Shown: in pieces, positions 1 through 44,104 of the stretch | Layout of the letters: every line of letters begins with the position of its first letter | Numbering within the stretch: position 1 is the first letter of the stretch | Assembly: GCF_010672525.1 (NCBI RefSeq) | Contig: NZ_JAAHGH010000059.1 | Location: 1 to 44,104, forward strand | Direction: 5' to 3' | Origin: Okeania sp. SIO2B3 | GTDB taxonomy: Bacteria > Cyanobacteriota > Cyanobacteriia > Cyanobacteriales > Microcoleaceae | DNA: 44,104 nucleotides | Made by a program: the position numbers and the translations under genes | The notes under the pieces: model-generated | Told to the model about the DNA's origin: nothing | Databases searched by the model: none | The model's input: the letters and a program-made list of their open reading frames with translations, nothing else

Positions 1-76
1 TTAAATAATTCGCGCCTTGAAGCCGACCCTTTTAAAGGGAAAAAAAGCGGTCGATCTTCGTAGCTTCCCGCAGGGT

Positions 77-170
77 GGGATGGCTCCGAAACCTGCGCTG
101 TCCTCCAATCGACCAAGACAGCGGTCGAGGGATGGCTCCGAAACCTGCGCTGTCCTCCAATCGACCAAGA
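77..170. repeat. 42-bp direct repeat, two copies
   Basis: The blocks 77-118 and 129-170 are identical by eye, offset 52 bp. Each is preceded by an AGCGGTCGA-type leader and ends in AATCGACCAAGA. A related arrangement lies at 7060-7130: AAGCGGTCG, then a GGATGGGATGG block, then AATCGACCAAGAGAG, then an A/T-rich TTCCTTTTATTCAAT tail. This is therefore a dispersed repeat family, with an internal duplication in this copy. Confidence 0.75.
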
Positions 171-432
171 AAAGAAAATATTCCTTATATTCAATTCCGT
201 AGCGGTTAAAACCCGAGGTAATTATCAATTATCCATTAATGAAATATACCTAATGTATAGCTAAAATGATACCTATTTAAAAGGAATTAGTATTCAGAAG
301 CTGATACCTGAAAAGCCGTTCCCAGTTTCAATGCTCTTATCAGGACATGATGTTACTCGATATACTGGCAAGGTTAGCTGATCTGCTTTTATATCAAATC
401 CAGTTAAACAGTTATAGATTGGTTAAGTCTTT

Positions 433-648
433 AGGAGTCAGGAGTCAGGAACAACAAGTCAGGAGGAGAGAGAATCACAAAGATTGAGTAGTTATGACAA
501 TTCGATATTTTTTGATGTCCAATTCCCCCAAATTTGATATTACCCATACTTTCTTTAAAGACAATGAAGCTTATAGAACCCATTTGGTATTTTTCGGCGA
601 TTCAGTTTTTTGCGAGGAGTCAGGAGTCAGGAACAACAAGTCAGGAGG
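433..648. repeat. 34-bp direct repeat pair built from AGGAGTC units
   Basis: Identical 34-bp blocks at 433-466 and 615-648 each contain two AGGAGTC units, then AACAACAAGTCAGGAGG. Similar AGGAGTCAG or TGACTCCTG strings recur between genes elsewhere, for example at 3250, 27905 and 37855. This is a low-complexity dispersed repeat, not a coding signal. Confidence 0.7.
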
Positions 649-1043
649 TGGAGGGAAGGCATAAGGGAAAAAACGGATGCGACCCCGCGCCCTTCGGGTT
701 TGGCAGTTGCGTGACTGTCGGGGGACCCGCAAGGGCGCACTGCACTCACCGTCGCACGGCGCAAGCGGTCAGACCCCGGCGTTAGCGGAGCGGCTCTGTC
801 AAGAGCTGGTTTCCTCGCCATGGGAATGCTGACCAACAGAGGGAACGTGCACCAAGCAGGTTGAAAAATACTCCCATCTCCCCATCTCCCCAACTCTTTT
901 TAAATAGCTCTCAAATGGGTTCTATAGCTGATGGGTGACGGCTGAATGCTTACATATTAACTTAATCAAAAAAATAATTAAAAAAGTAATTATCCGAGTT
1001 TGAACTCAAAAAAACGATTAAGATAATTTACCAATAAACAATT

Positions 1044-1050
1044 AAAAGGA
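1044..1050 (+). promoter_or_regulatory. Ribosome binding site of pepA
   Basis: AAAAGGA lies seven bases before the ATG at 1058. It supports that start for the aminopeptidase. Confidence 0.7.
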
Positions 1051-1057
1051 AATCAAG

Positions 1058-2530
1058 ATGGAAATTAGAGCAATCAATACACCTCTGTTAGAATGGACCG
1101 GAGATGCCCTAGCCATTGGTTTATTTGAAGATACCGATAGCATATTAACCGGGGATATGGCCTATTTGAATGAAAAGCTGACTGACACTTTATCTGAACT
1201 AATTGAAGAAACAGAATTTAAGGGTAAAGTCAACAGCAGTGCTTCGACTCGTGTGGGCAGCAAAAAATCCATCCGCAAAATTATTATAGTGGGCCTTGGT
1301 AAATCGGAAGAGCTAAAATTAGAAACTCTGCGCCAAGCAGCAGCAACTTGTGGACGCTTGGCAAAAAAGGAGAGGTGCAAAACTCTAGGCATTAGCTTGC
1401 CAATATGTGACAATGCTGAAGCTACAACTGCAGCCATTACAGAAGGCATTGAGTTAGTCCTCCATCAAGATCATCGCTTTAAATCTAAACTGGAAGACCA
1501 AGGGCCAGATGTAGAAAAAGTAGAGTTAATTGGTTTAGCTGGCTCTGATGAAGCCATTGCCCGTGCCCGAAAAATCTGTTCTGGGGTGATTCTAGCCAGG
1601 GAACTTGTAGCTGCACCTGCTAATTCCTGTACCCCAATAACTATGGCTGAAACTGCTGAAGCTTTGGCTCAAGAATTTGGGTTAACTATAGAAATTTTAG
1701 AACAAGAAGATTGTGAAAAATTAGGCATGGGAGCTTTCCTGGGAGTTGCTAAAGCTTCCGATATTCCACCAAAATTTATTCATATCACCTACAAACCAGA
1801 AGGTACTCCTCGTAAAAAGTTAGCAATAGTAGGAAAAGGCTTAACTTTTGACTCTGGTGGCTTAAACTTAAAGCCTTCTGGTAGTGGGATTGAAATGATG
1901 AAAACCGACATGGGTGGAGCTGGTACAACTTTTGGTACTGTTAAGGCGATCGCTCAGTTAAAACCAGATGTGGAAGTTCATTTTATTAGCGCTGTCACTG
2001 AAAATATGGTTAGTGGCCACGCTATGCACCCTGGAGACTTCCTCACTGCTTCTAATGGCAAAACTATTGAGGTTAACAATACGGATGCTGAAGGGCGTTT
2101 AACTTTGGCCGATGCTTTAGTCTTTGCCGATAAATTAGAAGTAGATGCGATCGTTGATTTGGCTACTCTCACAGGTGCTTGTGTTGTGGCATTGGGTAAT
2201 GATATTGCTGGTTTATGGAGTCCGGATGATGATTTAGCTGGGCAACTGGCGACAGCGGCAGAAAGTGCTGGTGAGAAACTATGGCGGATGCCTTTGGAGG
2301 AGAAATATTTTGACGGGTTGAAAGCTATGCACGCTGATATGAAAAATACTGGTCCTCGCCCTGGTGGTGCTATTACTGCTGCTTTATTTTTGAAGCAGTT
2401 TGTTCAAGATACACCTTGGGCGCATTTGGATGTTGCCGGTCCTGTATGGATAGATGCTGAGAATGGTTACAATAATGCTGGTGCAACTGGTTATGGCGTT
2501 CGGACTCTGGTGAATTGGGTTTTGAGTTAG
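1058..2530 (+). CDS. pepA: Leucyl aminopeptidase (M17 family)
   Basis: This is a cytosolic metallo-exopeptidase that removes N-terminal residues from peptides during protein turnover. M17 enzymes normally work as hexamers with two divalent metals per active site. The 490-aa length is normal for the family. The N-terminal domain (about 1-170) is less conserved. The C-terminal catalytic domain carries [14 protein letters not shown] near residue 265, with the metal-binding Lys and Asp, and the M17 signature [14 protein letters not shown] near residue 340. The frame is uninterrupted and has a good ribosome binding site. It stands alone between repeat-rich spacers, so it is probably monocistronic. 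Assignment is very secure. Activity on other substrates (Cys-Gly, DNA-binding roles known for PepA in E. coli) cannot be judged from sequence. Confidence 0.97.
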
Positions 2531-2619
2531 AATTCAGGAGTTATCACTTGTTCGGATAAGCTATAATAGCGTAGGTTGGGTTAAGCGACAGCGCAACCCA
2601 ACAAAAATCGGATAAGCTA

Positions 2620-2745
2620 TACAGCGCTTTTCATATTGATGAACCACATCTTCACAATCACAACCCAGTAGGGGCGATTTCCTACGGAATGCTCCGCAAA
2701 CGCGAATCGCCCCTACTGTAGTCTACGCAAATGAAAACCGCTGTA
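2620..2745. mobile_element. Nested MITE-like element with an inner 14-bp hairpin
   Basis: The outer terminal inverted repeats are TACAGCGCTTTTCAT (2620-2634) and ATGAAAACCGCTGTA (2731-2745), matching 14 of 15. Inside is a perfect 14-bp hairpin, CAGTAGGGGCGATT (2666-2679) with AATCGCCCCTACTG (2705-2718). Its 25-nt loop carries one copy of the dispersed GTTTGCGGAGCATTCC repeat in reverse orientation. No transposase is encoded, so any movement would need an enzyme supplied elsewhere. Confidence 0.65.
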
Positions 2746-2775
2746 ATACCGTAGGTTGGGTTAAGCAGCAGAGAA

Positions 2776-2975
2776 GGGAGCAAGATGCTCGAAGGGATGG
2801 GAGCAAGATGCTCGAAGGGATGGGAGCAAGATGCTCGAAGGGATGGGAGCAAGATGCTCGAAGGGATGGGAGCAAGATGCTCGAAGGGATGGGAGCAAGA
2901 TGCTCGAAGGGATGGGAGCAAGATGCTCGAAGGGATGGGAGCAAGATGCTCGAAGGGATGGGAGCAAGATGCTCC
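2776..2975. repeat. Nine-copy 23-bp tandem array
   Basis: The core CAAGATGCTC recurs at 2781, 2804, 2827, 2850, 2873, 2896, 2919, 2942 and 2965, exactly every 23 bp, with GAAGGGATGGGAG between. Each unit contains the small inverted repeat GAGCA-AGA-TGCTC. Because 23 is not a multiple of three, the array reads open in several frames on both strands, which produces spurious overlapping ORFs. A related core (GAGCATCTTGCTC) occurs once at about 22487. Confidence 0.95.
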
Positions 2976-3024
2976 CACTACCGTGATCATACCGTAGGTT
3001 GGTTTTTGTTTCGCAACAGTCTAG

Positions 3025-3134
3025 TAGTGGACTGTTTCAACTAAAATGATGCAATAGGAAATTGGCTAGAGATTGCTTCACTATCGTTCGCAATGACAAT
3101 TCTAATGCACTATTTAAGATGAAACAGTCCAGTA
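3025..3134. mobile_element. MITE-like element, TAGTGGACTGTTTCA termini
   Basis: The terminal inverted repeats are TAGTGGACTGTTTCA (3025-3039) and TGAAACAGTCCAGTA (3120-3134), matching 14 of 15. The inside (ATGATGCAATAG, then GAGATTGCTTCACTATCG) is shared with a second copy at 17304-17393 that has lost its right end. There is no coding capacity. Confidence 0.7.
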
Positions 3135-3217
3135 GGGTGCGTTACATTTCATTAACGCACCGCCTATCTCAAATTTTTCGCTCAGTTACGCTACCGCTAA
3201 CACACCCTACTGGACTG
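3125..3217. repeat. 93-bp inverted repeat abutting the preceding element
   Basis: The left arm CAGTCCAGTAGGGTGCGTTA (3125-3144) pairs with TAACACACCCTACTGGACTG (3198-3217), 19 of 20. The left arm reuses the right terminus of the 3025-3134 element. This points to nested insertion or to generation of one element from the other. The transcript could form a long hairpin. Confidence 0.7.
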
Positions 3218-3309
3218 ACTAAAAATATACCAAATGGGTTCTATAAATAAATGACGGAGTCCTCAGGAGTCAGAAGGTAGAAAAATGCTCCCCTAACTCC
3301 CCCACTTCC

Positions 3310-4569
3310 CTACTCCTCTACTCCCCTACTCCCTATACCCCGATCGCTTAAACTATTTACCGTAGCAGCTACATCAATACCAGTAGTTTGTTTGAACTCC
3401 TCAATAAAGGCAGCCATTTTTGTGGCATTGCTCCCACCTTGGGTATTAATCACAGTCACATTATCCACTTCAACCTCCGGCACAGTAGATACCATAATCT
3501 TTAGCAACTCTTCCAACTTCTGGTACAGAAAAACTTCTCGTGCATTTGTACCAGCAGCTTTCCAAGATTCTGCCAACTTCTTAATACCTTCAGCTTGTGC
3601 TTTTCCTGGTTCGACAATAGCAGCAGCATCTCCTTTAGCACTAGCGATCGCTCGCTTACATTCAGCTTCTGCGGGAGCAACGACATCTGCTTGTAACTGT
3701 TGTTCTACTTGCTTAATACGCTCATTCTGCACTGCTACTTCAGCTTGAGTCCGCGCTACTTCTGACCCAATGTCAGCCTCCGCTTCCGCTACCACGGCTT
3801 GCCGTTTTGTCACCGCATCTTGAATACGTTTTTCAGCTTCTGCACGAGCTACAGCAACTTTAGTTTCAATCTGTTTGAAAGAAGTATTTTTTTGGTTTTC
3901 TGCCTCTCGAATAATTGATTCTGCCTGGGTTTTTGCTTCAGCAATACGAGAATCTCGCAACAATTCTGCTTGTTGTTTTCGACCAATAGAATCAAGATAT
4001 CCTACATCATCAGCAATATTCTGAATTTGTAGAGTATCCAAAACTAAACCTAATTTTTCTAGGTCGTCTTCTGCTTCCTCCAGTAAACTTTTGGCAAAAG
4101 CAATTTTGTCTTCATTTACTTGTTCTGGTGTCAGAGAAGCTAACACACCACGCAAATTTCCTTCTAGAGTTTCCTGGGCTAATTTTTCAATTTCCTGGCG
4201 AGTTTTGCCTAGCAGCCGCTCGATCGCATTGTGAATAGTAGGTTCTTCGCCAGCAATTTTGATATTTGCCACACTCTCAACTGTGAGAGGAATACCACCT
4301 TTAGAATAAGAATTATTAACCTTGAGTTCAATAATCATATTACTCAAGTCCATGCGGAAAGCTTGTTCCAACAGGGGGACGCGAATGCTACTACCTCCCT
4401 TGACGAGACGATATCCAACTTTTTTATCGCTGTCTCCCACACGGTGACGACTTCCAGAAAAAATTAGGACTTCACTTGGTTGACAAATGTAATAAAGGTT
4501 GCGAATGACAAAGACACCTGCACCAGTACCAAGACCGAAAACTGCTAGTAATGCTAATACTATTTCCAT
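3310..4569 (-). CDS. Flotillin-like SPFH/Band 7 membrane protein A
   Basis: This 419-aa protein has one N-terminal membrane segment (about residues 3-25). An SPFH domain follows, with RHRVGDSDKKVGYRLVKGG, then VNNSYSKGGIPLTVESVANI, RQEIEKLAQETLEGNLRGVL and LTPEQVNEDK. A long Ala/Glu-rich coiled coil (about 215-340) ends in a flotillin-type tail. Flotillins scaffold ordered membrane microdomains in bacteria and oligomerise through the coiled coil. GGAG upstream of the ATG on the minus strand supports the start. It is the last gene of a minus-strand cluster with a second flotillin-like gene and two NfeD-like genes, matching the known YqiK-YqiJ / flotillin-NfeD pairing. The family call is secure; cargo and exact function are unknown. 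Confidence 0.9.
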   Translation of the reverse strand: MEIVLALLAVFGLGTGAGVFVIRNLYYICQPSEVLIFSGSRHRVGDSDKKVGYRLVKGGSSIRVPLLEQAFRMDLSNMIIELKVNNSYSKGGIPLTVESVANIKIAGEEPTIHNAIERLLGKTRQEIEKLAQETLEGNLRGVLASLTPEQVNEDKIAFAKSLLEEAEDDLEKLGLVLDTLQIQNIADDVGYLDSIGRKQQAELLRDSRIAEAKTQAESIIREAENQKNTSFKQIETKVAVARAEAEKRIQDAVTKRQAVVAEAEADIGSEVARTQAEVAVQNERIKQVEQQLQADVVAPAEAECKRAIASAKGDAAAIVEPGKAQAEGIKKLAESWKAAGTNAREVFLYQKLEELLKIMVSTVPEVEVDNVTVINTQGGSNATKMAAFIEEFKQTTGIDVAATVNSLSDRGIGSRGVEE

Positions 4570-4816
4570 GATTTTTTTACTCCGTTATTTTAGTTATTGT
4601 AAGAAGGAAGAGGGAAGAAGGAAGAAGGAAGAAGGAAGAACTGGATGGAGAATTAATACCATTTCACGGCAGTCAGAAGTCAAAACTCATATCAAGTCTC
4701 ATGAAGAACGCCATAATAAATTAGCTATCTTGAAGATGACTAAAGATGAATTCTGCTGAACTTAGAAACTTATGGCATTGCATAATTGCGGGATGATTTA
4801 ATTCAGAGAGGATCAA
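4570..4816. other. Spacer between the two flotillin genes with purine repeats
   Basis: An AAGGAAG-type purine-rich run lies at about 4600-4640. A fragment near 4709-4757 (GCCATAATAAATTAGCTATC, then TTCTGCTGA) recurs in similar form at about 18105-18155 next to the toxin-antitoxin remnants. The spacer is about 247 bp, so co-transcription of the two flotillin genes is possible but not tight. Confidence 0.5.
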
Positions 4817-6274
4817 CTATAATCCCCGTGTCTCCGTGTCCCCGTGTCTCCGTGTCTCCATGTCCCCGTGTCCCCGTGTCCCCATGGATGAATTTTGAGC
4901 CTCCAGAGACTTAATTTCTTTCCCATTCCCATTGCTGAAATTACCTGTCACATCAACGCCAAGGGTTTGATTAACATTGTTGAGAAACTGGCGGAAGATT
5001 TCAGGATAAGCATTCACCAAACTAGCGATCGACTTGCCATCTCCACTATCAATAACTTTGACATTTTCCAATTTAACTTGTTCTGTCACTTTCGCGGACT
5101 CACGCAAAATCATACTAATTTGCTGTAAGTAGAACAACTCCGCAGCATCGTTGCCAGTTTCGTGCCAAACCTGGGAAAGCATATCGTTAACTAAAGCTTC
5201 AGCTTGAGCATTTTCTGAAACAGAAGCAGCATTTCCTTTTGCTATGAGTTCTTTTGCTTGCCGTTGTGCTTCTGCTGGCAATACTTCATCTGCTTCTAAA
5301 CGCAATCTCTCTAACTCAGCGCGGACTGTTTGCAATAGTTGTTCTGCTCTTGCCCTTGCTTCTTTAGCTGCTGCTTTGGTTCGTTCTTCTTCCGAACGAG
5401 CTTTCTGATCCCATTCTGCTCGAATTTTGCGGAGTTCGTTTTCTTTCTGGACGATCAATGTTTCTGACTGAGTTTTGGCAATTTCTGACTGTCGTTGGCA
5501 GTCAGCTTCTATTTGTTCTGCTTCTGCTTTGGCGTTAGACTCAGCTATTTCTGCATCTCGGCGAATCATGGCAATTTGTTGACGGCCGATGGAGTTTAGG
5601 TAGTCTACGTCATCGGAAACGCTTTGAATTTTCAGGATGTCGAGTTGTAGACCCAATTTTGCTAAGTCGCGACTCACGTCTTCGGCAATGCGTTCGGCAA
5701 ATTGAAGGCGGTCTTCGTTGAGTTGTTCAGGGGTCAGGGTGGCGACTACACCCCGCAGGTTTCCTTCTAGGGTTTCTCTTGCTACACGGGTAATTTCTGA
5801 GCGGTCGCGGTCGAGAAATCTTTCTATGGCATTGCCTACTATTTTGGGGTCATTGGAAACTTTGATATTGGCGATCGCTTGAATATTTAGTGGAGTACCG
5901 CCTTTGGAGTAAGCATTCCGCACTTCCACAGGTACTGGCATGGTGCGTAGGTCCATTGTTTTGGTTGTTTCTAGAATTGGGATGGGAATTGCTCTACCAC
6001 CGAAGATTACGCGATAACCAACTGTTTCTCCTTCTTTTGTCCGCCGTTTTCGACCGGATAAAATTAGTATTTCATTGGGTTTACAAATTTGTATGAATGT
6101 GTTGATAAACCAGATTAAAACTATTACTCCAAATATAGATAGAGCGATGGGTAAACTTGTAGAAATTTTTCCTGTAAAATTCTGAATTGGCTGCTTTTGT
6201 ATTACAGGAGGAATTTGTGCTATTTCTACAGTGGTTAATTCTGCTTGATTTGATTCTAAATTTTTACTTTTCAT
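4817..6274 (-). CDS. Flotillin-like SPFH/Band 7 membrane protein B
   Basis: This 485-aa paralogue of the neighbouring flotillin has about 40 cytosolic residues, a membrane segment (about 43-66) and an SPFH domain with RRTKEGETVGYRVIFGGRAI, VRNAYSKGGTPLNIQAIANI and ETLEGNLRGVVATLTPEQLN. A charged Glu/Ala/Arg coiled coil (about 235-370) and a flotillin tail follow. GAGG ahead of the ATG supports the start. The last 20 or so residues (TRGHGDMETRRHGDTETRGL) are encoded by a CCGTGTCTCCGTGTC-type minisatellite at 4820-4885. The natural C-terminus is therefore probably near the NGNGKEIKSLEAQN stretch and has been extended by the repeat. It is probably a hetero-oligomer partner of flotillin A; that pairing is inference from position and homology. 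Confidence 0.9.
   Translation of the reverse strand: MKSKNLESNQAELTTVEIAQIPPVIQKQPIQNFTGKISTSLPIALSIFGVIVLIWFINTFIQICKPNEILILSGRKRRTKEGETVGYRVIFGGRAIPIPILETTKTMDLRTMPVPVEVRNAYSKGGTPLNIQAIANIKVSNDPKIVGNAIERFLDRDRSEITRVARETLEGNLRGVVATLTPEQLNEDRLQFAERIAEDVSRDLAKLGLQLDILKIQSVSDDVDYLNSIGRQQIAMIRRDAEIAESNAKAEAEQIEADCQRQSEIAKTQSETLIVQKENELRKIRAEWDQKARSEEERTKAAAKEARARAEQLLQTVRAELERLRLEADEVLPAEAQRQAKELIAKGNAASVSENAQAEALVNDMLSQVWHETGNDAAELFYLQQISMILRESAKVTEQVKLENVKVIDSGDGKSIASLVNAYPEIFRQFLNNVNQTLGVDVTGNFSNGNGKEIKSLEAQNSSMGTRGHGDMETRRHGDTETRGL
4820..4885. repeat. CCGTGTC minisatellite inside the flotillin B 3' end
   Basis: Repeated (t/c)CCCGTGTCTCCGTGTC-type units overlap the last codons of the minus-strand flotillin B gene. 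They encode the Arg/His/Gly/Thr-rich tail. Similar gene ends made of repeats occur at 12842-12864 and 17217-17262. Confidence 0.75.
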
Positions 6275-6573
6275 TAGTTAAGTTTCCTCATTTATTTTTG
6301 TGAAATATAGTATTTTTCATGTAGTAGTATGGAAGTTCGAGTTAACTGGCCTACAAATCGTTTTTTTACCTAAAAATATTTGTGGTTATTCATTATCTTT
6401 GTCTGTGGTGGGTTTAATACCCCACCGTCAAGGGGGGTGCTTAAAATTGTTTGGGGTTTGTAGACACGGAGTGGCGTGTCGAAGACTATCCATAAGCAAT
6501 TTTCCCTTCTGCCTTCTGCCTTCTGCCTTCTGACTTCTGACTTCGTTAAGCCTTCTGCCTTCTTCATTTATGA
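6275..6573. other. Intergenic spacer with CTTCTGC repeats
   Basis: The spacer holds a short hairpin (GACACG at 6463-6468 with CGTGTC at 6475-6480) and a CTTCTGC microsatellite at about 6508-6565. No gene is seen. It lies between the small NfeD-like gene and flotillin B. Confidence 0.55.
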
Positions 6574-6918
6574 TTATTCCTGGTGTTGAAAAGATGATTT
6601 GGAAATTACCCACACCTGATTATTTTCTGTGCCAATAATAAATACTTCTTCTCCCTTAGTAAATTCTTTAGATTCTTCTGTTGTACGGGCAATTAATCCT
6701 ATGCTAGTTCCTTTAACATTTAGACTAACTTTACCTTTACTATGAGTATCAAATGGAATTTCCACAGTGCAGGGTAGACCTAAAAAATCTTGAGGACTGA
6801 CAAGACTATTTATGACTTGGTTTTGTCGAAAAATCGACAACAATAATACTATTAACATCCCACCAAATATTCCTACTCCCACTGAAATATAGGCTAACAT
6901 TAAAAGTTGATTTTTCAT
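6574..6918 (-). CDS. Small NfeD-like OB-fold membrane protein
   Basis: This is a 114-aa protein with one N-terminal membrane segment (about 6-28). A small beta-rich domain follows, with GLPCTVEIPFD, GKVSLNVKG and FTKGEEVFIIGTENNQVWVI, as in the soluble OB-fold of NfeD-type proteins. It aligns along its whole soluble part with the C-terminus of the 202-aa neighbour (FDKNSRGKIRLNVK, FTRGEKAFIVGIENHRVWVV), so the two are paralogues. NfeD proteins are encoded next to flotillin/SPFH genes and are thought to help organise or regulate microdomains. No strong ribosome binding site is visible, so the start is tentative. The family is inferred from pattern and neighbourhood. Confidence 0.75.
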   Translation of the reverse strand: MKNQLLMLAYISVGVGIFGGMLIVLLLSIFRQNQVINSLVSPQDFLGLPCTVEIPFDTHSKGKVSLNVKGTSIGLIARTTEESKEFTKGEEVFIIGTENNQVWVISKSSFQHQE

Positions 6919-7339
6919 GCTGATTTATTCATATCGCAACTATATTTAATACCAAGCGTGAAAAAAGAATGTTACAAATAAACTGGCTAGTAAATAATTA
7001 ATAATTAATAATTTACCGAATAATTAAGGTTTAAAGCCTCTCACTCGCTGTGGAGAAACAAGCGGTCGTTTGCGGAGCATTCCGTTAGGATGGGATGGAT
7101 GGGTTTCCTCACCATATCTAATCGACCAAGAGAGAAAAAATTTTCCTTTTATTCAATCCTCTTCCTTTTGGGGAGAGGTAATTATCAATTATCAATTATC
7201 CATTATCCATTATCAATTATTGAACACGCCACCTAGAAAGTTATTTGTAGCAAACATTTATCAATTTGGTATAAGTTGTGCAGAAAACCTCTTGAAATTG
7301 GGGAATTGGGAAATAGTAATAGAGGATAGCTTAAAAATA
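6919..7339. other. Intergenic spacer with dispersed repeats
   Basis: This 420-bp gap contains a copy of the dispersed 23-bp repeat (7068-7090) and a section related to the 40-240 repeat. It also has TAATTATCAATTATCC microsatellite sequence at about 7180-7220. A plus-strand ORF over it is repeat-derived and not called. Confidence 0.6.
7068..7090 (+). repeat. Dispersed 23-bp repeat, copy 1 (forward)
   Basis: GTTTGCGGAGCATTCCGT then TAGGA. It matches copies at 13548-13570, 36970-36992, 35830-35852 (reverse) and about 2680-2702 (reverse). This copy has one extra T after CCG. Confidence 0.8.
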
Positions 7340-7948
7340 TTAAGATTCATCCTCTGATGTTCTATCTATATAATCTTCTGATACTACCCATACTCTATGA
7401 TTTTCTATTCCCACGATAAATGCTTTTTCTCCTCTAGTAAATTCCCTAGATTCTTCAGTAAAAGCCATCAATTCTATAACAGAATTTTTCACATTTAATC
7501 TAATTTTTCCTCTACTATTTTTATCAAAAGGAATCTCCACAATTCCAGAAAGACCTACAAGGTCGCCACTACGCACCAAGCTATCAGCTTGACGGTTTTT
7601 TAAGGTATATAATACCCATGCCATAATTGTGCCACATAAAATACCAACAATTATAGAAATAATGGCAATTATTGTTGGTGAAAGAGTGGAAGAAATATAG
7701 GATAACAAAATTCCAGTTAGCCCAAAGAAACAACTGCCAAAAGTCCAAAATTTGAGGCTGAACAATGGTAGCCATAATCTTCTGCGACGCTGATATATTG
7801 AAGTATTAACTTGTCTACTTGATTGGTCTGTAATTTCTAAGTCTGGGTCAAAGTCTTGGTCAAAATCTACACCATCTAGACCCGCAAAGGCGGAGAGTGC
7901 CACAAATGCTCCACCAATAATTAGACAGAAAAAATAAGCTGATTCCAT
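7340..7948 (-). CDS. NfeD/YqiJ-like integral membrane protein with C-terminal OB fold
   Basis: This 202-aa protein has a hydrophobic N-terminal segment (about 3-22) and an acidic loop (DGVDFDQDFDPDLE). Two more membrane segments (about 57-82 and 88-115) lead to a cytosolic beta-rich OB-like domain (about 125-195: GLSGIVEIPFDKN, FTRGEKAFIVGIENHRVWVV). The layout resembles E. coli YqiJ, the partner of the flotillin YqiK. AGGA seven bases before the ATG supports the start. It is the first gene of the minus-strand set NfeD-long, NfeD-short, flotillin B, flotillin A. Membrane location and a microdomain role follow from the family and the neighbourhood; the biochemical role is unknown. Confidence 0.8.
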   Translation of the reverse strand: MESAYFFCLIIGGAFVALSAFAGLDGVDFDQDFDPDLEITDQSSRQVNTSIYQRRRRLWLPLFSLKFWTFGSCFFGLTGILLSYISSTLSPTIIAIISIIVGILCGTIMAWVLYTLKNRQADSLVRSGDLVGLSGIVEIPFDKNSRGKIRLNVKNSVIELMAFTEESREFTRGEKAFIVGIENHRVWVVSEDYIDRTSEDES

Positions 7949-8122
7949 AGGTTGTCCTTCATAATTTTTAATAGCCTCTTGGTCTATTTATATTCTGGCA
8001 AATTAGTTTCTATTCAGCCTATTTGTAAAAAAAATTTGTGTTTGACTAGAAAACTACTTTGTTATAGCCATCCTATTTCAGTTATGAAAAAAATATTTTT
8101 GAATTTAAGGAAAAGGGGTAAA

Positions 8123-8149
8123 CTAATACGCATTTTAAATGCGTATTAG
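8123..8149 (-). terminator. Perfect 12-bp-stem hairpin, possible terminator
   Basis: CTAATACGCATT (8123-8134) and AATGCGTATTAG (8138-8149) form a perfect 12-bp stem with a 3-nt centre (TTA). It lies about 80 bp beyond the stop of the minus-strand dehydrogenase-dioxygenase gene and before the NfeD-like gene. On the minus strand it is followed by only a short T run (TTT), so it could be a weak intrinsic terminator or a binding site for a dimeric protein. Confidence 0.4.
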
Positions 8150-8227
8150 CAAGCCAGAAGTCAGAAGTTAGAAGTAATAAGGCTTCTTCCCTCTTGCTTC
8201 TTGCTTCTTACTTCTTCCTTATTCCTT

Positions 8228-9829
8228 CTACGATAACAATACTGACTGTTGATAATTAGGATTATAATTAGGTAAAACTTCTACGCTAGGTTGAGTAACT
8301 CGTAAAGTTAAGGATAGTCTAACTTTACCGCTAGTATTACATACAGAGCGATGAATAAGTTCATCTGTAAACATCACAAATTGACCTGGTTTGAGAATGA
8401 CGGGTACTGAATTTTCTGCCAATTTTTCTGTAACTTCAAAGAAATTATTGCCACTAAAAGGGTCTGTAATTTTTACAGATAAATTGTGGTCTTTTTTAGC
8501 ATTTGGTATAAATTCAAAGCCATTAAATTTATTGACTTCAGTCAGAGCAATATAAACATTAATTGTTTTACCTACACCAGAAAGCAATTTTGGATAAGAG
8601 TCTCTGTGCCACAAGGGGATTAATTGTTTTGCGGGATAATTTACCCAGAGTTCAGAACGCCATAATACTAATTTTTCTCCTAAATATTCTTGCAATTTTG
8701 CTAATAATTTTTCATCCTGACATATTTTCCAAATTTTAGGGGAATCAAGATGTCTTTCCATGTGAAATTCTTGTTTCCAAATTTTAACTAATAATAGAAA
8801 TGCTGAACCAAGTTTCAATTTCCATAAAAAATTTAAAAAGCGTAAAAATAATAATTTTCCTGGAGGTTTTGGTAAGATTTCTGCAAAAATTGTTTTGGTA
8901 ATTTGACCAATTTCTTGACTGTCTAGTTTGAGAGTGTAGGGACCGGAGATTCCAGAATAATTATCATAATTAATTGTTTCGTTAATTGTTGTATTCTGGC
9001 ATCCACTCCAGAGTAAACTTCTTTCCCAAAGTTGTTTTGCTAGATCAATATCTGTTGCTATTTTTGGCAAATGAATTTCCTGGGTTTGGGAATCAAAAAA
9101 CTTACCACTTATCTCTTTTAGTTGACTAGACTGGGCACAGAATAATGTACTATTTGCACATTTTTCTGGAGAAATTCCTAAACCTAAATATTTGCTCAGA
9201 CTATGCCAAATTGTAATATTAGATTGTACAAATCCTGGATGAACAGGATTAACAGTTACATTTGTATTTTCTAATTTTCTGGTAAGTTCAGTTGTCAACA
9301 GCAATAAACATAATTTAGAGACAGAATAAAGTTCTAAAAAGTTGAGAGATGTTTTTTTGACTAATAAATTCCAAGGAATAGTTTTTGGTTTTAATGCCAA
9401 ATCGGAAGCCACCATAATAATTTTACTAAAAGCAGAACTCTTGAGTTTTTCTAACAAAAGATATGTCAGTAAAAAATGACCTAAATAGTTGGTACCCCAA
9501 ATTAGTTCAAATCCTTCTTGAGTAATACCTCTTTGATTAAAAATTCCAGCATTGTTAACTAAAATATGTAGAGGAAGTTGCCTAGCTACAAACAAATCAA
9601 CAAATTGACGAACTGAATCTAAAGAAGCTAGATTTAAAGGTAAAAACTCAACGTTTTTATTGCCACTAACTTGACGAATATAATCTACAGCTTTCGTGGC
9701 TTTACTAATAGAACGACAGGCAATAAATACATGACATCCAGCTTTGGCCAAACCAACAGCAGTCATTAAACCAACACCAGAATTACCACCCGTAACAATA
9801 CATACTTGATTTTGTAAATCTTGATTCAT
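8228..9829 (-). CDS. Fusion of short-chain dehydrogenase/reductase and phytanoyl-CoA-dioxygenase-like domain
   Basis: This is a 533-aa two-domain protein. Residues 1 to about 290 are a short-chain dehydrogenase of the retinol-dehydrogenase/protochlorophyllide-reductase type. They show the nucleotide-binding TGGNSGVG, the NNAG motif, a Ser in MVASD and the catalytic YSVSK. Residues from about 310 to 533 resemble Fe(II)/2-oxoglutarate oxygenases of the PhyH group. They have WHRDSY (the HxD iron ligands), a distal His in DELIHRS and an Arg in VRLSLTLRV fit to bind 2-oxoglutarate. Both active sites look complete. The enzyme could hydroxylate and oxidise or reduce the same substrate in sequence; the substrate is unknown. 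There are no biosynthetic neighbours. The ribosome binding site is weak. Confidence 0.85.
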   Translation of the reverse strand: MNQDLQNQVCIVTGGNSGVGLMTAVGLAKAGCHVFIACRSISKATKAVDYIRQVSGNKNVEFLPLNLASLDSVRQFVDLFVARQLPLHILVNNAGIFNQRGITQEGFELIWGTNYLGHFLLTYLLLEKLKSSAFSKIIMVASDLALKPKTIPWNLLVKKTSLNFLELYSVSKLCLLLLTTELTRKLENTNVTVNPVHPGFVQSNITIWHSLSKYLGLGISPEKCANSTLFCAQSSQLKEISGKFFDSQTQEIHLPKIATDIDLAKQLWERSLLWSGCQNTTINETINYDNYSGISGPYTLKLDSQEIGQITKTIFAEILPKPPGKLLFLRFLNFLWKLKLGSAFLLLVKIWKQEFHMERHLDSPKIWKICQDEKLLAKLQEYLGEKLVLWRSELWVNYPAKQLIPLWHRDSYPKLLSGVGKTINVYIALTEVNKFNGFEFIPNAKKDHNLSVKITDPFSGNNFFEVTEKLAENSVPVILKPGQFVMFTDELIHRSVCNTSGKVRLSLTLRVTQPSVEVLPNYNPNYQQSVLLS

Positions 9830-10264
9830 AACTTACAGCAGTTTTCGAGTCTTGGAGGTACAAAGTTTTATTGCCCCAGGGAATAGGGAACAGGAAGTAT
9901 AACAATAATCTTACAACTGTACCTCAATATTGACAATGAACAATTAATAATTGCCTTTCCTTATAGCTGATTTATAAAGTAAACATTAAGAGGCTGGATG
10001 CTCTACAGTGCAAAGGTTTGGTCATATATAAGCCTTTGGGCATAATTTCCAACAAGCCTAGTCGAGAAAGAGGTGTAAACTAAGTTTACAAATTCAGTTC
10101 TAAACACGCTAGGAACCAAATAAATGATACCTAAAATCACTCGTCTCAATCAACATCAGTTAGAAGTTTTTTCGTTTGCTTGTAAGCATTCAGGTATATC
10201 AGATATACAGTTAATAATTTTGAAAGCCAGATAAAGCACCCGGTCATCATAAAAAAAGCAATAT
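9830..10264. other. Intergenic region upstream of the fusion gene
   Basis: No gene is seen. The stretch includes the promoter side of the minus-strand fusion gene and a TTGTAAGCATTCAGG fragment (about 10178) related to the ends of the inverted-repeat element at 13351-13600. Confidence 0.45.
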
Positions 10265-10410
10265 GTAATTATCAAAAAGCAATAGATTGAGCAATTCGTA
10301 ATTATCAAAAAGTAATAAATTAAGCGATTCGTAATTATCAAAAAGCAATAGATTAAGCAATTCGTAATTATCAAAAAGCAATAGATTGAGTAATTCGTAA
10401 TTATCAAAAT
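10265..10410. repeat. 33-bp tandem repeat, four copies plus a partial
   Basis: GTAATTATCAAAAAGCAATA-type units begin at 10265, 10298, 10331, 10364 and (partial) 10397, with small differences between units. A 33-bp period is 11 codons, so the minus strand reads as an 83-aa ORF with a repeating Ile/Thr/Asn/Tyr/Cys/Phe 11-mer. No ribosome binding site or homologous protein supports translation, and I treat it as a minisatellite. Confidence 0.85.
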
Positions 10411-10568
10411 TTAATTATATAAATAATATACAAATTAACCGGATTTTTTCAAAATATATAGATAGTTTGATTACAAGTCTAATAACCTGATTTAATATTG
10501 CTAATACTGTTTTAGTTTGACAAAATTAGAGTTTATTAGGAACTTACAAAATTAAACAAAATTAATCT

Positions 10569-10793
10569 ATGACTAGACCTACACCCACTACTACAAAAAA
10601 ATATCAAAAAATAACCAGCCTATTAAGCTTAAACAGACTGGTTGAGGTTTTAATTGTCTCTTTAATCTCATCTAGCATAACTTTGCAGGTTCAACCAAAT
10701 GGTATCCAATTACAGGTTAAACCTAACGAAGTAATAATAGACGTTAATACGTCTAGTAAATCTTTAGCAATTCGATCTTTAGAAAATCGATAG
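10569..10793 (+). CDS. Small hypothetical protein with one hydrophobic segment
   Basis: I do not recognise this 74-aa ORF. It has a Thr/Lys-rich polar start, a hydrophobic stretch VEVLIVSLISSSITL (about 27-41) and a beta-like tail with two similar phrases (VQPNGIQLQV and VKPNEVIIDV). There is a TTGACA at 10517-10522 but no good -10 partner and only a weak ribosome binding site. A perfect 10-bp inverted repeat just downstream (10805-10837) could end its transcript. It may be real but the evidence is thin. Confidence 0.35.
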   Translation: MTRPTPTTTKKYQKITSLLSLNRLVEVLIVSLISSSITLQVQPNGIQLQVKPNEVIIDVNTSSKSLAIRSLENR

Positions 10794-10804
10794 AATTGTC
10801 GATC

Positions 10805-10837
10805 AGATGAATTCTTACTGCCAATAGGAATTCATCT
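10805..10837 (+). terminator. 10-bp inverted repeat after the small ORF
   Basis: AGATGAATTC (10805-10814) pairs perfectly with GAATTCATCT (10828-10837) across a 13-nt loop, about 12 bp after the ORF stop. There is no T tract, so termination is only a possibility. Confidence 0.3.
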
Positions 10838-11097
10838 TAAGCTAGATAATTTATATTTGTCCTAATCACTATAAACACTCTATAAAAGTAATCAGCAAGG
10901 AGGAAGGTAAATTAACTCTAAAATATGCCGTTAAAAATTTATCGGAAATTCACTTCTGTAGGATGACCAAATCCCTTTTGTTCAGGTACTAGAGGCTTGA
11001 GTATTTCCCATTATTTATATCTAAAAGTTAACTTTTTGAGAAAACCACAAAAATAGGGAACAATAATTATTATCAGCTGAAATTGAGGCAAATATTT
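10838..11097. other. Upstream region of the alpha/beta hydrolase gene
   Basis: This is AT-rich spacer with no ORF or strong promoter match. TGAGG at 11084-11088 sits nine bases before ATG 11098 and is the probable ribosome binding site. It therefore overlaps the alternative in-frame TTG at 11083. Confidence 0.45.
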
Positions 11098-12864
11098 ATG
11101 AATAGGCATCGTTATGGATTTTTACTAAGTTTACTATTATTAGGAACAGGCTTAATATTATCAATTATATTTAATCCTACTATCGGTATTGAAGTAACAT
11201 CTATAAATATTGAAATAGACTCTCAACGAAATTTAGTCAGTCGTATCTATACCCCCACCACAGCAAAACCTCATCCAGTAATATTGTTGTGTCATGGTGT
11301 CAACAATAGCAAAGAAATGATGACACCTTTAGCAGTAGAATTGGCAAGACATGGAATAGCAGCGATCGCTTTTGACTTTGGCGGTTATGGCGAGTCTTAT
11401 TCACTGAAAAATAGAGAAAAGTCTATAGAAAACTTAGACAAAAACACCAAAGCAGATGCTAAAGCAGTTCTCGCATACATTCGCGATCGCCCAGAAATTT
11501 TTGACCAAGACCGCATTGGTATTCTTGGTCATTCTATGGGTGGTGCAACAGCATTAAAGTTGGGGCAAACAGAAGAACTATTGCGCTCGACAATTATTTT
11601 AGGTATGAGTGGCAGCGCTACTATCACTACTCCTCGAAATCTATTTTTGGGCGCTGGTGTATACGAACAAATTAACCCTCCTGAAGATTTACGAATTATG
11701 TTGCAGCAAGCAACGGATAGCAAAAACTCTGTTTGCATCAACGACAGTAATAATATTTGCGGTAGTTTCAGTAATGGTACTGCTCGACTGTTAATAATTT
11801 CTGGCACTGCTGACCATATCATTGCCACCTACGACCCACAGTTAATGACGGAAGTTATCAAGTGGGTGCAACGTAGTTTAGATGTTAATTCTGCTAAGGA
11901 GGTAAAATTAGCTGCACCCGGTTTAATCATTTCTATGTTATTAACATTTGCAGGTGGTATTGCTTCTGGTGTTTGTGTATTGCTCCGACCTGATGAAAAA
12001 ATCAGAATGCAGACTACAGAAACGAGAGGAGAAAGTTTGGTAGAAGAAATATATTTTCGTCAGATCAAAAAAGCAGCAACGTTAAAAGTACAGTTATTAT
12101 GGCGACGTTGCGTTACCTGGTTATTGGCAATACAAATGACCGTTATTTGGTTGATGGCAATAAGAGGTCTGGCACTGACCAGAAGCGCGAGTAATATGCT
12201 GGTGTTTTGTTATGTTTTGCAACTGTGTAGTAATTATGCTTTACGTCGTTCTGACAAGTTGACTTCTATTTTGCGAGTTGTCTGTTTATATGTTTTGCTT
12301 TTGATAGTGGCGTTTTTATTGCCGACATTATTATGTGGAGTCAATGAAATTTTAACTACGCCAAATTATCTGGTAAATTTACCTCAATTTTTGCTCCAGT
12401 GGCCGTTTTTTGCCTTCTATAACTACACCATAGCAGCTAAACTAATTTTGATTCCTACTTATACTTTAGAGTTACAGGTTAGTTGGTTATTTGTATTATT
12501 AGTGTTGTTAGAGTTGATGTGGTCTGGGATAACTTTGCTAATAGTGGAGCAAATTTTAGTGGGGAGTGTGAAATGGTTACGTCGTCCGTTTGTTTTCACT
12601 GGAGTGAGTAATATTTCCCAGAAACAAATTGGTTTATTAGGGTTATTATTGTTGGCTTTTTTCGGGGTATTGTATCAGCGAGCGAGCGACGGTTTATTGA
12701 TAGTAGTAATGAGTAAAGGAATATTAGCATTACAGATGCTTGGATTATTTTTATTTTTGCCTATAGGAATTATTGTGGTTACTGTTAGGTCTTTCTGGTT
12801 TCAAAATTTAGAGTCTCTATTAAAAGAAGAGGGAAGAAGGAATACCGTTTCACGGAAGTTATAA
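11098..12864 (+). CDS. Alpha/beta hydrolase with polytopic membrane C-terminus
   Basis: I take ATG 11098 as the start because the ribosome binding site TGAGG overlaps the alternative TTG at 11083. The protein is 588 aa. An N-terminal membrane segment (about 7-24) leads to an alpha/beta hydrolase domain (about 35-265) with the oxyanion-type HGVNNS, the nucleophile elbow GHSMGG (about 145-150) and an acid-type SGTADH (about 235-240). A normal catalytic His downstream is not obvious. About eight hydrophobic segments follow (275-575), so the hydrolase is anchored in a membrane. The last residues (RRNTVSRKL) are encoded by the first copy of a 69-bp direct repeat. Substrate is unknown; esterase- or dienelactone-hydrolase-like activity on a lipid or envelope compound is only a guess. 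Confidence 0.8.
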   Translation: MNRHRYGFLLSLLLLGTGLILSIIFNPTIGIEVTSINIEIDSQRNLVSRIYTPTTAKPHPVILLCHGVNNSKEMMTPLAVELARHGIAAIAFDFGGYGESYSLKNREKSIENLDKNTKADAKAVLAYIRDRPEIFDQDRIGILGHSMGGATALKLGQTEELLRSTIILGMSGSATITTPRNLFLGAGVYEQINPPEDLRIMLQQATDSKNSVCINDSNNICGSFSNGTARLLIISGTADHIIATYDPQLMTEVIKWVQRSLDVNSAKEVKLAAPGLIISMLLTFAGGIASGVCVLLRPDEKIRMQTTETRGESLVEEIYFRQIKKAATLKVQLLWRRCVTWLLAIQMTVIWLMAIRGLALTRSASNMLVFCYVLQLCSNYALRRSDKLTSILRVVCLYVLLLIVAFLLPTLLCGVNEILTTPNYLVNLPQFLLQWPFFAFYNYTIAAKLILIPTYTLELQVSWLFVLLVLLELMWSGITLLIVEQILVGSVKWLRRPFVFTGVSNISQKQIGLLGLLLLAFFGVLYQRASDGLLIVVMSKGILALQMLGLFLFLPIGIIVVTVRSFWFQNLESLLKEEGRRNTVSRKL

Positions 12865-13048
12865 CTCAAAACTCAAAACTCAAAAATAAGATTTTATAGC
12901 AGAAAAAGGAATACCATTTCACGGAAGTTATAACTCAAAAGTCAAAAGTCAAAAATAAGATTTTATAGCAGAAAAAGGAATACCATTTCACGGAAGTTAT
13001 AACTCAAAAGTCAAAACTCAAATTTTATAGCAGAAGAAGGAAGAAGGA
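12842..13048. repeat. 69-bp direct repeat, three copies, overlapping the hydrolase 3' end
   Basis: Units begin at 12842, 12911 and 12980 (ATACC(g/a)TTTCACGGAAG, then TATAACTCAAAA, ending in GATTTTATAGCAGAAAAAGG). The spacing is exactly 69 bp, with the third copy shortened. The first unit contains the stop codon and last codons of the hydrolase gene. A related TACCATTTCACGG phrase lies at 4657. Confidence 0.9.
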
Positions 13049-13350
13049 AAAATATTGCGTTGTCTGAGTTTTAAGCTCTTGAGCTGTCCTAACTTTTCCT
13101 TCGACTTCTATATCAGCTTAGTTTCGTGCCTTGTGCGTAAGTCTTGATCGAATTAATTTTTCCGAAATTTATTAACAGTTTAATGTAGTTAAAATTGACA
13201 AAATATAATCATTTAATTGATGCTAAGATTCGCCAATATTTTTAAACAAAAACAAAGACTATTGAACAACTATATTTATTTATAAGCAAAAAAAATGAGT
13301 ATTTCAAAATATCTATATATACCCATTGTGGCTGAATTAATTAAATACTG

Positions 13351-13600
13351 TGTAAGCATTCAGCAGTCAGCTAACCTCATAAGCGCAGAACTGCGGACTT
13401 CAGTTATCAGCTTTATAGAATTAAAAGTATGGAAAAAGTCCATCACTTAACCTTAGCAGTCTATCGAACCACATCTACAATTTCCCTCCATATAGTTGAA
13501 AATGTAATAGAAGTTAAATAAATGCTTGTTTCATTCATTAAAAAGCTGTTTGCGCAGCATTCCGTAGGAAGAGCTGACCGCTAATAGCTGAATACTTACA
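13351..13600. mobile_element. Inverted-repeat element with TGTAAGCATTCAGC termini
   Basis: TGTAAGCATTCAGC (13351-13364) and GCTGAATACTTACA (13587-13600) are inverted with one mismatch in 14. Further GTCAGCT / AGCTGAC similarity follows inside each end. The 250-bp interior has no ORF. It contains the 23-bp dispersed repeat at 13548-13570. Single-end fragments of the same family occur near 945 and 10178. Confidence 0.6.
13548..13570 (+). repeat. Dispersed 23-bp repeat, copy 2 (forward)
   Basis: GTTTGCGCAGCATTCCGT then AGGAA, inside the 13351-13600 element. It is identical, in reverse, to the copy inside tnpA at 35830-35852. Confidence 0.85.
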
Positions 13601-13643
13601 ATATTATATACTAAAAATACTGAGGTGCCTGAGGAAATAAAAT

Positions 13644-14387
13644 ATGACAATACAACTTCCCTTATCCCAAACTAACTCAGAAATAGTTTATCCAGATAGC
13701 GATGGACAACCCATAGCAGATAATACAATTCAATTTCGTTGGATTACAGTTATTCATTATAATTTAGCTTGGTTATTTGCAGATAATACTGAAGTTTTTG
13801 TGGCAGGAGATTTACTTTGGTATCCGGTAGAAAATAATCGTAAATTACGACAAGCGCCAGATGTCATGGTGGTTTTTGGAGTGCCAAAAGAAGACCGAGG
13901 TTCTTATCAACAATGGAAAGAAAATAATATTGCTCCACAAGTAGTATTTGAAATTCTTTCTCCAGGAAATACACCTAAAGAAATGGAGCGTAAATTATTA
14001 TTTTATGACCGCTATGGAGTGGAAGAATATTATTTATATGACCCGCAAAAAAATAGTTTAACGGGATGGTTACGTTCTGAACTTTTCCTAGAAAGAATTG
14101 ATGAAATAAATGGTGTTGTTTCGCCTAGGTTAGGAATTAGGTTTGAGTTAACAACAGAAACACTAATTTTGTACCGTCCTGATGAACAACCATTTACAGA
14201 TTACATTGAAGTGCAGCAACAACTTGAGGTGTCAGAAAATCGTGCTTTAGAAGCAGAAAGTCGTGCCACTGTTGCTGAAGAAGAACTTCAACAGGAACGT
14301 CAAGAGAAGGAAATTGTTCAAGAGCGCGCTAAACGGTTAGAACAATTATTACGAGAAGCGGGTATCGATCCAGAAAGCAATGGATAG
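13644..14387 (+). CDS. Uma2 family (DUF820) PD-(D/E)XK nuclease-like protein
   Basis: This 247-aa protein belongs to a family greatly expanded in cyanobacteria and related in fold to restriction endonucleases. Typical landmarks are visible: QAPDVMVVFG (the conserved Asp), PQVVFEILSPGNT (the catalytic Glu-x-x-Ser phrase), KEMERKLLFYDRYGVEEYYL (the catalytic Lys region) and YDPQKNSLTGW. The last 60 residues form a Glu/Arg/Gln-rich coiled coil. GAGGAAATAAAATATG supports the start. It stands just upstream of the PEP-CTERM membrane protein but is probably unrelated to it. The cellular role of Uma2 proteins is not established. Confidence 0.9.
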   Translation: MTIQLPLSQTNSEIVYPDSDGQPIADNTIQFRWITVIHYNLAWLFADNTEVFVAGDLLWYPVENNRKLRQAPDVMVVFGVPKEDRGSYQQWKENNIAPQVVFEILSPGNTPKEMERKLLFYDRYGVEEYYLYDPQKNSLTGWLRSELFLERIDEINGVVSPRLGIRFELTTETLILYRPDEQPFTDYIEVQQQLEVSENRALEAESRATVAEEELQQERQEKEIVQERAKRLEQLLREAGIDPESNG

Positions 14388-14466
14388 GTTGAATTTTGAG
14401 AGAAAATAGGCGTTCGCGGAGCGTTGCGTCAGCAGTATCGCTAAATAATTTGTAGGAGTAAATTTT

Positions 14467-17262
14467 ATGAAAATTAAAAAATTTCTGAATCTGACTTTTT
14501 ACAGTATCTTTTGGGTCTGGAATGTGACATTTTTGGGAGCTGTATATTTCTGGATTTTGCCAACTATTGGATGGTCTTTAATTGAAGATACTTTCTCTGG
14601 TTTAATTCCCAGTCAATTTTTAATTACTTTCATTGGAATAGTAGTAATTCCTACTGTTTTTACTATCATTGGTGGATGGCGGTTTCGGAAACAACCTCTG
14701 CAATTAATTCGTTTATTTTATGGGGTTGAAGCTCCCTTATTTTTACTCTGTCTTTTACGTTTATTCGTACTGCGAGAACTTACTCAAGCTAGCACTTTAA
14801 TTTTAGCCACAATATTCATTAGTATTATCGCTTTTGGTCTGGAAATGTTAAATGGTTATGCTAATCAAAATCGGTTATTATCATGGCTACAAATGTTTGC
14901 CCACACTCTAATGTTATTAACAGGTTTATATGTGGGAGCATTACTACTATTCTATGCCGTGCCAGTATCCGTAATGTTAGTACGAGAATTTTTCTCATTT
15001 TACTGGCTTCTAGGAATTATTGCTGCTTTAACTTACTCTCCTAGCGATGTATTTCTATACCTCTTCTTGTTATTTATATTGGCTTTAACAACAACTTTAT
15101 TTGTGTTTATGCCCTCAGCATTAGCCAGTTTATACGTTCATTCTGGACAAAAAATACTCAGAATATTTGCTAATCAATATAGTCATCAACGTACATTTCA
15201 GGGAATTATTGCGGTAATAACTGCCTGGATGATTTTGTTTGTTTCATTTCAACAACAACCCCAAGTTGTAGCTTTTCAAATGTTAGATTTACCAGTCAGA
15301 AATGAAGGCGATCGCCAAGAACTTTTAGCTAATTCTAATTTAATTAAAGATGGATTAGTCAATGCCTATTTATCCTCATATCGTTATCTCGGTACAGCCG
15401 CCCAAAGTAACCAAATTCGGATTATGTATAGAAGCACACTTGGCTTACCAGAATCGATAAATCAATCATTACAAAATTACTTCAATCATCTAATTTCACC
15501 ATTCTTATATCAAGGCTCTTCTAAAGACAAAGAAAAAGCAGGAAAACTATATAGTCAATTTTTCGATACTCCCATCCAAAAAGGAGAACAAAAAACAATT
15601 CTTCAGGCTATCCAATCAACAGCAAATCGAGATGAAGTTAAGGCGGGATTATTAAATATTGGTCAACAAAAAGTCTGGCTAAAAGAACAAGAAATTACAG
15701 TGACAGAACATGGAGACTGGGCAGATATAGAACTATATGAAATTTATGAAAATCAAACCTTTGAACCCCAAGAAATACTCTATTATTTTACCCTTCCAGA
15801 AAGTGCAGTTATTACAGGTATTTGGTTAGGTGATACTGACAACTTAGAAAAACGTTTTCCTTTCAAAGTTTCGCCCCGTGGTGCAGCTCAAAAAGTTTAC
15901 ACTTCCCAAGTACGACGAGAGCGACCCGTTGACCCCGCACTCCTAGAAAAAGTCGGACCCAGGCAATATCGTTTACGAGCATTTCCCGTACCAGCAAAAT
16001 TGTCCGCAACCCAACAAGAAGAAAACCCCGAACAACCCACTCAAATGCACCTGTGGTTGACTTATCAAGTAATGGCACAAAACAATAGTTGGGCATTACC
16101 GCAGTTGACAGAAAAACGCAACATATATTGGAATAAAGACACTCAACGAATGTACAACGCCGAGTTTGTCAGAAATTATCAAGAAACATGGTTGCCACCC
16201 ACGGTATCAGCGATCGCCGAACAAACTCCCCGACAACATCAGATAAATTTCCCTAACAACTACAGTATTTCTGCTCAACCCCTAGAAACACCAGAGGAAT
16301 TTTTAGTAGAAAGCGGACGTTTTGCAGTGGTACTTGATACTTCCTATAGCATGAAAGCTCAAACCAAAGAACTCAAAAAAACAATTAACTCCTTGCTGGA
16401 AAATGGTTTTGGAGACCTGAGTTTTGGCAATGGTGATGCTGACTTATATCTGACTAATGTTACACTGCCACCCGAACGCATTGACGATATTAGTCAGTTT
16501 GATGTAGAGAAAGTAACATTTTTCGGTACACTCCAATACAAAGAAATGCTGGAACAGTATCTCCAGTTACGAGGTGACACTCGCTACAAAGGAGTAATAT
16601 TGGTCAGCGATGAAGGTAGTTATGAATTATCTAGAAACAACAAAGAGATGCCAAATTTATCTGCACCTTTGTGGATGTTGCATTTAGGTACGATGCCGCC
16701 TGCTTATGATGATGCCACATTAAAATTGATTCAACAAAGTGGGGGTGGAGCAGCAACAAAACTTGCCCAAGTCTTCCAACAAGTGACCGCAAAATCAAAT
16801 TTCGGAGAATCTGTTGTCAGCGTTGCCGATGGTTATGCTTGGTTTCTGGAGAAAAAATCTCGTGGGGAAACGACAGAAGATAATTTTGCACCTCTGGCAG
16901 CTCAACAGTTAGTTTTGGGGTTGAGTAAACAAATGAACTTAGAAACTCTTGATGAATTAGATACTATTCACGCGATCGCCAAAACCTATAAAATAGTCAC
17001 TCCTTATTCTTCCATGATAGTTTTAGTTAACGACGAACAACGGGAAGCACTCAGACGCGCAGAAGCAGCAGCAGACCGTTTTAACCGCAAAGTTGAGGAT
17101 GGCAAGGAGCAGTTAACTGACCCCAATAACCCATTAGAAAATGTAAGTGTACCCGAACCTGGTATGGTATTAGGAATGGTGGTAATGGGAATAGGGTTAT
17201 GGGTAAGTCAAAACAAGTTAAAAGTCAAAAGTCAAAAGTCAAAAGTAATTTCTGACAACTGA
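14467..17262 (+). CDS. PEP-CTERM family integral membrane protein with VIT and vWA domains (TIGR02921-like)
   Basis: This 931-aa protein starts with seven to eight membrane segments (about 8-265). A region resembling a VIT domain follows (about 390-560, with YEIYENQTFEPQEILYYFTL and RVFPV-like RLRAFPVPAK). Next is a von Willebrand A domain with an intact MIDAS motif (VVLDTSYSM, about 620-630) and LVSDEGS near 715. The C-terminus has a PEP-CTERM signal: VPEPG, hydrophobic VLGMVVMGIGLWV, then basic residues. PEP-CTERM tails are processed by exosortases in proteins bound for the envelope. No exosortase gene lies in the window. TAGGAGT eight bases before ATG supports the start. The final KVKSQKSKVISDN is encoded by an AAAGTCAAAAGTC repeat running off the gene. 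Confidence 0.88.
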   Translation: MKIKKFLNLTFYSIFWVWNVTFLGAVYFWILPTIGWSLIEDTFSGLIPSQFLITFIGIVVIPTVFTIIGGWRFRKQPLQLIRLFYGVEAPLFLLCLLRLFVLRELTQASTLILATIFISIIAFGLEMLNGYANQNRLLSWLQMFAHTLMLLTGLYVGALLLFYAVPVSVMLVREFFSFYWLLGIIAALTYSPSDVFLYLFLLFILALTTTLFVFMPSALASLYVHSGQKILRIFANQYSHQRTFQGIIAVITAWMILFVSFQQQPQVVAFQMLDLPVRNEGDRQELLANSNLIKDGLVNAYLSSYRYLGTAAQSNQIRIMYRSTLGLPESINQSLQNYFNHLISPFLYQGSSKDKEKAGKLYSQFFDTPIQKGEQKTILQAIQSTANRDEVKAGLLNIGQQKVWLKEQEITVTEHGDWADIELYEIYENQTFEPQEILYYFTLPESAVITGIWLGDTDNLEKRFPFKVSPRGAAQKVYTSQVRRERPVDPALLEKVGPRQYRLRAFPVPAKLSATQQEENPEQPTQMHLWLTYQVMAQNNSWALPQLTEKRNIYWNKDTQRMYNAEFVRNYQETWLPPTVSAIAEQTPRQHQINFPNNYSISAQPLETPEEFLVESGRFAVVLDTSYSMKAQTKELKKTINSLLENGFGDLSFGNGDADLYLTNVTLPPERIDDISQFDVEKVTFFGTLQYKEMLEQYLQLRGDTRYKGVILVSDEGSYELSRNNKEMPNLSAPLWMLHLGTMPPAYDDATLKLIQQSGGGAATKLAQVFQQVTAKSNFGESVVSVADGYAWFLEKKSRGETTEDNFAPLAAQQLVLGLSKQMNLETLDELDTIHAIAKTYKIVTPYSSMIVLVNDEQREALRRAEAAADRFNRKVEDGKEQLTDPNNPLENVSVPEPGMVLGMVVMGIGLWVSQNKLKVKSQKSKVISDN

Positions 17263-17303
17263 TAACTATAGCGATTTTCAAATTAGGTTGTAAAATTGTA
17301 TCC

Positions 17304-17393
17304 TAGTGGACTGTTTCATCTTAAATGATGCAATAGAAAATCCACTAGAGATTGCTTCACTATCGTTCGCAATGACAATTCTAACGCACCATT
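17304..17393. mobile_element. Truncated copy of the TAGTGGACTGTTTCA element
   Basis: TAGTGGACTGTTTCA (17304-17318) and the following GATGCAATAG, then GAGATTGCTTCACTATCG, match the element at 3025-3134. The right inverted repeat is absent. It lies directly upstream of the antitoxin gene at 17451, so the insertion may have changed that gene's promoter region. Confidence 0.65.
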
Positions 17394-17450
17394 TTAGCTA
17401 TGTCGGTCTACTACCAGCTACCAGCTACTTCGTTAAGGGAATGCTCAATT

Positions 17451-17663
17451 ATGAATTTACAGGAAATTATCAATTCACTAGAAACTTTATCTCAAAAGGA
17501 ACAGTCTGTTTTATTTGAGATTTTACGGGAAAGACAAAACCAAGAAAAGAAGGATTTTCTAGTCCGATCATTACGGGGAAAATATGCTCATGTTGCAACC
17601 AGTAGTTATGACTTTGCTCGGAGAAAACAGAAAGAAATCGATCTAGAGGATAAGGCCAGATGA
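17451..17663 (+). CDS. Putative type II antitoxin (VapB-like partner of a PIN toxin)
   Basis: This 70-aa protein starts at ATG 17451, which has AAGGGA about ten bases upstream. Upstream in-frame codons run through repeat DNA and are not used. The sequence is charged and helical (LSQKEQSVLFEILRERQNQ, then RSLRGKYAHVATSSYDFARR). It resembles small antitoxins found ahead of PIN-domain toxins in cyanobacteria. Its TGA overlaps the ATG of the following vapC-like gene (ATGA), the usual arrangement of translationally coupled toxin-antitoxin genes. The antitoxin frame is intact while the toxin is frameshifted. Confidence 0.75.
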   Translation: MNLQEIINSLETLSQKEQSVLFEILRERQNQEKKDFLVRSLRGKYAHVATSSYDFARRKQKEIDLEDKAR

Positions 17664-18063
17664 ATATTGTTTTAGACGCTTGTGCTGTTATTGCTTTCTT
17701 TAGAGATGAGTCGGGAGCAGAAAAAGTAGAAAAATATTTATCTGATAGTCAATATAATTCTTTAATTCATGCAATTAATATGTGTGAAGTTTATTATGAT
17801 TTTTGGCGTAGCGAGGGAGAAGAAGTTCGGAGGAAATTGTTCAAGATTTGCAAAGTATAAATGTCATTATTCGAGATGATTTAAAAGTTGATTTTTGGCA
17901 ACAAGTGGGAAAATATAAGGGAACAATTAAAAGGATTTCTATAGCTGATTGTTTTGCTTTGACTTTAGCTAATCGAGAAAGTGCAATATTGGTGACTTCT
18001 GACCGCAAAGAGTTTGAACCAATTATTCCTTTAAATATTTGTCAGATTGATTTTATTCGTTAA
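17660..18063 (+). pseudogene. vapC: VapC-like PIN-domain toxin, frameshifted
   Basis: PIN-domain toxins are Mg-dependent ribonucleases that cleave tRNA or other RNA. The first frame (17660-17860) reads MNIVLDACAVIAFFRDESG with the first acidic residue and contains MCEVYYD with the Glu. It then goes out of frame at about 17830. The second frame (through GGAAATTGTTCAAGATTTGC) continues as VQDLQSINVIIRDD, SIADCFALTLAN and LVTSDRKEF, with the last two Asp residues, and stops at 18063. All four catalytic acidic residues survive across the two frames. One missing base near GTTCGGAGGAAATTG would restore the gene. This is a real single-base lesion or a sequencing error; I see no classic slippery heptamer for programmed frameshifting. 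Confidence 0.8.
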
Positions 18064-18247
18064 TAGGAAAACTTGTGCAGTAATGTTAATTATCATTAAT
18101 GAGCCATAATAAATTAGTTATCTTTGGTCATCTTGAGATGGCTTCTGCTGTGAGCCAAGAAATTTATTTCTTGGCGAATTACTTGGTGTATTACTTATTT
18201 TTTCCAGAATTTTAATCCCATAATTTTTAGTCTTTTAAGGAGAAATA

Positions 18248-18430
18248 ATGACAACTCTTAAATTTCCTTCCCAAGTAGGGGAAGATGAAATTGTACCGAT
18301 AATTACTGAAGAGCAAAAATCTCGATTAGAATGGCAGAAATTTATTGACGAAACTTACGGTTCTTTGGCTGATGAAAATTTACAAAGACCGCAACAAGGC
18401 AATTATGAAGTTAGAGAAATAATAGAATGA
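18248..18430 (+). CDS. Putative antitoxin of a second PIN-toxin pair
   Basis: This is a 60-aa protein with AAGGAG eight bases ahead of the ATG. Its sequence (FIDETYGSLADENLQRPQQG, then YEVREIIE) has the FxxETYGxLAD and (R)PxQGxYE phrases I associate with small cyanobacterial antitoxins encoded before VapC genes. It is followed immediately by the C-terminal remnant of such a toxin. The antitoxin frame is intact. Family assignment rests on pattern recall and context. Confidence 0.6.
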   Translation: MTTLKFPSQVGEDEIVPIITEEQKSRLEWQKFIDETYGSLADENLQRPQQGNYEVREIIE

Positions 18431-18545
18431 TGATTTACAAATTGCTGCTATTGCTTTAGCTAATAATCTAATATTAGTGACTCATAATGTCAGAGAATTT
18501 AGCAGAGTAGAAGGATTAAAAATTGAAGACTGGGAAGCAGATTAA
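18426..18545 (+). pseudogene. vapC: C-terminal remnant of a VapC-type PIN toxin
   Basis: In the frame ending at TAA 18543-18545 the translation is DDLQIAAIALANNLILVTHN, then REFSRVEGLKIEDW. This is a typical PIN-domain end with the ...DxxIAAIALANN... and LVTHNxxEF motifs holding the last acidic residues. No start or N-terminal half exists: a TAG lies just upstream in the same frame, and the fragment runs directly into the antitoxin stop. An internal deletion therefore removed most of the toxin while leaving its antitoxin. Confidence 0.8.
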
Positions 18546-18660
18546 TAGTTAAGAACTTTTGGTTTAATACGGAATCTAAAAAGATGCTTTTGTGGTCTAT
18601 AAAGAAAAGCGATCGCTCTATAATCAAATTATCTTTTAATTAACCAAATCAAAATTACCA

Positions 18661-20010
18661 ATGACTAGATCGTCCCCAAACCATTCTCACAATAATTCTC
18701 TAGGAGCTGTAAATGTTAACTGGTTAGTAATAACGACAGCAATAGCTACGGTTGCTGCTATTGTTGGTATTATTGCTGATGGAGGCACTATTTTTAACTG
18801 GTTTAAAGGATCATCTCCAACAAAAACAGATAATGATAATGTTACTCTTGTTGCCCCCCCTTCTCCGACTAGAGAAAATCAGACACCTAGAAATTATGAT
18901 AATGTCACCGCATCTCAAACCCAGGATGCTAAAACTTACTATAATCGCGGTAAAGAGCATTACGATCTGAGAAATTATGAACAGGCGATCGCTGACTTTA
19001 ACCGAACTATTCAACTTAATCCCAAATATGCTATAGCTTACATTTACAGAGGTCTTGTTTACTATTACCAGGGAAATTATGAACAGGCTATCGCTGACTA
19101 TAACCGAGCTATTCAACTTAATCCCAAAGATGCTTATGCTTACAATAACAGAGGTGTTGCTTACGGTAAGCAGGGAAAATATGAACAGGCGCTCGCTGAC
19201 TATAACCGAGCTATTCAAATTAATCCCAAATATGCTGATGCTTACAACGGCAGAGGTATTGTTTACTATAACCAGGGAAATTATGAACAGGCGCTCGCTG
19301 ACTATAACCGAGCTATTCAACTCAATCCCAAATATGCTGATGCTTACAACGGCAGAGGTATTGTTTACTATAACCAGGGAAATTATGAACAGGCGATCGC
19401 TGACTATAACCAAGCTATTCAACTCAATCCCAAATATGCTGAAGCTTACAATAACAGGGGTATTGTTTACGAGAAACAAGGAAAGTATGAAAAGGCACTT
19501 GCTGATTACGGGGAATCCATCAGGCTAAACAATTCTGAACTTTGGTTCCCTTACAATAACAGGGGTATTGTTTACGAGAAACAGGGAAAATATGAACAGG
19601 CGCTCGCTGACTATAACCGAGCTATTCAAATTAATCCCAAATATGCTGAAGCTTACAACGGCAGAGGTATTGTTTACGAGAAACAGGGAAAATATGAACA
19701 GGCGCTCGCTGACTATAACCGAGCTATTCAACTCAATCCCAAATATGCCAATGCTTACAATGGTAGAGGTATTGTTTACAAAGAACAGGGAAAGTATGAA
19801 CAGGCGCTCGCTGACTATAACCAAGCTATTCAAATTAATCCCAAATATGCTGATGCTTACTATAACAGAGGTAATGTTTACAAGGGTAACAACTCTATTG
19901 AAAAAGCCATATCAGACTTTGAAAAAGCTGCCGACTTATACAAACAACAAGGAAATCAAAAGTGGTATCAAAACTCTCTAGATCAACTCAAAGAATTACG
20001 AGGAAATTAG
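18661..20010 (+). CDS. Membrane-anchored TPR-repeat protein (ten repeats)
   Basis: The protein is 449 aa. A single hydrophobic segment (about 19-44) follows a polar N-terminus and precedes a Thr/Pro/Asn-rich linker (50-85). Ten tetratricopeptide repeats of 34 aa follow, with the usual W/Y-x-x-x-(N/G)RG, YEQA and ADYNRAIQLNPKYA phrases. TPR 6 has one extra residue and a divergent end (YGESIRLNNSELWFPY). Adjacent repeats are nearly identical at DNA level, suggesting recent duplication. TPR arrays bind peptides and scaffold complexes. The anchor suggests the TPRs sit on one face of a membrane. No clear ribosome binding site. Partner unknown. Confidence 0.9.
   Translation: MTRSSPNHSHNNSLGAVNVNWLVITTAIATVAAIVGIIADGGTIFNWFKGSSPTKTDNDNVTLVAPPSPTRENQTPRNYDNVTASQTQDAKTYYNRGKEHYDLRNYEQAIADFNRTIQLNPKYAIAYIYRGLVYYYQGNYEQAIADYNRAIQLNPKDAYAYNNRGVAYGKQGKYEQALADYNRAIQINPKYADAYNGRGIVYYNQGNYEQALADYNRAIQLNPKYADAYNGRGIVYYNQGNYEQAIADYNQAIQLNPKYAEAYNNRGIVYEKQGKYEKALADYGESIRLNNSELWFPYNNRGIVYEKQGKYEQALADYNRAIQINPKYAEAYNGRGIVYEKQGKYEQALADYNRAIQLNPKYANAYNGRGIVYKEQGKYEQALADYNQAIQINPKYADAYYNRGNVYKGNNSIEKAISDFEKAADLYKQQGNQKWYQNSLDQLKELRGN
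18949..19870 (+). repeat. 102-bp intragenic tandem repeats (TPR-encoding)
   Basis: The phrase GAACAGGCG(c/a)TCGCTGACTA recurs every 102 bp through the TPR gene, with only scattered base differences. This explains the open but meaningless reading frames on the opposite strand and in the second forward frame. Confidence 0.85.
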
Positions 20011-20015
20011 TATTT

Positions 20016-20125
20016 GTAGGTTGGGTTCAGGTAACGTTAGCGCCAGCTTATCCGTAGGATAAACCCAACATCAGCCCAAAACGCCAAGGTGTTGTTGGGT
20101 TTCACTGTCGTTCTACCCAACCTAC
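20016..20125. mobile_element. MITE-like GTAGGTTGGGT element with inner hairpin
   Basis: The outer repeats are GTAGGTTGGGT (20016-20026) and ACCCAACCTAC (20115-20125). An inner perfect hairpin pairs AAACCCAACA (20061-20070) with TGTTGGGTTT (20093-20102). It lies six bases after the TPR gene stop, so it could act as a transcript-ending or transcript-stabilising structure. Single GTAGGTTGGGTT ends of the same family occur near 2573 and 2752. Confidence 0.65.
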
Positions 20126-20265
20126 TTTTATCGAGTTCAACACTTCCCAAAAACGATCTTTACTTCAACCAAACCATCAATAGCAACTGATAACTAATAA
20201 CTAATAACTGAAATAGTCAAGGAGAGACTTTAAACCTTTCGGCGTTAATTATCAATTATCCATTA

Positions 20266-20592
20266 TCAATTATCCATTAAATAATCAGCCCATTCGCGCA
20301 CCCGACTATGGGCTACTGAAACCCCCTGACAACGATAATCCTCAAGGGATAATTTACTTTGCTCAACCATTTCCTCTTCCGTCAAAGATATAAAATTTAA
20401 CGTTGAATCTATCTCTCCGTAATCTAGTAATTATTCTGTTTTTTTATCGAATTCATTTATCAGTAATTCCTCAAAATATTCTAAATTACCAGATGAATTT
20501 ACCAGCCATTTTTGGAGCAGATTTTTAACTTGCTCTCCCGGTAGTGGCTCCAGGCGTTCTCATATTTTTTGTCTGAGATTATTTGCTTTCAT
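20266..20592 (-). pseudogene. Antitoxin-like small gene with two internal stops (copy A)
   Basis: On the minus strand from ATG 20592 the frame reads MKANNLRQKI, a TGA at codon 11, then PGEQVKNLLQKWLVNSSGNL, ELLINEFDKKTE, a TAA at codon 54, then DYGEIDSTLNFISLTEEEM and VSVAHSRVREWADYLMDN, ending at TGA 20266. The overall shape (helical, SLTEEEMVEQSKLSLEDY then a short tail) looks like a cyanobacterial antitoxin. The first 261 bp (20332-20592) match 21750-22010 without indels; the C-termini differ. Both copies are interrupted, at different places. Confidence 0.7.
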
Positions 20593-20660
20593 AAATATCC
20601 AGATTAAATTATAATTTATAGTCTACCATAAATCATAGAAATTATAGGAAATATATAACC

Positions 20661-21581
20661 ATGACATTTATCAGCCCTAAAATCGACTTTGCCTTTAAAA
20701 AAATCTTTGGTTCTGTTCACAGTCAAAAAATCCTCATTAGCTTTCTCAATGCCATAGTTTATAACAATCAAAATGTTATTCAATCTCTCAAAATAATTAA
20801 CCCCTATAACCCTGGAGTTACTAACAATATCAAAGATACTTATTTTGATTTCAAAGCACTTTTAGATAATAATTATACCGTCGTTATTAAAATGCAAGCA
20901 TTGAAGATAGATGATTTTGAAAAACCACAAATTTATAACTTAGCTAAAGCTTATGGAAATCAATTAGATAAAACGCAGGGTTATATGATGTTGCAACCTT
21001 TTATAGCTTTAACAATCGTCGATTTTGTTTTGTTTGAAGATACTGAGAGAATGATTACTAAATTCAGACTTCAAGAAGAGAAAAAATCGATTTATTACGA
21101 AGATGAATTAACATTAATGTTTGTAGAATTACCCAAATTTAACAAGAAATTATTAGAATTAGAAAGCCTCAGCGATAAATGGATATACTTTATTAAATCC
21201 GCTCCAAATTTAGAAGTAATACCAGAATCATTGGAAGAAGTATCAGAAATAGAAGCAGCATTAAAGATAGCAAATCGAGCCAACTTAAACAATAAAGAAT
21301 TAGAGGAAGTAGAGCAACAAGAAAAGTTGATGAGAGATCAACAAGGACAAATTAGTTTCGCGAGAAACGAAGGAATTGAAATTGGAAGGGAAGAAGGAAT
21401 TGGAATTGGAGTAGTGAAACAAATCTTACGTCAAATTCGCCGAAAATTTGGGGAAATATCTCCAGAAGTCCAGACTCAGATAGAGAAATTATCTTTGGAA
21501 AAATTAGATATTTTAGGTGAAGAAATTTTTGATTTAGCAACAGTGGTAGATTTGGAAAACTGGCTAAATAATAATGGATAA
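20661..21581 (+). CDS. Rpn-like PD-(D/E)XK nuclease family protein with DUF4351-type tail
   Basis: The protein is 306 aa. The N-terminus (ISPKIDFAFKKIFGSVHSQK) is typical of Rpn/PDDEXK_2 transposase-like nucleases, which promote recombination. The C-terminus (ILRQIRRKFGEISPEVQTQI, then LSLEKLDILGEEIFDLATV) matches the DUF4351 pattern common in cyanobacterial members. A run of GIEIGREEGIGIG links the two. In the catalytic region I read YFDFKALLDNNYTVVIKMQ, where most relatives have a Glu before M/I-Q (IEMQ). The Glu-to-Lys change may reduce or abolish nuclease activity. AGGAAA lies ahead of the ATG. It sits between two related interrupted antitoxin-like genes on the opposite strand. Confidence 0.85.
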   Translation: MTFISPKIDFAFKKIFGSVHSQKILISFLNAIVYNNQNVIQSLKIINPYNPGVTNNIKDTYFDFKALLDNNYTVVIKMQALKIDDFEKPQIYNLAKAYGNQLDKTQGYMMLQPFIALTIVDFVLFEDTERMITKFRLQEEKKSIYYEDELTLMFVELPKFNKKLLELESLSDKWIYFIKSAPNLEVIPESLEEVSEIEAALKIANRANLNNKELEEVEQQEKLMRDQQGQISFARNEGIEIGREEGIGIGVVKQILRQIRRKFGEISPEVQTQIEKLSLEKLDILGEEIFDLATVVDLENWLNNNG

Positions 21582-21610
21582 TTGATAATGAAAAAGTTTT
21601 TTAAGTCTCT

Positions 21611-21626
21611 AGTTTTCTAGAAAACT
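21611..21626. terminator. 16-bp perfect palindrome between convergent genes
   Basis: AGTTTTCTAGAAAACT is perfectly self-complementary, flanked by CTCT on both sides. It lies between the plus-strand Rpn-like gene and the minus-strand pseudogene. It could be a bidirectional terminator or a protein site; the stem is AT-rich and the evidence weak. Confidence 0.3.
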
Positions 21627-21641
21627 CTCTATTTTAAAGTC

Positions 21642-22010
21642 TCATTCATCTTGAGTTAGCTTAACCGCAGCATTGAGAATATCGTCCTCAGTTACCAAAG
21701 AATCTAACCAGTCTTGATTTAGCTGCGGTTTAATTTTTTCTATTTGACGACGATAATCCTCAAGGGCTAATTTACTTTTCTCAATCATTTCCTCTTCTGT
21801 CAAAGATATAAAATTTAATGTTGAATCTATCTCTCCGTAATCTAGTAATTCTTCTGTTTTTTGATGGGATTCATTTATCAGTAACTCCTCAAAATATTCT
21901 AAATTACCAGATGAATTTACTAGCCATTTTCGGAGCAGATTTTTTACTTGCTCTCACGGTAGTTGCTCCAGGTGTTCTAATATTTTCTGTCTGAGATTAT
22001 TTGCTGTCAT
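21642..22010 (-). pseudogene. Antitoxin-like small gene with one internal stop (copy B)
   Basis: From ATG 22010 on the minus strand the frame reads MTANNLRQKILEHLEQLP, a TGA at codon 19 (a CGA-to-TGA change by comparison with family context), then EQVKNLLRKWLVNSSGNLE, ELLDYGEIDSTLNFISLTEE, LALEDYRRQIEKIKPQLNQD, then SLVTEDDILNAAVKLTQDE and a stop at 21642. The first 87 codons are homologous to copy A (20332-20592) but the C-terminus is different and longer. A read-through or internal start would give a nearly full-length protein. Confidence 0.7.
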
Positions 22011-22170
22011 AACCGTTTTTTGAGTTGTCAGTTTTTAGTTGTTATAGCATGAATTAATAAGGTACAGTATTATTTAGTTTTGATAATTCATTTAACTATT
22101 GTCCAATAGTTAAGGAAGCAAACTCACAAAGTAGCGATCGCTTGATTACTCAGTTTTGATAATTAACAGG

Positions 22171-22254
22171 ACTTACGCAAATTCTTAGACAATACGCTAT
22201 CGGTATGGGGCGAATGCCATTCGCCCCTACTAGATATGGCGGTTCTGCGTAAGT
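22171..22254. mobile_element. Inverted-repeat insertion in array unit 1
   Basis: ACTTACGCA (22171-22179) and TGCGTAAGT (22246-22254) flank an inner hairpin GGGGCGAAT (22207-22215) / ATTCGCCCC (22219-22227). The insertion makes the first array unit about 97 bp longer than the rest. A single AGGACTTACGCA end occurs again near 37527. Confidence 0.65.
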
Positions 22255-22430
22255 ACTGATTAATTTAACTATTGTCCAATAGTTAAGGGAGCAAACTCAC
22301 AAAGTAGCGATCGCCTGATTATCCATACTGAATAATTCATTTAACTATTGTCCAATAGTAAAGGAAACTGACAAGGTAGCGATCGCCTGATTATTCAGTC
22401 TCAATTATTAATTTAACTATTGTCCAACAG

Positions 22431-22546
22431 TTACAGCAGATTCCAAGTATATGAAGTACAGATATTAATAATTAAATGTTCTTAGTGCGAGCATCTTGCT
22501 CGCGCGGGTGTACCTCACCAAAGTGGAATCCGCTGTAACAGAGGAA
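22431..22546. mobile_element. Inverted-repeat insertion in array unit 4
   Basis: TTACAGCAGATTCCA and TGGAATCCGCTGTAA match 14 of 15 as inverted repeats around about 85 bp that include GCGAGCATCTTGCTCGC. The insertion falls inside the palindrome-to-HIP1 segment of unit 4. Its right end is followed by the expected AGGAAACTGGCAAGGTAGCG. The short string CAG flanks both sides and could be a target duplication. Confidence 0.65.
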
Positions 22547-23189
22547 ACTGGCAAGGTAGCGATCGCCTAATTATTCAGTCTCAATTATTAATTTAACTAT
22601 TGTCCAATAGTTAAGGGAGCAAACTCACAAAGTAGCGATCGCCTAATTATTCAGTCTCAATTATTAATTTAACTATTGTCCAATAGTTAAGGGAGCAAAC
22701 TCACAAAGTAGCGATCGCCTGATTATTCAGTCTCAATTATTAATTTAACTATTGTCCAATAGTTAAGGGAGCAAACTCACAAAGTAGCGATCGCCTAATT
22801 ATTCAGTATCGAGCATTAATTTAACTATTGTCCAATAGTTAAGGGAGCAAACTCACAAAGTAGCGATCGCTTGATTACTCAGTCTCAAGCATTAATTTAA
22901 CTATTGTCCAATAGTTAAGGGAGGAAACTCACAAAGTAGCGATCGCCTAATTATTCAGTATCGAGCATTAATTTAACTATTGTCCAATAGTTAAGGGAGC
23001 AAACTCACAAAGTAGCGATCGCCTGATTATTCAGTCTCAATTATTAATTTAACTATTGTCCAATAGTTAAGGGAGGAAACTCACAAAGTAGCGATCGCCT
23101 AATTATTCAATCTCAATTATTAATTTAACTATTGTCCAATAGTTAAGGGAGGAAACTCACAAAGTAGCGATCGCCTAATTATTCAGTAT

Positions 23190-23342
23190 TAGACATCTCC
23201 AAAAATCAAAAATAAAATCAATTATTACCCAGAAATTATCAATTATTCTTCCCTGTTCCCTGTTCCCTGTTCCCTGTTCCCTGTTCCCTGTTCCCTGTTC
23301 CCTGTTCCCTGTTCCCTGTTCCCTCTTTTATGGAAATGTCTA
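23190..23342. mobile_element. MITE with TAGACATCTCCA termini, copy 1
   Basis: TAGACATCTCCA (23190-23201) and TGGAAATGTCTA (23331-23342) match 11 of 12. The inside reads AAAATCAAAAATAAAATCAA, then a CCCTGTT heptanucleotide repeat of about ten copies (23251-23324). It abuts the end of the 76-bp array. Related copies lie at 27762-28056 and, degenerate, at 43956-44052. TA at both edges fits insertion at a TA target, as IS630/Tc1-type enzymes do. Confidence 0.8.
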
Positions 23343-23461
23343 TTGTGATGATTGATATCAGTTTTGCCTCACTTGCCAACCTACGGTATTATGACTCAAT
23401 AATATTAAGATTACTTTTAACTCTTAACTTTTGACTTTTGATTTTTGAATTTTGACTTATT

Positions 23462-24775
23462 ATGTTAACTCCAGGAAAAATTTTAAAAGAACGTTACCAA
23501 CTACAAAAACAATTAGGTCATGTTGTAGCAGGTCGTAAAACTTGGCTAGCATTTGATTCCCAGTCACAAGAACAAGTAACCATCAAAATGTTAGCTTATA
23601 GCCCAGAAATGTTAGGGCAAGAATTAAATTTATTTGAGGCAGAAGCCCAAATTTTACAAGCCCTAAATCATCCTCGCATCCCTAATTATCGCGATTATTT
23701 TTTATTATATAAAGAAGCTGATGCAGGTTTATCATGGTTTGCATTAGTACAAGATTATATTCCCGGTTTTTCCCTCCAAGAATTATTAGATAGAGAGAAA
23801 AAATTTACAGAAGCAGATGTCAATAAAATTGCCAAAGAAGTATTAGAAATTCTGATTTATCTCCACGAACTAGAGCCTCCTGTTTTGCATCGAGATATTA
23901 AACCAAGTAACTTAATTATGGGTGCAGACCAACAAGTTTATCTGGTAGATTTTGGCGGAGTCCAATCTCAAGGTAATGCTAATGGAGCAACTTTTACTAT
24001 TGTAGGAACTATAGGTTATGCACCCCTAGAACAATTTTGGGGTAGAGCAGTTCCAGCTTCAGATTTATATGCTTTAGGAACAACTTTAATTCATTTACTA
24101 ACTGGAATTATCCCCGCAGATTTACCACAAAAAAATTATCAGATTCAATTTACTGACAAAGTTGATATTAGTCCTAGTTTAGGAACATGGATTAGTAAAA
24201 TCACAGAAATGGATTTGGAAAGACGTTTTAAAAGTGCCCGTGAAGCATTATTAAACCTCGAATCACAAGCTAAATCTCAATCAAAATCACAACCGAGACT
24301 TATCTCCTCCAAAAAATCTGCAATTTTGAGCAGTATTATTAGTATTAATAAATCTTCAGACCTAATAGAAATATATACTCATGCTCCTAGTTTGAGAGAG
24401 CTAAAAAATTCTGGAATTGTTGGTGGAGCGCTTTGTATATTTTTTGGTTTACTGTTAACTAATCCAATTTATGGAATATTATTTTTTATCATTATTTTTG
24501 TGGGAATATATATACTATTTGGAGAAAAGAATTATATTTATATTGACCGTAATAATTTTCAGGTAGAACGACATTTATTTGATTTTGTTTACGGGAAATG
24601 TCAGGGAAATACTAGAGATATTTTACAAGTATTATCATCTAAATTTGAATCTGGTTATCAAGTTACAATTCAATCTCAAATAGATAAATCTCAACTCGAA
24701 CGAGCGATGAATGCAAAAGATAGCACGCGGTTAGCTCAGGAAATTAATGAATGGTTAAATCAAAAACCAGATTGA
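23462..24775 (+). CDS. Serine/threonine protein kinase with C-terminal membrane segment
   Basis: This is a 437-aa Hanks-type kinase. Residues 10-270 form the kinase domain, with a degenerate glycine loop (LGHVVAGRKTWLAFD), an ATP-binding Lys in VTIKML, the catalytic loop HRDIKPSN (about 142-149), DFGG (about 162-165) and an APLEQF activation-segment end. A Ser/Lys/Gln-rich linker leads to a two-pass hydrophobic segment (about 318-353). A short C-terminal domain (about 355-437) of unknown function follows. The activation loop lacks the usual long insert, as in many cyanobacterial kinases. There is no obvious ribosome binding site. It stands alone, downstream of the tandem array and a MITE. Substrates are unknown. 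Confidence 0.92.
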   Translation: MLTPGKILKERYQLQKQLGHVVAGRKTWLAFDSQSQEQVTIKMLAYSPEMLGQELNLFEAEAQILQALNHPRIPNYRDYFLLYKEADAGLSWFALVQDYIPGFSLQELLDREKKFTEADVNKIAKEVLEILIYLHELEPPVLHRDIKPSNLIMGADQQVYLVDFGGVQSQGNANGATFTIVGTIGYAPLEQFWGRAVPASDLYALGTTLIHLLTGIIPADLPQKNYQIQFTDKVDISPSLGTWISKITEMDLERRFKSAREALLNLESQAKSQSKSQPRLISSKKSAILSSIISINKSSDLIEIYTHAPSLRELKNSGIVGGALCIFFGLLLTNPIYGILFFIIIFVGIYILFGEKNYIYIDRNNFQVERHLFDFVYGKCQGNTRDILQVLSSKFESGYQVTIQSQIDKSQLERAMNAKDSTRLAQEINEWLNQKPD

Positions 24776-25166
24776 AGAAGCAAGAAGGAAGAAGCAAGAA
24801 GCAAGAAGTGGATGGGGATAGTCAACGACCTGCCACTTCGTGTCTTATAGTAATTTGATAAATGTTTGCTACATTTTATTGAGCGGGGCAGTAGGAGAGT
24901 ATTCAACAATTAATAATTAATAATTAACCATTAATAATGGCTTTGTTGCATAAAAGTTGCGATATAGCTGCCGCTAGGCTCCGCCAACGCAGCAAACCCC
25001 CTCCTAACTACTAGAATATTTATAACAAATATTGATCGCACCTGATCTTATACCAATTCCCAAAAATAATGCCATACTTCATTGGCATTTCAGTTATTAA
25101 GTAATTAACTTATGTCGAAAAACTTTTTTGCTACTCTGAGGTAAGTTAATGTTAATTATTCTTATG

Positions 25167-25336
25167 TTTACTTCCCCTCCTGGGAGGGGTTAGGGGTGGG
25201 TTTACTTCCCCTCCTGGGAGGGGTTAGGGGTGGGTTTACTTCCCCTCCTGGGAGGGGTTAGGGGTGGGTTTACTTCCCCTCCTGGGAGGGGTTAGGGGTG
25301 GGTTTACTTCCCCTCCTGGGAGGGGTTAGGGGTGGG
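25167..25336. repeat. 34-bp tandem repeat, five copies, each a G/C hairpin
   Basis: Units start at 25167, 25201, 25235, 25269 and 25303, with a partial at 25337. Each holds CCCCTCC-TG-GGAGGGG, a 7-bp inverted repeat, then TTAGGGGTGGG. The five copies look identical. A single related sequence in inverse orientation lies near 37360-37392. Confidence 0.95.
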
Positions 25337-25410
25337 TTTACTTCCCCACTTCCCTACTCTCCTACTATGCGAAAATATAGAAAAGTTTTTCAGAAATGGT
25401 ATTATACTAT

Positions 25411-25497
25411 TGGTCTGTCAAGATAGTTTTGAGAGTTAGCATTACCCAAAAATCACAGTTACAAAAATCTATCCATCATTTCAAAGTTGACAGACCA
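25411..25497. mobile_element. Small inverted-repeat element, TGGTCTGTCAA termini
   Basis: TGGTCTGTCAA (25411-25421) and TTGACAGACCA (25487-25497) are perfectly inverted, with CTAT-like sequence outside each. The interior has no ORF. It is probably a MITE or solo end pair. Confidence 0.6.
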
Positions 25498-25566
25498 CTA
25501 TAGTGCAGATTTGAATAAAATATTTTTTAAAAGTTTATTAAAATTACTGAAATTATAATATTGCGA

Positions 25567-25572
25567 TATAAT
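25567..25572 (+). promoter_or_regulatory. Candidate -10 box for the CHASE kinase
   Basis: TATAAT lies about 30-40 bases before the gene. The matching -35 region (TTACTG at 25544-25549, 17 bp away) is only half consensus, so this is a tentative promoter. Confidence 0.4.
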
Positions 25573-25610
25573 CTTATTGCAAATAATTATTAATAGTGAT
25601 TATAAAACTT

Positions 25611-27626
25611 ATGTATTTATTCAAACGGTACACAGCCACTGGAATAGTAGGATTTGTTGGCATCAGCCTTTCGATCGTTGCTACCTTCATGGTTCACCGC
25701 TGGGAAGTTGCTAAAGATAGACAGCGGTTTGAACAAAAATCTACGGTATTAGTCGGTGAGTTGCAAAGGGAATTAGATAGCTATATCCAAATCACCAGAT
25801 CGGTTGGAGCATTATTTAATACCGCCAAAATAATCACTAGGCAAGAATTTCAAGAATTTTCTAGTTCTCTATTACCATATTACAAAGGTTTGTTGGGATT
25901 AGGTTGGACTAAAAAAGTAGATGCTCAGGAACGCCAGATTTATGAGCAAAAGTTACAAATCCAAGGAATAATTAATTTTCGGATTCGCGAGTATGATTCA
26001 ACAGGAAAACAAGTTGTGGCAGGCGATAGACCTGTTTACTTCCCCACAACCTACTTTGAACCCTTGGATCGATGGCAAAATTATATTAGTTGGGACGCAG
26101 TATCCGATCCGAAACGTTTGCGGACTATAAAAAAAGCAGAACGTCTTGGTGTGAGTGTGAGTACCCCTTTAGTGCAGTTGGAAAATGGCAAACCAGGATT
26201 TGTGCTTTACTCTCCTGTATTTACTTCTAATAACATCAATGTAAAAAATTCTCTTGACAAAAAACAACTTAATTCCCAGACAAAATTTCAAGGAGTAGTA
26301 TTTGGTATTTTTGAACTTCAGACTTTCATAGAAAAAGCAGTAGCTCATCTCGATCTCAATGGACTTGATTTCTATCTATATGGTTTGCCAGAAGATCAGT
26401 TAGACTCAGCCTTAAACAAAACAGCAATCACAGCCACTGAATTTTTCCTAATTGCTTACAAAGCTGATACCGAAACTTTCACAAAATCCGCTCAAGTTGC
26501 AAAATTGGATTTTCTTGAACGCCCCATAATTCAATCACCAAACCCCTGTCATTATACTAATGAATGGCAATTCTGCATCCGTTCTCTTAATCTGGCGCAA
26601 CAGGAACTTTCCCTGCTAGTCTTACCTTCTTCCAAACGTTATATTTATAGTTGGCGACCTGCAACAGTTCTAGCATTTGGGTTATTAGCGACCGGATCTT
26701 TAATGATGTATTTATTAATCTCCAAGCAAACAATGTTGAAAGTTGAGAATAAAAATCGCAAGTTAAAGCAATTATTGCAACAGCTAAAACAGACCCAATT
26801 ACAATTGATACAAACTGAAAAAATGTCTAGTTTAGGGCGGTTGGTAGCGGGTGTTGCCCATGAAATTAATAATCCGGTCAATTTTATTACAGGAAATGTT
26901 GAATATGCCAGCAAATATTGCCAAGAGTTGTTGTATTTGCTTGACCTCTATCAAACCCAATATCCTATACCTACTCCAGATATTGAAGCAGTAATTGAAG
27001 AAATTGAGCTAGATTTTATTGCCCAAGATTTACCCAATTTATTGAATTCTATGAAAGTTGGGGGTGAACGTATACACGAAATTGTCTTATCTCTGCGTAA
27101 ATTTTCCCGGTTAGATCAATCAGTAGTTAAAGATGTAGATATTCACACGGGTATTGAAAGTACATTGATGATCTTAGATCATCGGCTCAAAGCTCACTTC
27201 GAACGCCCCGAAATTCAGCTCAAGAAAGACTACGGTAATATACCTCTGATTATATGTCATGCAGGTCAATTGAATCAGGTATTTATGAATATCTTGAGCA
27301 ATGCAATTGATGCCTTAGAAGATTCCATGGCAGTAGGCAAGTTCAAAGAGCGATCACCCATGATTTTCATTCAAACAGCTCAAGTTGATACCGGCTGGAT
27401 TACGATCAAAATTGCCGATAACGGTCCTGGCATTGCACCAGATGTTCAAACTCGCTTATTCGATCCATTTTTTACAACTAAACCAGTTGGTAAAGGAACA
27501 GGATTAGGACTTTCAATTAGTTATCAAATTGTTAGAGAAAAACATGGAGGTTATTTAATATGTTCATCTGAAGAGGGAAAGAATACAGAGTTTATCATTA
27601 AGTTGCCGATCGCCATCAATTATTAA
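25611..27626 (+). CDS. CHASE-domain sensor histidine kinase
   Basis: This is a membrane sensor of about 671 aa. A membrane segment (about 9-29) is followed by an external CHASE-type domain (about 70-290: GLGWTKKVDAQERQIYEQKL, YFEPLDRWQNYISWD, SVSTPLV, GFVLYSPVF). A second membrane segment (about 345-368) and a short coiled coil come next. The kinase core has the phosphoacceptor in LVAGVAHEINNPVNFI (His near 416), an N box in MNILSNAIDAL, DNGPGI, and GKGTGLGLSISYQIV. There is no receiver domain, so it must pass phosphate to another protein. I chose ATG 25611; an in-frame GTG at 25596 would add five residues, and neither has a clear ribosome binding site. Confidence 0.93.
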   Translation: MYLFKRYTATGIVGFVGISLSIVATFMVHRWEVAKDRQRFEQKSTVLVGELQRELDSYIQITRSVGALFNTAKIITRQEFQEFSSSLLPYYKGLLGLGWTKKVDAQERQIYEQKLQIQGIINFRIREYDSTGKQVVAGDRPVYFPTTYFEPLDRWQNYISWDAVSDPKRLRTIKKAERLGVSVSTPLVQLENGKPGFVLYSPVFTSNNINVKNSLDKKQLNSQTKFQGVVFGIFELQTFIEKAVAHLDLNGLDFYLYGLPEDQLDSALNKTAITATEFFLIAYKADTETFTKSAQVAKLDFLERPIIQSPNPCHYTNEWQFCIRSLNLAQQELSLLVLPSSKRYIYSWRPATVLAFGLLATGSLMMYLLISKQTMLKVENKNRKLKQLLQQLKQTQLQLIQTEKMSSLGRLVAGVAHEINNPVNFITGNVEYASKYCQELLYLLDLYQTQYPIPTPDIEAVIEEIELDFIAQDLPNLLNSMKVGGERIHEIVLSLRKFSRLDQSVVKDVDIHTGIESTLMILDHRLKAHFERPEIQLKKDYGNIPLIICHAGQLNQVFMNILSNAIDALEDSMAVGKFKERSPMIFIQTAQVDTGWITIKIADNGPGIAPDVQTRLFDPFFTTKPVGKGTGLGLSISYQIVREKHGGYLICSSEEGKNTEFIIKLPIAINY

Positions 27627-27761
27627 AAGTATTTTGAGAAGACTGCTAGCGTTGGTGATTTTAGCTATGATGGTTTGAGTCGTATCCACACTTGATCGTT
27701 TGTGTAAACCTAAGGGTGAATATCTAGAGGAAATTTAATAGCGGTACTTGATCATTAATAA

Positions 27762-28056
27762 TAGACATCTCCAAAAATCAAAAATAATATGAAATATAAA
27801 AAAGAATGCTACGGATAATTTAGCTGGTTAAAAAACTTTACCCAGAAATATCGATTTGACTAAAAACAGAGTTTTACTCTAATAAATGATAACATAAGCT
27901 ATTCCTACTGACTCCTGAGGACTGACTTCTTAAAACAGCAGTGCGTATTTGTAGCAAAAATTTGATATTTCATATAAAATCAATTATTGTACATAAATCA
28001 TCCATTATTTCCCCCCTACCCCCTGCTCCCTACTCCCTCTTTTCTGGAGATGTCTA
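27762..28056. mobile_element. MITE with TAGACATCTCCA termini, copy 2 (perfect ends)
   Basis: TAGACATCTCCA (27762-27773) and TGGAGATGTCTA (28045-28056) are perfect 12-bp inverted repeats. The left interior (AAAATCAAAAATAA) and right interior (CCCTACTCCCTCTTTTC) match copy 1 at 23190-23342. The 295-bp copy has about 140 bp of unrelated middle sequence. TA borders both ends. It ends about 90 bp before the giant kinase promoter. Confidence 0.8.
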
Positions 28057-28144
28057 ATGACAATGCACAACCATTAATGACAATAAACAACCACCAAAAC
28101 ATTAACTGTTAACTGATGTTAAGAGCAAAAAATTTTAATTTCTT

Positions 28145-28173
28145 TTGACAAAAAATGAATTATGAGGTATAAT
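28145..28173 (+). promoter_or_regulatory. Consensus sigma-70-type promoter of the giant kinase gene
   Basis: TTGACA (28145-28150) and TATAAT (28168-28173) are both exact consensus hexamers with the ideal 17-bp spacer. Transcription would start near 28180, giving a leader of only about 20 nt before ATG 28200. This is the strongest promoter match I found in the window. Confidence 0.85.
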
Positions 28174-28199
28174 GTTAATCCCATCTATATGCATCACAA

Positions 28200-31100
28200 A
28201 TGCAGATAGATATTGATTTAATTATACATAATTTAAATTCCCAAAAGTTTCTAGAAGTGACTGCTAACGTTAATGCTATTACCCCACTGGAGCTAAAGTC
28301 TGCCATTATTAGAGAACCATTGATTGTATCACCTGATACTCTGGTCATAGATGTCATTGTAAAAATGAGTGGTGTGCGATTGCGCTTTAACACGACAAGA
28401 ACACTGAACAGTAAACTAGATAAACTCTACTTAGAAGCACTGTCAAGCTGTGTGATAGTGGTGGAAGATGGCCAGGTAATAGGTACGATCTCAGAGAGAG
28501 ATATAGTACGTCTAAGTCTCCAGCCGCAATCCTTCGATTGTTTAGAGGCACGACAAGTGATGTTACCTCCTGTCGTCACTATGCGCGAGTCTGAATTCAC
28601 CGATTTGTTTTTTGCTATGAACTTCCTCCAGCAAAATCATATTCGTCATTTACCGATCTTGGACGATCAGAAACACCTGGTGGGAATTGTCACCAAGGAA
28701 ACACTAAAAGAAATCTGCCAACCAATGGATTTGTTGCGGTTACGTCAGGTAGCTGATGTGATGAGCCGTGATGTGATTTGTGCTACCCCAGATCACTCAA
28801 TGCTGGAGATTGCTCAACAGATGATAGATCGCTGCGTTAGTTACATCGTGATTGTAGAAGCAAGAGAAAGTCCTCAGATACCCTGGAAAATTCCGGTAGG
28901 GATAATAACCTATCGGGATCTGGTACAGTTTCAGGCATTAGGCTTAAATCTAGAATCCTGCACTGCTGAAACAGTAATGAGTAAGCCAGTTTTTGCAGTT
29001 AAACAAGAAGAGACACTCTCTAAAGTGCAGCAGATAATGGATCGGCATTTAATCCATCAGCTAGTAGTGGTGGGAGAGCAAGGAGAGCTATTAGGTCTTG
29101 TCTCCCAGAGCAATCTGCTCGCAACACTTAACCCCCGAGAACTATACAATTTAGCAAAGATTCTGGAAAAAAAGGTAAAACGCTTAGAAGCAGAGAAAGT
29201 GGCTTTGCTAAAAAGTCGCATCATTGAACTAGAGCAACAAGTGGAAACCAGATATGCAGCTCTCCAAGCTAAAGCTCAACGGGAAAAGTTAGTTTTAGAA
29301 CTAGCTATGCAAATCAGATCGTCTCTGAGCTTACAAAAGATGTTAGATACAACTGTGGAGCAAGTGCGACTGCTGCTAGATTGCGACCGCGTTAATATTT
29401 GGCAGTTTGAAGATGACTGGCAAAGCATTGTTGTGGCAGAATCTACTGAATCGTCACTATCCCTTGTAGGCGAACGGATAGATAACAACTGGTTCAAGCA
29501 ACAGCCAAGTCATATCTATTCCATGGACTGGGTTAGCATAGTGTCAGATATTTATACCACACCAATGTCAGACTCTGAGAGAGAAATGCTCATCCGCTTA
29601 CAGACACGAGCTAAAATCTGGGTGCCACTGCTGTGTGGGAATGAGTTGTGGGGCTGGCTTAATGTCACCGAAAGTCATTATCCTCGTGAGTGGCAACCGG
29701 AAGATGTAGAGCTACTGCAAGCATTATCAATACAACTAGCAGTTGCTATTCAGCAAGCAGTTACATACGAGCAATTGCAGGTAAAACTTCAAGAACAAAA
29801 GCAATCACAAGCCCGTCTGCAAGAGAGCGAGCAACGCTACTCTAGTCTAGTTAAAGCATCTCCCGTGGGAATTTTTCATACTGACACCTTAGGCAACTGC
29901 ATCTATGTCAATGAGCGCTGGTGTGAAATTGCTGGAATTTCTAGAGAGGCAGCGATGGGAAAGGGATGGCAAGAAGGTCTACACCCTGATGACCGCAACC
30001 GAGTAGTGGCAGAATGGGAGCAATGTGTCCAAGAAAACCGTCAAGTTAAGATTGAATATTCTTTGCAACGTCCCGATGGTGAGACAGTTTATGTTTATGC
30101 ACAGTCAGTTGTGCAACGGGATACCAAAGGCCAAAGAATTGGCTATGTGGGCACAATTACTGATATTAGCGATCGCAAGAAAATTGAACTAGCTCTGCAA
30201 AAAAGTGAAGCACGATACCGCAAGCTAATAGAGACAGCAAATGAAGGAATATGGATCATAGATGCCGAGAACAAAACCAGCTTTGTTAATCTCAAAATGG
30301 CTGAAATGTTAGGCTATAATATAGATGAAATGCTCGGAAAATCTCTTTTGAATTTCATGGATAGCTCGGGCATTGCTATTGCTACCCAAAATTTAGAGTC
30401 TCGCCGTCAAGGAATTGCCGAACAACACGACTTTAAATTTCAGCACAAAAATGGAAGCGATGTATGGACAATAGTTTCTACGAACCCAATTTTAGATGAA
30501 TTGGGAAATTATGTTGGAGCACTCAGCATGATTGCAGATATTAGCGCCCGCAAGCAAGCTGAAATTCGTCTGCAAGAGAGCGAACAACGCTACGCCTCTC
30601 TGGCAATGGCAGCTCCGGTTGGAATTTTTCGCACTGATGCTATGGGAAACTGCACATACATCAACGACCGCTACTCTCAAATCAGTGGACTATCTATAGA
30701 AATGGCGATGAAAGATGGATGGCGAAAAATCATACACCCCGAAGATCGTGACTGGGTTGTTAGTGAATGGCATAAATTTGTTTTAGAGATTAGTCAATTC
30801 CGGCTTGAATGTCGCCTTATGCAACCAGATGGTACGATAAATTGGGTCTACGCAAAGGCAGTTGCTGAACGAAATGCTGATGGAACAGTAGTCGGATATG
30901 TGGGGACTATCACAGATATTAGCGAGCGCAAAAAAGCTGAAACTGCTTTAAGGAATAGCGAGCAGCGATTCCGCAACCTTTTTGAATTAACTCCTAAAAT
31001 TGCAGTCCAAGTATACGACCGCCACCGCCAGATAATTTACTGGAATAATGCTAGTGAGGACCTTTATGGATATACAAAAACAGAGGCGATCGGTCATAAA

Positions 31101-34100
31101 CTTGAAGATTTGATTATTCCTCCAGAAATGAGGGAGTGGGCGATCAATCTTATAGATGGTTTTTTTGCCAAAGGAGAGCCAATATCAGCAGGGGAATTAA
31201 ACTTTATATGCAAAGATGCTTCTAGAGTTACAGTCTTCTCTAACCACATCATCATGACTAATTCTGAAGGCGAGCCAGAAATGTATTGTGTGGATATTGA
31301 CATTAGCGAGCGCAAAAAAGCGGAAATTGCTCTACAAAACTTGATAGAGGGTACTGCTGCTACCACTGGTAAGGACTTTTTCCCAGCCTTAGCAAGACAC
31401 ATTGCAGAAGCTCTGAATGTCTCCTATGTCATCGTAACTGAACGGGTTGACGATATGCTTCATGCCTTAGCTTTTTGGGCAAATGGTTCCTTGCAACCAA
31501 GCTTTTCCTATCATCCAGCAAAAACTCCATGTGAACGAACATTGCGAGACGGAAAATATTATTGCAAATACTTCGTGCAACAAGAGTTTCCTGAAGATTT
31601 AGATTTGGTAGAAATGGCAGCAGAAAGTTATCTCGGCATTGCCTTACGAGATAGTAATGGCAAGGCAATTGGCGATTTGTGTCTCCTCAATGAGCAGCCT
31701 ATTTCAGACCCAGAGCGAGCCGAACAAATTCTGCGGGTTTTTGCATCTCGTGCTTCCGCAGAGTTGGAACGTCAACGGGCAACAACATTACTAGAAGAAC
31801 TTAATCAAAAACTAGAAACTAAAGTCAAAGAGCGCACAGCCAAACTACAGGAGCGAGAAACCCGCTATCGAGCCCTAATGGATGGAGCAAGCGATGCTAT
31901 TTTGTTGGCAGATCGGCAAGGAAATTTACTGGAAGCTAACCATAAATTTGAAGAATTGTTGGGCTACACTTCTACAGAAATAACCTCTATGCACTTCACT
32001 CAGCTACATCGACCAGAAGAATTACCACAAATAATCGCAGAATTTGAGTGTGTAACTAACCAAAAGAGTTCCAAAATTTTGGATATTAATTTTCTCCGCA
32101 AAGATGGTAATATAGTTCCTGTTGATGTTTCAGCTTCTGTCATTGATATTAACGGTGAAAAAATCATCCAGAATATTTTGCGAGATATCAGCAATCGCAA
32201 AGCAGCAGAAAAAGCCGTAATGATGACCCAGTCAGCAGTAGACTTTGCTGCGGATGGAGTATTTTTTATGCGTTCAGATGGTAGCTTCTATTCTGTTAAT
32301 CAAGCAGCTTGTTCCATGCTGGGATATAGTCGAGAAGAACTACTGAATCTATCAGTGTTTGACATTAACCTCAATATATCCCCTGACTGTTGGATTGAAC
32401 ATTGGCAAAATGTTAAGGAAAGAAAGAACTTCACAATAGAATCTCGACATCAAAACAAAGATGGTCGCGTCTATCCTGTAGAAGTTAGTCTTAATTACCT
32501 AAAATTTGATAGTGAAGAATACAGCTTTACTTTTGTCAGAGATATCAGCGAGCGTAAGCAGGCAGAGAACGCCCTACGTCAATCTCAAGAATTCTTACAA
32601 GCTGTTCTCAATGTATTACCACTTTACGTCTTTTGGAAAGATAGACAATCAGTATATTTAGGCTGTAATCAAAATTTTGCTGAAGTAGCAGGGTGGTCTA
32701 ACCCAGAAGCAATTATTGGCAAAACTGATTATGACCTACCCTGGAAGAATACAGAGGCAACCGCTTATTGTGCTGACGACCTGGAGGTCATGGAGTCTGG
32801 TGTGGCAAAACTGGGGATTATCGAATCCCAGTTACAAGCTGATGGTAGTCAAAAATGTATCGAAACTCACAAAGTTCCTCTATATAGCCTTGATGGGGAA
32901 ATTATCGGCGTTTTAGGAGTGTATTTGGATATTACTACTCGCAAACAAGCAGAATCAGCCCTAAAACAACAACTTGCTGCCATTGAAGCGGCAATTGATG
33001 GCATCGGTATTCTCCAAGAAAACAGTTACCTCTATGTTAACCAAGCTCATGTGAATTTGTTTGGCTACCAAAGCGCGGCCGAAATTGTAGGCCAACCCTG
33101 GAGCGTTTTTTATTCTCCAGAAGAGAAGCAAAGGTTTGAGCAGGAAATTTTTCCACTACTAGAGCGCGGTCGTTCCTGGCAAGGAGAAGCTATCGGTACT
33201 CGCAAAGATGGCTCTACCTTTACCGAAGGTCTATCACTAACCCTGACAGAGGATGGGCTATTAATCTGTGTATGTCGCGACATTACAGAACGCAAACGAG
33301 CTGAAGAACAACTGTCTAAAAGTGAGGCAGCATTAGTTGAGGCACAACGAGTTGCTCATATTGGGAATTGGGAGTTTGATGTCAAAACTCAAAAACTTAC
33401 CTGGTCAAAAGAACTTTTTCGGATGTTTGGACTCGACCCAAATCAACCAGAACCTCCTTATGCAGAATATCTCCAAATCATTCATCCTGATGACCTCAAT
33501 CTACTCGAACAGCAGGTAGAATCAGCAATAGCTAATGGAACTCCTTACACAATTGACTATCGAATTGTCTATGCTGATGGCTCCACTCGCTACCATGAGG
33601 GACGTGCAGAAATTGAACGAAATGCTAAGGGACAAGTAATTCGCCTATTTGGCACAGCCTTAGATATTACCGAGCGCAAGCAAGCAGAAGATCATCTACG
33701 GGAGTTGTCTACTCGCCTAAATCTGGCAGTAGAGTCTGCCGGTATCGGCATTTGGGATTTTGATATTATACAAAACATTCTGATCTGGGATAAACGAATG
33801 TATGAACTATATGGCATAACCCCAAGTAGTTTTACTAATGTTCGTGAAGCGTGGCTTAACACATTACATCCTGACGATCGCGCCATGGTAGAAACTGCTT
33901 CTATGCAAGCTTGGCGTGGTGAGAAAGACTATAATACAGAATTTCGAGTCATTCATCCCGACGGTTCTATCCATTTCATTAAAGCTAGTGCTCTAGTGCA
34001 ACGTAACCTCCAAGGAGAAGCTCAAAGGATGATCGGGATTAACTATGACATCACCGAACAGAAACAAGCAGAAGCAACACTAAAACAAACCAACGAGGAA

Positions 34101-35294
34101 CTTGCCCGCGCCACTCGCCTCAAGGACGAATTCCTGGCCAGTATGAGCCACGAACTCCGTACCCCCCTCAACGCCATCTTAGGTATGAGCGAGGCGCTCC
34201 AAGAAGAAGTGTTTGGCACGATCAATGAGCAACAACTCAAAGCATTACAAACTATTGAAGACAGTGGCTCTCATTTGCTAGAGTTAATTAATGATATTCT
34301 CGATGTCGCCAAAATTGAATCAGGTCGTATAGAACTTGACTATACCCAAGTTTCAATCTATCATCTTTGTCAATCTAGTATAACCTTTGTTAAACAACTA
34401 GCACTGAAAAAACGTATCCAGCTAGAAACTAGACTACCACAAAATTTGCCCGTTCTATTAGTCGATGAGCGACGTATCCGCCAAGCCTTGATTAATCTAC
34501 TCAATAATGCCGTCAAATTTACTCCAAATGGGGGACGTATCACTCTCAGTGTTAACCTGAAACAGCGCCCGTTGAACCCAGGTGTTTCCGATTTTCCCTG
34601 GCCAAACTATATCCAAATTGCCGTCATTGATACAGGTATCGGCATCACTCTAGAGAATCTCAAAAAATTATTTCAGCCCTTTATTCAAATTGATAGTGCT
34701 CTAAATCGTGAATATAATGGGACAGGTTTAGGGTTGGCCTTGGTGAAGCGTATTGTCGATCTTCATGGTGGGCAAGTTGGAGTTACCAGTGAAGTCGGGG
34801 TTGGCAGTTGCTTTACCATGGATATTCCTTACTCTACTACTGTACCTGGCTTTGTAGAATCAGAAACTCATCCTGAAGCTACGATCAAACCTAGTCAGTC
34901 AGAAGAGAATATATCCCCGTTAATACTACTAGCAGAAGACAATGAAGCAAATATCATTACGGTTTCAAGCTACTTGAGAGCCAAAAATTATCGCCTGATT
35001 GTGGCAAAAAGTGGAGAGGAGGCAATTGCCCTTGCCCAGTCAGAAAACCCTGAGTTGATTCTAATGGACATTCAAATGCCTGGAATGGATGGGTTAGAAG
35101 CCATAAAACATATCCGTCACGATCCAAACTTGGTAGATATTCCGATAGTTGCCCTTACTGCTTTAGCCATGGAAGGCGATCGCGAAGATTGCCTAGCTGC
35201 AGGAGCCAATAATTACTTAAGCAAACCCATTAAAATGAAAAAATTAGCAAATACTATTCAAGAACTGTTAAATGCCAAAAAAAAAAGAGGATAA
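28200..35294 (+). CDS. Giant hybrid histidine kinase: 4 CBS, 2 GAF, 10 PAS, HisKA, HATPase, receiver
   Basis: This 2364-aa protein has no membrane segment that I can see, so it is probably cytosolic. Four CBS motifs occupy about 20-320 (each ending like VIGTISERD, LVGIVTKE, VGIITYRD, LLGLVSQS). They are followed by a coiled coil, GAF 1 (about 365-520), PAS 1-4 (about 547-1040, each closed by a DIS/TxRKxAE linker), GAF 2 (about 1048-1197) and PAS 5-10 (about 1220-1955). HisKA has [11 protein letters not shown] (His near 1984). The HATPase has [20 protein letters not shown] and GTGLGLALV. The terminal receiver (about 2235-2361) has phospho-Asp in LILMDIQMPG. CBS pairs bind adenine nucleotides, so it may join energy state to several other inputs. 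It sits behind a consensus promoter; the IS element follows its stop. Confidence 0.95.
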   Translation: MQIDIDLIIHNLNSQKFLEVTANVNAITPLELKSAIIREPLIVSPDTLVIDVIVKMSGVRLRFNTTRTLNSKLDKLYLEALSSCVIVVEDGQVIGTISERDIVRLSLQPQSFDCLEARQVMLPPVVTMRESEFTDLFFAMNFLQQNHIRHLPILDDQKHLVGIVTKETLKEICQPMDLLRLRQVADVMSRDVICATPDHSMLEIAQQMIDRCVSYIVIVEARESPQIPWKIPVGIITYRDLVQFQALGLNLESCTAETVMSKPVFAVKQEETLSKVQQIMDRHLIHQLVVVGEQGELLGLVSQSNLLATLNPRELYNLAKILEKKVKRLEAEKVALLKSRIIELEQQVETRYAALQAKAQREKLVLELAMQIRSSLSLQKMLDTTVEQVRLLLDCDRVNIWQFEDDWQSIVVAESTESSLSLVGERIDNNWFKQQPSHIYSMDWVSIVSDIYTTPMSDSEREMLIRLQTRAKIWVPLLCGNELWGWLNVTESHYPREWQPEDVELLQALSIQLAVAIQQAVTYEQLQVKLQEQKQSQARLQESEQRYSSLVKASPVGIFHTDTLGNCIYVNERWCEIAGISREAAMGKGWQEGLHPDDRNRVVAEWEQCVQENRQVKIEYSLQRPDGETVYVYAQSVVQRDTKGQRIGYVGTITDISDRKKIELALQKSEARYRKLIETANEGIWIIDAENKTSFVNLKMAEMLGYNIDEMLGKSLLNFMDSSGIAIATQNLESRRQGIAEQHDFKFQHKNGSDVWTIVSTNPILDELGNYVGALSMIADISARKQAEIRLQESEQRYASLAMAAPVGIFRTDAMGNCTYINDRYSQISGLSIEMAMKDGWRKIIHPEDRDWVVSEWHKFVLEISQFRLECRLMQPDGTINWVYAKAVAERNADGTVVGYVGTITDISERKKAETALRNSEQRFRNLFELTPKIAVQVYDRHRQIIYWNNASEDLYGYTKTEAIGHKLEDLIIPPEMREWAINLIDGFFAKGEPISAGELNFICKDASRVTVFSNHIIMTNSEGEPEMYCVDIDISERKKAEIALQNLIEGTAATTGKDFFPALARHIAEALNVSYVIVTERVDDMLHALAFWANGSLQPSFSYHPAKTPCERTLRDGKYYCKYFVQQEFPEDLDLVEMAAESYLGIALRDSNGKAIGDLCLLNEQPISDPERAEQILRVFASRASAELERQRATTLLEELNQKLETKVKERTAKLQERETRYRALMDGASDAILLADRQGNLLEANHKFEELLGYTSTEITSMHFTQLHRPEELPQIIAEFECVTNQKSSKILDINFLRKDGNIVPVDVSASVIDINGEKIIQNILRDISNRKAAEKAVMMTQSAVDFAADGVFFMRSDGSFYSVNQAACSMLGYSREELLNLSVFDINLNISPDCWIEHWQNVKERKNFTIESRHQNKDGRVYPVEVSLNYLKFDSEEYSFTFVRDISERKQAENALRQSQEFLQAVLNVLPLYVFWKDRQSVYLGCNQNFAEVAGWSNPEAIIGKTDYDLPWKNTEATAYCADDLEVMESGVAKLGIIESQLQADGSQKCIETHKVPLYSLDGEIIGVLGVYLDITTRKQAESALKQQLAAIEAAIDGIGILQENSYLYVNQAHVNLFGYQSAAEIVGQPWSVFYSPEEKQRFEQEIFPLLERGRSWQGEAIGTRKDGSTFTEGLSLTLTEDGLLICVCRDITERKRAEEQLSKSEAALVEAQRVAHIGNWEFDVKTQKLTWSKELFRMFGLDPNQPEPPYAEYLQIIHPDDLNLLEQQVESAIANGTPYTIDYRIVYADGSTRYHEGRAEIERNAKGQVIRLFGTALDITERKQAEDHLRELSTRLNLAVESAGIGIWDFDIIQNILIWDKRMYELYGITPSSFTNVREAWLNTLHPDDRAMVETASMQAWRGEKDYNTEFRVIHPDGSIHFIKASALVQRNLQGEAQRMIGINYDITEQKQAEATLKQTNEELARATRLKDEFLASMSHELRTPLNAILGMSEALQEEVFGTINEQQLKALQTIEDSGSHLLELINDILDVAKIESGRIELDYTQVSIYHLCQSSITFVKQLALKKRIQLETRLPQNLPVLLVDERRIRQALINLLNNAVKFTPNGGRITLSVNLKQRPLNPGVSDFPWPNYIQIAVIDTGIGITLENLKKLFQPFIQIDSALNREYNGTGLGLALVKRIVDLHGGQVGVTSEVGVGSCFTMDIPYSTTVPGFVESETHPEATIKPSQSEENISPLILLAEDNEANIITVSSYLRAKNYRLIVAKSGEEAIALAQSENPELILMDIQMPGMDGLEAIKHIRHDPNLVDIPIVALTALAMEGDREDCLAAGANNYLSKPIKMKKLANTIQELLNAKKKRG

Positions 35295-35425
35295 CTGATG
35301 AAGAAACCATCCATAGTCAATCAAAGCCACTCACCCGAAAAAAAACCTAAAAAGCTTCGGGAGGAAGTACGCAGTGCCCGTTTTAACGGCTGGTTGAATA
35401 ACGACACGCGGGTAATAAAGCGGCG

Positions 35426-35869
35426 TTACTTTCCGGTTTGGTTTTCAATGTATTTTCTAACAGTCTCCGTTGAAGCATTTCCTGTTGTAGCACAGAAAAA
35501 GCGCTTGAGTCCAAAGTGTAGGTAATTTTAGCAATAAGCGGAAAGAATTTCCTCAAATGATGTGAAGCTCTGCCTTTGACACGCTTAATTATTACAGAAG
35601 GGGCAAAAGTTGGGTCAACTTCTAAAAATAAGTGTACATGGTCTGGCATTATTTCTAATGCTATTAACCTCCAATCATGCGAGCGTACATAACTCAAAAA
35701 TAATCTGTTGCAACCGTTGTTTTACATCTCCTACCAATACTGATTTTCTACGCTTTGGACAAAATACGAAGTGGTAATTAATCAGTGTTACTGAGTGAGG
35801 ATTTCTTCTATATTCGTCTGGCTTTTTTTTTCCTACGGAATGCTGCGCAAACATAATGAGTGTAGACAT
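35426..35869 (-). pseudogene. tnpA: IS200-type transposase TnpA (Y1 HUH), frameshifted
   Basis: HUH transposases move IS200/IS605 elements as single strands. From ATG 35869 the minus strand reads RRNPHSVTLINYHFVFCPKR, then LQQIIFELC. It shifts frame at about 35690 to SHDWRLIALEIMPDHVHLFL (the HUH motif DHVHL) and VKGRASHHLRKFFP. It shifts again after about 35530 so that LPTLWT and later GNASTETVRKYIENQTGK (with the catalytic-type Tyr) lie in other frames, ending at TAA 35426. At least two or three frame changes make it inactive. The first codons (FAQHSVGKK) are encoded by the dispersed 23-bp repeat at 35830-35852, an insertion relative to the family. Confidence 0.85.
35830..35852 (-). repeat. 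Dispersed 23-bp repeat inside the tnpA remnant
   Basis: On the minus strand GTTTGCGCAGCATTCCGT then AGGAA lies in the reading frame of tnpA and encodes FAQHSVG. The sequence equals the copy at 13548-13570. Confidence 0.85.
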
Positions 35870-35898
35870 ATTATGTTTAATAGTGCTATTATATCTAC

Positions 35899-35907
35899 AG
35901 GAGGTGA
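35899..35907 (+). promoter_or_regulatory. Strong ribosome binding site of tnpB
   Basis: AGGAGGTGA is a full-length Shine-Dalgarno match, six bases before ATG 35914. It decides the start in favour of 35914 over the TTG at 35908. Confidence 0.85.
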
Positions 35908-35913
35908 TTGTTA

Positions 35914-37221
35914 ATGTACGGATGCCAACAACATCTGGTCAACAGTAGTCCAGAAGTAATGGCTATTCTTGAATACCTTTGTACACAAGCCAATAAGCTT
36001 ACTAACTGCGGGATTTATTATTGCCGTCAAATGCTGTTTAAAGTAGGGTGCTTTCTGTCTAAAGCTGAACTAGACTTTGAGTTAAAAAGTAATCCACATT
36101 TCAAAGCTATGAGGTCAGCTTGTGCCCAACAGACATTACATTCAGTAATTGAGTCTTTTAATTCCTATGCAAGAAGTGCCAAAATGTTTAACTCAGGCGA
36201 ACTAACACAAAAGCCAAAACCACCAAAATACCGTAAAAAAGATGGTTTAGCCGTTGTCAGTTATCCGGCACGGTGGGTGAAGTTGGTTGATGGTATGCTT
36301 AAGTTCCCATTAGGCAAGCAAGTAAAAGTATGGTTCGGCATTGATCATTTCTTGTTGCCAATGCCTAGCAACTTAGATTTCGACCAAATTAAAGAATTTA
36401 GGTTTGTCCCAAGAAATAACTGTTTCTATCTAGAATTTGCGCCTCAGCAACCACAGTTAGAAAAAGCCAAGCCAATAGCAGAAAATGTTTTGGGTATAGA
36501 CCCTGGTTTGAGTAATTGGTTGACCTGCGTCAGTAATGTTGGGAAAGCTTTTATAGTTGATGGAAAAAAAGTTAAATCTCAAAATCAATGGTACAACAAG
36601 CAAATAGCTCAAATAAAATCAGGCAAACCTGGTGACTATTGGGATAACCAACTTGCTGTTATTACTGAAAAGCGTAACCGCCAGATGCGGGACAATGTGA
36701 ACAAAGCAGCCAGATTTGTGATCAACTGGTGCATTGAGCATCAAATAGGTGCGATAGTTTTTGGTTGGAATCAAGGCCAAAAAGATAGTATTAAAATTGG
36801 CAAGATAAATAACCAGCAGTTCGTTCAAATACCTACGGCAAAGTTAAAAGCCCGGATAGCTGAATTATCTGAGCAGTATGGGATTGAGTTTGTTGAGACT
36901 GAGGAATCGTATACTTCTAAGGCATCGTTTTTAGATGATGATTTTCTGCCGAAATTTGGTGAAAAACCCGTTTGCGTAGCATTCCGTAGGAAAAGGTGGG
37001 AAGCATCAGGAAAGCGCGTTAACCGTGGCTTGTACCGTTCGGCAACAGGTAAATTGATTAATGCAGATGCTAACGGTGCAGCTAATATCATCAAAAAAGT
37101 AGCAACACAGCTAGAAATCAATCTAGCCAAGGTCTGTAGGGAAGTTTTGATGCTTCCACAACGATATAAACTGGATTCTCTAACCAAAAAATATCGTAAG
37201 CAGTGCGTAGCGTGGCAATAG
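35914..37221 (+). CDS. tnpB: TnpB RNA-guided nuclease of an IS200/IS605 element
   Basis: This 435-aa protein is in the TnpB/OrfB family, the ancestor group of Cas12. These proteins cleave DNA using an RNA made from the transposon right end. RuvC motifs are present: GIDPGLSNWLTCVS (first Asp, about 198), FVETEESYTSKASFLDDDF (Glu, about 330) and NADANGAANI (last Asp, about 385). Between the last two, where classic TnpB has a four-Cys zinc ribbon, this protein has the GKRVNRGLYRS version without CxxC pairs. The segment VCVAFRRK (about 353-360) is encoded by a copy of the dispersed 23-bp repeat, inserted in frame. The frame is otherwise intact although its tnpA is dead. Confidence 0.92.
   Translation: MYGCQQHLVNSSPEVMAILEYLCTQANKLTNCGIYYCRQMLFKVGCFLSKAELDFELKSNPHFKAMRSACAQQTLHSVIESFNSYARSAKMFNSGELTQKPKPPKYRKKDGLAVVSYPARWVKLVDGMLKFPLGKQVKVWFGIDHFLLPMPSNLDFDQIKEFRFVPRNNCFYLEFAPQQPQLEKAKPIAENVLGIDPGLSNWLTCVSNVGKAFIVDGKKVKSQNQWYNKQIAQIKSGKPGDYWDNQLAVITEKRNRQMRDNVNKAARFVINWCIEHQIGAIVFGWNQGQKDSIKIGKINNQQFVQIPTAKLKARIAELSEQYGIEFVETEESYTSKASFLDDDFLPKFGEKPVCVAFRRKRWEASGKRVNRGLYRSATGKLINADANGAANIIKKVATQLEINLAKVCREVLMLPQRYKLDSLTKKYRKQCVAWQ
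36970..36992 (+). repeat. Dispersed 23-bp repeat inside tnpB
   Basis: GTTTGCGTAGCATTCCGT then AGGAA lies in the tnpB frame, encoding VCVAFRRK together with its flank. It keeps the frame open and differs by one base from the 13548-13570 copy. Confidence 0.85.
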
Positions 37222-38033
37222 CGCCCGCGTAGCACATCCGCTTAGAATCTAGGGTGTTTTAACCCCTAGAGACATCAAACCACACTCAATAATCATTCTA
37301 ATACCTGACCTCATATCATGTCCGGTAGCATCGGTTTCATGAGATGGGGAGATGGGGACCCACCCCTCGCCCCTCCCCCTCCCAGGAGGGGAAAATCAAG
37401 AAATATTTGGTAATGGTTGAAGATGGAACATTTTTTTATACCGAACCCGAACGGATTTGAGATCAGGAGAGAAAACAGTTATAAAGATTTGGCAATGGTG
37501 AAGATGGACAATATTTTTATACCTACAGGACTTACGCATGAGGTACGAAAAACTAGGACTTGAGATTGCTTCCCTATCGGTCGCTTCGGACGGAAATACG
37601 TTCTAGTGCGTAATATCATGTCCCGATAATCAGTGATCAAAAAACTTTATCCCTTCTAACCTTTTCTTCCCTTCAGCTCCCGCTGCCTTCCTTCCACTAA
37701 AGTATTAAGTATTCAAGCGGACATGATATAAGTCCTAACCTAATTAAACGGATTTGATATCATACCAAATCCTGTTTAGCTAGACCACAAATAATTCAAC
37801 TACAATCCTGTCTATTGCTATAATTCCCACTTTGATCCTTCCTTTCTACTGACTCCTGACTCTTTTCTACTGACTCCTGACTCCTCAATCAATAGGATAA
37901 CTAATTATTTGGATACTATATGAAAATCATTACTTGTTTACTACTACCAAATTAATAAAACTAATAAGACTAATCTTAATTGTTAATCATTATATCTTGA
38001 TGAAAGGTATAAATTCTACTAAATTAAATATTC
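37222..38033. other. Intergenic region with repeats between tnpB and the kinase set
   Basis: No gene is seen. The stretch contains the IS right-end hairpin (37248-37270) and an inverse GGAGGGG-type repeat near 37360-37392. It also has two similar stretches around 37405-37440 and 37480-37523 (AT(a)TTTGG(t/c)AATGG(t)TGAAGATGGA), an ACTTACGCA end near 37529, and the inverted-repeat pair 37313-37324 / 37718-37729. Confidence 0.55.
37313..37729. repeat. Inverted-repeat pair ATATCATGTCCG
   Basis: ATATCATGTCCG (37313-37324) and CGGACATGATAT (37718-37729) are perfect 12-bp inverted repeats 417 bp apart. A third, slightly different copy (ATATCATGTCCCG) starts at about 37613. They could be the ends of a nested pair of small elements. 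There is no ORF between them. Confidence 0.5.
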
Positions 38034-40115
38034 ATGTCTGTCACTCATCAGCCCAATCACTTATCGCCTAGCGATCGCCTTTTACAGGGAATTGCAATTG
38101 CCACTAATCGCCTATTGACTGTCAAAGACTACCATGAGTCAGTCCAGGAATCCCTAAATGCCCTTGGGCCAGTTATGGATGTCGATCGGATCTATATTTT
38201 CCAAAATCATCTTCATCCTGAGACTGGGGAACCTGCTAGTAGTCAACGTTGGGAGTGGGTAGCTAAGGGTGTACAGCCAGAAATTGACAATCCCAAGCTG
38301 CAAAACCTTCTCTATCCAGAAATTCTGCCCCGTTGGTATTATACTCTTTCCCAAGAACAGCCAATTTTAGGTATAATAAGAGATTTTCCAGAAGTAGAAA
38401 GATTGCTGCTACAACCCCAAGGAATTCTATCCATCCTGGTAGTGCCTATTTTTATTCGGGACTACTTCTGGGGATTTACCGGGTTTGATGACTGTCACCA
38501 AGAGCGTCAATGGGATGATAGTACAAAAGCAGCACTAATGGCGATCGCTGGAAGTATTGGTGGCGCAATTTCCCAGTGGCAAACTGAAGCTAACCTCAAG
38601 CAACTCAACGAAACTCTGGAGCAGCGAGTTAAAACCCGTACTGCTGAACTTGAGCAGGCAAAGGAAACTGCTGAAGCTGCTAACCATGCTAAGAGTCAAT
38701 TTCTGGCTAATATGAGCCATGAACTTCGTACACCACTCAATGGAATTTTGGGCTATGCTCAGATCCTCGATCGTTCTAAAGAATTAGGGGAAAAAGAGCG
38801 CCATGGCGTTCAAATCATTCATCAATGTGGCTCTCATTTGCTAACCTTGATTAATGACATATTAGACTTGTCCAAGATAGAAGCTGGCAAACTGGAACTT
38901 CATCTCAAAGAGATTCACTTTCCTTCTTTCTTGCAAGGAATTGTAGAAATCTGTCGTGTCCAGTCTGACAAAAAAGGACTTAACTTGATTTATCAGCCTG
39001 ATGCCAATCTGCCCACAGGGGCGATCGCGGATGAAAAACGACTGCTACAAGTGCTGATTAACCTCCTTGGTAATGCTATTAAGTTTACAGAAAAAGGGAG
39101 TATTACTTTCAAAGTTAAAACTGTAAAATTATCAGACCAAACTATAGAAAATGGTATTGTCAGGATTGGGTTTCAAGTTGAAGATACAGGAGTTGGTATT
39201 GCTACTTCCAATCTGGAAAATATATTCCAATCCTTCGAGCAAGTTGGAGACAAAAAACGTCAATCAGAAGGTACAGGCTTAGGTTTGACAATTAGCAAAA
39301 GAATTGTTGAGCTGATGGGTGGCAAGATTAAAGTCTTGAGCCAACTGGGGGTAGGTAGTATTTTCAATTTTGAGGTAGATTTGCAGATTGCTGATAACTG
39401 GACACAACAGATTTCGGCGAGCAATGGGCAGCAAATTATTGGCTATGAAGGAGTGCTTCGCCATCTGCTTGTTGTAGATGACCGATGGGAAAATCGCTCA
39501 GTTTTGGTAGAATTGCTAGAGCCACTTGGGTTTAAGCTAACTGAGGCAGAAAATGGTCAAGAAGCATTAACCAAAGCTAAACAACAAACATTCGATCTGA
39601 TTATAACTGATATACAGATGCCTGTAATGAATGGCTTTGAGATGCTCAAACAGTTACGCAACGATAATGCCCTGAAACATATAACAGTAATTATTTCATC
39701 TGCTTCTGTATCAGATATGGATCGACAAATGAGCTTAGATGCCGGAGGTAATGATTTTTTACCCAAACCTGTAAATGCTGAGGAGATATTCTCTCTACTT
39801 ACTAACCATCTACAAGTGACTTGGAAATATCAAACAATTAAGTCAGTCTCAACTTCTGCTATCATCTTGAGTGATAGTCCTGAAATAGTTGCACCGCCAC
39901 TAGAGGATTTACAAATTCTATTTGAGTTGGCCCAGGATGGCTTACTGCTCAAGCTAGTAAAAATGGCTGAAAAAATTGGGCAAAAGAGCGATCGCTATCT
40001 GCCCTTTACCCAGCAAATTTCACAACTGGCAAAGCAATTTCAAACAGAAAAAATTGAAATATTAATTCAAAAGCACCTTAATTATAAGCAGTATCTAAAC
40101 TCTCCCAAGCCATGA
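38034..40115 (+). CDS. GAF-containing hybrid histidine kinase
   Basis: This is a 693-aa soluble kinase. An N-terminal GAF domain (about 15-185: [28 protein letters not shown]) precedes a coiled coil. HisKA has the phosphoacceptor in [20 protein letters not shown] (His about 227). The HATPase has [21 protein letters not shown] and [11 protein letters not shown] receiver (about 475-600) has phospho-Asp in LIITDIQMP (about 525). The last 60 residues ([20 protein letters not shown], then [20 protein letters not shown]) are a helical tail often seen in cyanobacterial hybrid kinases. Its TGA overlaps the ATG of the next kinase (ATGA), implying translational coupling. First gene of a three-gene set. 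There is no good ribosome binding site; the start is tentative. Confidence 0.93.
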
Positions 40116-41746
40116 ATCAAGAATTAGCAAAACAAACAGGGATTATTTTAATCGTTGATGATATAATAGCCAATTTAGATATCCTTTCTGAAACACTCAG
40201 TGCAGTAGGATATGATGTGGCGATTGCCAACAGTGGAAAACGAGCGCTTAAACAACTAGAGCGAAAATTACCAGATTTAATTTTATTAGACATCACAATG
40301 CCTGACATGGATGGCTTTGAAATCTGTAAAAAACTCAAATCCAATCATAGGACTTGCAATATCCCTGTAATTTTTATCACAGCTTTATCAGATACAGAAA
40401 GCAAAATTAAAGGTTTTGAGCTAGGGGCAGTAGATTATATTACTAAGCCATTTCAAGAGCAAGAAGTCCTCGCCAGAGTTAAAACTCATTTACAGTTAAG
40501 AAGGCTGACTCAAAACTTAGAACAAGAAGTTGCACTAAAGGTCTTTTCGTTAGAGCAAGCAAAGCAAACTGCCGAAACAGCAAACATGGCGAAGAACCAA
40601 TTTCTCGCCAACATGAGTCATGAACTCCGTTCTCCCCTAAACGTAATTTTGGGCATCACAGAAGGGCTGCAAGAGAAGATATTTGGCAGCGTTAATGAGC
40701 AACAAATGAAAGCTCTACAAAAAATTGAGAGCAGTGGAAACGATCTATTAGAACTCATTAACGACATTCTGGATGTTGCCAGAATTGAATCGGGTAAGCT
40801 AGAGTTTAACTTTACACTCACTACAGTTTCTTCTCTCTGTCAAGCTAGTCTAGCCTTCATCAAACAACTTGCTGAAAAGAAATGCATTCAACTAGAAATG
40901 AAACTGCCCCCAAACCTGCCTGAGTTATTCGTGGATGAACGACGCATCCGCCAAGTCTTAATCAACCTACTCAATAATGCTGTCAAATTTACCCCAGATG
41001 GGGGCCGTATTTCCTTGGAAGTCCAAGTCAATCGCCAGCAGTTCAACCCAGAGGCCAATAAATTCCAAAAATTCCTAAGAATTGCTGTGATTGACACTGG
41101 CATTGGCATTGCTCCAGAAAACTTCAAAAAACTATTTCAGCCTTTTGTCCAAATTGATAGTTCTCTAAATCGCCACTATCAAGGGACAGGCTTAGGACTT
41201 GGCTTGGTGAAACGTATTGTTGAGCATCACGGCGGGCAAGTGGGAGTCACCAGTGAAATAGGGGTTGGTAGTTGCTTCACCATTGACCTTCCTTACACTT
41301 TGACAATAGAAACCTCCAACCAATTGGAACTACAGCCTGAACCTAGCATTGAACTGACTCAGCCTCAAGAGCAAATATCACCATTAATTATGGTGGCAGA
41401 AGATAACAAAGTAATTATTAGTACAGTTTCGAGCTATCTGAGAGCTAAAGGTTATCGAATTCTCCTGGCTAAGAATGGAGAGGAAGCAATTACCCTCGCC
41501 CAGTTGAAAAACCCCGATCTGATTCTGATGGACATTTCAATGCCAAAGATAGATGGCCTTAAGGCTATAGAGCAGATTCGCCGTATTCCTGACCTGGTCG
41601 ATGTGCCGATAGTTGCACTGACTGCTCTAGCGATGGTAGGCGATCGAGAACGTTGTCTGGCTGCTGGAGCTAATGATTATCTCAGCAAACCTGTTAAACT
41701 AAAACAGTTGGCAAACACGATTCAAAAACTTTTAAAAACAAAATAA
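40112..41746 (+). CDS. Hybrid histidine kinase with receivers at both ends
   Basis: This 544-aa protein has a receiver (about 10-130; phospho-Asp in [13 protein letters not shown], about 60), then a coiled coil and HisKA with [20 protein letters not shown] (His about 170). The HATPase follows ([31 protein letters not shown]). A second receiver (about 420-540) has phospho-Asp in LILMDISMP (about 473). From HisKA to the end it is a close paralogue of the C-terminus of the giant kinase at 28200-35294 ([12 protein letters not shown] versus [32 protein letters not shown] versus [20 protein letters not shown]). The front receiver suggests it accepts phosphate from a neighbour such as the upstream hybrid kinase. 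It overlaps the gene before by 4 bp and touches the gene after. Confidence 0.94.
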
Positions 41747-42919
41747 ATGAATTTACCGTCTATTTTAGTTATTGATGATGAACCCAACAATTTTGATGTG
41801 ATTGAAGCTCTTTTGAGCGACCAAGACTATGAATTGTATTATGCTGCCAGTGGTGAAGAGGGGATCGCTAACCTAGAAACCTACAACCCAGACCTGATTT
41901 TACTTGATGTGATGATGCCGGGAATTGATGGTATTGAAGTTTGTCGGCAAATTAAAGCTACATCAGTATGGCAAGCTGTTCCAATTATTATGATAACGGC
42001 ATTAAGTGCAAAGTCAGACCTGGCAAATTGTCTAAATGCTGGAGCTGACGATTTCATTAGTAAACCGGTTAATGCAATTGAACTGAGGGCAAGAGTTAGC
42101 TCCATGCTACGAATTAAGTACCAGTATGATAACCTACAAACTATGCTCAAATTACGGGAAGACATGGTAAAAATGGTCGTTCACGATTTACGAAATCCTT
42201 TGACTATTGTCTTGTTTGGCTTAGAACTTTTGAAAAATCCTAATTATCCTCAAGATAAGCAAAACCTTAAACTAAATCAAGTTTATTCGTCAGCACAAAC
42301 ATTACAAGTATTAATTGATGATTTATTAAAAATGGCTTTACTAGAATCTGGTCAAATTCGTCTCAATTGCACAAGGGTCGATCTATGCAGTCTGATCGAG
42401 TCTGCTATCTCAAATTTTGAAGCGATCGCCGAGCAAAAAAATCAGTCCCTATTTAGTCAACTCCCAGAAGTTATCTGTAAAAAAGTTGCTATTGATGTTA
42501 CTTTGTATCATAGAGTATTGGATAACCTCATCTCAAATGCTATTAAGTTTTCCCCACATAACAGTCAAGTTATCGTGAGTTTAGAATTACTCAAATCTGG
42601 AGATTACAAAATTGAGGTCCTAGATTCAGGTCCTGGCGTTCCAGAAAAATTGCGACAAAAGATTTTTGAGAAATACGAGATTGGAACTATGATGTCTGGT
42701 GTCTCCCAAATAGGATTGGGTTTAGCCTTTTGCAAAATGGTTGTTGAGGCACATGGAGACAAAATTTGTGTGAGAAATAACCAACCACAAGGAGCAATCT
42801 TTGAAATAATTCTGAAATCTAATGAAGAAAGAGTAGGCAATGAAGAAGAAAATGCAATAGAGTTGTTGGGAAATAAGGAAGAAGGGATAAATATTGAAAA
42901 AAATGGAAAAACAATATAA
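41747..42919 (+). CDS. Receiver-histidine kinase
   Basis: This 390-aa protein is the third gene of the set; its ATG follows the previous TAA with no gap. The receiver occupies about 1-125 with phospho-Asp in LILLDVMMPGIDG (about 53) and the K in SKPVNAIEL. The kinase core has VKMVVHDLRNPLTIVLFGLE (His about 145), LDNLISNAIKFSPH, DSGPGVP and GLGLAFCKMVVEAHG. The Glu/Asn/Lys-rich C-terminus (ERVGNEEENAIELLGNKEEG onwards) looks like low-complexity DNA read through past the conserved domain. No DNA-binding domain is present, so the phosphorelay output must be encoded elsewhere. Confidence 0.93.
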   Translation: MNLPSILVIDDEPNNFDVIEALLSDQDYELYYAASGEEGIANLETYNPDLILLDVMMPGIDGIEVCRQIKATSVWQAVPIIMITALSAKSDLANCLNAGADDFISKPVNAIELRARVSSMLRIKYQYDNLQTMLKLREDMVKMVVHDLRNPLTIVLFGLELLKNPNYPQDKQNLKLNQVYSSAQTLQVLIDDLLKMALLESGQIRLNCTRVDLCSLIESAISNFEAIAEQKNQSLFSQLPEVICKKVAIDVTLYHRVLDNLISNAIKFSPHNSQVIVSLELLKSGDYKIEVLDSGPGVPEKLRQKIFEKYEIGTMMSGVSQIGLGLAFCKMVVEAHGDKICVRNNQPQGAIFEIILKSNEERVGNEEENAIELLGNKEEGINIEKNGKTI

Positions 42920-43216
42920 ATAACTATCTAAAATGAACTGGAATAGCTATTTTTAAGCATATTCGACCAAGGTCTACCTTTTTGTAGCATTCTTTTTTCA
43001 AATTGGTATAATACCAAGCGTGATAAATAGGGTTTGCGCTTCACTAGTCTTTTTAAGGAGTAGGGGAGTAGAGGAGTAGAGAGTAATTAGGAGAAACGAG
43101 GAATTATAGAGGAGATAGTCGGATATATTTGTCAGAGTGATTTTTTTGCTATTATTTCATAAAGCAATGAATTTATTTGAGCTATTACCAATTACCAATT
43201 ACCAAATTTCCCCAAA

Positions 43217-43846
43217 ATGATTGATTACATTCGCAATGGCGAAGAAATTTACCGCAAATCTTTTGCCATGATTCGCTCCGAAGTTAATCTAGAAAGATTT
43301 TCTCAGGATTTAGCTCATGTTGCAGTTAGACTGATTCACGCCTGCGGTATGACAGATATTGTAGAAGATTTAGTCGCTTCCACAGATGCAGTGCAAATAG
43401 GACGTGCTGCGTTAATTGATGGTGTGCCAATTCTTTGTGATTCTCAAATGGTAGCTAACGGAATTATACGTCATCGGTTGCCAGCTAACAATGAAGTGAT
43501 TTGTACTCTTAATCATCCAGAAGTGCCTGAGATGGCTCGACGAATTAAGAATACTCGCTCTGCAACAGCGATAGAATTATGGAAACCTCTAAGCAATAAT
43601 TCTGTTGTTGCTATTGGCAATGCACCGACGGCATTGTTTCACTTACTAGAAATGCTGGATGAGGGTATGGCAAAACCTGCTCTAATTTTAGGCTTTCCTG
43701 TGGGATTTGTGGGTGCAGCGGAATCAAAAGCTGAACTGGCAGCAAATAGTCGAGGTGTTCCATTTATTACTCTCCATGGAAGATGTGGAGGTAGCGCGAT
43801 CGCAGCTGCGGCAGTGAATGCTTTAGCAAAGGAGAGCGAGCTATGA
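43217..43846 (+). CDS. cobH: Precorrin-8X methylmutase
   Basis: This 209-aa enzyme of cobalamin synthesis (CobH, also CbiC) moves a methyl group from C-11 to C-12 of precorrin-8X to give hydrogenobyrinate (or the cobalt form). The whole family pattern is present: the conserved catalytic-type His in VRLIHACGMTDIVEDL, DGVPILCDSQMVANGI, SATAIELW, SVVAIGNAPTALFHLLEML, LILGFPVGFVGAAESK and GVPFITLHGRCGGSAIAAAA. The length is normal. There is no obvious ribosome binding site. It is not next to other cob genes in the window, which is common in cyanobacteria. The stop is followed at once by a GATGGGGAGATGGGG microsatellite. Confidence 0.95.
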   Translation: MIDYIRNGEEIYRKSFAMIRSEVNLERFSQDLAHVAVRLIHACGMTDIVEDLVASTDAVQIGRAALIDGVPILCDSQMVANGIIRHRLPANNEVICTLNHPEVPEMARRIKNTRSATAIELWKPLSNNSVVAIGNAPTALFHLLEMLDEGMAKPALILGFPVGFVGAAESKAELAANSRGVPFITLHGRCGGSAIAAAAVNALAKESEL

Positions 43847-43950
43847 GATGGGGAGATGGGGGGGATGGGGGGGATGGGGAGATGGGGAGATGGGGAGATG
43901 GGGGGGATGGGGAGATGGGGGGATGGGAAGATGGGGAGATGGGGAGATTA
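43846..43950. repeat. GATGGGGA microsatellite after cobH
   Basis: About 100 bp of (GA)TGGGG(A/G)-type repeats begin right at the cobH stop. They are open in several frames on both strands; the ORFs over them (Gly/Asp/Met-rich or Pro/Ser-rich) are artefacts. Confidence 0.85.
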
Positions 43951-43955
43951 AATAT

Positions 43956-44052
43956 TAGATATCTGCTAAAATTCAAAATAAAATCAATTCTTATCCATCA
44001 ATTGTCAATTATTTTTCCCTGTTCCCTGTTCCCTCTTTTCTTCATATGTTTA
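43956..44052. mobile_element. Degenerate copy 3 of the TAGACATCTCCA MITE
   Basis: The interior AATTCAAAATAAAATCAATT, then TCAATTATTTTTCCCTGTTC, and the CCCTCTTTTCTTCATATG stretch follow copy 1 closely. The terminal repeats (TAGATATCTGCT and TTCATATGTTTA) are eroded. Only two CCCTGTT units remain, against about ten in copy 1. Confidence 0.6.
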
Positions 44053-44104
44053 TTGTAATTATAGAATTATAAATCTATACTATATAACCTGATTATATAT
44101 GACA

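Follow-up and report, generated by a model that had tools for sequence, protein, structure and literature searches.

A palindrome of dispersed tandem arrays in Okeania also precedes the genes of an expanded HTH family and is its candidate operator

Upstream of a Ser/Thr protein kinase gene in Okeania sp. SIO2B3 lies a 12-unit tandem array in which each unit pairs an 18-bp palindrome with a HIP1 site. Is this passive repeat DNA, or an array of binding sites, and if the latter, for which protein? The window, that is, the whole 44,104-nucleotide stretch analysed, is contig C205 of a 10.0-Mb draft genome in 249 contigs (own genome, G000); its features are listed in Table 1. The genomes G001, G003, G004 and G011 correspond to Okeania SIO3B5, SIO2C9, SIO1I7 and MO_207.B10 (100% DNA identity over the compared loci).

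Table 1. Coordinates of the array, its elements and the adjoining genes in the window
Feature	Position	Strand	Details
12-unit operator-like tandem array	22094..23187	+	76-bp units, two interruptions
Palindrome starts, 18 bp each	22094 (..22111), 22267, 22343, 22415, 22595, 22671, 22747, 22823, 22899, 22975, 23051, 23127		
HIP1 starts, n = 12	22134 (..22141), 22307, 22379, 22559, 22635, 22711, 22787, 22863, 22939, 23015, 23091, 23167		
MITE-like insertion, unit 1	~22168..22257	.	Ends AGGACTTACGCA...TGCGTAAGT, right end also given as TGCGTAAGTACT; coordinates read from sequence
MITE-like insertion, unit 4	~22433..22536	.	Ends ACAGCAGATTCC...GGAATCCGCTGT, directly at palindrome edge; coordinates read from sequence
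PD-(D/E)XK nuclease family transposase / DUF4351 gene	20661..21581	+	Upstream of array
Ser/Thr protein kinase gene (Pkinase, PF00069)	23462..24775	+	Downstream of array; orthologs in 6 relatives also carry array

The first-pass annotation had described 12 units, each with palindrome and HIP1, at a 76-bp period that becomes exact from the fifth unit, and both points were borne out: 12 palindromes and 12 HIP1 sites were located, and the period is exactly 76 bp from unit 5 onward (TRF 22541–23187, 94% matches). Ten of the palindromes are perfect; the third has a GTA end and the fourth has CAACAGTT. In 10 units the distance from palindrome start to HIP1 is 40 bp; unit 3 has 36 bp, and unit 4, which contains an insertion, 144 bp. 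The spacings of 173 and 180 at units 1 and 4 are due to the two MITE-like insertions, which had been overlooked earlier. The ends of the unit-1 insertion belong to the same family as those of the ~89-bp MITEs described below, and the SIO1I7 array also has an insertion similar to that of unit 4. A CRISPR array was ruled out, as the entire 76-bp unit is conserved with no unlike spacers between repeats; cas domains were absent from the families shown in a scan of 8 window ORFs.

Several other repeats are found in the window. A heptamer array (TTCCCTG, 10.9 copies, 23249–23324) sits between the 76-bp array and the kinase gene. It is part of a segment bounded by AGACATCTCC / GGAAATGTCT ends, which SIO3B5 has and SIO1I7 and SIO2C9 do not. 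Perfect tandem arrays occur at 25166–25347 (34 bp, 5.4 copies) and 2776–2974 (23 bp, 8.7 copies), a TPR-repeat protein gene at 18971–19881 contains 102-bp DNA repeats, and a TIR-like end, GGCTTTGTTGCATAAAA, lies at 24939–24955, just downstream of the kinase gene.

What stays constant in a family of dispersed tandem arrays and in ~89-bp MITE cores of Okeania and its near relatives is the palindrome AACTATTG-NN-CAATAGTT. The first-pass annotation had proposed a search of the genome and of related genomes for the palindrome with a nearby HIP1 site; the palindrome was sought in 59 genomes including the own genome (≤1 mismatch, centre K/M, with the pattern read backwards as control). The own genome holds 278 distinct sites versus 0 for the control, and four same-genus genomes hold 375, 59, 267 and 269, counts that come from draft genomes and related sequences. 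Any match was present in 16 of the 59 genomes, and counts above one were confined to genera g1, g7 and g8. HIP1 lies beside some of the sites; contigs with both palindrome and nearby HIP1 come from Okeania, Trichodesmium, Hydrocoleum CS-953 and Microcoleaceae MO_207.B10. In tandem arrangement, the own genome has 97 palindrome pairs at a 58–88-bp period, with further arrays at 96–100. Unit types vary by locus, and many have in common the palindrome, a middle resembling AGCGATCGCT and an end resembling ATTT or AAT. The centre pair depends on lineage, being GA/TC in own arrays and CG in that of G010, a behaviour that an operator spacer would be expected to show. At L121 (G000:C181, palindromes 6455–6941, the same array as L051), the centre flips between TC and GA with spacer orientation constant. 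An isolated, strain-specific minisatellite, which would have made the array passive repeat DNA, is ruled out by the genomic sites, the many other arrays and a syntenic array in relatives. Plasmids searched for the array or for the HTH protein introduced below gave no match. Of five palindrome strings looked up in the literature, 5 papers with unrelated titles contain one, but no paper was found with the 14-letter TC-centre or the 17-letter GA-centre string. Among the records listed for cyanobacterial and other bacterial repeats and for operator or titration arrays, none named the present array system.

The array has persisted at its locus. It adjoins the orthologous kinase gene in 6 relatives, three genera in all, with 4 palindromes in G001 (contig edge), 9 in G002, 12 in G003, 9 in G004, 5 in G011 and 2 in G016 (contig edge), at a period of mostly 76–77 bp. 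No array adjoins the kinase locus of G010, whose kinase is 74% identical, and the palindrome is present at 0 of 13 more distant kinase loci. Over 34 units of 76 bp, to which 7 genomes contributed (G016 with 1 unit, G011 with 2) and all of which were found by the palindrome at ≤3 mismatches, mean column entropy was 0.09 bits in the palindrome and 0.08 in HIP1 versus 0.50 elsewhere. Among the 7 species consensuses, 2 of 26 palindrome and HIP1 columns are variable versus 25 of 50 in the rest (Fisher p = 0.0003; the species are related). Other Okeania arrays also occupy shared loci: at C112:543k, flanks are 92–97% identical, and periods are 77–78 in the own genome, 77–78 (one 60) in SIO1I7, 78–82 in SIO2C9 and mostly 83 in SIO3B5. 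We infer concerted turnover around a kept palindrome, in which unit turnover would homogenise each array and site function would keep the palindrome.

A candidate binding protein was reached through the palindrome-poor, Trichodesmium-like genome G010, where two isolated palindromes lie right before a small gene. The family it belongs to has an HTH_17-like N-terminus (E ≤ 0.1 against HTH_17 for 16 of the 18 members aligned, 2.3e-5 at best, with the first member below the cut-off) and a C-terminal part that matches phrog_8676 (function not annotated) in 3 of 3 scanned. At E ≤ 1e-8, homologs number 21, 28, 23, 27 and 28 in G000–G004, 6 in G010, 16 in G011, 47 in G016, 27 in G021, 6 in G025, 3 in G028, 1 in G031 and 22 in G034; 8 other genomes have 1 each and 38 have none. 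Family copies thus range over 3–47 in palindrome-bearing genomes versus 0–1 elsewhere, counts that are not independent since the homologs are related to each other. All 12 genomes with at least 2 family genes have at least 4 palindromes, whereas 0 of 47 with fewer than 2 genes have at least 2 by the K/M-centre pattern; with a free palindrome centre, G031 has 3 sites. Palindrome number tracks gene number loosely (59 sites and 23 genes in G002, 101 and 47 in G016), and G010, G028 and G031 have few sites, several of which resemble coding sequence. PADLOC gave 0 families for 3 proteins, and a search of solved structures gave 0 relatives. A search for homologs on viral contigs yielded 27 pattern matches, of which 0 were confirmed. 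Partial matches to the protein occur in 16 phage records, 14 of them beginning at residue 48 or later and 2 in the N-terminal part, none covering 80%.

The palindromic element recurs in front of these genes, close to the start codon and at a position that is fixed for each clade. Leaders were taken for 109 of 263 homolog matches (108 genes, L214 being included twice; partial homologs L204 and L207 were dropped) and searched from −50 to +12 for AACTATN6ATAGTT with ≤2 of 12 positions mismatched. The motif was present in 83 of 109 leaders (82 of 108 genes) versus 2 of 139 leaders of other ORFs in the same window. By clade, it was found in 34/35 leaders of A, in which the array palindrome equals the family's own leader element at this threshold, 11/12 of B, 19/30 of C, 10/13 of D and 9/19 of E. 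Of the 34 matching clade A leaders, 32 have a gap of 11–13 bp between motif and start, and the motif starts at −21 in most matching clade C leaders and at −18 in most matching clade D leaders. Restricting the search to the 50 bp ahead of the chosen start lowers clade B to 1/12, because there the motif overlaps that start. Inner letters are clade-specific: TTG..CAA in A, TAG..CTA in C, AACTAAGACGTTATAGTT-like in D, and weaker in E. Perfect arms occur in 3/34 clade A leaders, 10/12 window units and 53/169 palindromes in own array loci. Among the leaders that lack the motif are those of genes with an extended N-terminus or broken by a contig end, and of 5 of the 7 single-copy homologs scored; the motif is present in the single-copy homologs of G040 and, weakly, G050. 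G040, which belongs to another family, gave a single AACTATTGCGCAATAGTT, placed 7 bp ahead of its sole homolog. Two clade A genes were seen in the own genome, each broken off by a contig end after 80 aa.

Other clades have their own putative operator variants at clade-fixed places, and one variant also appears in arrays of a relative and in MITE cores. Sites of this clade C operator (≤1 mismatch) number 5 in G000, 11 in G003, 16 in G004 and 0 in G016 (controls 1, 2, 2 and 1). In three genomes some of them directly precede clade C genes, and SIO1I7 has them in tandem runs (6 copies on C17 and 7 on C66, one mismatch each); no tandem run is found among the 5 sites of the own genome.

We consider it probable, from these sequence relations, that the palindrome is the operator of the HTH family and that the arrays are operator arrays, many of them MITE-borne. 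Family members would recognise this site, probably as dimers occupying its two half-sites, and would repress their own genes from the leader copy. Given the many array sites and their more frequent perfect arms, we propose, less surely, that the arrays, in or out of MITEs, act as multivalent docking platforms that titrate the HTH proteins, and/or build local nucleoprotein that silences or insulates neighbouring DNA. The window array, kept by the kinase gene across three genera, appears to be long-resident and may tune that gene, synteny being the sole hint of such a role. The first-pass suggestion of a binding-site array is supported by the dispersed and syntenic arrays and by a candidate family predicted to bind them.

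A passive selfish repeat is the most serious rival, albeit an unlikely one. Here the palindrome would be the core of MITEs with GGCTTTGTTGCATGAAAGTA and AGGACTTACGCA ends that spread and duplicated in tandem. The HTH leaders would have gained their copy by an ancient insertion or by capture of a promoter fragment, and the arrays would be idle. Mobile ends are indeed common: the own genome has 105 MITEs of ~89 bp with AGGACTTACGCA ends (for example, G000:C16:8100-8188 and G000:C24:88323-88411), and, among 50 distinct ones listed, 24 have the window palindrome or a near variant as core (counted by eye) and 2 a second palindrome, AACTATAGCACTATGG, identical to the clade C operator. A GGCTTTGTTGCATGAAAGTA end (≤2 mismatches), of a type that we take to resemble IS903/IS5-group ends, lies near the array at 16 of 20 fetched own array loci, and a partial MITE is duplicated in tandem in L013. 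A 9-bp duplication in the flanks is perfect at L110, L123 and L125, holds at 8/9 positions at L113, L116 and L119, and is absent from L108, L111, L114 and L121, evidence that is weak because the flanks are AT-rich. However, the arrays at C19, C186 and in the window are without GGCTTTGTTGCATGAAAGTA ends in their flanks; around the window array no TIR-type outer ends were found in the flanks, the exact GGCTTTGTTGCANNAAA occurring in C205 only at 24939, beyond the kinase gene, and yet this array is common to three genera. Idle copies also leave unexplained the clade-fixed leader position with its clade-specific letters, the single G040 site just before its homolog, and a palindrome kept while the rest of the syntenic units drifts. 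As regards MITE structure, AGGACTTACGCA MITEs are mostly ~88–94 bp long (a length of 79 is listed once) despite very different cores, in a search that allowed 68–98, and a minimal GGCTTTGTTGCAT MITE with a single palindrome, also sought, has 0 copies in the own genome.

It is considerably less probable that the array is transcribed, with an sRNA or a hairpin in a 5' leader arising from each unit, on the model of NsiR1, a tandem sRNA array upstream of hetF in heterocystous cyanobacteria. Besides this precedent, the window array precedes a gene, although of a Ser/Thr kinase rather than hetF, and 11 promoter-like matches lie in 21900–23500 versus 6.1 (sd 2.1) in shuffles. Only 3 of these are inside the array, however, and an Rfam search of the window gave 0 matches. 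Pair changes within the palindrome are one-sided in 41 cases versus 0 changed on both sides with pairing kept in clade A leaders, and in 141 versus 1 in own array loci. Such uncompensated changes fit independent protein half-sites, not an RNA hairpin.

Very improbable is an array centred on HIP1, in which methylated GCGATCGC would be functional and the palindrome accessory. In the kinase-locus array all 7 species consensuses have an unchanged HIP1, whose conservation there equals that of the palindrome, and the site is frequent in arrays, with 35 of 49 consensuses (25 source loci were chosen by HIP1) versus 0.024 expected per 55 bp, and 12 of 22 own consensuses (the window counted as two). Against this, HIP1-free arrays exist in the own genome, the Trichodesmium-like array has no HIP1, and the site occurs in 0 of 109 HTH leaders (70 bp each). 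Elhai, in the excerpt of PMC4390886 drawn on here, proposes that HIP1 generally arises and is maintained through a process linked to methylation, and such a process could explain its conservation without an array role. Judged by these counts, HIP1 is a side feature of the arrays, and the earlier idea of a methylation-sensitive protein at their core is not supported. Just as improbable are recombination or integration sites, with arrays as by-products of site-specific recombination by an excisionase-like protein: the first member's N-terminal HTH weakly matches an excisionase family (phrog_4691, E 0.0039) and small elements sit right at palindrome edges, but no recombinase or other widely shared neighbour accompanies the HTH genes across 50 compared loci, the largest other cluster being present in 10.

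Beyond the operator reading, we offer a broader one as a tentative possibility, less likely than not to hold in full. The arrays may constitute a bacterial satellite system, in which the operators of rapidly duplicating regulators were taken up by MITEs and amplified to dozens of arrays per genome, protein clades and operator variants codiverged, and a genome-wide silencing or chromosome-organising network arose, one array being kept by the kinase gene for the age of three genera. Its logic would be like that of CENP-B satellites. The CENP-B box is a protein-binding motif kept in a satellite repeat whose remainder drifts; it belongs to the eukaryotic centromere, and no homology is claimed. For large bacterial tandem repeat families the binding partner is usually not known, whereas here the sequence names a specific candidate family, with protein clades and matching site variants. 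What is new is that the array palindrome also stands before the genes of an expanded HTH family, so that in marine cyanobacteria mobile elements and tandem amplification are tied to the expansion of a regulator family. Should binding be confirmed, it can be asked whether bacterial satellites are regulator sinks, mobile-DNA silencers or chromosome organisers.

Known systems share parts of this arrangement. SDR of Nostoc are very small cyanobacterial repeats that also occur in MITEs and heptamer arrays, a likeness by description and not by sequence. Stoperators are phage elements with asymmetric sites and are not known to form 66–100-bp tandem units in MITEs. Those of cluster A mycobacteriophages resemble the present sites in that many copies of a repressor binding site are spread over the genome (PMC9283540, in the part considered); binding is proven there, whereas here it is predicted. 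REP/BIME elements with RAYT are likewise many short palindromic repeats in bacterial genomes, defined in the passage of PMC3733652 used here by a GTAG or CGTC tag at one palindrome end. No constant tag of either kind was found at the palindrome or its flanks in the window and other arrays, and the present arrays differ further in their long conserved units and apparent link to an HTH family. In Streptococcus pneumoniae, BOX elements (boxA-boxB(n)-boxC) are, as far as the extract of PMC3049150 describes them, small interspersed repeats with outer ends and a strain-variable inner tandem module. By comparison, the present inner module has a dyad that is also found in leaders of an expanded regulator family, its units vary by locus, and the window array is without the flanking ends seen at most other own loci. 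Constant-size tandem repeats of Bacillus (52 nt, 20–21 nt) come close in forming dispersed array families of variable sequence with short characteristic motifs, for which the section of PMC8161180 consulted suggests a polymerising protein of unnamed identity; in Okeania, by contrast, the period varies (66–100) and a candidate protein family can be named.
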